Origin: Arcobacter sp. CECT 8985
Lineage (GTDB): Bacteria > Campylobacterota > Campylobacteria > Campylobacterales > Arcobacteraceae
Reading direction: 5' to 3'
DNA length: 41,399 bases
Assembly (NCBI RefSeq): GCF_004116495.1
Contig: NZ_PDKC01000026.1
Span: 1-41,399 of the forward strand
Below, in pieces: positions 1 to 41,399 of the stretch; position 1 is the first letter of the stretch; every line of letters begins with the position of its first letter. Position numbers and translations under genes: made by a program. The notes under the pieces were generated by a model, which worked only from the letters and a program-made list of their open reading frames with translations, had not been told where the DNA came from and did no database searches.

Positions 1-52
1 CTGATAATACTGCACCTTTCAGGTGTGGAAACGTAGGTCTCTGCCAGCTCTT
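1..52 (+). rRNA. rrf: 5S ribosomal RNA, 3' end only
   Basis: The first ~50 bases align by eye with the last third of bacterial 5S rRNA: the GATNNTA stretch, a short G/C hairpin region (GCACC / GGTGT), then GTAGGTC and the terminal CTGCCAG that pairs with the 5' end of the molecule. The 5' part lies before the window. The exact 3' end, near base 50-52, is inferred. It is followed by a strong intrinsic terminator, as expected at the end of an rRNA operon. No tRNA follows it. Confidence 0.82.
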
Positions 53-75
53 GAGTTTTGTTTTTACTTTTTACT

Positions 76-129
76 AAGCCTTTATCTATAACAACTTTTC
101 TCTTGTTATTGATATGGGCTTTTTTTTTA
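76..129 (+). terminator. intrinsic terminator of the rRNA operon
   Basis: A long hairpin begins with AAGCC at 76-80 and closes with GGCTT at about 117-122. The arms pair at roughly 16 of 19 positions around a short pyrimidine-rich loop, and a run of nine T follows. It sits just downstream of the 5S end and upstream of an unrelated transporter gene, so it most likely ends rRNA transcription. Confidence 0.8.
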
Positions 130-260
130 TACCACTTTCTTATCCCCTTTTTTCTTTTTCCCATTACTTTTTATTTTTTTAGTCTTTTTTATTTCATTTC
201 TTTTTTATATAATATTTGATTAATTTATTAAATTATTACATTTTTATAAGTTTTATATTA

Positions 261-266
261 TATAAT
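261..266 (+). promoter_or_regulatory. possible -10 box of the first DASS transporter gene
   Basis: A TATAAT hexamer lies 26 bases before the ATG at 292, in a T-rich leader with no obvious -35 box. Campylobacterota promoters often lack a conserved -35, so this is plausible, but AT-rich DNA gives such hexamers by chance. The gene has a good ribosome site (AAGGAA) at about 282-287. Confidence 0.35.
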
Positions 267-291
267 CATAGACTTTGTTTTAAGGAAATAT

Positions 292-1725
292 ATGTTAGGT
301 ATGATTAGGAATAAAAAGATTAAATTTTCAATAAAGCATTCTGTTTCGAAATTTATTCTTTCTTTTATAATTGCTTTTTTTATTGCAATAGTTCCAGAAT
401 ATGTTGGACTATCTAAAGAGGCATCTTTAATGCTATTTATTTTGTGCTTTTCTGCACTATTGTGGATGACGGAGGCAATACCAACATTTGCTGTTTCATT
501 TCTTATTATAGTTTTGGAAATATTCCTTTTAGGTTATCATGATTTTAATTTTGATAGTAATTCTAAAGATTGGATGTATTATTTAAAACCATGGTCCTCA
601 CCATTAGTATTTTTATTTTTATCAGGATTTATTCTTGCAATTGCTGCATCCAAAACAAAACTAGATTTATGGTTAGCAAAAAAAGTAATATTTTATTTTG
701 GTTCTAAACCACACAATATATTAAGTGGATTAATGCTTATTACATTTGTTTTATCAATGTTTATTTCAAATACTGCTACTACAGCAATGATGATGACAAT
801 GTTATTACCATTATTGAAAAATATGAAAGATGATAACCCTTTTCAAAAAGCTATTTTATTAGGTATTGTTGTTGCTGCAAATATTGGTGGGATGGGTACA
901 ATTATTGGAACTCCTCCAAATGCAATTGCAATTGGAATATTAGGAGATAATGCCCCTTCTTTTGTAGAGTGGATGATGCTTGCTCTTCCTCCTAGTATTA
1001 TTATTGTATTTATATTAAGATTTATACTTTTAAAAAAATATCCTTCAACAGAAGAGAAAATTAATATAGATAAATTAAAAAAAGTTTCACATTATGATGA
1101 TACAACAACTGATTTTAATAAAATACCATCTATTCCTAGTTGGAAAAAGTTACTCGTAATTGCAGTATTTACATTTACTATTTTACTTTGGCTTACAGGT
1201 CCATTTCATCATATTCCAACTCCTGTTGTATCACTATTGCCAATTGTAATTTTTACTATTTTTGGTATTATTGATACAAATGATATTAGACAAATTAGGT
1301 GGGATGTAATTATATTAATTATTGGTGGACTTTCATTAGGTTCTGGTGTTGTTAAAACAGGGCTTGATCATTGGCTTGGTATGCAAATTGATTTGGAAGG
1401 ACTAAATATATTTTTAATTGTATCTTTATTTGCATTTATAGTAATAGTAATTTCAAATTTTATGAGTAATACTGCAGCTGCAAATATTATGCTTCCTTTG
1501 GTTATTGCATTAGGAAGTACATTAGGAACTGGTGTAGTTTCATATATGATAATAACTATTGCTTTATCTGCTTCATGTGCTATGGTTTTACCAGTGTCAA
1601 CTCCTCCAAATGCAATTGCATATGCAAGTGGCCATTTGGAATCAAAAGATTTTCTATTTATTGGTCTAATAGCAGGTGTTGCTGGACCATTCTTTATTAT
1701 TACTTTACTTAGTTTTTATTCATAG
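292..1725 (+). CDS. DASS-family sodium/anion symporter (SLC13 type)
   Basis: This is a 477-residue inner-membrane transporter of the divalent anion:sodium symporter family, which imports dicarboxylates or sulfate with Na+. The protein has many hydrophobic segments and both family SNT signatures: ISNTATTAMM around residues 155-165 and MSNTAAANIM near residue 395. Each is paired with a TPPN motif (GTPPNAIAIG and STPPNAIAYA). This duplicated arrangement is that of VcINDY-like members. The start at 292 is supported by AAGGAA seven bases upstream; an alternative ATG three codons in is less well placed. The gene stands alone between the rRNA terminator and its own terminator. The substrate cannot be read from the sequence. 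A second, different DASS protein is encoded at 14158-15594. Confidence 0.88.
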   Translation: MLGMIRNKKIKFSIKHSVSKFILSFIIAFFIAIVPEYVGLSKEASLMLFILCFSALLWMTEAIPTFAVSFLIIVLEIFLLGYHDFNFDSNSKDWMYYLKPWSSPLVFLFLSGFILAIAASKTKLDLWLAKKVIFYFGSKPHNILSGLMLITFVLSMFISNTATTAMMMTMLLPLLKNMKDDNPFQKAILLGIVVAANIGGMGTIIGTPPNAIAIGILGDNAPSFVEWMMLALPPSIIIVFILRFILLKKYPSTEEKINIDKLKKVSHYDDTTTDFNKIPSIPSWKKLLVIAVFTFTILLWLTGPFHHIPTPVVSLLPIVIFTIFGIIDTNDIRQIRWDVIILIIGGLSLGSGVVKTGLDHWLGMQIDLEGLNIFLIVSLFAFIVIVISNFMSNTAAANIMLPLVIALGSTLGTGVVSYMIITIALSASCAMVLPVSTPPNAIAYASGHLESKDFLFIGLIAGVAGPFFIITLLSFYS

Positions 1726-1756
1726 ATGATTAGCTTTAAAGCTAATCATCATTTTT
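1725..1756 (+). terminator. intrinsic terminator after the DASS gene
   Basis: A perfect inverted repeat with 13-bp arms (GATGATTAGCTTT, 1725-1737, and its complement, 1738-1750) is followed by ATTTTT. The first arm begins on the last base of the stop codon. Three bases after the T run the -35 box of the copper operon begins, so the two units are tightly packed but separated. Confidence 0.8.
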
Positions 1757-1758
1757 AC

Positions 1759-1787
1759 TTGACAGTATAAATATAATATGATACAAT
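1759..1787 (+). promoter_or_regulatory. sigma-70 type promoter of the copper operon
   Basis: TTGACA at 1759-1764 and TACAAT at 1782-1787 are separated by exactly 17 bases. The -35 is a full consensus match, which is unusual for an AT-rich Campylobacterota genome. Transcription would begin near 1794, inside the palindrome at 1791-1812, which suits a repressor that blocks initiation. Confidence 0.72.
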
Positions 1788-1790
1788 CAT

Positions 1791-1812
1791 CATATGATAA
1801 AAATATCATATG
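1791..1812. promoter_or_regulatory. palindromic operator, probably for the ArsR-family repressor
   Basis: Perfect 9-bp arms CATATGATA (1791-1799) and TATCATATG (1804-1812) flank four A. The palindrome lies between the -10 box and the first gene and covers the expected start of transcription. ArsR/SmtB proteins bind AT-rich inverted repeats with ATATGA-type half-sites, and such a protein is encoded by the second gene of the operon. Autorepression with release by metal is therefore the simple model (inference). Confidence 0.65.
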
Positions 1813-1825
1813 AAAGGATTGTAAT

Positions 1826-2032
1826 ATGAAAAAAACATTTAAATCAGAGAAAATTGCTTGTTCAAATTGTTCAAATATGATTAAAGCATCTTTAGAGGAT
1901 ACTTTTGGTGAGATTGAAGTAAATTTAGATACAAATCCAAAAGAAGTAACAGTTGAAATTAACAATGATGAACAAGAAAAAAATTTTAAAAAAGAGATGA
2001 AAGAACTTGGATTTGAAATTATAGAAGATTAA
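1826..2032 (+). CDS. copZ: HMA-domain metal chaperone, CopZ-like
   Basis: A 68-residue protein that is essentially one heavy-metal-associated domain. The metal-binding CxxC is C12-S-N-C15, in a sequence reading IACSNCSN rather than the usual MTCxxC. The rest fits the beta-alpha-beta-beta-alpha-beta fold and ends in ELGFEI. It is the first gene of the operon with a ribosome site AAAGGA at 1813-1818. Two bases separate its stop from the repressor gene and the CopA ATPase follows, so it most likely carries Cu(I) in the cytoplasm and hands it to the ATPase. The ATPase's own HMA domain shares the NCSN motif. Metal specificity for copper is inferred from the ATPase. Confidence 0.8.
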   Translation: MKKTFKSEKIACSNCSNMIKASLEDTFGEIEVNLDTNPKEVTVEINNDEQEKNFKKEMKELGFEIIED

Positions 2033-2033
2033 T

Positions 2034-2390
2034 ATGTCAAATTCAAAAAAGTTAATAAAATCATGTTGTGAGGGAATTAGCCATATTCCTGAAATAAAAG
2101 AAGTTCTTCCTTCTGATGAATCTTTAATTCAAATTTCTTATATTTTTAAAGCATTAAATGATCCAACAAGATTAAAAATGTTGTATGCGTTATTAGATTA
2201 TGAAATATGTGTTGGAGAGATGTCAAATTTACTTGAAATTTCACAGTCCCATGTATCACATCAATTTAGAATATTAAAAAAATATGGAATTGTTGATTTT
2301 AGAAAAGAGAAGAAAATGTCATTTTATCACATAAAAAATGAGTATATTGAAGAACTTCTAAATATGATTTTAAAAAATGTAAAGGAGTAA
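2034..2390 (+). CDS. ArsR/SmtB-family metal-responsive repressor
   Basis: This is a 118-residue winged-helix repressor. The ArsR signature is clear: FKALNDPTRLKML at about 38-50, then an EICVGEMSNLLEISQSHVSHQFRILKKYGIV helix-turn-helix, here named by its ends and key residues. In CadC the metal site uses two cysteines in ELCVCD plus N-terminal cysteines. Here the loop has a single cysteine (C59, with Gly at 61), but an N-terminal pair C11-C12 is present, so a CadC-like site of altered composition is likely. It lies between the chaperone and CopA genes and probably binds the palindrome at 1791-1812. Control of a copper ATPase by an ArsR protein, rather than CueR or CsoR, is notable. The inducing metal is inferred. 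Confidence 0.82.
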   Translation: MSNSKKLIKSCCEGISHIPEIKEVLPSDESLIQISYIFKALNDPTRLKMLYALLDYEICVGEMSNLLEISQSHVSHQFRILKKYGIVDFRKEKKMSFYHIKNEYIEELLNMILKNVKE

Positions 2391-2391
2391 T

Positions 2392-4566
2392 ATGTCAAAA
2401 GAAAAAATAAATTTAAATATTTCTGGAATGACTTGTGTTAATTGCTCTAATGGAATTGAAAATTTTTTAAAAAGAAAAGAAGGAGTTTTAGATACAAAAG
2501 TAAGCTTTGCTTCAAGTGAAGGTGAATTTACGATTGATTCTGAACTTTTTACAAAAGATAAACTAATTGCAAATATTGAAAAACTGGGATATAAAGTTGA
2601 AGAGGATTTCAAAAAATTAGAACAAGAAGAGTTAAAAGGTTTTGAAAAATTAAAACAATTATTCTTTTCTTCTTTATTTTTTACTGTATTGATATTTATT
2701 TTCTCTTTATCAAATATCTTTGAGGATAATACAAAATTTATTGTATTTGTATTAGCAAGTATTGTTCAGTTCTATGGTGGTGGTAGATTTTATAATTTAG
2801 CATACAAATCACTTAGTAATAGAAACTATGATATGAATGTATTAGTTGCACTAGGTACAAGTGCTGCATATTTTTACTCTACATTTGTACTTTTTTTACC
2901 AAGTATTTTTCCTGAACATTTAAGATTCATATATTTTGATGGGGCAGCTGTAATAATTACATTTGTTTTACTAGGAAGATATTTAGAAGCTAGATCAAAA
3001 CAAAAAGCCAGTGATTTTTTGAAAAAACTTATGAATTTAGTTCCACAAGAAGCAAATATTATTTTAAATGATGGGCAAATTGATACAATTTTAGCTTCAA
3101 AATTAAATATTGGAAATATAGTTTTAGTTAAATCTGGTGAGAAAATACCAAGCGATGGTAAAATTGTAGAAGGTAAAGCAGATATTGATACTTCTATGAT
3201 TACAGGCGAATCAATGCCTGTGTTCAAACAAGTTAATGATGAAGTTTTATCAGGTACTTTAAATACAAATGGAGTTATAAAAGTTGAAGTTTCAAAACTA
3301 TCGCAAGATACAACTCTTTCTAAAATTATTACCTTATTAAAATCAGCACAAAGTAAACAGATACCTATTAGTAGATTTGCAGATAAAGTTGCAAATATTT
3401 TTGTTCCTACTGTTATAATTATCTCTATTATAACATTTATAGTTTGGGCAATGCTTGGTAATATTCAAAATGCAATTTTGACTTCTATTAGTGTACTTAT
3501 TATATCTTGTCCTTGTGCACTTGGCCTTGCAACTCCTATTGCAATAGTAAGTTCAGTAAGTAGAGGAGCTAAAGAGGGACTTTTAATAAAAAATCCTGAA
3601 ATACTAGAGATTATAAAAGATATAAAATATGCTGTATTTGATAAAACAGGTACTTTAACTAAAGGTGAAATAAGCGTAGAAAACACAGATATTGAACTTA
3701 AATATTTTGAAAAAATTGCTTCAATTGAATCAATGAGTGAGCATCCAATTTCAAAAGCAATTGTTAATTTTATTAAAGAAAATAAAACTTTTGAAAATAC
3801 AACTATTGATGAAATTGATATTATTGCAGGAAAAGGAATAAAAGCTAAAATAGGAAAAGATGACTTTTTACTTGGAAATGAAAAACTATTAAATGAAAAT
3901 AATGTAAATATATTATCTAATCATAAAGAGTTTTTTAATAAAGAGTTAGAAAAAGCAAATGGTGCAATTTATGTAGCTTTAAATAGCGAAACAATTGGTT
4001 CTTTTTCATTAGTTGATAGACTTAAAGATACAGCAAAAGAGTTAATTGAAAATATTAAAAAAGATGGAATTATTCCAATATTATTAACTGGAGATAATAA
4101 AATTACTGCTTCTAAAATAGCAAATGAATTAAATATTGAAGAAGTATATAGTGAAGTTATTCCAACTGAAAAATATGAAATTATACAAAAACTGCAAAAA
4201 CAAGGAAAAGTTATGTTTGTTGGAGATGGAGTTAATGATGCTCCTTCAATAAAACAAGCTGACATTGGAGTTACTTTAAATTCAGGTTCAGATATTACAA
4301 AAGATGCAGGAGATATTATTTTAATAAATAATGAATTGTCTTCAATAAATAAAAGTATTCACTTATCAAAAGAGAGTATAAAAGTAATTAAACAAAATCT
4401 TTTTTGGGCATTTGCTTATAATGCAGTAGGGATACCTTTATCAGCTGGAGTATTTTATCCTGTTTTAGGGCATATGTTAACACCAATGTATGCAGGAATT
4501 GCAATGAGTTTTAGTTCTGTATCGGTTGTTTTAAATTCATTAAGATTAAAAATTAAAAAAATATAG
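2392..4566 (+). CDS. copA: Cu(I)-exporting P1B-type ATPase CopA
   Basis: A 724-residue inner-membrane pump that removes Cu(I) from the cytoplasm. It has one N-terminal HMA domain with GMTCVNC (C15, C18), then paired membrane helices, the TGES actuator motif, and the intramembrane CPC at 373-375 in SCPCALGLATP. The phosphorylated Asp is D417 in DKTGT. The SEHP nucleotide-domain motif and GDGVND at 611-616 follow. The last two helices carry YN...GIPLSAGVFYP and MSFSSVSVVLNS, the Cu(I)-specific (P1B-1) residues. The length is normal for a one-HMA CopA. Its ATG begins one base after the repressor stop, so all three genes are co-transcribed. The terminator at 4571-4607 ends the operon. Copper specificity is well supported by the motifs. 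Confidence 0.95.
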   Translation: MSKEKINLNISGMTCVNCSNGIENFLKRKEGVLDTKVSFASSEGEFTIDSELFTKDKLIANIEKLGYKVEEDFKKLEQEELKGFEKLKQLFFSSLFFTVLIFIFSLSNIFEDNTKFIVFVLASIVQFYGGGRFYNLAYKSLSNRNYDMNVLVALGTSAAYFYSTFVLFLPSIFPEHLRFIYFDGAAVIITFVLLGRYLEARSKQKASDFLKKLMNLVPQEANIILNDGQIDTILASKLNIGNIVLVKSGEKIPSDGKIVEGKADIDTSMITGESMPVFKQVNDEVLSGTLNTNGVIKVEVSKLSQDTTLSKIITLLKSAQSKQIPISRFADKVANIFVPTVIIISIITFIVWAMLGNIQNAILTSISVLIISCPCALGLATPIAIVSSVSRGAKEGLLIKNPEILEIIKDIKYAVFDKTGTLTKGEISVENTDIELKYFEKIASIESMSEHPISKAIVNFIKENKTFENTTIDEIDIIAGKGIKAKIGKDDFLLGNEKLLNENNVNILSNHKEFFNKELEKANGAIYVALNSETIGSFSLVDRLKDTAKELIENIKKDGIIPILLTGDNKITASKIANELNIEEVYSEVIPTEKYEIIQKLQKQGKVMFVGDGVNDAPSIKQADIGVTLNSGSDITKDAGDIILINNELSSINKSIHLSKESIKVIKQNLFWAFAYNAVGIPLSAGVFYPVLGHMLTPMYAGIAMSFSSVSVVLNSLRLKIKKI

Positions 4567-4570
4567 ATAT

Positions 4571-4607
4571 AAAAAAAGGGTCAGTTGAAAACAACTGACC
4601 CTTTTTA
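4571..4607. terminator. bidirectional terminator between copA and rpsU
   Basis: A perfect 10-bp stem (GGGTCAGTTG, 4578-4587, with its complement at 4592-4601) has an AAAA loop. Seven A precede it and five T follow, so it terminates in both directions. It lies between the convergent copA and rpsU genes. Confidence 0.88.
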
Positions 4608-4624
4608 TTTGGAATAACGAAATA

Positions 4625-4837
4625 TTACAGTCTAGATTCGTATCTTCTAAGCATGTATAATCTCTTAAGCATTTTCTTTCTAGCGTTAATTTTTTGTTTT
4701 TTTCTAACTTCTGTCATTGGTTCAAAAAATCTTCTAGCTCTAGTTTCAGTAACAATAAGATTTCTATCGCATTGTTTCTTGAATCTTCTATATGCTTCGT
4801 CAAATGATTCGTTATCTTTAACTTTAATGCCTGGCAC
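4625..4837 (-). CDS. rpsU: 30S ribosomal protein S21
   Basis: The product is a 70-residue basic protein starting (V/M)[18 protein letters not shown] and ending in a Lys/Arg-rich helix, the usual S21 pattern, which assists initiation on the small ribosomal subunit. A longer frame opens at an ATG at 4876, but its 13 extra residues are not part of S21 and that ATG lacks a ribosome site. The GTG at 4835-4837 matches the family start and has GGGTGAT a few bases upstream, so it is chosen. The gene is alone, convergent with copA and divergent from moaC. Confidence 0.93.
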
Positions 4838-4918
4838 TAAAATCACCCACTTTCTTTTTAAATTTTGAACTCGCATTATATTTAAAGTTAACTTAATTAC
4901 TATTTAATTTATTTAAGA

Positions 4919-4924
4919 TATAAT
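4919..4924 (+). promoter_or_regulatory. possible -10 box of the moaC operon
   Basis: A TATAAT hexamer lies 28 bases before the TTG start of moaC, with no clear -35 but T-rich upstream DNA, as is common for Campylobacterota. It is the only good hexamer in the short divergent gap with rpsU. Confidence 0.4.
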
Positions 4925-4951
4925 AGTAAAATTTAAAAAAAGGCTTAATAA

Positions 4952-5431
4952 TTGAATTTAACGCACTTAGATGATAAAAATAGACCTAAAATGGTAGATG
5001 TTTCAGCAAAAGACGATACATCAAGAGTAGCAGTTGCTTCAGGTACAATTTCTATGTCTCAAGAAGCATTTGATGCAATAATTTCAAATAATACAAAAAA
5101 AGGGCCAGTTTTACAAACAGCAGTAATTGCAGCTATTCAAGGCGTAAAAAAAACTTCTGATTTGATTCCAATGTGCCATCCTTTATTATTAAGTGGAATT
5201 AATTGTGATATAGAAGAAGTTCCTAGTCTTCCAGGATTCAAATTATATGTTACTGCAAAATTAAATGGACAAACAGGTGTTGAGATGGAAGCATTAACAG
5301 GTGTTAGTGTAGGATTATTAACTATTTATGATATGGTTAAAGCGATTGATAAATCAATGATTATTTCAGAAGTTCAACTTGAACACAAATCAGGTGGTAA
5401 AACTGGAACTTTTGACAGAAAAGATATGTAA
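4952..5431 (+). CDS. moaC: cyclic pyranopterin monophosphate synthase MoaC
   Basis: A 159-residue enzyme that, after MoaA, forms cyclic pyranopterin monophosphate, the first intermediate of molybdenum cofactor synthesis. The sequence shows [18 protein letters not shown] near the start, then [13 protein letters not shown] with the conserved MCHP, and [15 protein letters not shown] followed by KSGGKTG at the C-terminus. Length is normal. The start is TTG at 4952 with AAAGGC about nine bases upstream; no ATG fits. It heads a run of four closely spaced genes whose others concern unrelated functions. The cofactor it helps make is used by the hydroxylase at 23285-25877. Confidence 0.94.
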
Positions 5432-5439
5432 GGTTTAAT

Positions 5440-5703
5440 ATGATTGATTTAAGTAAAGAGACTTTAAAATTAAATTATCCTTGTAATTGGATTTATAAAT
5501 TAGTATGTCATCATGATAAAAATATTAAAGATATTATGAAAGATGTATTAAATGATAGAGAACATAGTGTTAAAGAGTCTAAAACTAGTAGTAAAGGTAA
5601 ATATAAAAGTTATGCATTAGAACTGTTGGTTCATAATGAAGATGATAGAAAAGAGTTATATAAACTTTTAAGCGATCATGAACATATAAAAATGATTGTA
5701 TAA
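5440..5703 (+). CDS. DUF493/YbeD-like small protein
   Basis: An 87-residue soluble protein resembling the UPF0250/DUF493 family (E. coli YbeD, H. pylori HP0495), an ACT-like fold. The recognisable elements are the opening LNYPCNWIYKLV, the central KESKTSSKGKYKSYALEL and the final DHEHIKMIV. In gammaproteobacteria the family sits beside lipB, but no specific activity is established here. Its ATG follows moaC by eight bases and precedes the VanY-like gene by eight, so it belongs to the same transcript. Confidence 0.78.
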   Translation: MIDLSKETLKLNYPCNWIYKLVCHHDKNIKDIMKDVLNDREHSVKESKTSSKGKYKSYALELLVHNEDDRKELYKLLSDHEHIKMIV

Positions 5704-5711
5704 GATCTACC

Positions 5712-6512
5712 ATGAATAGAAGAGATTTCCTTGATAAAATTAAAACTGTCACTATTATAGGGTTATCATATCCTACAATTTCTAGTGCACATAGTAGAAT
5801 TAATGATTCTATAATTACAAATAGTGATAAATACACAGATCATAAAGATATCTTTATTCCTAATGATGAGATGAAAGATTTTATAAGTGTAAGAAGAAAA
5901 CTTAGACAAGTTCAACGATATGTTGGATATGGAAATTTTAATATTATTTCTTTTGATTATATGTTAAAAACTGCAAAATATGCTAGTAAAATTGAGCAGT
6001 TTTCAAAAGAAGAAATAGATTTTATGGAAAAAACATTTTATATAAATCCTTCTCAATATGGTTTTTATGGTAAAAAAGTATCAACAAAAATTACTGATGC
6101 AATAAATAAAAAAGATGTTGTAAAAATTCCTAGAACTGGTCACTATTTATTTAAAGGTAAACCAGAAAAAACATATTATGAAATGAAAAAAGATATAGGT
6201 GATACAATGGTTTTAACTTCTGGAGTTAGAAGTGTTGTTAAACAAATGAAACTATACTTGGATAAAGTTTATAGAACTGAAGGTAATATTACAAAAGCAT
6301 CTAAATCTTTAGCTCCTCCTGCTTATACATATCACTCAAATGGAGATTTTGATGTTGGTAAAAAAGGTTTTGGATATAACAATTTTACTTCAAGATTTGC
6401 TTTAACAGAAGAGTTCTATCAAATGAAAAAATTAAAATATATAGAGATGAGATATACAATCAATAATAAGGATGGTGTAAGATATGAACCTTGGCATATT
6501 AAGGTTATCTAG
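5712..6512 (+). CDS. exported M15/VanY-type peptidoglycan carboxypeptidase
   Basis: A 266-residue protein with an N-terminal export signal that looks twin-arginine-like (NRRDFL at 2-7, then a hydrophobic stretch ending SSA near 26). The C-terminal half carries the zinc peptidase elements of the M15B/VanY family: TSGVRSVVKQM near 169-179, YHSNGDFDVG at 207-216 (H208 and D214 as candidate zinc ligands) and EPWHIKV at 259-265 (E259 general base, H262 ligand). Such enzymes trim D-Ala from peptidoglycan stems as D,D- or L,D-carboxypeptidases in the periplasm. Its 3' end overlaps the next gene, a Csd4-type peptidase, by 29 bases, which suggests a joint job in stem-peptide trimming and cell shape. 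Which bond it cuts cannot be told. Confidence 0.8.
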   Translation: MNRRDFLDKIKTVTIIGLSYPTISSAHSRINDSIITNSDKYTDHKDIFIPNDEMKDFISVRRKLRQVQRYVGYGNFNIISFDYMLKTAKYASKIEQFSKEEIDFMEKTFYINPSQYGFYGKKVSTKITDAINKKDVVKIPRTGHYLFKGKPEKTYYEMKKDIGDTMVLTSGVRSVVKQMKLYLDKVYRTEGNITKASKSLAPPAYTYHSNGDFDVGKKGFGYNNFTSRFALTEEFYQMKKLKYIEMRYTINNKDGVRYEPWHIKVI

Positions 6513-7869
6513 TTTTTTATTAATTTGTTTATTTATAACAAATTTGAATGCTAGTATAAAAGATTTAGATTTTGATTTGATCAAAAAAGGAGATAATTCT
6601 AAAGATAATACACTACTTATTGTTGGTGGAATTCAAGGTGATGAACCAGGTGGATTTATGGCTGCATCACTAATTGTAACACATTATAAAATAAAAAAAG
6701 GTTCTGTTTGGGTTATTCCTAATTTAAATTTTTATTCAATAATAAAAAGAAATAGGGGACCATTTGGTGATATGAATAGAAAATTTGCAAAGATTTCTAA
6801 AAATGATCCAGATTACTCAAAAATAGAAAGAATAAAAAGTTATATTTTAAAAGATAATGTAAAACTTGTAGTAAATTTACATGATGGAAGTGGTTTTTTT
6901 AGAAAAAAGACAGTAAATGGAATTTATGCTTCTTATAGATGGGGACAAAGTTCTATTATTGATCAAAAAAAAATTGATGTAAAAAAATATGGACATTTAG
7001 AAGAAATTTCATCTAATGTATGCAAACATGTAAATGAGAATCTAATAAGAAAAAGAGATAAATATCACATAAAAAATACTCATACTAAAATGGGTGATAA
7101 AGAGATGGAAAAAAGTCTTACTTATTTTGCTATAAATCATGGTAAGCCTGCATTTGGAAATGAAGCAAGTAAAAATTTACCATTACACGAAAGAACATAT
7201 TATCACTTGTTAGCAATTGAAAAATATATGGATACTATGGGTATTAAATATGAAAGAAATTTTGATTTAAATCCAAAAACTTTAAAAGATGTAATTGACA
7301 ATGATATTTATATATCTTTTTATAATAATAAAATTAAATTACCTTTAGGTGAAATTAGAAATAGCATTGGATATTTCCCTGTTAAAAAAGATGGAAAAAT
7401 TGATTTTACTCCAAGTAATCCTTTGATGGTTATAATTAAAAATACAAATTCATATAGTATCCATTATGGAAATAGAAGATTAGCAAAACTATTCCCTGAT
7501 TATTTTGATATGGAAAATGAGTTAAAAATTGTTCATCTAAAAGTAGATGGAATTGAAAAAAAAGTAAAAATTGGTACAATAGTTAATGTTAAAAATGACT
7601 TTTTAGTAAAAAAAGAGAAAGGCATTAGAGTTAATATTATTGGATATGTAAACAATTCACATGAAAATGAATCTGGATTGAAAGTATCAAAAAAACAAAT
7701 TATTAGAAGATTTTCTATAGATAAAAGTAGTAACCTTTATAGAGTCGAATTTTATAAAGGTAATAAGTTTGCAGGAATGATAATTGTTAACTTTGATAAT
7801 AATAATCCAATAAGAGATCATAATTTATCAGTAACAAATAATGAAAAACTAAGCTCAACTAATATTTAG
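6484..7869 (+). CDS. pgp1: M99-family peptidoglycan D,L-carboxypeptidase, Csd4/Pgp1 type
   Basis: A 461-residue periplasmic protein with a signal peptide (hydrophobic 8-22, ending NLNAS). It matches the helical-shape peptidase of Helicobacter (Csd4) and Campylobacter (Pgp1), which cuts stem tripeptides to dipeptides. The unusual zinc site of this family is present: Gln instead of His in GGIQGDEPG (Q51, E54), H133 in NLHDGSG, and a catalytic Glu (E228) in FGNEASK. The C-terminal part beyond ~250 forms the family's extra domains. The start overlaps the VanY-like gene, and AAGGATGG lies upstream. The stop codon lies in a hairpin that serves the opposite strand. Together with the VanY-like enzyme it likely sets the tetra-, tri- and dipeptide balance and hence cell curvature. 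Confidence 0.88.
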   Translation: MNLGILRLSSFLLICLFITNLNASIKDLDFDLIKKGDNSKDNTLLIVGGIQGDEPGGFMAASLIVTHYKIKKGSVWVIPNLNFYSIIKRNRGPFGDMNRKFAKISKNDPDYSKIERIKSYILKDNVKLVVNLHDGSGFFRKKTVNGIYASYRWGQSSIIDQKKIDVKKYGHLEEISSNVCKHVNENLIRKRDKYHIKNTHTKMGDKEMEKSLTYFAINHGKPAFGNEASKNLPLHERTYYHLLAIEKYMDTMGIKYERNFDLNPKTLKDVIDNDIYISFYNNKIKLPLGEIRNSIGYFPVKKDGKIDFTPSNPLMVIIKNTNSYSIHYGNRRLAKLFPDYFDMENELKIVHLKVDGIEKKVKIGTIVNVKNDFLVKKEKGIRVNIIGYVNNSHENESGLKVSKKQIIRRFSIDKSSNLYRVEFYKGNKFAGMIIVNFDNNNPIRDHNLSVTNNEKLSSTNI

Positions 7870-7878
7870 TGAGCTTAG
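7843..7878 (-). terminator. intrinsic terminator of the small minus-strand gene
   Basis: Arms CTAAGCTCA (from 7849) and TGAGCTTAG (to 7878) form a hairpin with one bulged base. On the minus strand it is followed by TTTTTC (plus 7843-7848). It therefore ends transcription of the 88-residue gene inside the last codons of the convergent Csd4-type gene, and it contains the stop codons of both genes. Confidence 0.65.
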
Positions 7879-8141
7879 AATTGTAAATCAATAAGTTCTT
7901 TTTTAAATAGTTCTTGGTTCAATTTTTTACAAGCATTTTTATAAAGCTCTTCAATTCTTTCTTTATCATCATTCATAGTCTGTACTAAACTCTCAATTGT
8001 TTCACCAGACTCAATAGCAACGTAAACTTTATACTCTTTTTTTGTAAATTTTCTTTTTAAAACTTCTTGTAACTGCTCTTCTGATTTTAATGTTCCAACA
8101 AGTTTATCAATATTATTTGTAATTGATTGTGTAAAATTCAT
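7875..8141 (-). CDS. small helical protein, possible HTH/sigma-region-4-like fold
   Basis: An 88-residue acidic/basic protein without signal or membrane segment. I do not recognise a named family. The stretch from about residue 32 to 78 (opening TKKEYKVYVAIESGET, with LVQTMNDDKERIEELY and ending KKLNQE) has the spacing of a sigma-70 region 4 or LuxR-type helix-turn-helix: an initial Tx(K/R)E, a glycine turn and a terminal KLN. This is pattern resemblance only. The start has a good ribosome site (AAAGGA) eight bases upstream, and the gene has its own terminator, so it is likely real. It is the last gene of the minus-strand run that includes dnaE and surE. Confidence 0.68.
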   Translation of the reverse strand: MNFTQSITNNIDKLVGTLKSEEQLQEVLKRKFTKKEYKVYVAIESGETIESLVQTMNDDKERIEELYKNACKKLNQELFKKELIDLQF

Positions 8142-8195
8142 TACTTTTAATCCTTTATTTTTATAAGTGGTATTATATATTAATGGTGCTTTATT

Positions 8196-8984
8196 TTAAA
8201 TTTCTATCCATTCTTTTAATTCATTAATATCTTCATATGCTGTCATGTCAAGTTTTATTGGAGAGATTGATACATAGTTTTCTTTTATTGCTTCAAAGTC
8301 ACAATCTTTATTTTTACTTTCTTGCCATCTAAGAGGGTGTAATCCAATCCAATAATATTCTTCTCCTCTTGGATTTATATGTCTTGATGTGTCATTCCCA
8401 TACTCCCTATAGCCAGCTTTTGTAATTTTTATACCTTGGCAATCTATTTTTTTAACAGGAGGAATATTTATATTTAAAAACTTTCTTTTTCCAAGAGGAA
8501 ATTCATCTTTTAATATTTTTTTTGCAATTTTTGCAATAACATCTTTTGCAAGTTCAAAATCCCAACCATTTTTTATATCATTGCATCTATCTTTACACAC
8601 TTGTGATATAGCGATTGCAGGGATTCCATGTAACACTGCTTCCATGGCTGCTGCTGCAGTACCACTATATGTTATATCTTCTCCCATATTTGCACCAATA
8701 TTTATTCCACTTACAACTAAATCAGGCTTATATCCATCTTTGAATAGATTATGAATAGATATAAACATACAATCAGTTGGACTTCCATCATCTATTTTAT
8801 AAAAATCATCTTTTACATTTTCCATTCTTAATGGTTTATCAAGTGTAAGTGAGTGACCACATGCTGATTTATTTCTTGCTGGTGCAACTACAGTTAGTTT
8901 AGCAATAGGAGAGAGTGCTTTTATTAAAGCTTTTATTCCTATTGCATCAAAACCATCGTCATTTGTAATTAATATTTGTTTCAT
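8196..8984 (-). CDS. surE: 5'/3'-nucleotidase SurE
   Basis: A 262-residue metal-dependent phosphatase that dephosphorylates nucleoside monophosphates in the cytoplasm and is linked to survival in stationary phase. The family signature is intact: ILITNDDG at 4-11 with D9-D10 binding the metal, VVAPARNKSACGHSLT with the conserved Asn/Ser, GSPTDC, and SGINIGANMGEDITYSGTAAAAMEA. Length is typical. Its ATG overlaps the dnaE stop codon by one base (TAATG), showing translational coupling to dnaE. Confidence 0.95.
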   Translation of the reverse strand: MKQILITNDDGFDAIGIKALIKALSPIAKLTVVAPARNKSACGHSLTLDKPLRMENVKDDFYKIDDGSPTDCMFISIHNLFKDGYKPDLVVSGINIGANMGEDITYSGTAAAAMEAVLHGIPAIAISQVCKDRCNDIKNGWDFELAKDVIAKIAKKILKDEFPLGKRKFLNINIPPVKKIDCQGIKITKAGYREYGNDTSRHINPRGEEYYWIGLHPLRWQESKNKDCDFEAIKENYVSISPIKLDMTAYEDINELKEWIEI

Positions 8985-11900
8985 TATTCTACTTTATAAA
9001 CCCCATCTATTGTATTTAATAGTGATTCTACATTGTTTGCTACTTTAAAACCTGTATCTAGTTCTATATCACCAAGTTTTGATTTTACTAATATTCTAAA
9101 ATCTCTTTTTCCTTGGTTATTTGCAATAACTTCAAAAAGTTTATACATTATCTCTTCACTATTAGAAAAAGGTACTGCAACAGTTAATGGAGGTTCTATC
9201 TTTTCTACTCTTTTTAATCTTTGTTTATCTTTTTTAGCATCATTTAAATCTTCTATTTTTCTAAGACTCATTCTTGTAAATTGATCATCTTTTGAAATTC
9301 TCACTTTAAAAGCAAGTGGTTCATCTTCATATTTAAAATCACTTCTTAACTCATTTAATTTATCTTCAAACATCATTAATTCAATATTTCCATGTAAATC
9401 CATGATATTTAAAATTGCAAATTTATTACCTTTTTTAGAAATTCTTTCATTTATTGTTTCAACTTTTCCAACAAATAAAACTTCACTTCCATCACTTAAT
9501 TCATCAATTTCAGAACTTAATGTATAACTAATGCCATCTAATTGTTCTCTATATTCATCAAGAGGGTGACCAGATACATAAAATCCTAAAGTATTTTTTT
9601 CAAATTCCAAAATCTCTTTTGAACTGTATTCAGGTAAATGTTCAAGTTCAACTGTTACAGTTGTTAATTCTTCATCATCTCCAAAAAGCGAACCAGTTGC
9701 TAACTTTTTAGCTTGCATTGCTTTTCCAGCACCTTCAACTATTAATTCAATTTGTTCAAGTAGTGCTTTTCTACTATATTCAAAGCAATCAAGTGCTCCT
9801 GCTTTAACAAGTGATTCTATTACTCTTTTATTTACTTTACTAGCATCAATTCTAGAAATAAAGTCACTTAAGTCTTTAAATTCACCACCTTCTTTTCTTA
9901 CTCTTAAAATTGATTTGATAGCCACATCTCCTGCACCTTTGATGGCACCCATACCAAACATAACTACTTCTTTTCCATCAATATTTTTAGCTGAGAATAC
10001 TAAGTCTGATTTATTAATATCTGGTGGGAATAGATCAAATCCTAATCTTTTTACTTCATCTACATATTTTACAACTTTATCTGTATTGTCTTTTTCTAAC
10101 GTAAGAAGTGCAGCCATAAACTCAGAAGGGTAATAACACTTTAAATATGAAGTATAAAAAGTTACCATTGCATAAGCAGCTGAGTGTGATTTATTAAATC
10201 CATAACCGGCAAATTTAACAATTAAGTCAAATAGTTCTTCACAATGTTCTTTAACAAATCCTTTTTTTACTCCACCTTGGGCAAATTCACCTTTTAGTCT
10301 ATCCATCTCTTCTTTAATTTTTTTACCCATTGCCCGTCTAACAAGATCCGCACCACCAAGTGAGAATCCACCAACACTTTGAACAATTTGCATAACTTGT
10401 TCTTGATAAACAATTACTCCATATGTTGTTTCAAGAATCGGTCTTAATGGAGCATCAAATTCATCATAAAAATAGCTAATTTCAGCTCGTCCATGTTTTC
10501 TATCAATAAAATCATCAAGCATTCCTGATTCCATTGGACCTGGTCTATAAAGAGCAAGTACGGCAATAAGGTCTTCAAAACTTGAAGGTGCAAGTCTTTT
10601 ACATAAATCTTGCATTCCATCTGATTCAATTTGAAATAATCCAATTGTATTTCCAGTTTGGATTAAGTCATAAACACCTTTATCATTTTCATCAACATGA
10701 ATAAAATCTATTTTTTTTCCGTGTCTTTTTTCTACAAGTTTATTTGCTTCGTCAATTACTGTTAATGTTTTAAGACCTAAAAAGTCAAATTTAATTAAGT
10801 CAACATCTTCTACAAATTTACCATTATATTGTGTGGCAAGTGTTTCCATCCCTGAAGGTTTGAATAATGGAGTCTTTTTCCATAAGGGTTCATTAGAAAT
10901 AACAACACCAGCTGCATGAGTACCTGCATTTCTATTTAATCCTTCTAATGCAATTGCAAATTCCCATACTCTTTTTGCTTGTGGGTCTGATTCGCAAAGC
11001 TCTTTTATTTTTGGTTCTTTTTCCCATGAGTCAGTTAAATTAATTCCAAGTTCATCTGGAATAAGTTTGGCCATGGCATCTGCTTTTGAATATGGCATAT
11101 CAAGAACTCTAGCAACATCCCTAATAACACCTTTTGCAAGTAATTTACCAAATGTAATAATTTGTGCAACATTGGCTCGACCATATTGTTTAATAACATA
11201 GTCAATAATTTCACCCCTTCTACTTTGACAGAAATCCATATCAATATCGGGCATTGATACCCTTTCTGGATTTAGGAATCTCTCAAAAAGTAATCCATAA
11301 GGCATTGGGTCAAGATCTGTAATAAATAGACAATATGCAACTAAGCTTCCTGCTGCTGAACCTCTTCCTGGTCCTACTGGAATCTGCATTTTTTTAGCAA
11401 CAATAACAAAGTCCCATACAATTAGCATATAACCTGGAAACTTCATTCCATTAATAATATCTATTTCTGTTTGTAATCTTTGTCTATATTCTTCATGTTT
11501 TTCTTTTGGAACAATTTCCAGCCTTTTTTCAAGTCCTTCCCAACACTTAGTTTCAAACAGTTTAATGTCATTTAGAAGTGAGTACTCCTCTTCAGGTTCA
11601 GGGATTTCAATGTTCATCTCTGTTAATTTTTGTCTTGTAAATTTAAAGTTTGGTGGAGTAGGGTTACCAAGTTTGATCTCTAAATTACATTTTTCTACAA
11701 TTTCTTGAGTATTTTCTATTGCTTCTGGAATATCTGCATATAGTTTTGCAATTTGTTCAGGAGATTTAAGATAAAACTCATGAACTGAGTGTCTTAATCT
11801 ATTTGGATCATCAAAAAGTTTATTCATTGCAATACACATAAATGCTTCATGTGGTTGAGCATCTTTTTTTTCTAAATAGTGTGTATCATTTGTAACTACA

Positions 11901-12532
11901 ACTTTTATTCCTGTCTCTTTTGAAATTCTAAGAATTTGGTCATCTATGAATAACTGGTCACCAATTCCATGTCTCATTATTTCCAAATAGAAATCATCTC
12001 CAAAAATTTCTTTATATTCTAAGGCTATTTCTTTTGCTTTTTCATAACCTTTTGCACCATTTCTTACATTTCTTTCATTTTTAGTATTTAAATGCCAGTT
12101 TACTTCTCCTTGTAGACAAGCTGCACTACAAACTAATCCTTCAGAATTTTCTCTTAGAAGTTTTTTATTTATTCTTGGATAGTAATAAAACCCATGCATA
12201 TAAGCTTGAGAGCTTAAGAACATTAGATTTTTATATCCTGTATCATTTTTTGCATATAAACATAAGTGATATCTTTGTTTTGTTGTTTTATCCTCAAGTT
12301 CTTCACTATTATGAATATATGCTTCCATCCCAATAATTGGTTTTATTCCTTCTGCTCTCATTGCATTATAAAAAGCAATAGCGCCAAACATATTTCCATG
12401 ATCTGTCATAGCAACGCTATCCATACCAAGGGCTTTGATTTTTTTTGCTAATGGTTTGATTTTATTGGCACCATCAAGTAGTGAATATTCTGTATGTAAA
12501 TGTAAATGTGTAAATTTTGGAGTATCTGACAT
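8984..12532 (-). CDS. dnaE: DNA polymerase III alpha subunit
   Basis: This is the 1182-residue replicative polymerase. The N-terminal PHP domain starts FTHLHLHTEYSLLDGA and contains TDHGNMFG. The polymerase core has GPGRGSAAGSLVAY, the catalytic PDIDMDF (D429, D431, equivalent to E. coli D401/D403) and the third carboxylate D583 in FDFLGLKTL. Helix-hairpin-helix and OB-fold regions follow (for example the VLFVGKVETINERISKKG stretch). The length is slightly above E. coli DnaE (1160). It lies 23 bases after the patatin gene and is coupled to surE. No truncation or frameshift is visible. Confidence 0.97.
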   Translation of the reverse strand: MSDTPKFTHLHLHTEYSLLDGANKIKPLAKKIKALGMDSVAMTDHGNMFGAIAFYNAMRAEGIKPIIGMEAYIHNSEELEDKTTKQRYHLCLYAKNDTGYKNLMFLSSQAYMHGFYYYPRINKKLLRENSEGLVCSAACLQGEVNWHLNTKNERNVRNGAKGYEKAKEIALEYKEIFGDDFYLEIMRHGIGDQLFIDDQILRISKETGIKVVVTNDTHYLEKKDAQPHEAFMCIAMNKLFDDPNRLRHSVHEFYLKSPEQIAKLYADIPEAIENTQEIVEKCNLEIKLGNPTPPNFKFTRQKLTEMNIEIPEPEEEYSLLNDIKLFETKCWEGLEKRLEIVPKEKHEEYRQRLQTEIDIINGMKFPGYMLIVWDFVIVAKKMQIPVGPGRGSAAGSLVAYCLFITDLDPMPYGLLFERFLNPERVSMPDIDMDFCQSRRGEIIDYVIKQYGRANVAQIITFGKLLAKGVIRDVARVLDMPYSKADAMAKLIPDELGINLTDSWEKEPKIKELCESDPQAKRVWEFAIALEGLNRNAGTHAAGVVISNEPLWKKTPLFKPSGMETLATQYNGKFVEDVDLIKFDFLGLKTLTVIDEANKLVEKRHGKKIDFIHVDENDKGVYDLIQTGNTIGLFQIESDGMQDLCKRLAPSSFEDLIAVLALYRPGPMESGMLDDFIDRKHGRAEISYFYDEFDAPLRPILETTYGVIVYQEQVMQIVQSVGGFSLGGADLVRRAMGKKIKEEMDRLKGEFAQGGVKKGFVKEHCEELFDLIVKFAGYGFNKSHSAAYAMVTFYTSYLKCYYPSEFMAALLTLEKDNTDKVVKYVDEVKRLGFDLFPPDINKSDLVFSAKNIDGKEVVMFGMGAIKGAGDVAIKSILRVRKEGGEFKDLSDFISRIDASKVNKRVIESLVKAGALDCFEYSRKALLEQIELIVEGAGKAMQAKKLATGSLFGDDEELTTVTVELEHLPEYSSKEILEFEKNTLGFYVSGHPLDEYREQLDGISYTLSSEIDELSDGSEVLFVGKVETINERISKKGNKFAILNIMDLHGNIELMMFEDKLNELRSDFKYEDEPLAFKVRISKDDQFTRMSLRKIEDLNDAKKDKQRLKRVEKIEPPLTVAVPFSNSEEIMYKLFEVIANNQGKRDFRILVKSKLGDIELDTGFKVANNVESLLNTIDGVYKVE

Positions 12533-12555
12533 GTTAAAATCTCTATTTATTAGTT

Positions 12556-13329
12556 TTATTTCATTATATCTAAAAAATGATTTTGAGCCTCTTTAAAACC
12601 AAGATTAAAACAATCTTCAAGCTGTTTAAAAGTAAATAGAGAAAAACTCCTAATATGGGCACTTGTGAGGTAATGGTTTGAGAATTTTATTGAGTAAGAA
12701 TGGTTTTCATATAGTGTTTTTAAAAAATTTCTTTTAAAAATTTTAATTGGATTAAATTTTTTAGATATTGTAAATTCTCTTTTTGGAAGTAGATCAATTG
12801 TTATTATTTCATAATCTTTATTTTCAAGCGGTTTTATAGGTATATTGTCAAAAAAACCTCCATCTATTAGGCTCATATTTTCATATTTTATGGGTCTAAA
12901 AAGAGGTATTAATGCACTTGAAGCAAGACATAAAGGTAAAATATCACCTTTTTCAAAGTAGTGAAGCTTTTTTTCTCTTAAGTCATATGAGCAGATATAA
13001 ACAGGCTTTTTTAATTCTTCTAATCTTTTAATAGGTAATAATTTTTCAACAATTTTACTTGTTTGTTCAATTCTAAATAAACCATTTCTAAAGTAATTAA
13101 ATTTGAATATTTTTTTTAAATCTTTTGATGTGAAAATTTCAAGTTGTTCTTTTGCTCTAACTCCACTTGCGTGTGAAGAGGCAATTATACTTCCAATAGA
13201 TGAACCACTATATGCATTTATATTTATATTGTGCTGTTCACAAAAGTGTAATACTCCAAGATGAAAAGCTCCCCTTGCTGCACCTCCACCTAGTGCTAAT
13301 GCAAAGTTATCTTTTGAAATTTTATTCAT
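12556..13329 (-). CDS. patatin-like phospholipase
   Basis: A protein of about 257 residues with the full patatin catalytic set: the oxyanion glycine motif GGGAARG at 14-20, nucleophile S44 in GSSIG at 42-46 and the Asp of the dyad in IDGGFFDN. Relatives (RssA/YchK group) are lipid acyl hydrolases of the cytoplasm or inner membrane face, but the substrate is unknown. The chosen ATG at 13329 overlaps the upstream stop in an ATGA; a TTG five codons earlier would also be in frame but lies inside the upstream gene. It sits between an LpxH-like phosphatase and dnaE. Confidence 0.88.
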   Translation of the reverse strand: MNKISKDNFALALGGGAARGAFHLGVLHFCEQHNININAYSGSSIGSIIASSHASGVRAKEQLEIFTSKDLKKIFKFNYFRNGLFRIEQTSKIVEKLLPIKRLEELKKPVYICSYDLREKKLHYFEKGDILPLCLASSALIPLFRPIKYENMSLIDGGFFDNIPIKPLENKDYEIITIDLLPKREFTISKKFNPIKIFKRNFLKTLYENHSYSIKFSNHYLTSAHIRSFSLFTFKQLEDCFNLGFKEAQNHFLDIMK

Positions 13330-14066
13330 TCTTTTTCTAACCAATCAATTATTATAAATTTACCTTCATATGTTTCTGCAATTGCAGTGCAATTTTCAAC
13401 CCAATCCCCACAATTTAAATATTCAATACCATCTATTTTTCTCATTTCAGCTTTATGAATATGTCCACAAATAATACCATTGTAACCTCTATTTTTTGCA
13501 TGAGTTGATAGAACTTTTTCATAGTCATTAATAAAAGAAACCGATGATTTAACACTATCTTTGACATATTTTGAAAGTGACCAATATTTTTTGATACCAA
13601 CTCTTTTTCTAATAAAATTTAGAAATGAATTAATATATAATAATAAATCATAACCATAATCACCTAAAATTGCAAGCCATTTTTTGGTCATAGTAATTGA
13701 ATCAAAAAAATCACCATGGGTTATATAATATTTTTTGCCATTTATAGCATTATAATCAAGTTCATTTGTTATTGTTAATGAATTACCTAAAATTAGAGGT
13801 ACAAATGGTCTTAAAAATTCATCATGATTCCCTGTTATAAAAGTTACGTTACATCCTTTTCTTGCTTTTTTTAGAATCTTTTGAATAACATCTGAGTGTG
13901 TTTGGGGCCAAATAAGTTTTCTTTTTATTGCCCAGCCATCAATTATGTCGCCTACTAAGATGAGGTTTTCACTTTGATTTTCTTTTAAAAATTCTAATAA
14001 AGCTTTCGCTTTTGAAAAGCGAGTTCCTAAGTGAATATCTGAGATAAATATGCTTTTGTATTTCAT
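13326..14066 (-). CDS. LpxH-like metallophosphoesterase (UDP-2,3-diacylglucosamine diphosphatase type)
   Basis: A 246-residue calcineurin-like phosphoesterase with all metal motifs: SDIHLG (D10, H12), GDIIDGW, GNHDE, THGD and GHIHKAE. The overall pattern is that of the LpxH/LpxH2 group, which cuts UDP-2,3-diacylglucosamine to lipid X in lipid A synthesis. LpxA and LpxB are encoded later in this window, so an LpxH activity is needed somewhere in the genome. Because several similar phosphatases exist, the exact substrate is inferred. First gene of the run reaching surE; its stop overlaps the patatin start. Confidence 0.78.
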   Translation of the reverse strand: MKYKSIFISDIHLGTRFSKAKALLEFLKENQSENLILVGDIIDGWAIKRKLIWPQTHSDVIQKILKKARKGCNVTFITGNHDEFLRPFVPLILGNSLTITNELDYNAINGKKYYITHGDFFDSITMTKKWLAILGDYGYDLLLYINSFLNFIRKRVGIKKYWSLSKYVKDSVKSSVSFINDYEKVLSTHAKNRGYNGIICGHIHKAEMRKIDGIEYLNCGDWVENCTAIAETYEGKFIIIDWLEKE

Positions 14067-14112
14067 GCATAGATTATAAGTTAGAATGATTACAGAGTAA
14101 TTACAAGATAAA

Positions 14113-14159
14113 CAATTAATACAAATCTTTTAAAGATTTGTATTAATTGAAGTTTTTTT
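14113..14159. terminator. long perfect hairpin between the second DASS gene and the LpxH-like gene
   Basis: Arms of 18 bp, 14113-14130 (starting CAATTAATACAAATC) and 14132-14149, are perfect complements with a one-base centre. Seven T follow on the plus strand (14153-14159), although both neighbouring genes lie on the minus strand. For the minus-strand DASS gene the hairpin is just downstream of the stop but is followed only by TTTATC. It probably ends that gene and may also block opposing transcription. Confidence 0.6.
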
Positions 14160-15594
14160 AATAAAGTCCTATTATTTTCCACCACGCTAAACCAGCAATT
14201 AAGAATATTACTTGATTTAATAGGTTAATGGCAAAACCAGCACTCCACCACTCTTTAGTCGTTACAAATCCAGAACCAAATAAAATAGGCCCTCTTGCAT
14301 GAGTATATTGTGTTAATGAACAATATAAACTACTTGTAAAACCAAGTAATAATGCTAATGGGTAAGCAGGAATTCCAAGTTTAATACCTACACCTAAAAA
14401 TACCGAATAAAGTGCGGCAACTTGTGCAGTTCCACTTGCAAAAAAGTAGTGTGTATATGTATAAATCATAGTTAAAACACCTAAAATTATAATCCAATTT
14501 ACTGAAGCCATGAATTTTAGTTCTTCACCGATTGTATTACCAAACCATTGTGTGAAACCTAATTTATTTAAAAAAGTTGCCATCATAAGAAGAGCTGAGA
14601 ACCAAACTAATGTATCCCAAGCTGCTTTTTCACCTTTAATATCATCCCAAGTTAAAACACCTGTAATAATTAAAGAAGAAAGACCTATTAATGCTGTAGT
14701 TGTTGAGTGAATACCTAATTGTTTACCGAAAATCCAAAGTATTAATACACCAATAAAAGTAAGTGCCATAACTTTTTCATCTCTTGAAACTGGCCCTAAT
14801 TTTTCTAATTCTGCTTGGGCAAACTCTTTTGCTTCCGGAGTATGCTTTATTTCTGGCTTTATAATAAAATATAAAGCTATAGGTACAAGAATTAATGAAA
14901 TAATTGCTGGTCCTACTGCTGCTACAAACCATCCAATCCATGAAAGTTTTACCCCAAACCCTTCTGCTAGTTTAACAATAAGTGGATTTGCAGCATATGC
15001 TGTAATAAACATTGCAGCAGTTATATCATTAATATTCCCAATTGAAGTAATTAGGTATGTTCCCATTTTTTTTCTACTAGGATCATTTGGTAAAGATTTA
15101 AAACTTTGAGATAATGCATTTGCAATAGGATATATTACTCCTCCACATCTTGCTGTATTACTAGGTGTTGCAGGTGCTAAAATTAAATCTGCAATTGACA
15201 ATCCATATACTAAACCTAAAGTTTTTTTACCAAAGAACTTAACCATAATTAGTGCAATTCTTTTCCCAAAACCAGTTTTAATAAAACCTTTTGCAATAAA
15301 AAATGCAACAACAATTAACCAAATTAAGTAACTATCAAAACCACTTAATGCATCCATAATTGCCTGTTTTGAAGTTTGTGCACCAGCTGCTGCTGTTAAT
15401 GCAAATACTGTTACCCCTAATAACCCTACAGCACCAATTGGCATAACATTTAGAACAATCCCCACAATTGTACATAAAAACACGATTAATGTGTGCCAAG
15501 AATTTGCATCTATACTTTGAGGTGGAAAAAACCACGCAATCAAACCAACGAAAAATATTCCACACAGTGGAATAATTTTAATTTGTTTATTCAT
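14158..15594 (-). CDS. DASS-family anion permease, CitT/dicarboxylate-exchanger type
   Basis: A 478-residue polytopic membrane protein. It belongs to the same superfamily as the transporter at 292-1725 but to a different branch. The first signature is APATPSNTARCGGVIYP; the second is FASGTAQVAALYS, where SGT replaces SNT. SLTQYTHARGPILFGSGF near the C-terminus is characteristic of the CitT/TtdT/2-oxoglutarate-malate translocator group, which exchanges di- and tricarboxylates. The ATG has an ideal AAGGAG site upstream. The gene stands alone. Exchange of succinate, fumarate or a related acid is likely, but the substrate is unproven. Confidence 0.87.
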   Translation of the reverse strand: MNKQIKIIPLCGIFFVGLIAWFFPPQSIDANSWHTLIVFLCTIVGIVLNVMPIGAVGLLGVTVFALTAAAGAQTSKQAIMDALSGFDSYLIWLIVVAFFIAKGFIKTGFGKRIALIMVKFFGKKTLGLVYGLSIADLILAPATPSNTARCGGVIYPIANALSQSFKSLPNDPSRKKMGTYLITSIGNINDITAAMFITAYAANPLIVKLAEGFGVKLSWIGWFVAAVGPAIISLILVPIALYFIIKPEIKHTPEAKEFAQAELEKLGPVSRDEKVMALTFIGVLILWIFGKQLGIHSTTTALIGLSSLIITGVLTWDDIKGEKAAWDTLVWFSALLMMATFLNKLGFTQWFGNTIGEELKFMASVNWIIILGVLTMIYTYTHYFFASGTAQVAALYSVFLGVGIKLGIPAYPLALLLGFTSSLYCSLTQYTHARGPILFGSGFVTTKEWWSAGFAINLLNQVIFLIAGLAWWKIIGLY

Positions 15595-15730
15595 TTATAC
15601 TCCTTTTTAATTGAACGTATATTACTTTTTTTATACTTAAACAGGAATATAATTTATAAAAAATGACATAAAAAAAACAATTGTAATTAAATTGTAATAT
15701 TTCTTTAAGTTTTGTATATTATATGTAGAT

Positions 15731-15755
15731 GTTGAGCTAAGTATTATAGCTCAAC
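15731..15755 (-). terminator. weak hairpin downstream of the DJ-1/YajL gene
   Basis: GTTGAGCT (15731-15738) and AGCTCAAC (15748-15755) form a perfect 8-bp stem about 13 bases past the stop codon of the gene at 15768. No T run follows on the minus strand, so this is at best a weak terminator or an RNA 3' end structure. Confidence 0.35.
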
Positions 15756-15767
15756 TTATAATTTATA

Positions 15768-16313
15768 CTATTTCTGTAGTAAACCGTTTTTAACTTCAGT
15801 ATACTTTTCTTCATTTAGTAAAATTTTAACAATTTCTAATGCAAAGTTCATAGCTGTTGCTGGGCCTCTTGAAGTAATAACTTTATCATCAATAACAATA
15901 TCATCTTCATTATGGTAACCATCTTGTCTTATTTTTTCTTCGAAACTAGGATAACAAGTAAAATTTTTATTTAGAACATTTGCTTTGTGTAATGCAAATG
16001 GTGCTGCACAAATTGCACCAATATGTTTATTTTGCTCTTTCATCTGTTTTAAAAGATTTTGAACATTTGCATTTTCTGCTAATGTGAAAGCATTTGGTAA
16101 GCCACCTGGAAGAATAATCATATCAAATTCTTCTGCATTAATTTTTTCTATTTTACAATCAGCAGTTACTTTAATATCATGAGCTCCAATTGTTTGAATA
16201 TCTTCAACTGCTGCTATTGTTACATTTATATCTGCACGTCTTAATACATCAATGATAGATATAGCTTCAATCTCTTCAAAACCATTTGAAATAGGTACTA
16301 TTACTTTAGACAT
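15768..16313 (-). CDS. DJ-1/YajL-family protein
   Basis: A 181-residue cytoplasmic protein of the DJ-1/PfpI superfamily. The reactive cysteine is C102 in GAICAAP, and the acidic partner is E16 in NGFEEIEA; both match YajL/DJ-1 (E18/C106 in human DJ-1). Members protect against oxidative or dicarbonyl stress, and the activity of any single one is debated. A frame opens 18 codons earlier at 16367, but the ATG at 16313 has AAAGGAG seven bases upstream and matches the family N-terminus, so it is preferred. The gene is alone; the 176-base gap to the next gene holds only AT-rich promoter DNA. Confidence 0.88.
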   Translation of the reverse strand: MSKVIVPISNGFEEIEAISIIDVLRRADINVTIAAVEDIQTIGAHDIKVTADCKIEKINAEEFDMIILPGGLPNAFTLAENANVQNLLKQMKEQNKHIGAICAAPFALHKANVLNKNFTCYPSFEEKIRQDGYHNEDDIVIDDKVITSRGPATAMNFALEIVKILLNEEKYTEVKNGLLQK

Positions 16314-16489
16314 TTTAACTCCTTTTTTATTAAATATTATTTTAAATATTACAATTGTTAGGCTCAATATAAGATAAATAATATAAAAATATTAAGAAAG
16401 TACTATTTTAAGGGATTTAAAGCTTTACTTTTCAAGAGTTTATAAGCTTGTTTTAAATAAAATTTAAATAATTATACAAAGGGGAATAC

Positions 16490-17191
16490 ATGCTTAAATC
16501 TTTTATTAAGACTTGCTTTAGTGTTTCAGCGGTAGCACTATTAGCTACTGGATGTACTGCACTTAACAATAACAATACTTCTACTCCAACATTTAGTTCA
16601 ACTTCTTCAAATGCACAATATGATCCAAGTGTACAAAAAGAGAATAAAAAAGTTCAAGTAACAAAAGAGTTTTTAAAAGTTGCACAAGATAAACAATATC
16701 ATGTAACTACTCAAAATACGCTTGAGGGTACAATTGATTCATTAGCAACACAAATGATGAGAAATACAAAAGTTTCTTCTAGCAGACCAGTTTTATTTAC
16801 GTCATTTGTTAGACTTGATGATCTTAAAAAAACAACAGAATTTGGTAGAGTAATTAGTGAAAGTTTAATAAATGAACTTTCAAATAGAGGTTTTAATGTA
16901 ATTGAATTTAGAGGTCAATTAAATGTTTCTATTGATAAAAATGGTGAATATTTTATCTCAAGAGATATAAGTAAATTAAAAGACAAAATTCCTAATACTT
17001 ATGTTGTTGTTGGGACATACTCAAGACAATTTGGCAAAGTTGTATTAAATGCAAGAGTAATAGATAATATCTCTGGTAGAATTATTTCTAGTTCTAGGGC
17101 TATTTATCAACATAATAAAAGAAATGATTGTGTAATTTTTAAAGATTGTAAACCTCCAAGAACAATCAAAATTATAAAAGAGAGTAAGTAA
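16490..17191 (+). CDS. FlgO-domain lipoprotein (first of two)
   Basis: A 233-residue lipoprotein: hydrophobic signal with lipobox LATGC, acylated Cys at 22, then a Ser/Thr/Asn-rich linker. From about residue 75 to 210 the protein has the pattern of the FlgO domain (MMRNTKVSSSRPVLFTSFVRLDDLKKTTEFGRVISESL, cited by its ends), with an alternating strand region GTYSRQFGKVVLNARVID. FlgO is an outer-membrane lipoprotein of the flagellum in Vibrio; other members of the family are not flagellar. Ribosome site AAAGGGG at about 16478-16484. Nine bases separate it from a second, shorter homologue. Confidence 0.75.
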   Translation: MLKSFIKTCFSVSAVALLATGCTALNNNNTSTPTFSSTSSNAQYDPSVQKENKKVQVTKEFLKVAQDKQYHVTTQNTLEGTIDSLATQMMRNTKVSSSRPVLFTSFVRLDDLKKTTEFGRVISESLINELSNRGFNVIEFRGQLNVSIDKNGEYFISRDISKLKDKIPNTYVVVGTYSRQFGKVVLNARVIDNISGRIISSSRAIYQHNKRNDCVIFKDCKPPRTIKIIKESK

Positions 17192-17200
17192 GTATATTAG

Positions 17201-17776
17201 ATGAGTAAATTCTCTTTTAATTTAGTAAAACAAATAGTTGTTCTACTAATTTTAGCATTTAGTCTAAATTCATGCCTTTATATGAACATTGATGGTTCAA
17301 CTAGTTTTAATAGACTAGTTGACTCAATGGTTCAAAAAACAGTAAAAAAATTAAAAAAAGAGCTTTACTTAACGGATACAGTTTTAGTATCAGACTTTGT
17401 AAATATAGATAGATTAAAGAATAGATCTAAATTAGGTTTTTTATTATCTTCAACTTTGAAAGATAGATTATTAGCCAATAATATTACAGTAAAAGAAATT
17501 GAACTAAGAAAACATTTTGCCTTAGGTCCAAATGGTTTTACTGCATTAAGTAGAGATACAAATGAAATAAATTCTACAATTAATGATGCAAGATACGCTT
17601 TTGTCGGTACATATTCTATAACAACTAAAACATTGATTGTTTTTATTAAATTAATTGACTTAGAAACTGGGAATATTCTTTTATCTTCTCAAGAAAGTAC
17701 AATTGTAACTGATGAAATTTTAGACTTAGAAAGAAAAAATCAAATTGAAGATGTATATACTCCTATAGTTTTATAA
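17201..17776 (+). CDS. FlgO-domain lipoprotein (second of two)
   Basis: A 191-residue lipoprotein with lipobox SLNSC (Cys 25). It parallels the upstream protein motif by motif: VLVSDFVNIDRLKNRSKLGFLLSSTLKDRL against VLFTSFVRLDDLKKTTEFGR, then an arrangement RDTNEIN...YAFVGTYSITTKTLIVFIKLID against RDISKLK...YVVVGTYSRQFGKVVLNARVID. This shows a duplicated or paired family. The two genes are nine bases apart and presumably co-expressed. The last six bases overlap the end of the convergent recJ gene. No flagellar genes are in view, so a flagellar role is unproven. Confidence 0.72.
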   Translation: MSKFSFNLVKQIVVLLILAFSLNSCLYMNIDGSTSFNRLVDSMVQKTVKKLKKELYLTDTVLVSDFVNIDRLKNRSKLGFLLSSTLKDRLLANNITVKEIELRKHFALGPNGFTALSRDTNEINSTINDARYAFVGTYSITTKTLIVFIKLIDLETGNILLSSQESTIVTDEILDLERKNQIEDVYTPIVL

Positions 17777-19342
17777 GAGTATATCCTCTATTAAAAATTG
17801 AGCAGAAACCTCTCCTCTAAATTCATTTTTATTTATTGATACAATTAAATCAATATTTTGTATATTAATCTCTTCACTATGGTGAAATTTTAATGCTTCA
17901 AATATAAAACCATCACTATTTAATAAAAGTTTTAAATGATTTTTATCTTTACCAATAAATTGTACTTTTAAAACTTTTGCATTTGATATTTTGAATATTG
18001 GCTTTTTATTTTCAAGTCCATATGGCTCAAACTTTTCTATTATTGAAAGAAAATCTAGATCAACACTAGAAACATCAAGTTCCCCTAAACATTCATAATC
18101 AATATGCAAATCACCTTTTGGAGTATCTATTAAAAGTGAATTTATTTTCTCTTGGAATACTTCAAGATTTTCTTCTTTCATAGCAAGTCCAGCTGCATTT
18201 TTATGTCCACCAAATCCAAGAAGTAAAGAAGAACATTTTGTAATCAAAGTGTGAAGATTAATCTTGGCATTTGCTCTTGCACTACCTTTTGCAATACCAT
18301 TAGTAATAGAGAATACAAATGCAGGTTTTTTATATTTATTTGATAATTTTGAAGCAACAATGCCAATTACCCCTTCATGCCATTGCTCTCCCCAAACAAC
18401 TATAACATTATGTTCATGGATGATTTTTTGTGTTGCTTTTTTTGTAATTTCTTCTTGTAATGTTTTTCTATAGTTATTAAGTTCATCTAATAAACTTAAT
18501 GAATTTTCTGCTTCAAATTCATTTTTTGATAATAAAAAAGATAATGCAATTGAAGCATCATCCATTCTTCCTGCACTATTTATTTTAGGAGCAATCATAA
18601 AACCAATATCATCAGAAACATAGAAATTTTTTGATAATACTTCATTTAATTTTTTAAAAGCTGGTCTTTTAGATGATTTGATGCTTTTTAATCCATGTCT
18701 TACTAATGTATAGTTTAAATCAGTCATAGGCATTATATCTGCTACAATTGCAACACTTAATAAGTCAAAAAAATCAGACATATTTATATCTAAATTTAAC
18801 TCTTTTTTTATTCCTGCACATAAATACCAAGCAACTTGTGCTCCACAAATATCTTTAAATGGAAAAGTACAATCATGTTGTTTTGGATTTACAATTGCAA
18901 ATGCATGTGGTAACTCTGTACCAACTGTATGATGATCTGTGATAATTAAATCAATCCCTTTTCTTTCTAACTTCTTTGATGCTTGTATTGCACTAATTCC
19001 ATTGTCAACCGTAACCACTAGTCCACTATCGATTAAGTCTACAATTTTTTCAGATAATCCATATCCATGTTCAAACCTATTTGGAATTATATGCTTTATT
19101 TTGTATCCTACTTTATTAAAAAAATCAACCATTATTGTTGTTGATACTACACCATCAACATCATAATCACCAACTATAGTTATTTGTTCATTATTTAATA
19201 CAGCTTCTTTGATTCTTTTTACAGCTTTTGGTAAGTCTTTTAATAAAAAAGGATTAGGTATATTTGATAGCTTTGCATAAGGGTTACCCTTATGCCTTGC
19301 TAGTAGAAGTTCAAAAAGTCTATTTTTAGTAACTTTTTGCAT
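17771..19342 (-). CDS. recJ: single-stranded-DNA-specific exonuclease RecJ
   Basis: A 523-residue 5'-3' single-strand DNA exonuclease for recombination and repair. The DHH phosphoesterase motifs are present: GDYDVDGVVST (motif I), the Asp-Asn pair in VVTVDNGISA, and ITDHHT (motif III). The DHHA1 part has GFGGHKNAAGLAM, followed by a C-terminal OB-like domain. The length is close to the short RecJ forms of Campylobacterota. Its ATG overlaps the pyrG stop by one base (TAATG), so it is translationally coupled to CTP synthase. Its 3' end overlaps the opposing FlgO-like gene. Confidence 0.94.
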   Translation of the reverse strand: MQKVTKNRLFELLLARHKGNPYAKLSNIPNPFLLKDLPKAVKRIKEAVLNNEQITIVGDYDVDGVVSTTIMVDFFNKVGYKIKHIIPNRFEHGYGLSEKIVDLIDSGLVVTVDNGISAIQASKKLERKGIDLIITDHHTVGTELPHAFAIVNPKQHDCTFPFKDICGAQVAWYLCAGIKKELNLDINMSDFFDLLSVAIVADIMPMTDLNYTLVRHGLKSIKSSKRPAFKKLNEVLSKNFYVSDDIGFMIAPKINSAGRMDDASIALSFLLSKNEFEAENSLSLLDELNNYRKTLQEEITKKATQKIIHEHNVIVVWGEQWHEGVIGIVASKLSNKYKKPAFVFSITNGIAKGSARANAKINLHTLITKCSSLLLGFGGHKNAAGLAMKEENLEVFQEKINSLLIDTPKGDLHIDYECLGELDVSSVDLDFLSIIEKFEPYGLENKKPIFKISNAKVLKVQFIGKDKNHLKLLLNSDGFIFEALKFHHSEEINIQNIDLIVSINKNEFRGEVSAQFLIEDILL

Positions 19343-20958
19343 TATATATTTTTAGTTGCCTGCTCTACAAATTTTAAAATAATTGGGTTTGGAGTTTCTA
19401 AGTGAGAAGTAAATTCTGGATGGAATTGAACACCTACAAACCAAGGGTGATCTTTTATTTCAACTGCTTCAATTAGTCCATTTGATTCACCTGAAATAAT
19501 CATTCCAGCTTTTTCTAACATCTCTTTATATTTTGGATTTGCTTCATATCTATGTCTATGTCTTTCATAGTATACTTCTTCATTTCCATAAGCTTTTTTA
19601 AGATTTGTACCAGTTTTTGGTGTAAATGGATACTCGCCAAGTCTCATAGTTCCACCCATTGGTGATTCATGTGTTCTTAGTTGTTTTTCTCCACTTTGGT
19701 CAATAAATTCATCAATTAAGTAAATTACTGGATCTTTTGCTTCTGGATTAAACTCTACTGAGTTTGCTTCTTCTAATCCTAAAACATTTCTACAATACTC
19801 AACGATTGAAAGTTGCATACCTAAACAAATACCTAAATAAGGAACTTTATTCTCTCTTGCATATTTAATTGCATCAAGTTTCCCAAGAACTCCTCTATGC
19901 CCAAATCCACCTGCTACTAAAATTGCATCAGAGTTTCCAATTACTTCATAAGCGCCAACATCTTCAATTCTTTCACTATCGCACCAGTTAATATTTATTT
20001 TAGTATTTAAATGTGCTCCAGCATGAGTTAATGCTTCAGTTAATGATTTATAAGACTCTTTTAAATCAAGATATTTCCCTACAAATGCAATATTAACTTC
20101 ATTTTGAGGTAGAATAATATGTTTTACTAAAGTACTCCATTTTTCCATGTTAGGTTTTAATTTTATATTAAAGTGATTTGAAACAGGATTTAAAATACCT
20201 TCTTTAATAAAATTTAATGGTACTTGATAAATTGATGCGGCATCGCCACACTCAATTACTCCATCATATTCAATATCACAAGACATTGCAAGTTTTCTTT
20301 TTAAATCTTTTGGAAGAGGTTGCTCTGTTCTACAAACTAACATATGAGGAGTAATACCAATTCTTCTTAACTCTTGTACTGAGTGTTGAGAAGGTTTTGT
20401 TTTTAATTCTCCAGCTGCAGCAATATAAGGAATAAGTGTTACATGTATGTTCATAGTATTTGTTTTTGGCAGTTCATGTCTTATTTCTCTAATTGCTTCC
20501 ATAAATGGTAAACCTTCGATGTCACCAACTGTTCCACCTAATTCAACAATTAAAAAATCATAACCTTCACTTGCACTTATAATTCTATTTTTAATTTCAT
20601 CTACTACATGTGGGATTACTTGGATTGTTTTACCTAAGTAACCACCTTCTCTTTCTCTTTTTATTACTGATTGGTAAACTTGACCTGTAGTAAAGTTGTT
20701 TTTTGCACTTAAAGTTGCATCTATAAATCTTTCGTAATGTCCTATATCAAGGTCTGTCTCTGCACCGTCTGCTGTTACAAAAACTTCTCCATGTTCTAAA
20801 GGACTCATTGTTCCTGGGTCAACATTTAAGTAAGGGTCAATTTTAAGCATACTTACTTTGAGGCCAGACTGTTTTAATATTGTTGCAATTGAAGCTGAAG
20901 TAATTCCTTTTCCTAAAGAACTTAGAACTCCACCCGTTACAAAAATGAATTTTGTCAT
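19342..20958 (-). CDS. pyrG: CTP synthase
   Basis: A 538-residue enzyme that aminates UTP to CTP with glutamine and ATP. The N-terminal synthetase domain begins [18 protein letters not shown], with the P-loop, and carries [11 protein letters not shown]. The class I glutaminase domain has the nucleophile Cys in GICLGMQ and the His/Glu pair in FHPEF. The frame opens four codons earlier at 20970, but the ATG at 20958 has GGAG six bases upstream and matches the family start. It precedes recJ with a one-base overlap. Confidence 0.96.
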
Positions 20959-21030
20959 TAATAACTCCATAAAAATTGATAATAATAATTTCGCGATTAT
21001 ATCGCAGATTGAATTAAGAAGAAGTTAAGC

Positions 21031-21052
21031 AAAAGAGGATTTAACCTCTTTT
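21031..21052 (-). terminator. intrinsic terminator after ccoG
   Basis: AAAAGAGG (21031-21038) and CCTCTTTT (21045-21052) form an 8-bp stem four bases past the ccoG stop codon. On the minus strand the arm ends in TTTT. It separates ccoG from the downstream pyrG promoter region. Confidence 0.65.
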
Positions 21053-21056
21053 ACAA

Positions 21057-22439
21057 TTATTTTAGTTTGTCAGCTCTTGGGTATACAAATACCGCTTTTC
21101 TTAATACACTAATTTTAGGATCATCAACAGCATAAGCTCTGATTGTAAGTGTAATAGGAGTGTCTTTTGTATTATCATTTACTAATTGTTTTGTAGTACT
21201 TAATATAACTACTTTTTTTCTCATTCTATGAGGTGATAATAAGAAAGGGTTAAATCTTTCAATTTTAATATCTTTATTATCAACAATTTCTAAATTATAT
21301 TTGTGTTTTTTAGAATCAGTATTTTGGAAAAGGAATAAATAGTTATTTGATACTTTATTGTTATCTTCAATTTTGTATAGTTCAGTTGTTTTATTTACAT
21401 TTAACAACATATGCTCTTTTTCTCCACCCATTACAAATAGTAAACTTAAAACTATTAATAATGCAACAAAATACATAATTGTAGATCTTCTGAAAAATTT
21501 AGTCTTTTTATTATATTCAATTTCATTTGTACTTGACCATTGAACTAAAGAAGGTTTACCAAGTTTACCCATTACTGTTGTACATGCATCAACACACTCT
21601 AAACAGTTAATACATTCAAGTTGTAATCCCTTTCTAATATCAATATGAGTAGGGCATACAGTAACACATGATTCACATGTTGTACATTCATCTTGCTCAT
21701 TTGGTAAATCTTTTTGTTTGAAAATTATCTTCTCTTTATTTTCATTGTAGATATTACCTCCTCTATTTGTAGAGTAGATAGCTTGTAATGTATTGTTATC
21801 ATATAAAACTGATTGAACTCTTGAATAAGGACAAATATATGCACAGAAATCTTCTTTTAAGAAAATTGTATCATATACAATAAATGCAGCAATTGATAGT
21901 ACAAATCCAATTAAAAACATATGTTCTGTTGGATCTTGTAAATAAGCAAAGAAATCTTCTGGTGGAATAAAATACCACATAAAATCAGATGCTGCAACAA
22001 TAGCAATTAGCGACCATAAAATTATAGCAATAACTCTTTTTGTAGCATTTTCTGGTTTTTTCCAGTCAGGTTCTTTTTGTTTATTTTTTATTCTTCTTAG
22101 TTTTAAAAGTTTTGTTTCTATTAAATCTCTATATATAACTCTAAATATAGTTTGAGGACATGTCCACCCACACCATGCTCTACCTCCAATTGCAGTAACT
22201 GCAAAAATACCTAAAAATAGAAGCATTAATAAAAAAGGCATAAGATAAAGTTCTTGCATATCAAATGCAACACCCATCAAATGAAGTTGTTTTTTATCAA
22301 ATGATAGTAAAAATATATGGTTATCATTGATTCTAATGAAAGGTAAAGATAGTCCTACAATAGTAGCTAAAATATATGCGTAGTATCTTTTAATTCTAAA
22401 AGGAGTTTTTTTTAGAAACTCATTCTTTTTTTCACTCAT
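21057..22439 (-). CDS. ccoG: cytochrome c oxidase accessory protein CcoG (FixG/RdxA)
   Basis: A 460-residue membrane protein needed to assemble cbb3-type cytochrome c oxidase, where it reduces Cu(II) to Cu(I) for the catalytic subunit. It has about five membrane spans: the first near 17-34, a second before GRAWCGWTCPQ, others in the middle, and one at about 318-335. DFCAYICPYSRVQ and two ferredoxin-type clusters (CTTCESCVTVCP and CINCLECVDAC) follow. The C-terminal third is a periplasmic Ig-like domain. It is a single gene, away from any ccoNOPQ cluster in this window. Its copper chemistry complements the CopA operon but no regulatory link is visible. Confidence 0.93.
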   Translation of the reverse strand: MSEKKNEFLKKTPFRIKRYYAYILATIVGLSLPFIRINDNHIFLLSFDKKQLHLMGVAFDMQELYLMPFLLMLLFLGIFAVTAIGGRAWCGWTCPQTIFRVIYRDLIETKLLKLRRIKNKQKEPDWKKPENATKRVIAIILWSLIAIVAASDFMWYFIPPEDFFAYLQDPTEHMFLIGFVLSIAAFIVYDTIFLKEDFCAYICPYSRVQSVLYDNNTLQAIYSTNRGGNIYNENKEKIIFKQKDLPNEQDECTTCESCVTVCPTHIDIRKGLQLECINCLECVDACTTVMGKLGKPSLVQWSSTNEIEYNKKTKFFRRSTIMYFVALLIVLSLLFVMGGEKEHMLLNVNKTTELYKIEDNNKVSNNYLFLFQNTDSKKHKYNLEIVDNKDIKIERFNPFLLSPHRMRKKVVILSTTKQLVNDNTKDTPITLTIRAYAVDDPKISVLRKAVFVYPRADKLK

Positions 22440-22537
22440 ATTCTTCCTTTGTTAAATAATAACTGAATTGTTACAATTATTGTATATAAATTCGCCTTAT
22501 ATTAAACATAAACAAATATAAGTACAACTTATATATA

Positions 22538-22567
22538 AAATATTAATTTTTAGAATTATTAATATTT
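22538..22567 (-). terminator. AT-only hairpin at the end of the TetR gene
   Basis: AAATATTAAT (22538-22547) and ATTAATATTT (22558-22567) are perfect complements with a 10-base loop, followed on the minus strand by TTTTATATA. The stem contains no G-C pair, so it is weak, but its place at the stop codon of the regulator fits a terminator. Confidence 0.35.
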
Positions 22568-23174
22568 ATTTCCCATACATAGTCTTTATCATCTTAATTG
22601 CAGTAAAAATAACTTTTTCATTTTCTTGGTTATTAAGTTTATTTGATCCATAAAGTTGAGGGAAAAATACAAATGATTTTATTAGACCTATAAATTGTCT
22701 TGAAACAAAACAACTTGAATCAAAGTTAAGTTTATTGTCTTTTTTTGCATCTTCAAACCATTGTACAGCCATGAGATAAAAATCATCATTCATATTTTCT
22801 AAAACTTTTAAGCCAATTTTATTTTTTTGAATCATAACTACAGTGACAAGTTCTATTAATATAATATTTTGTTCATCTGATAAAAAATCAATTTCTTTTC
22901 TTGCAATATCATAAAGCTGTTCATCTATAGATTTATCTTTATTATACGGGTATTGAAAACATTCATTAACTCTTTGTTTTAAAATATTAAAAATACTTAA
23001 AAACAACTCTTCTTTATTTTTAAAGTGTTTATATACTGTAGCTTTTGATACATTTGCTTCTTTTGAAATTGTATCCATGCTAGAGCCTTCAAACCCTTTT
23101 TCATAAAATTGTTGGATTGCAGCTTTTAATATTGATTTTCGTTTTTCTTCATTTAATGGTCTTTTTTTTCGCAT
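22566..23174 (-). CDS. TetR-family transcriptional repressor
   Basis: A 202-residue regulator with the typical N-terminal helix-turn-helix (ILKAAIQQFYEKGFEG at about 15-30, then SKEANVSKATVYKHFKNKEELF) and a divergent helical ligand domain. It is transcribed away from the molybdenum hydroxylase genes, and a perfect 14-bp-arm palindrome lies between them. It therefore most likely represses itself and the hydroxylase operon, released by a small molecule related to the enzyme's substrate (inference). No strong ribosome site precedes the ATG, so expression is likely low. Confidence 0.88.
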   Translation of the reverse strand: MRKKRPLNEEKRKSILKAAIQQFYEKGFEGSSMDTISKEANVSKATVYKHFKNKEELFLSIFNILKQRVNECFQYPYNKDKSIDEQLYDIARKEIDFLSDEQNIILIELVTVVMIQKNKIGLKVLENMNDDFYLMAVQWFEDAKKDNKLNFDSSCFVSRQFIGLIKSFVFFPQLYGSNKLNNQENEKVIFTAIKMIKTMYGK

Positions 23175-23207
23175 AAGATTATTTTAACAAATTAAACATT
23201 AATAATG

Positions 23208-23239
23208 ATATAAACTAAACTATGCAGTTTAGTTTATAT
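23208..23239. promoter_or_regulatory. TetR operator palindrome in the divergent promoter region
   Basis: ATATAAACTAAACT (23208-23221) and its exact complement AGTTTAGTTTATAT (23226-23239) are separated by ATGC. An additional half-site, ACTAAACT, recurs at 23252-23259, closer to the hydroxylase genes. Size, symmetry and position between a tetR gene and its divergent target fit a TetR-family operator. Confidence 0.75.
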
Positions 23240-23284
23240 TAAGATTTTTTTACTAAACTAAAATAAACAACACAAAGGAATAAA

Positions 23285-23740
23285 ATGTCTTTTAAAATAA
23301 AAATAAATGATAAAAATTATAATTTAGATATTAATCCAGATACACCATTACTTTGGGTTTTAAGAGATCACTTAAATCTTACAGGTACAAAATTTGGATG
23401 CGGAGTAGGACAATGTGGAGCCTGTACTGTGCTTTTAGATGATGAAGCCGTACGTGCCTGTCAAACTCCTATTAGTACAGTAGGTAATAAAAAAATAACA
23501 ACAATAGAAACAAAAACAGATAAAACTGTACAAAAATTACAAAAATTTTGGGTAAAACAGGATGTTGTTCAATGTGGATATTGTCAATCAGGACAAATTA
23601 TGAATGCAGCAAGTCTTGTTAAAACAAATCCAAAGCCAAGTGAAGAAGAGATAATAAAAGCTATGGATGGTAATATCTGTAGATGTGGAACTTATAATAA
23701 AATAAAAACAGCAATAAAAGCTGCGACAGCGGAGGTGTAA
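23285..23740 (+). CDS. iorA: molybdenum hydroxylase [2Fe-2S] subunit, IorA-like
   Basis: A 151-residue iron-sulfur subunit of the xanthine dehydrogenase/isoquinoline oxidoreductase superfamily. The N-terminal plant-type ferredoxin domain has C39, C44, C47 (GCGVGQCGAC) and C59. The helical domain holds the second cluster with C97, C100 (QCGYC), C132 and C134 (CRC). It passes electrons from the molybdenum site. Start ATG with AAAGGAA upstream. One base separates its stop from the catalytic subunit gene. There is no FAD subunit gene, as in Ior-type enzymes, so another acceptor such as a cytochrome c is expected. Confidence 0.9.
   Translation: MSFKIKINDKNYNLDINPDTPLLWVLRDHLNLTGTKFGCGVGQCGACTVLLDDEAVRACQTPISTVGNKKITTIETKTDKTVQKLQKFWVKQDVVQCGYCQSGQIMNAASLVKTNPKPSEEEIIKAMDGNICRCGTYNKIKTAIKAATAEV
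23731..23737 (+). promoter_or_regulatory. consensus Shine-Dalgarno site for the large subunit
   Basis: GGAGGTG at 23731-23737 lies inside the last codons of the small-subunit gene, five bases before the ATG at 23742. It is a near-complete match to the anti-Shine-Dalgarno sequence, stronger than most sites in this AT-rich window. It would keep translation of the large subunit high. Confidence 0.6.
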
Positions 23741-23741
23741 G

Positions 23742-25877
23742 ATGAAAAGAAGAGATTTTTTAAAAACAACTACAGCTGTAAGTGCAGCATATGTTATTGG
23801 ATTTTATATTCCAACTAAATCAAGAGCTAGTGAAACTAAAAAAGATGAAAAAGCATTACAACCAAATGCTTTTGTTGAAATAACACCAGATAATAATATT
23901 AACTTTATTGTTGGACAAGTTGAGATGGGGCAAGGTACATATACAACATTGGCTATGTGTATAGCAGAAGAGTTAAATGTTGATTGGAAAAATATCAATA
24001 TTGTACCTGCAAAAATAGCACCAGTATATTATAGTGTTTTTGGTCCATTGATGATAACAGGTGGTTCTTCTTCTGTATTTAGTAAACAATTAGAAATGAG
24101 AAAAATAGGAGCAGCAGTTAATGAGATGTTAATCAAAGCAGCTGCTAAAAAATGGAAAGTAAGAGCTTATGATGTTTATACAAAAGACTCAAAAGTATTT
24201 AATAAAAAGACAAAAGAGAGTTTTAAATTTGGTGATTTAGTAAGTGATTTATCAACTATGAAAGTTCCTACTAATCCTAAAATAAAAGAGTTAAAAGATT
24301 GTAAGTTTGTTGGAAAACCACACTCTAGACATCCAAAAGAGATGTGGGAAAAAGTTACTGGAAAAGCAGAGTTTGGGATAGATGTAAGAGTTCCAAATAT
24401 GAAATATGCAGCAGTTTACCATCCAACTATTTTTGGAGCAAAGGTTAAAAGTTATGATGCAAGTAAAGCTTTAAAAAAAGATGGTGTTATAAAAGTAAAA
24501 CAAATCCCTTCAGGAATTGCTGTTATTGCTGAGCATTGGTGGATAGCAAAAGAGGCATTATTAGACATTGATGTTGTTTGGGATAAAGATGAGTTTAAAA
24601 ATACAAGTGATAAACAGTTAAATACACAATATTCAAAAGCAATGGAAAAAGATGGTGCTTCAATGAGAAAAGATGGAGATTCAAAAAAAGCTTTTGAAAC
24701 TGCAGATAAAACAATTGAAGCTGAGTATGATTTTCCATTTTTAGCACATGCTCCAATGGAACCATTAGGAGTAGTAGTTCACCATGAGAAAAATAAAGCA
24801 ACAGTTTGGTCATCATCTCAATCACAAACTATGGCTTTAAAAGCTATATCAAAAGTATTAGGTGTAAAAGGTGAAAATATTACATATAATACTCCTTATT
24901 TAGGTGGTGCATTTGGAAGAAGAGGGACAATTAACCTTGATTTTATTTTAGATGGAGCTTATGTTTCAAAAGATGAAGATTTTCCAATTATGACTTTATG
25001 GACAAGAGAAGATGATATCAAAATGGGTAACTATAGACCAAAATATAAAAATAAAGTAAAAGTTGCTTTAGATAAACATGGTGATATTACTGCATTTGAT
25101 GCAAAAGTAGCTTCACAATCTATTTTTAAAGGTTCTCCTTTTGCAGCCTTTGGATTTAAAAATGGTGTAGATGGAGCTCAAAAAGAAGGATTGGTAGATC
25201 ATCCTTATGATATAGATAGTCATGATATGCAAGCATTTACGATGGATTCAGAAATACCAGTATTATGGTGGAGATCAGTTGGTCATACACAAAGTGCACC
25301 AACAGTTGAAGGTATAGTTGATGAAGCAGCATTTGCAGCTGGTGTTGACCCTATTGAATATAGAATAAATATGTTAAAAGACCATAGATTTATAACAATA
25401 CTAAAAGATGTGGCTAAAAAAGCAAATTGGGAAAATAGAAAAAAAGAGAAAAATGTTGGTTATGGTGTGGCTATTCATGAATCATTTGGAACAATCTGCG
25501 CTCAAATTGCAAAGGTGAGAGTTACAAAAGATGATTTCAAAGTAGAAAAAGTATGGGCAAGTGTTGATTGTGGATTTGCATTTAATCCACAAAATGTGAA
25601 AAACCAAATAGCAGGTTCTATTAACTTTGGTATTGCAGCACTTAAATATAGTGAAATAACGATAAATAATGGTGAAGCTACACAGAATAACTTTTATGAT
25701 TATAAAGTAAGTAGAATTTCAGATGCTCCAGAAATAGAAATAAACATCATAAATTCAGGAGAAAAAATAGGTGGTATAGGAGAACCAGGTGTACCTCCAA
25801 TCTTAGCAGCAGTGCCAAATGCACTATTTGATGCTACTGGAAAAAGATATCACTCAATGCCTATTAAAATAGGTTAA
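23742..25877 (+). CDS. iorB: Tat-exported molybdenum hydroxylase large subunit, IorB-like
   Basis: The 711-residue catalytic subunit binds the molybdenum cofactor. It begins with a twin-arginine signal (MKRRDFLK, hydrophobic to about 25), so the folded complex is probably exported to the periplasm together with the small subunit. Cofactor-binding stretches are GQVEMGQGTYTTLA (near 63-77), GGAFGRRG and the catalytic glutamate E681 in GGIGEPGVPP. LWWRSVGHTQSAPTVEG matches the IorB branch rather than xanthine dehydrogenase. It lacks the insertions of xanthine dehydrogenases. Substrates of the branch include isoquinoline and aldehydes, and the true one here is unknown. The following genes supply cofactor maturation. 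Confidence 0.88.
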   Translation: MKRRDFLKTTTAVSAAYVIGFYIPTKSRASETKKDEKALQPNAFVEITPDNNINFIVGQVEMGQGTYTTLAMCIAEELNVDWKNINIVPAKIAPVYYSVFGPLMITGGSSSVFSKQLEMRKIGAAVNEMLIKAAAKKWKVRAYDVYTKDSKVFNKKTKESFKFGDLVSDLSTMKVPTNPKIKELKDCKFVGKPHSRHPKEMWEKVTGKAEFGIDVRVPNMKYAAVYHPTIFGAKVKSYDASKALKKDGVIKVKQIPSGIAVIAEHWWIAKEALLDIDVVWDKDEFKNTSDKQLNTQYSKAMEKDGASMRKDGDSKKAFETADKTIEAEYDFPFLAHAPMEPLGVVVHHEKNKATVWSSSQSQTMALKAISKVLGVKGENITYNTPYLGGAFGRRGTINLDFILDGAYVSKDEDFPIMTLWTREDDIKMGNYRPKYKNKVKVALDKHGDITAFDAKVASQSIFKGSPFAAFGFKNGVDGAQKEGLVDHPYDIDSHDMQAFTMDSEIPVLWWRSVGHTQSAPTVEGIVDEAAFAAGVDPIEYRINMLKDHRFITILKDVAKKANWENRKKEKNVGYGVAIHESFGTICAQIAKVRVTKDDFKVEKVWASVDCGFAFNPQNVKNQIAGSINFGIAALKYSEITINNGEATQNNFYDYKVSRISDAPEIEINIINSGEKIGGIGEPGVPPILAAVPNALFDATGKRYHSMPIKIG

Positions 25878-25880
25878 CAG

Positions 25881-26771
25881 ATGTTTGAAAATAAACAGTA
25901 TTTAAAATTTATTGAAAAAAGTAAAAAACAAGGTCTTGACTTAGTAGGAGTTAGTGTTATACAAACACTAGGTTCTACTTATGCAAAGGCTGGAAATCTT
26001 ATGCTTATAAACTCTAACTTTGAGTTTGTAGGTGTTTTTGGAAGTAAGCACTTGCATAAACAAATATTAGAGTATGCAAAAATTGCTTTTAAAAATCAAA
26101 AATCAAAATACTTTGAAAACATCCCAAAAGATGAATCTTCTGGACATGGCACAAGTAAATATTTTCTACAAGTATTTTTAAAAAAAGATGATTATGGAGT
26201 ATTAGGTCTTGCACTAAAAAATTTCGATAAAACATTAGTTCGAAATATAAAAAATGATGACTATGAATTTACAAATAGAAATACAGTAACAAAATTTGAA
26301 GATGATAAATTTTATCAAAAAATTAAATTGCCATATTCACTTTTAATATTTGGTTCAGGTGCACATGTGACTTCCTTAATAAGTATAGCAAACCTTATGG
26401 GGTGGAAAACTACAATTATAGATATAAATATTAATAAAGATTATGTGAGTGAAGCTGATGATATTATAAAGTTAGAAAAATTTGAAGATATTTTAACTAT
26501 GGATTTAAGTTCATACAATGCTTCAGTTATATTAAGTCATAGTCCAAAAACAGACGATACTTACTTAAAAGCTTTAATTAATTCAAATGTTGAATATATA
26601 GGACTTATGGGAAATAAGAAGAAGATGAAAGAGAAAAAAGAAGAGTTTAAATTAGAAAATGACAAAAGATTTTTTGCACCTATTGGTTTTGAAATAGGTG
26701 GCTATACTCACCAATCAGTAGCTTTATCAATATGTGCACAAATAGAAGCAAGAAAAAATGGAAAAATTTAA
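25881..26771 (+). CDS. XdhC/CoxI-family cofactor maturation protein
   Basis: A 296-residue protein that in relatives binds the molybdenum cofactor, guards its sulfuration and inserts it into the hydroxylase. The N-terminal XdhC domain has VSVIQTLGSTYAKAGNLML, the place of the usual GSTPRxxGxxM. The C-terminal Rossmann domain begins LLIFGSGAHVTSLISIA and ends with PIGFEIGGYTHQSVALSICAQIEA, matching the family's PIG(L)xIG...PxEIAxSIxAEI. The glycine/cysteine stretch normally after the first motif (GGC type) reads GVFGSKHLHK here. It starts three bases after the large subunit stop and overlaps the MocA-like gene by 14 bases. Confidence 0.84.
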   Translation: MFENKQYLKFIEKSKKQGLDLVGVSVIQTLGSTYAKAGNLMLINSNFEFVGVFGSKHLHKQILEYAKIAFKNQKSKYFENIPKDESSGHGTSKYFLQVFLKKDDYGVLGLALKNFDKTLVRNIKNDDYEFTNRNTVTKFEDDKFYQKIKLPYSLLIFGSGAHVTSLISIANLMGWKTTIIDININKDYVSEADDIIKLEKFEDILTMDLSSYNASVILSHSPKTDDTYLKALINSNVEYIGLMGNKKKMKEKKEEFKLENDKRFFAPIGFEIGGYTHQSVALSICAQIEARKNGKI

Positions 26772-27339
26772 TAATCTAACTATATTAATATTAGCTGCTG
26801 GAACTTCAAGTCGTCTTGGAGAGCCAAAGCAACTATTAAAATTAAAAGACAAAACTTTAATAAATATTGCAATTGAAAAAGCTTTTGAATTAACTTCAAA
26901 TGTTACAGTAATTTTAGGACACAAAAGTAAAGAGATAAAAAAAAATATAGAAAATAAAAAAATAGATATATTAATAAATCCAAATTATAAAGAAGGCATG
27001 GGAAATACTATTGCATTTGCAATTTCTAAGATAAAACAACAAAAAGTTTTAATAATGCTTTGTGATCAACCTTTGATACCAATTGAACATTATGAAAATT
27101 TGATAAAACTATCAAATAAAAATGAAGATAAAATAATTTGCTCAGAATATAAAAATCAATATGCAGTACCTACAATATTCCCTACGAAATATTTTGAAGA
27201 ATTAAAAAAACTAGAAGGGAATAAGGGAGCAAAGAAGCTTTTTTTTAAATATCAACCTATAAGTCTTACTTTAATTGATAATTATTCAATAGATGTAGAT
27301 ACAAAAGAGGATTGGCAAGAGTTACTAAAAAACTCTTAA
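26758..27339 (+). CDS. mocA: molybdenum cofactor cytidylyltransferase, MocA-like
   Basis: A 193-residue nucleotidyltransferase. The glycine-rich NTP loop LAAGTSSRLGEPKQLL is at about 11-26, the metal aspartate lies in MLCDQPLIP, and VPTIFP follows in the usual position. MocA converts molybdopterin-Mo to the cytosine dinucleotide form used by IorB-type and aldehyde oxidoreductases. Its overlap with the XdhC-like gene and its place at the end of the operon support that specific role over MobA (which makes the guanine form). Its stop is two bases from the convergent rlmF. Confidence 0.86.
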   Translation: MEKFNNLTILILAAGTSSRLGEPKQLLKLKDKTLINIAIEKAFELTSNVTVILGHKSKEIKKNIENKKIDILINPNYKEGMGNTIAFAISKIKQQKVLIMLCDQPLIPIEHYENLIKLSNKNEDKIICSEYKNQYAVPTIFPTKYFEELKKLEGNKGAKKLFFKYQPISLTLIDNYSIDVDTKEDWQELLKNS

Positions 27340-27341
27340 TT

Positions 27342-28286
27342 TTACCAATTCTTTACCCATTGTCTTTGTTCTTCCTTTGAAAGGAATGTCCAAATGACGA
27401 TTCTACTTATTTTTTGTCCTTGCTTCATCTGTATAGTTTTATATTCCATAGGTTTTACATAATCTAAAGTATCATATATAAATCTTAAATTGTCTTTTTT
27501 TGATACGATTGTACTAAACCAAAAACAGTTTTTAGCATACTTTTTACTTTGTTTTATCATAGTTTTTATAAAGGCTACTTCTCCACCTTTACACCAAAGT
27601 TCATTACTCTTACCACCAAAATTCAAAGAAGCTTTTTTTACTACTTGTTTTGTAAGATTTTGAACCTTTCTTTTACTTCCTGCTTGTGCTTCTTCTTGTG
27701 ATTTATGAAAAGGAGGATTACATAAAGTAAAATCAAATTTATCATCTTTTTTTATTATACCTGTAAAAATATTATCAGAATTTGTTTGTAGTCGACACTC
27801 AATATTTCCATTTAAAGAGTCATTTGATTCTATAATTTTTTTAGATGATTCAATAGATTTTTTTTCAATATCACTACCTACAAATGACCAACCATAAACA
27901 CTATTTCCTACAATTGGATAAATACAATTAGCCCCAATTCCAATATCAAGTCCTTTTATCTTAGAACCATTGGGTATTTTATTATTATTTGACTTTGCTA
28001 AAATATCTGCTATATAGTGAATGTAATCTGCTCTTCCAGGAATAGGAGGACATAAGTATCCATTTGGTATTGACCACTCTTTTATATTATAAAAATGTGA
28101 AAGTATCGCTTTATTTAAAGTTAAAACAGCTTTTGAATCTGCAAAATCAATTGACAAATCATCATATTTATTTTTAAAAACATAATCTGCAAGTTTTGGT
28201 AAACTTTGTATAAGTTGTGGGAAATCATATCTTTTATTGTGAAAGTTTCTTGGATGTAAATTTTTTTTATGCTCTTTATCTGCCAT
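27342..28286 (-). CDS. rlmF: 23S rRNA (adenine-1618-N6)-methyltransferase RlmF
   Basis: A 314-residue SAM-dependent methyltransferase. It opens HPRNFHNKRYDFPQL, as RlmF/YbiN proteins do, has the SAM motif LDIGIGANCIYPI, and the catalytic NPPF in LCNPPFHKS, typical of N6-adenine methylases. The central VQNLTKQ...LNFGGKSNELWCKGGE stretch also matches the family. It would modify 23S rRNA during ribosome assembly. It lies alone, convergent with the molybdenum operon and followed by a 145-base gap to mnmG. Confidence 0.93.
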   Translation of the reverse strand: MADKEHKKNLHPRNFHNKRYDFPQLIQSLPKLADYVFKNKYDDLSIDFADSKAVLTLNKAILSHFYNIKEWSIPNGYLCPPIPGRADYIHYIADILAKSNNNKIPNGSKIKGLDIGIGANCIYPIVGNSVYGWSFVGSDIEKKSIESSKKIIESNDSLNGNIECRLQTNSDNIFTGIIKKDDKFDFTLCNPPFHKSQEEAQAGSKRKVQNLTKQVVKKASLNFGGKSNELWCKGGEVAFIKTMIKQSKKYAKNCFWFSTIVSKKDNLRFIYDTLDYVKPMEYKTIQMKQGQKISRIVIWTFLSKEEQRQWVKNW

Positions 28287-28431
28287 TTTAATTATCTTAT
28301 TATTTATATTTTAGTCCAAGAATTTCATTAAATTTAAAACTAGAAAGATTGACTTTTTAAGTTCATAAAATTTGGGTCAATTTTCTAGTTAAAATATACT
28401 TTTAAATTCTTAGTAATCAGGTGTTTTATGC

Positions 28432-30294
28432 TTATTTTTTTATATTAATATACATATGAAGTATATCAATAGCAGCTGGTGTAATTCCTGAAATTTGGCT
28501 TGCATTGAAAAGTGTTGGTGGATTAAATTTTTGAAGTTTTTCAATCACTTCATTTGATAATCCTGAAATTTTTGAATAGTCAAAATTTTCTGGTATTTTC
28601 ATTTTAAGCATTTTTTGCATTTTTTGTATCTGTTTTTGTTGTTTTACTATATATCTATAGTATTTTGCTTCTATAATAATTTGTTCTTTTAAATATGGAT
28701 CAATATCTTTTAATGAAGGAACTAATTCATCAAATTTTTCTGCAGTTACTGTACTTCTACCTACAATATCAATAAGTAAAGCTCTATCTTTAATCTTATC
28801 TTCTCCTAATTTTTCTAGAAGTTCAAGATTCTCTTTTTTAGATGTAAACCATTCATTTGCCATATATTCAACAGCATCATTGATAACTTTTCTTTTATTT
28901 TCAACTTTTTGCATAGTTTCATCATCAATTAAACCAATATCATGGCCATATTGACTTAGTCTTAAATCAGCTGTTTCTTCTCTTAAAAGAAGTCTATACT
29001 CTGCACGACTTGTAAACATTCTATATGGTTCATTTGTACCTTTTGTAACTAAATCATCAATAAGTACACCAATATATGCTTCATCTCTTCTTATAATTAA
29101 AGGCTCTTTGTTATCAAGTGCTAATCCTGCATTAATAGCTGCCATAAGACCTTGTGAAGCTGCTTCTTCATATCCAGTAGTTGCATTTATTTGTCCTGCA
29201 AGATATAAATTTTTTATTTTTTTTGTCTCTAATGTATGTTTTAACTCTGTTGGATCAATATAATCATACTCAATTGCATAACCATATCTTATGATTTTTG
29301 CATTTTCAAGACCTTTAATTGAGTGAATCATCTCTTTTTGAACATCAATTGGTAATGAACTACTAAGTCCATTTATGTAATATTCTGTACACATTGCTGT
29401 TTGAGGTTCTAAAAATAATTGATGTCTATCTCTTTCACTAAATCTATTTACTTTATCTTCAATACTTGGACAATATCTTGGTCCACTTCCTTGAATTTGT
29501 CCTGTAAATAAAGGTGCTCTATAGAAGTTTGAGCTAATAGTATCATGTGTTTTAATATTTGTGTAAGTAATATAACATGGATACTGTTTTGGATTAAAAG
29601 TTGATTTATCAGTTCTAAATGAGAATGGATTTGGTTTTTCATCTCCTCCATGTTGTTCCATTTGTGAAAAATCAATAGAGTTTGAGTCAATTCTTGCTGG
29701 AGTTCCTGTTTTTAGTCTTCCTACATTTAATCCTAACTCTTTTAATTGAGTTGATAAAGTACTTGATGGTAATTCCCATGCTCTACCTGCTTCATATTTA
29801 TGATCACCAATATGAATAAGACCTTTCATAAATGTACCAGTTGTTAAGATTACTTTTTTTGCAGTAAACTCTTCTGTAAGTTTTGTTTTTACACCAGCAA
29901 CATCACCATTTTCATCAATGATTAAAGATGTAACTTCATCTTGATAAACTTCTAAGTTAGGTGTGTTATGGCAAACTTTTCTCATATAGTGTCTATATTC
30001 ATCCATGTCAATTTGGGCACGACTACCTTGAACAGCTGCTCCTTTTGAAGCATTTAAAATTCTAAATTGAATTCCTGCAGAGTCAGTACATAGACCCATC
30101 TCTCCACCTAAAGCATCAAGTTCTCTTACAAGATGACCTTTTGCTAGACCACCAACAGCAGGATTACATGATGCTGCACCAATTTGTTCAACAAGCATAG
30201 TAATAAGAAGAGTTTTTTTACCCATTCTTGCACTTGCTAAAGAGGCTTCAATACCTGCATGTCCGCCTCCAACGACGATAATGTCATAGTTCAT
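28432..30294 (-). CDS. mnmG: tRNA uridine-5-carboxymethylaminomethyl modification enzyme MnmG (GidA)
   Basis: A 620-residue FAD protein that, with MnmE, installs the (carboxymethyl)aminomethyl group on U34 of several tRNAs. The dinucleotide fold [12 protein letters not shown] is at the N-terminus. The conserved [22 protein letters not shown]-type block (CNPAVGG and KGHLVREL seen) follows, then [12 protein letters not shown], the [11 protein letters not shown] signature and [18 protein letters not shown]. Length and C-terminal helical domain are normal. The ATG lies 220 bases from the divergent ribE gene. Confidence 0.97.
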
Positions 30295-30383
30295 TTTATC
30301 TCCATAAAATTTGTGTTTTTTTGTTTTAAAACAGTTAGTTTCAACTATATTTTAAGGCTTATCTGTTTTCACTTAAGTTCTAT

Positions 30384-30412
30384 TTGAAAGGAAGCATTTT
30401 GAATAGTATAAT
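30384..30412 (+). promoter_or_regulatory. sigma-70 type promoter upstream of ribE
   Basis: TTGAAA at 30384-30389 and TATAAT at 30407-30412 are separated by exactly 17 bases. Transcription would start near 30419, giving a leader of about 95 bases before the GTG of ribE, which contains the inverted repeat at 30437-30460. Confidence 0.65.
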
Positions 30413-30436
30413 TTATTAAATATTTGCTTCTCAATA

Positions 30437-30460
30437 TTTTTTCGGTATCATACCAAAAAA
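30437..30460. repeat. inverted repeat in the ribE leader
   Basis: TTTTTT-C-GGTAT (30437-30448) faces ATACC-AAAAAA (30450-30460) around one base. The A-rich 3' side on either strand rules out an intrinsic terminator. The site lies about 20 bases after the predicted transcription start, so it may be an operator or a leader hairpin. No regulator can be named. Confidence 0.45.
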
Positions 30461-30514
30461 TTCAAATTATTCCAAATATTTTGAACCATATTTAATATTT
30501 ATTGAAGGATTTAT

Positions 30515-31126
30515 GTGTTTACAGGATTAATTAGAGAGATGGCTGAAGTTATTAGTTTAAAAAATGACTACTTAACTATAAAAGCAAAATACAAACCAGG
30601 TATTGGAGATTCAATTGCAGTAAATGGTGCATGCCTTACTGTAGTGAGAGTTGCAAGTGGAACTTTTACTGTTGAATTATCATTAGAGTCTCAAAAAATC
30701 TTAGCAATGGAAAATTACAGAGGTTCTGTACATATTGAACCAGCAATGATGATGGGTGATAGGTTTGAAGGACATATTGTCCAAGGGCATGTAGATTGTT
30801 TAGGAACTATTACTTCAATAAAACAAAATGGCAAATCAACAGATTTTATTATTTCCCTTCCTAGTGATTATTCAAGATATATAATTCCAAAAGGTAGTGT
30901 TACAATTGATGGAGTATCTCTTACTGTTAATGAAGTTTTTGAAAATAGTTTTAGACTTACTATTATTCCACATACAGTTGAAAATACTCTATTTAAAACA
31001 TATAAAATTGGAACAAAAGTAAATTTAGAAACAGATATGTTTGCTAGATATATTTTTAATATGTTTAAACCAAAAGATGAAAAACTTACATGGGATAAGG
31101 TTGAAAGTATAATGTCAAGATATTAG
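30515..31126 (+). CDS. ribE: riboflavin synthase, alpha subunit
   Basis: A 203-residue enzyme that dismutates two 6,7-dimethyl-8-ribityllumazine molecules to riboflavin. Two homologous lumazine-binding barrels are visible: MFTGLIREMAEV, then IGDSIAVNGACLTVV in the first and IIPKGSVTIDGVSLTVNEV in the second; GHIVQGHVDCLG lies at the junction. The start is GTG at 30515, with AAGGA five bases upstream; the ATG two bases earlier is out of frame. The gene is alone and convergent with mreC. Confidence 0.95.
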   Translation: MFTGLIREMAEVISLKNDYLTIKAKYKPGIGDSIAVNGACLTVVRVASGTFTVELSLESQKILAMENYRGSVHIEPAMMMGDRFEGHIVQGHVDCLGTITSIKQNGKSTDFIISLPSDYSRYIIPKGSVTIDGVSLTVNEVFENSFRLTIIPHTVENTLFKTYKIGTKVNLETDMFARYIFNMFKPKDEKLTWDKVESIMSRY

Positions 31127-31139
31127 ATGAGGTTAAAGA

Positions 31140-31955
31140 TCAATTTTTCTTTTTCTTCTCATCTTCTTTTTGAATTTTTTCAGGTTTAGCCTCTATATCT
31201 TGAGTAGAGTTTTTATATATAAAGAAAAATCTTCTTTTTAGAACTTTAGCATAAGGTTCAATTACAGCTTCTTGCATATCAGGTTTTTTATTTATTGATA
31301 CAACTTTACCTACTTTTAGCCCTTTGTAAAAAATGTTATCCATTCCAGAAGTTATAACTTCATCTCCTATTTTTATATCAATCCAAATAGGAATATATTT
31401 TGCAAGGATATATTTGCTTTTACCTAAACTATGAATAATCCCAGGAGCTTCATTTTCTCCTATAAATACTGCATAATTTGCTTTTTCATTACCATTTAAT
31501 AAGCCAAGAGCCTTATTGTCTTTTTTTACAACTATTCCTGCTGCAAAATCATCAATAATTAGACCTTCTATCTTATCATCTTTTTTTTCTTTATCTAGCC
31601 ATACTTTTGTAAAATCATCAAATGATATATAAGATAAAACTCTTGTTTGAAGAACTTTTTCATCTATTTGATTAATACTATTAATACTATTTTCAATATC
31701 TTTTAATTTCTGATTTTTGCTTTCATATAAAAATTTGTATTGTCTTAATTCTTGATTTTCAGATTCTAATTTATCTATGCTTTTTGCTTGATAAAAATAC
31801 ATATTTAAGTAGTCATTTGCAGTTTCGACTTTGTTTATATAAAACTGTTTGATATTATTTACAAGAGTGAATTTTTCACCAAATAGTTTGTTTACATCTA
31901 AGATGTATAACAAACTAATGATTAAAAAAAGAATAACAAAGATAAGTTTATTCAT
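31140..31955 (-). CDS. mreC: rod-shape-determining protein MreC
   Basis: A 271-residue inner-membrane protein linking MreB to the periplasmic cell-wall machinery. It has one N-terminal membrane segment (about 3-19), a coiled coil around 55-95 (SIDKLESENQELRQYKFL), and the beta-rich MreC domain with GLLNGN...YAVFIGENEAPGII and GDEVITSGMDNIFYKGLKVGKV. The Lys/Glu-rich C-terminus is a tail of no evident function. Its ATG overlaps the mreB stop by eight bases, so the two are coupled. Confidence 0.93.
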   Translation of the reverse strand: MNKLIFVILFLIISLLYILDVNKLFGEKFTLVNNIKQFYINKVETANDYLNMYFYQAKSIDKLESENQELRQYKFLYESKNQKLKDIENSINSINQIDEKVLQTRVLSYISFDDFTKVWLDKEKKDDKIEGLIIDDFAAGIVVKKDNKALGLLNGNEKANYAVFIGENEAPGIIHSLGKSKYILAKYIPIWIDIKIGDEVITSGMDNIFYKGLKVGKVVSINKKPDMQEAVIEPYAKVLKRRFFFIYKNSTQDIEAKPEKIQKEDEKKKKN

Positions 31956-32976
31956 TACTGATTAATTTTAAAAGCTCCGCTTGATTTAATACATTACTAG
32001 TACCATATGCAACAGCTAATAATGGCTCATCTGCAACTTTTACAGGAAGTTTAATGATATCAGCAAGATAAGTATCTAAACCTTTAATTAAGGCTCCTCC
32101 ACCAGTTAAAATAACACCATTATCAACAATATCACTTGCTAAATCAGGTGGCATGTCCTCTAATACACTTTTAACAGCTGAAACAATTTCTTTAAGTGGT
32201 TCTTTTATTGCAGTTCTTACACCTTCGCTACCTAATTCAATAGTTGAAAGTAAACCAGAGTTATCTCTACCTTTTACTTTTATTTTTAGTTCTTTATCAA
32301 GTTTTATTGCAGTACCAATTTCAATTTTAATATTTTCAGCTGTTCTTTCACCGATATATAAATTATAGTTTTGTCTTACATAGTCCATAATAGCTTTATC
32401 AAATCTATCACCTGCTACTTTGATTGATTTACATAAAACTAGTCCACCAAGTGAAGTTACACCAATTTCAGTTGTTCCTCCACCAATATCAACTACAACA
32501 TAACCAGATGGATCTGAAACTGGGATACCAGCTCCAATTGCTGCTGCCATTGGCTCTTCTACTAAAAATACTTCTCTTGCACCAGCACTTAATGCTGATT
32601 CTTTTACTGCTTTTTTCTCAACTTGAGTAATTCCAAAAGGAATACAAATTATAATTCTTGGTCTAATAAATGATTTTCTTGCATGAGCTTTTTCAATGAA
32701 ATATCTAATCATTCTTTCAGTCATCTCAAAATCAGCTATTACACCATCTTTCATAGGTCTAACGGCTTGAATATTTAAAGGAGTTTTACCAATCATCTGT
32801 TTGGCTTCTTGTCCAACAGCTAATATCTTATCTTTACCGTATCTATCATGTTGTACTGCAACAACAGAAGGTTCATTAATAATAATACCTTTCCCTCTTA
32901 TAGAAACAACAGTATTTGCTGTTCCTAAATCTATAGCCATATCATTTGAAAATAGACCTATTAATTTGTTTAACAT
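31948..32976 (-). CDS. mreB: actin-like rod-shape protein MreB
   Basis: A 342-residue actin homologue that forms filaments under the inner membrane and guides lateral wall growth. Actin-fold motifs are clear: phosphate 1 in AIDLGTANTVV, phosphate 2 in VVDIGGGTTEIGV and the adenosine motif GVILTGGGALIKGLD. EEPMAAAIGAGIPV is the usual connector. It is read from AAAGGAAAA-ATG, ten bases after clpX, and is coupled to mreC. Confidence 0.97.
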   Translation of the reverse strand: MLNKLIGLFSNDMAIDLGTANTVVSIRGKGIIINEPSVVAVQHDRYGKDKILAVGQEAKQMIGKTPLNIQAVRPMKDGVIADFEMTERMIRYFIEKAHARKSFIRPRIIICIPFGITQVEKKAVKESALSAGAREVFLVEEPMAAAIGAGIPVSDPSGYVVVDIGGGTTEIGVTSLGGLVLCKSIKVAGDRFDKAIMDYVRQNYNLYIGERTAENIKIEIGTAIKLDKELKIKVKGRDNSGLLSTIELGSEGVRTAIKEPLKEIVSAVKSVLEDMPPDLASDIVDNGVILTGGGALIKGLDTYLADIIKLPVKVADEPLLAVAYGTSNVLNQAELLKLISNE

Positions 32977-32985
32977 TTTTTTCCT

Positions 32986-34212
32986 TTATGCTACTTCTAC
33001 TTCTTTTTCTTTTAATACTACTTGCTTTGTAATTGTAATTTTCTTATCTTTATAATTTGGTAAATCATACATTATATCTAACATAATATCTTCCAATATA
33101 GATCTCAACCCTCTTGCCCCAGTTTTTCTTTCAATTGCTTTTTTAGCTACTTCTTTTAAAGCATCTTTTTTAAAGCTAAGCTCAACATTATCCATTTTAA
33201 ATAGTTTTGTATATTGTTTAACCAATGCATTTTTAGGTTCAGTTAAAATATGTATCATATCATCTTCACTGATTTCATTTAGAGTTGCTATCATATGAAG
33301 TCTTCCTATTAATTCTGGAATAAGACCATATTTAACTAAATCATGAGCTTCAACATCAGTTAATATATCTTTTTCTTCTTTAACACTTCTTTTTTCTTGA
33401 TTAAATCCAAGAACATTTGCACCTTTTTTCTTTTTGATGATATCTTCAAGACCATCAAAAGCTCCACCACAAATAAATAAGATATTTGTTGTATCTACTT
33501 GAATAGCATCTTGCCCAGGATGTTTTCTTCCACCTTTTGGTGGAACATTTACAACTGAACCTTCAACTATTTTAAGAAGTGCTTGCTGAACACCTTCTCC
33601 TGAAACATCTCTAGTAATAGATCTGTTTTCACTCATTCTTGCAACTTTATCAACTTCATCAATAAATATAATACCTTTTTGTGCTTTTTCAACATCACCA
33701 TCTGCTGATTGAAGAAGTCTTGTAATTACATTCTCTACATCATCACCAACATACCCAGCTTCTGTTAAAGATGTAGCATCTGCAATTGCTAAAGGCACAT
33801 CTAAATGCTTAGCAATAGTTTGAGCAAGTAGTGTTTTACCACTTCCTGTAGGACCTATTAATAAAACATTTGATTTATTTATTTCTGTATCATCTTCGCT
33901 ATCTAAATCTTTTCTAAAGATTCTTTTATAGTGGTTATATACTGCAACAGAAAGAACTTTTTTAGCATTATTTTGTCCAACTACATAATCATCTAAGATT
34001 GATTTTAATTCTGCAGGTGTTCTTAATTTAATCTCTTCTGCCTCTTCAGCTTGATTATTTTGAGAGTCTTCTTTTTCAGTAGGCTCATTTCCATTTAATA
34101 TATCATTTGCTGCTGTTACACAAGCTTTACAAATATATCCATTATCTCCCGCAATTATAGGATTATCTTGTGTCTCTTCTACTCCACAAAAATCACATAC
34201 TACTTTACTCAT
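32986..34212 (-). CDS. clpX: ATP-dependent Clp protease ATP-binding subunit ClpX
   Basis: A 408-residue AAA+ unfoldase that feeds substrates to ClpP. The N-terminal zinc-binding domain has C6, C9, C28 and C31. Walker A is GPTGSGKT and Walker B is [11 protein letters not shown]. The pore loop GYVGDDVEN, the GLIPELIGR sensor region and the [12 protein letters not shown] sensor-2 stretch are intact. An acidic insert (EEAEEIKL region) follows the zinc domain. It sits between lpxA and mreB in a single-strand run of envelope genes, without clpP nearby. Confidence 0.97.
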
Positions 34213-34228
34213 ATTTATACTTCTCTCT

Positions 34229-35011
34229 TTATTTTCTGTTAAAAGGAATTCCTCTTTTTGTATCTATTACAAATTGAGCTAATTCCTTTACATAAATATT
34301 ATTACTATTTTGTATTAATTCTTTAGATACATCAGAAATAGACTCTTTTGAATTAAAAATCGCTTTGTAAGCTTTTTTAATTTCATTTATATCTTCTCTA
34401 TTATCTAATCTTCTTCTAAGACCAGTCAAATTAAGACCTCTAAGAACTGCACGATTACCTTCTGCTAAACAAAATGGAGGGATGTCTTGTGTTACAACTG
34501 AACCTCCTCCTACCATTGCGTAGCTTCCAATTTTACAAAATTGATGAATAGGTGTTAATCCACCAACTACAACTGCATCTCCACATTCTACGTGACCTGC
34601 TAAAGTTGCAACATTTGCAAATATACAATTATCACCAATTATACAATCGTGAGCGACATGTGTGTAACCCATAAATAGGTTATTGCTTCCTATTACTGTT
34701 TTACTACCTCCACCAATTGTTCCTGGATTAAATAGAGTGTATTCTCTAATTTTATTATTGTCTCCAATTATAAGTTCAACATCTTCACCTTGAAATTTTA
34801 AATCTTGAGGAATTGACCCAATTGTTGCATGAGAAAAAATTTCATTATTTTTTCCAATTGTTGTTTTACCTTCGATTAGGGAGTGAGAACCAATAGTTGT
34901 GCCATCATCAATTTTTACATTTTTACCAATAAATGTAAATGCACCAATAGTGATATTATCACCTAGTTGTGCACCATCTTCAATTATTGCTGTTTTGTGA
35001 ATATTATTCAT
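34229..35011 (-). CDS. lpxA: UDP-N-acetylglucosamine acyltransferase LpxA
   Basis: A 260-residue enzyme for the first step of lipid A synthesis, transfer of a 3-hydroxyacyl chain to UDP-GlcNAc. It is built of hexapeptide repeats (for example [27 protein letters not shown]) forming a left-handed beta helix. The catalytic His is in YTHVAHDC, and [10 protein letters not shown] near the C-terminus is characteristic. It follows fabZ by 13 bases, the usual gene pairing. Confidence 0.95.
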
Positions 35012-35024
35012 ATTAAACCTAAAT

Positions 35025-35468
35025 TTATTTATCTACAACCATTGCTTTTAATTCAGCTTCTGCAACTAACTTATCATCTACATAAGCTTTCCCATCTAAT
35101 ACAATTAAAGTACCTCTTAATTTTAAAACTTCAATTCTATATTCTAGTCTATCCCCAGGTTTAACTGGATTTCTAAATTTAGCTTTATCAATACTCATAA
35201 AGTAAATAACTTTATTTTTTAACTCTTCTGTTGATAAGTTATTGCTTTTTAATGCTAATACCCCACCAGCTTGTGCCATACCTTCAAGAATCATCACTCC
35301 TGGGTAAATAGGGTGCCCTGGAAAGTGTCCCATAAATGCAGGCTCACTTATAGAAATATTTTTAAATCCAGTGATACTCTTCCCTGGTTCCATATTAGTT
35401 ATTCTATCAACTAATAAAAATGGGTATCTATGTGGTAAAATCTCTTGAATTTCCATAACGTCTAACAT
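35025..35468 (-). CDS. fabZ: 3-hydroxyacyl-[ACP] dehydratase FabZ
   Basis: A 147-residue hot-dog-fold enzyme that dehydrates 3-hydroxyacyl-ACP in fatty acid elongation. It has [14 protein letters not shown] near the N-terminus, the catalytic His in [12 protein letters not shown] and the catalytic Glu in [10 protein letters not shown]. It competes with LpxA for the same acyl-ACP, so their adjacency helps balance fatty acid and lipid A synthesis. An ATG four codons in is an alternative start; the first ATG fits the family. Confidence 0.96.
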
Positions 35469-35525
35469 TCTTAATATCCTAATTTTGTATCTTTTTAATA
35501 GTCATACATTTTATCGAAAAAAAAA

Positions 35526-36569
35526 TTAGTTTTGTATTATTTGAGCAACATTTTTTGAACTACCATTTTGTAAGTAATCTCTTAGCACTTTCGAATTATT
35601 TAAAAACTCTTTTTTATTCATATTTTTATATTCATCAAGCAAATTTTTACTTGTAACTTCTTCTTGGAAAAATTCTTTATGAATTGCATCTTTCCCCATT
35701 TTGTCAAAAAATATATTTGCAAGACCAATATATGGAAGTTTTACAAACATTCTTCCTATAAAATAATCAAATTTTTTAGCTATATAAGACATAACAAAAG
35801 GAGTTCCTATTAAGCTTGCTTCTAATGTCGCAGTTCCTGAGCAGATAAATCCAAATTCTGCATCTATTAAACTTTGATGTGCATCATTTGAGATGGTAAA
35901 ATTACTTATGTCTCCATATGTTTTTTTTATATAATCTTGATCAAATTTTGAAGGAATAATTAAAATATGCTCTTTGTTTGGAATTTCTTTTATTATTTGT
36001 CTGAAAACAGGCATATGATTTATTATCTCTGTTTTTCTACTTCCTGGCATAAAAACTATTTTTTCTGTTTGTTCATAAGCGTGTTTAAATTCAGAAATTT
36101 CATCTAAAAGTGGATGACCTACATAACTTATCATATCTTTTTTTGAATACATTTCTTGTTCAAAAGGAATAATAGAGCAAAGTTTTGTGCAGTATTGTTG
36201 AAGTTTTTCAACTCTTTTTTTCTTCCATGCCCAAGCTTGAGGAAGTATATAGTAAATAATCTCTTTATTTGGATAAGTTTGTTTAAGTTTTTTTGCTAAA
36301 GGTAGATTAAATCCTGAGCTATCCATTAGTAAAACTTTGTCACAATCTTTTGCAAGTTCTACTAGTTCATCTCTTAATTTAAAAAAAAATCTTAATTTTT
36401 TCAAAGCATCAATAAAACCCATAATAGCAAGTGCAGTTAAATCATATAAAGGGTTTCCTAACTCTTTGTCAAATACTCCTACAAACTCAACATCATCATC
36501 TAGGTGTTTTTTCAACTCTTTTAAGTGAATATTTGAAGAAGTTTCAAGTGCACTTACTAATAATTTCAT
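35526..36569 (-). CDS. lpxB: lipid-A-disaccharide synthase LpxB
   Basis: A 347-residue membrane-associated GT-B glycosyltransferase that joins UDP-diacylglucosamine and lipid X into the lipid A disaccharide. Seen are LLVSALETSSNIHLKEL at the N-terminus, the LMDSSGFNLPLAKKLK and YYILPQAWAWKKKR blocks, MPGSRKTEI, and the nucleotide site GTATLEASLIGTPFV. It is shorter than E. coli LpxB (about 380), as in other Campylobacterota. It overlaps the queH stop by four bases. Confidence 0.95.
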   Translation of the reverse strand: MKLLVSALETSSNIHLKELKKHLDDDVEFVGVFDKELGNPLYDLTALAIMGFIDALKKLRFFFKLRDELVELAKDCDKVLLMDSSGFNLPLAKKLKQTYPNKEIIYYILPQAWAWKKKRVEKLQQYCTKLCSIIPFEQEMYSKKDMISYVGHPLLDEISEFKHAYEQTEKIVFMPGSRKTEIINHMPVFRQIIKEIPNKEHILIIPSKFDQDYIKKTYGDISNFTISNDAHQSLIDAEFGFICSGTATLEASLIGTPFVMSYIAKKFDYFIGRMFVKLPYIGLANIFFDKMGKDAIHKEFFQEEVTSKNLLDEYKNMNKKEFLNNSKVLRDYLQNGSSKNVAQIIQN

Positions 36570-37639
36570 ATAATTTCTTCCTTTACATCATCATATGTTA
36601 TGGCATTTAATTCTATATCAAACTTACCTTCAAAAACTTCATCTAAGATGATAACAGCACTTAAATCATAAGGGTTATTTATGATTTTATCTCTTATTTT
36701 TAGTTCATCTTCAATTTTTAGTGGATTGAAAATAAGCTCTTTTGTATTATTATAAGAAGTTTTTGCAAGTGAGTTGAAAGTTTTAATGTCTAAAACTTTT
36801 ACTTCATCTCTATTTAAATAGCAAATGCCATCTTTTTCGTATTCCACCCTTCCATTTGTCTTTGTTCTATTTATAGTTGAATAGTAAAGAAAATAAGATG
36901 GAACCAATTGTTTATTTATAGCAACTTTTCCATTAAATAAACGATAATTTAAAAATCTTTGTTTGATAATTTTGTATTTTTCACCTTTTTCTTCAAGTTC
37001 ATTCCTTTTATTATAAAGTTCAAGTCTTTGTTCAATTGATTCTGGTAATACTTGATTTGAAATAGGATTAAACATCTCATCCATGACTTTTTTTTGAGCT
37101 TCTCTTTGAGGAGTTAAACCAAATAAACAACCACAATAATTTTGTCTATATAAAGAGTGCTCTTTTACAATTTGACCTTGAATTTGGGTACCATTTCCTG
37201 CTCTGTAATCTCTAAAAATAAACTCTAAACCTGTCTCTTCTTGCAGTTTTGCCCCAATTTTTTCAAGTTTTTCTTGGGATTTTTTAGGAGAAATTAGAAG
37301 TGTAGTTGTAAATTTATCATGTCCCAATTCGATAGCTTTTTTTACACTAGTTTCTAGTCTATCATCATAACAAACTGTACATCTATCTCCTTTTTCAGGA
37401 AGATGCTCCATCCCTTTTACTTTTTTTAACCATGTTTCAAGATTGTAAGGACCTTCAATAAGTTTAATTCCTAACTTTTTACATGAATACTCTACATCTA
37501 AATATCTTAATCTATATTCTCCATAAGGATGAATATTTGGATCATAAAAATATCCAACAAGCTCTTCATTTGGATACTCTTCTTGGATTCTTTCTAAAAA
37601 GTAGTGGCTATCTACTGAACAACAAATATGAACTAACAA
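36566..37639 (-). CDS. queH: epoxyqueuosine reductase QueH
   Basis: A 357-residue protein of the former DUF208 family, a non-orthologous replacement of QueG that makes queuosine from epoxyqueuosine in tRNA. The metal-cluster cysteines are C6-C7 (HICCSVD), C87 and C90 (RCTVC), and C169/C171 (YCGC). FYDPNIHPYGEYRLR and TTTLLISPKKS are conserved blocks. The region after about 180 is a longer C-terminal extension than in minimal QueH and has no motif I can name. The start is TTG at 37639 with AAAGG upstream. It heads the lipid A run and overlaps lpxB. Confidence 0.92.
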   Translation of the reverse strand: MLVHICCSVDSHYFLERIQEEYPNEELVGYFYDPNIHPYGEYRLRYLDVEYSCKKLGIKLIEGPYNLETWLKKVKGMEHLPEKGDRCTVCYDDRLETSVKKAIELGHDKFTTTLLISPKKSQEKLEKIGAKLQEETGLEFIFRDYRAGNGTQIQGQIVKEHSLYRQNYCGCLFGLTPQREAQKKVMDEMFNPISNQVLPESIEQRLELYNKRNELEEKGEKYKIIKQRFLNYRLFNGKVAINKQLVPSYFLYYSTINRTKTNGRVEYEKDGICYLNRDEVKVLDIKTFNSLAKTSYNNTKELIFNPLKIEDELKIRDKIINNPYDLSAVIILDEVFEGKFDIELNAITYDDVKEEII

Positions 37640-37703
37640 AGCAAACCTTTAATCTTATTTTTTCGCAATTATAGTAAAATAATCCAAAACAAAAGGAAAA
37701 GCT

Positions 37704-38084
37704 ATAAATAAATATATTTTTTTAATCATTACTTTACTTTTTAGTGCTTGTGCAGTAAAACAACCAGTTAAAAGTAGCAGTGCTACAATTCTTATAAAAA
37801 CTCCAACTATGAGATTTTATGATACAGGTTTTATAAATAAATACAAAGACTATACACAAGTTCAGATTTTTACTGCTGGTAAAAGTATATTAAATCTAAA
37901 AATGTATAAAAATCAAATATGTAGTGATACTTTTAGTTGTCTAGATTATAAAAGTTTTAATAAACAATATTTAAGTAGTAGCTATGAAAATGGCTTTATC
38001 AAAAAACTTTTTGAAAAAGATGATAAGAATATCATCTTTAGAGATAGACAAAACAGTATTTTGATAAAAGTTAGAAAGAATTAG
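37704..38084 (+). CDS. small lipoprotein with apparent AUA start codon
   Basis: A 126-residue putative lipoprotein of unknown function. Read from ATA at 37704 the N-terminus is (M)NKYIFLIITLLFSACAVK, a typical lipoprotein signal with the lipid-acceptor Cys at position 16. AAAAGGA at 37691-37697 lies at the correct distance for this codon. An in-frame stop at 37680-37682 excludes an upstream start, and no ATG, GTG or TTG occurs before 37809. The ATG at 37809 would remove the signal and leave a 91-residue fragment. The mature part is basic, with IKTPTMRFYDTGFI near its start and three cysteines or fewer. A TATAGT box lies at 37670. Either initiation is at AUA, or this is a recent ATG-to-ATA mutation or sequence error. 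Confidence 0.7.
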   Translation: MNKYIFLIITLLFSACAVKQPVKSSSATILIKTPTMRFYDTGFINKYKDYTQVQIFTAGKSILNLKMYKNQICSDTFSCLDYKSFNKQYLSSSYENGFIKKLFEKDDKNIIFRDRQNSILIKVRKN

Positions 38085-38085
38085 G

Positions 38086-38655
38086 TTATATATTTGAATG
38101 TAAACTAATAAGAAATTGTCCAACGTTACCACCACTAGAAGTAGTCAAAGAAAACCAAAGACTTAAAAATAAAGATAGTATTGTGATGATTTTCCACTTA
38201 GTTCTCCACCAACCTTTTCTTTTATTAAACTCTTTTATATATTTTTCACCTTTATCATCTTTTTGACATAATATTACGTCTGTTGTAAATGCTAAAATAT
38301 ATGTAACTGTTAGAACATAACCAAAGCTATCTTCAAATGTAGGTAAAAAAGAGTATTTAAATATATGATAAATTCCAATATAAAATAATACAAAAGTAAA
38401 TTGGGCTAAGCCTGCACCTATTATTGTTCCATAACCTAAATTGGTATTTTCTAAGAGTTCATTTTTAAATTTCTGTTTATGCCATTCTAGAGGATCATTT
38501 ATACCTTTATTGTTATAATACTGCCTTATTTTAGGTATTTTATATATGTATTTATAAATAAAGAATATTGGTTTTGCAATAAAGTTTGCAAACTTTATAG
38601 AAGCTCTATAAAAAAAGTAATATATTATATTGTAAAAATATTCTATTTTTTTCAA
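38086..38655 (-). CDS. polytopic membrane protein, candidate immunity protein
   Basis: A 189-residue protein I do not recognise. The N-terminal 40 residues are aromatic, basic and hydrophobic. Three clear membrane segments follow at about 74-99, 111-129 and 154-172. The start is TTG overlapping the stop of the LysM gene (TTGA), with GGAAG six bases upstream, so its synthesis is coupled to that protein. Its position directly after a vgrG-linked candidate effector and its inner-membrane topology suit an immunity protein against a membrane-acting toxin (inference). The stop is one base from the convergent lipoprotein gene. Confidence 0.72.
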   Translation of the reverse strand: MKKIEYFYNIIYYFFYRASIKFANFIAKPIFFIYKYIYKIPKIRQYYNNKGINDPLEWHKQKFKNELLENTNLGYGTIIGAGLAQFTFVLFYIGIYHIFKYSFLPTFEDSFGYVLTVTYILAFTTDVILCQKDDKGEKYIKEFNKRKGWWRTKWKIITILSLFLSLWFSLTTSSGGNVGQFLISLHSNI

Positions 38656-40232
38656 TTTTCTTCCTTTAGTGGATAATTATTTATTATTGTACTTCCTTTG
38701 CTATCTTGAATAAACTTAATTCCTTCTTCTCCCACTTTTGAAAATATCCAACCTACAGCTCCTCCAATTAGAATAGAGCCTCCTAAAACAACTAAAATAG
38801 ATGAAACAGGTAATGCTATTATACCAATCAAAATACTTGTAACTGTTCCACCTGCAAATCCTAAAGCAGTACTTCCTATTTGCTGCTCTGTTTGTTGTCC
38901 AAATCCATCTATATAACTTGATGTTTTTATTCCTCTTTTTTTTAGTTCTATTACATCTTTTTCTTGTGCAGAATTTATTTGATAAGCACCTATTACTAAA
39001 CTTATACCAAAAGTACCTTTACTAAGTCCATTAGCCCACTTAGACATGCTATAAGTTTTTACAGGTCCATTTCCTTTCCATCCACTTTCATAATACTTTA
39101 TATGTATGCCTTTTGAATTTGTTAATGCAAAGCTTCCTTTTTTATATTTCATACCTTCTACTAATCCACCTAAGCCATTATTTATATTACCAAATGCACT
39201 TGCGATTTCATTTTGTGTAGTACTTGCTACATTTTGTCCTTCAATGTCTTGAAAGATTATATCATTACCTTGCTTTTTTGCTGTAAGTTTTGCTTCTATT
39301 TTACCTGTTGAGGCATTTGTAATATATGCACTTTTTATATATGTTTGATAGTGAGATAATCCAATAGTATTCATATCATCAACTTCTAGTGAAGATTGAT
39401 AATTGTCTTTTTTTATTTCACCTTTTAAAATAAGTTTTTCTCTTTTTATATCATGACCTAATTTTGGCATAAATTTATTTATAAGACTTTTATAATCCTC
39501 TATATTTTTAGGACGTAAAGTTATTGGAGTTATTGATTGACCATTTTCATCAAATGTTACATCAAATTCATTTATTTCTTGTTCTTCTTTTAGAAAGTTA
39601 AAGTTTGAATTATTTGCAAGAATTTTTATTTTAGCTTTTGAACCTTTGGTTCCTTGTGCTATAACATTTACTTTAGTTCCTAAAGGAATAAAAGTATTAT
39701 TAAGTTTAATACTATTTATCTCTTCTTGATTTATATTATGAATAAGAATAGTTTGTTCTGGATATATAATATTTGCATTTACAAGCTTATTTATTGATAC
39801 AAGTTCTTCTACGGTTGTATTATATTTTTGGGCAATTAAAGAAAGATTCTCACCTTCTTTTACTTCATGAATAATTGGCTTAGAAGGTTGATTATAAGAA
39901 AAATAAAGAGCTGTTATTTTTTCTTCAATTACTTCAATCCAAACTTCTTTTTCATACTCTCTTGTTATCTCTCCATCATCATCTGCATCAATCCATCCAG
40001 ATACACATTTAACTTTTGAAGAGTCTATTTTTAACTCATCTGCTAAGCCTAAGATTGTAAAGTTTTTCTCTACTTTTGTATCTTTTTGTACTTTTTCTTC
40101 ATACGCTTTTTGTGCTAATACTTTTTTATTTTTATCATAAAGTTTTAAAATTACTTTTACTTCTTGTCCTATTTTCACATTTACTGTTTTTGCTGTTAGT
40201 TTTATCTTATCATCTAGTTTTTTAGTTATCAT
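38652..40232 (-). CDS. LysM-domain protein with hydrophobic glycine-rich C-terminus, candidate type VI effector
   Basis: A 526-residue protein without a signal peptide. Residues 1-110 form a beta-rich domain. A LysM module lies at about 120-166 (HEVKEGENLSLIAQKYNTTVEEL ... IYPEQTILIH, cited by its ends). The middle is beta-rich, and residues ~375-395 read GIHIKYYESGWKGNGPVKTY, a pattern I associate with polymorphic toxins just before a membrane region. A Gly/Ala/Ile-rich hydrophobic stretch, about 455-498, has repeated small residues (GFAGG, LGGS, IGGAVG) like a glycine zipper. The ATG at 40232 has AGGA seven bases upstream; a TTG two codons earlier is too close to it. The gene overlaps vgrG by 11 bases. 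No enzymatic motif is seen; membrane insertion is the likely action. Confidence 0.75.
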   Translation of the reverse strand: MITKKLDDKIKLTAKTVNVKIGQEVKVILKLYDKNKKVLAQKAYEEKVQKDTKVEKNFTILGLADELKIDSSKVKCVSGWIDADDDGEITREYEKEVWIEVIEEKITALYFSYNQPSKPIIHEVKEGENLSLIAQKYNTTVEELVSINKLVNANIIYPEQTILIHNINQEEINSIKLNNTFIPLGTKVNVIAQGTKGSKAKIKILANNSNFNFLKEEQEINEFDVTFDENGQSITPITLRPKNIEDYKSLINKFMPKLGHDIKREKLILKGEIKKDNYQSSLEVDDMNTIGLSHYQTYIKSAYITNASTGKIEAKLTAKKQGNDIIFQDIEGQNVASTTQNEIASAFGNINNGLGGLVEGMKYKKGSFALTNSKGIHIKYYESGWKGNGPVKTYSMSKWANGLSKGTFGISLVIGAYQINSAQEKDVIELKKRGIKTSSYIDGFGQQTEQQIGSTALGFAGGTVTSILIGIIALPVSSILVVLGGSILIGGAVGWIFSKVGEEGIKFIQDSKGSTIINNYPLKEEN

Positions 40233-41399
40233 CTTCAAATCCTAAACTGCTTATATATTTCCCTTTTTCATCATATGTAAGCCTTGTATTAGCACCATCT
40301 TGAATTTTTCCATCAATATATGCTAAGAAGTTAATTTCATAAACTTTTTCTTCTTTTAGATTATGAATAATTGTCTCTTTTCCATTATAAATATCTTTTG
40401 GTGTATCTTCAATTTGCCATCTAATTTGTGCTAACTCTTCTTGCCTTGGCTCTTCTACATTTAATACAGCTATACATTCACCTTCTTCTTGTGATACATG
40501 AGAACTAACTATATCTTCAACTTCTAAATATCTTGCAAGTTGTGTTTGTGTATAACCCTCTTCTTCACTATTACTTACAAAACAGTGTGCATGTCCTACT
40601 TTAAAGATATTTTCTTCTTCTAAAGTAACACTCATTTTTAATTTATTAATAGTGATATTATCATTTGTTGGATTATCTGTTAAAATATCTTTGTCTGCTT
40701 CATCATTGTTTTTAATAAAATACCATTGTAATTGAGCTTCTTGAGTAGGAGTTAAATCAGTAGTTTTACTCCAAACACCATTATAAAACTTCTCAACAAT
40801 AGCTTCATACTCTAAAACTTGTGTTATATCATCTTGTTTTGTAATTGTAGGAACTAGTTCAACTACTCTTACTTTTTCATATAGTGGTTTAGGTATCTCT
40901 ATTTTTACTACATCTTTTGCACTTACTCCACCATTAGCACTATTATCTACAAAGTTTGAAGTATTAAAGTGAATACCACTTGCATCTACTGTTAGGATAT
41001 TACTTCCACATTTAAAGCTTATGCCATTTGCTCCATCAAATAAGCAGTTATCTGATGCTTGTACTTTCAAATCATTTGTATTTAGATGAAAGCCATCTTC
41101 TATATCAACTCTTAGTTCTTTTCCTATTTTTACAAATAGATTTTGTAAGAATTTATCTGTTACATCTTTTTGAATATATGTATGCAAGATATTTTTGATT
41201 CTAAGTTCTACATCTCTTTCTAAATATGTCTTTTCATCTTGTTTTATAAGCGTTTCTAGGTTTTGTTTATAGTGTTTTTCACAATCATTTTTAACAGTAG
41301 TAATAGATTCTTTCTCAACAGTTAAAATTTTATTTGCTTTTATACTCTTTCTTTCTTCTTCTCCTACTGTTATAATCGAGTCTTTTTGGATTGTCTCTT
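40222..41399 (-). CDS. vgrG: type VI secretion spike protein VgrG, C-terminal part (runs off the window)
   Basis: The frame is open to the window edge, giving at least 391 residues. A TTG at 41187 is not a true start because the coding pattern continues upstream. The part before it reads as a VgrG needle/linker: ITVGEEERKSIKANKILTVEKES, then a Lys/Glu-rich helix. Next comes the DUF2345-like beta-helix tip, DGFHLNTNDLKVQASDN...LTVDASGIHF. The last ~230 residues form a distinct beta-rich extension (KIEIPKPLYEKVRVVELVP onward, ending GFEDDN) that may carry the adjacent effector. VgrG is the puncturing spike that loads effectors on the Hcp tube. Its stop lies inside the effector gene's start. Confidence 0.82.
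   Translation of the reverse strand, partial: ETIQKDSIITVGEEERKSIKANKILTVEKESITTVKNDCEKHYKQNLETLIKQDEKTYLERDVELRIKNILHTYIQKDVTDKFLQNLFVKIGKELRVDIEDGFHLNTNDLKVQASDNCLFDGANGISFKCGSNILTVDASGIHFNTSNFVDNSANGGVSAKDVVKIEIPKPLYEKVRVVELVPTITKQDDITQVLEYEAIVEKFYNGVWSKTTDLTPTQEAQLQWYFIKNNDEADKDILTDNPTNDNITINKLKMSVTLEEENIFKVGHAHCFVSNSEEEGYTQTQLARYLEVEDIVSSHVSQEEGECIAVLNVEEPRQEELAQIRWQIEDTPKDIYNGKETIIHNLKEEKVYEINFLAYIDGKIQDGANTRLTYDEKGKYISSLGFEDDN

Follow-up and report, generated by a model that had tools for sequence, protein, structure and literature searches.

Described systems close to the locus analyzed here include IorAB-like molybdenum enzymes of Pseudomonas; statements about these and other published systems follow excerpts of the cited papers. 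PaoEFG, which is IorAB-like, oxidizes HMF, and the P. putida genes PP_3621-3623 are required for growth on vanillin (PMC11144800, PMC12064950, PMC6365646). The latter have been named an aldehyde oxidase complex (PMC7188995). A homolog from P. simiae oxidizes deoxyribose, and growth on deoxyribose depends on it (PMC6365646). In the maturation of molybdenum enzymes, XdhC-type chaperones sulfurate and insert the molybdenum cofactor (Moco), and MocA makes its cytosine dinucleotide form (PMC2997495). A search of the open literature found no paper on such an enzyme in Arcobacter or in Campylobacterota.

A molybdenum hydroxylase operon with its own maturation genes

We analyzed a window (i.e., the whole stretch of 41,399 nt of DNA from Arcobacter sp. 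CECT 8985) in which ORF calling recovered the five ORFs reported by a first-pass annotation, at the same positions:

22566..23174, minus strand: TetR/AefR-type regulator, divergent from the operon (202 aa; Pfam TetR_N and TetR_C_7)
23285..23740, plus strand: IorA/AldF-like FeS subunit with two [2Fe-2S] clusters (151 aa; Pfam Fer2 and Fer2_2)
23742..25877, plus strand: IorB/AldG-like Mo-binding catalytic subunit with a Tat motif and catalytic E681 (711 aa; MoCoBD_1 and MoCoBD_2)
25881..26771, plus strand: XdhC-family Moco chaperone (296 aa; Pfam XdhC_CoxI and XdhC_C)
26758..27339, plus strand: MocA-like CTP:molybdopterin cytidylyltransferase (193 aa; Pfam NTP_transf_3)

The four operon genes sit close together: two junctions are gaps of 1 and 3 nt, and at the third the XdhC and MocA genes overlap by 14 nt. 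They are thus probably coproduced. For the last gene, the top NCBIfam model was MocA TIGR03310, at 138 bits, which is under the cut-off of 186. All eight cluster cysteines of the FeS subunit are kept (positions 39, 44, 47, 59, 97, 100, 132, and 134), forming the double [2Fe-2S] arrangement in Fer2/Fer2_2, and the Mo subunit combines Moco-binding domains with a catalytic glutamate; these features place the pair in the xanthine oxidase family. The glutamate, E681 of the motif GIGEPG, is the same residue in 62 of 62 aligned Mo sequences, as are E340, Q360, G388, F391, G392, R393, R511, and G680. An artifact or a pseudogene is ruled out by the open frames and the conserved active-site and cluster residues.

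The N terminus of the Mo subunit, MKRRDFLK, is a twin-arginine motif whose arginine pair is kept in 60 of the 62 aligned rows, the remaining two being gapped there. The FeS subunit has no twin-arginine start of its own, and TatC is encoded in the genome. The ORFs, their Pfam domains, and the MKRRDFLK start bear out the operon parts, the Tat motif, and the built-in maturation genes described at first pass.

Permuted architecture of the catalytic subunit

Part of the MoCoBD_2 domain of the Mo subunit (residues 36 to 172) lies ahead of MoCoBD_1 (residues 310 to 542), and the rest of MoCoBD_2 lies near the C terminus. This permuted order is the one that defines the IorB/AldG subfamily, and the original label "IorB-like" holds specifically in this sense. 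The best match among solved enzymes, the large subunit of a Gluconobacter aldehyde dehydrogenase (8gy3), is colinear with the Mo subunit over residues 2 to 709, with 28% identity across 685 aligned positions; 4-hydroxybenzoyl-coenzyme A reductase (1rm6) and Methylobacillus aldehyde oxidase (5y6q) align to it in shuffled order. Foldseek also ranked 8gy3 first (E value, 6.4e-48; query TM-score, 0.72), the remaining 49 listed chains having query TM-scores of 0.50 to 0.55, with a predicted Mo-subunit structure that was built from 8 sequences (mean pLDDT, 67), is poor near the active-site loops, and served for fold ranking only. The top PDB match of the FeS subunit was likewise 8gy3. The genes of the 8gy3 enzyme are named AldFGH, and the enzyme has a cytochrome subunit.

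Distribution and phylogeny

Of 104 Arcobacteraceae genomes, 30 had an intact Mo gene; the only two further matches, in G082 and G010, were a remnant and a distant relative, respectively. The family name was taken from the nearest named record, an Arcobacter MAG with 92% identity. Among 397 genomes drawn from the phylum Campylobacterota, 19 had a strong match (>700 bits), including 13 in Arcobacteraceae and 6 in four other families; every other match in this draw was either the remnant in G082 or a weak hit to a distant family member. The Campylobacterota sequences form one clade (support, 0.998; stem, 0.80 substitutions per site) in a tree of 62 sequences, a quick FastTree with a midpoint root and weak deep nodes, from which L033 (same DNA as L045) was omitted. 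Bacteroidota and proteobacterial Mo sequences, which are 28 to 39% identical to that of the window, fall outside this clade. Two of the Mo genes, from G001 and G019, are near-identical.

Given these frequencies and the single clade, the operon is a recurrent but patchy trait of Campylobacterota. The first-pass view that such an enzyme is not a known standard trait of the phylum is amended accordingly, as the operon recurs within the family and in four others. The Mo-subunit tree, which had been proposed as a check, shows no clustering close to an enzyme of established function among the sequences placed, and the Campylobacterota clade appears to hold no characterized enzyme among those in the tree.

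The trait is also being lost, as shown by G082, a genome of the same genus. At its locus (L073), the XdhC and MocA genes are retained (54% and 46% identical, respectively) and the Mo gene is a 59-residue remnant; an AraC_N gene lies ~9 kb away. Separate, distant XDH-like genes occur in further genomes of the phylum (L075 to L078 and L086 to L095), and L075 to L077 encode an FeS-like protein of ~480 aa, perhaps fused to an FAD domain.

Exchange of the catalytic pair between genera

The window Mo protein is 97% identical to the copy in G054 (locus L042), a genome of another genus, and G080, of the window's own genus, has only a 55% identical relative. The reference protein PyrG is 85% identical in G054 and 91 to 96% identical in three own-genus genomes. 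Compared in 100-base segments, the DNA of the window and that of G054 are 90 to 100% identical between 23301 and 25900 and 28 to 77% identical beyond, in xdhC and mocA. Over positions 23256 to 25900, the FeS-Mo DNA is ~93% identical to that of L042, with a sharp fall at the xdhC start. The nearest neighbors of the L042 XdhC and MocA proteins differ from those of its FeS and Mo proteins, and L042 has neither the TetR gene nor the operator motif described below. The drop at xdhC, the differing neighbors, and the absence of TetR and operator indicate that the catalytic pair moved without the accessory genes and the regulator.

Operon structure in relatives and the electron acceptor

By BLAST, the XdhC and MocA genes both lie beside the Mo gene in 36 of 38 Campylobacterota loci, window included; the two exceptions are L071, which stops at a contig edge, and L096, which has XdhC only. 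No neighbor common to all loci was seen. Plasmids of Vibrio sp. THAF190c and Aquabacterium olei carry genes in the order FeS-Mo-XdhC-nucleotidyltransferase with no cytochrome annotated alongside, and thus the four-gene, cytochrome-free build also occurs outside Campylobacterota; an annotated cytochrome adjoins the Mo gene on Methylovirgula, Roseomonas, and Caballeronia plasmids (for all plasmid loci, gene content was taken from the annotation, and the ORF caller missed some annotated genes). Two loci from another family have a gene for a cyclophilin-like protein (Cyclophil_like2) upstream of FeS (L099:4471-4935 and L100:5645-6088), with an MFS transporter gene in between in L099.

No ORF with a CxxCH motif was found less than 4 kb from the Mo gene in any of the 38 Campylobacterota loci, window included, and the domain FAD_binding_5, which was matched in 5 of 14 control genomes, has no match anywhere in the window's genome. 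These searches uphold the earlier statement that no FAD subunit or cytochrome gene is present: the enzyme has neither the FAD-binding subunit of the PaoABC type nor the dedicated c-type cytochrome subunit of the 8gy3/PaoEFG class. All 7 Bacteroidota relatives have an ORF with two CxxCH motifs no more than 0.5 kb from the Mo gene, and a Bacteroidota partner cytochrome (from Dyadobacter), used as a query, had no match in the window's genome in a search run without a positive control.

General c-type carriers do exist, since the genome has 13 Cytochrome_CBB3 matches, 10 of them above the cut-off. On the far side of TetR, the gene considered as a partner encodes CcoG, a named cbb3 oxidase accessory protein. 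Because the operon encodes neither a dedicated cytochrome nor an FAD subunit, we infer a general acceptor, for which a periplasmic c-type cytochrome is the simplest and most likely candidate. In Burkholderia, O2 serves as the acceptor of a flavin-bearing aldehyde oxidase (PMC5131310), but that enzyme has an FAD subunit, which is missing in the window's genome. More broadly, and with considerable doubt, we suggest that the cytochrome-free Campylobacterota clade may pass electrons from the FeS subunit directly to a different acceptor (another periplasmic carrier, the quinone pool, or O2), and that, with the maturation genes in the operon, its catalytic pair may be exchanged between genera and work with a foreign chaperone.

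TetR and its predicted operator

Two repeat features lie between the TetR and FeS genes:

23208..23239, no strand: predicted TetR operator, an inverted repeat whose perfect arms of 14 bp flank ATGC
23254..23265, no strand: imperfect further half-site TAAACTAAAATA (repeat family D2, 92% identity to 23211-23222)

The former contains TAAACTA-N7-TAGTTTA at 23216 to 23236. This motif occurs exactly, in the 140 nt that precede the FeS gene, in all nine loci with a divergent TetR gene (i.e., the window and eight loci with TetR orthologs 58 to 68% identical, some of them close relatives) and in none of the 35 loci without one; the count covers 44 loci, used shuffles of single bases, and excludes L033 (a duplicate, as above), L098, L104, and L105 (no FeS ORF called), and L072 (cut at the contig end). 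On this pattern, the palindrome at 23208 to 23239 is a predicted TetR operator. With up to three mismatches allowed, its 24-mer at 23212 to 23235 is the only such site in the genome (a reversed control pattern gave five matches per strand), so that TetR probably acts locally, on this one region. The top PDB sequence match of TetR is AefR (3cdl). A promoter scan gave no sigma-70-type match in the divergent intergenic region, and the whole stretch yielded fewer matches than shuffles, so no promoter was assigned. At L043:10362-11015, a 217-aa ORF with no Pfam match follows TetR; it has the same place in L044 and L045 and is absent there in the window.

YqhC-type regulators and other neighbors

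Elsewhere in the family, some genomes have, in the TetR position, AraC-type regulators with an AraC_N domain, a build that matches that of the E. coli AraC_N protein YqhC. YqhC activates yqhD and dkgA when aldehydes are present (PMC6115493). Across the 30 genomes that carry the Mo gene intact there are 44 AraC_N genes, 13 of which (in 11 genomes; expected, 0.39) are found at most 10 kb from the Mo gene and six (in six genomes; expected, 0.09) at most 1.5 kb from it, in a test made after the colocalization had been noticed, with an expectation that assumes uniform placement and related genomes that are not independent. All but one of the 13 nearby proteins match YqhC (12 proteins; 26 to 38% identity), and the 13th, in G094, is situated at the edge of the sequence compared. 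An AraC_N gene is present in 26 of the 30 genomes with the operon and in 25 of the 74 without it (including G082, with the remnant, and G010, with a distant match only), an association for which lineage and genome size are possible confounders.

Other neighbors were also recorded. Six Campylobacterota loci (L045, L060, L061, L067, L070, and L100) encode YqhD-like reductases at a distance of 3 to 8 kb. The operon stands behind co-directional Oxidored_FMN and nitroreductase genes in L042 and behind cupin and CMD genes in L060, where a glyoxalase-fold gene lies downstream. Two proteobacterial plasmid loci (L104 and L105) have a YqhC-like gene beside the operon. Many flanks carry genes without an evident aldehyde link, and YqhC relatives need not sense aldehydes.

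The window's own genome has no AraC_N gene, 19 of the 30 genomes that carry the Mo gene intact lack one in the 10 kb around it, and no YqhC-like gene was found in the read stretch of the nine TetR loci. The aldehyde argument therefore reaches the window via relatives, mostly 53 to 61% identical; the closest case is G094 (72% identical), with its AraC_N gene 7.2 kb away. The first-pass annotation had left both substrate and acceptor open. The acceptor part of that statement stands, and the substrate is now narrowed by the 8gy3 match and the YqhC-type regulators. Together, enzyme class, context, and published relatives make an aldehyde substrate fairly likely; it may be an aldose, since the P. 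simiae relative oxidizes deoxyribose.

Proposed function and alternatives

The operon probably encodes a broad-range aldehyde oxidoreductase that belongs to the permuted IorAB/AldFG type, acts in the periplasm, uses a general electron acceptor, and serves in detoxification. As their families suggest, MocA would form the cytosine-dinucleotide Mo cofactor, and XdhC would sulfurate and insert it. The folded FeS-Mo pair would be exported by Tat via the signal of the Mo subunit, with the FeS subunit riding along, as the motif and the presence of TatC imply. In the periplasm, the Mo center and E681 would hydroxylate an aldehyde to an acid, and two electrons would pass through the two [2Fe-2S] clusters to the general acceptor, most likely a c-type cytochrome of the genome. 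In this lineage, TetR would repress the operon at 23208 to 23239 until released by its presumed ligand, an aldehyde or a derived compound. Reactive aldehydes would be detoxified before cell entry, with respiratory electrons as a by-product.

The enzyme might instead be a catabolic aldehyde or aldose dehydrogenase that supports growth, like the Pseudomonas vanillin and deoxyribose dehydrogenases, relatives whose mutant phenotypes, as given in the excerpts cited above, show them to be needed for growth on these compounds. However, no sugar-acid or aromatic catabolic pathway lies beside the operon in the annotated flanks, and neighbors vary by locus whereas stress-type regulators and reductases recur; we consider a catabolic role unlikely. 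Hydroxylation of an N-heterocycle, as by isoquinoline 1-oxidoreductase, would agree with the family and the two-subunit makeup common to both enzymes, and the isoquinoline enzyme also has no adjoining cytochrome gene. This reading is quite improbable, since ring-cleavage genes are absent from the annotated flanks and the YqhC-type regulators speak for aldehydes.

A xanthine or purine dehydrogenase is suggested by the NCBI label "xanthine dehydrogenase family" attached to relatives and by significant scores against xanthine dehydrogenase models, but all of these scores are far under the curated cut-offs, the domain order differs, and the FAD domain is absent. On model scores and architecture, we rejected xanthine dehydrogenase, and a xanthine or purine role is left with a very small probability. 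Tat export would be unusual for a purine enzyme. If detoxification by a periplasmic aldehyde oxidoreductase is the correct reading, part of the phylum has a periplasmic first line against aldehydes that is not described for Campylobacterota in the open literature searched, and the predicted TetR operator named here would give a handle on the TetR ligand. It would then also be a clean question how a periplasmic Mo hydroxylase disposes of electrons without an FAD or cytochrome partner.

Comparison with known systems

The membrane-bound aldehyde dehydrogenase of Gluconobacter oxydans (8gy3) shares with the window pair the permuted Mo subunit and the two-cluster FeS subunit, but no cytochrome gene adjoins the window operon. 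E. coli PaoABCD oxidizes aldehydes in the periplasm, as proposed for the window enzyme, and has an XdhC-type chaperone (PaoD) and a cytosine-dinucleotide cofactor, but it has an FAD subunit (PMC2997495, in excerpt), whereas the window's genome lacks the corresponding domain; moreover, its Mo subunit is unpermuted, unlike that of the window. IorAB likewise consists of two structural genes with no nearby cytochrome gene, as far as the cited excerpt describes it (PMC6365646), and its known substrate is an N-heterocycle. Compared by published description only, PaoEFG, PP_3621-3623, and the P. simiae enzyme are IorAB-like periplasmic Mo enzymes, as proposed for the window, and the P. simiae deoxyribose dehydrogenase is reported to have a Tat motif, like the window enzyme; the PaoEFG and deoxyribose clusters, as excerpted, include a cytochrome c gene, whereas the window has XdhC and MocA instead. 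The operons of Vibrio sp. THAF190c and Aquabacterium olei have the gene order of the window but other regulators, and their Mo subunits (38 to 39% identical) fall outside the Campylobacterota clade. The window enzyme belongs to a known kind of enzyme, in an unstudied branch.
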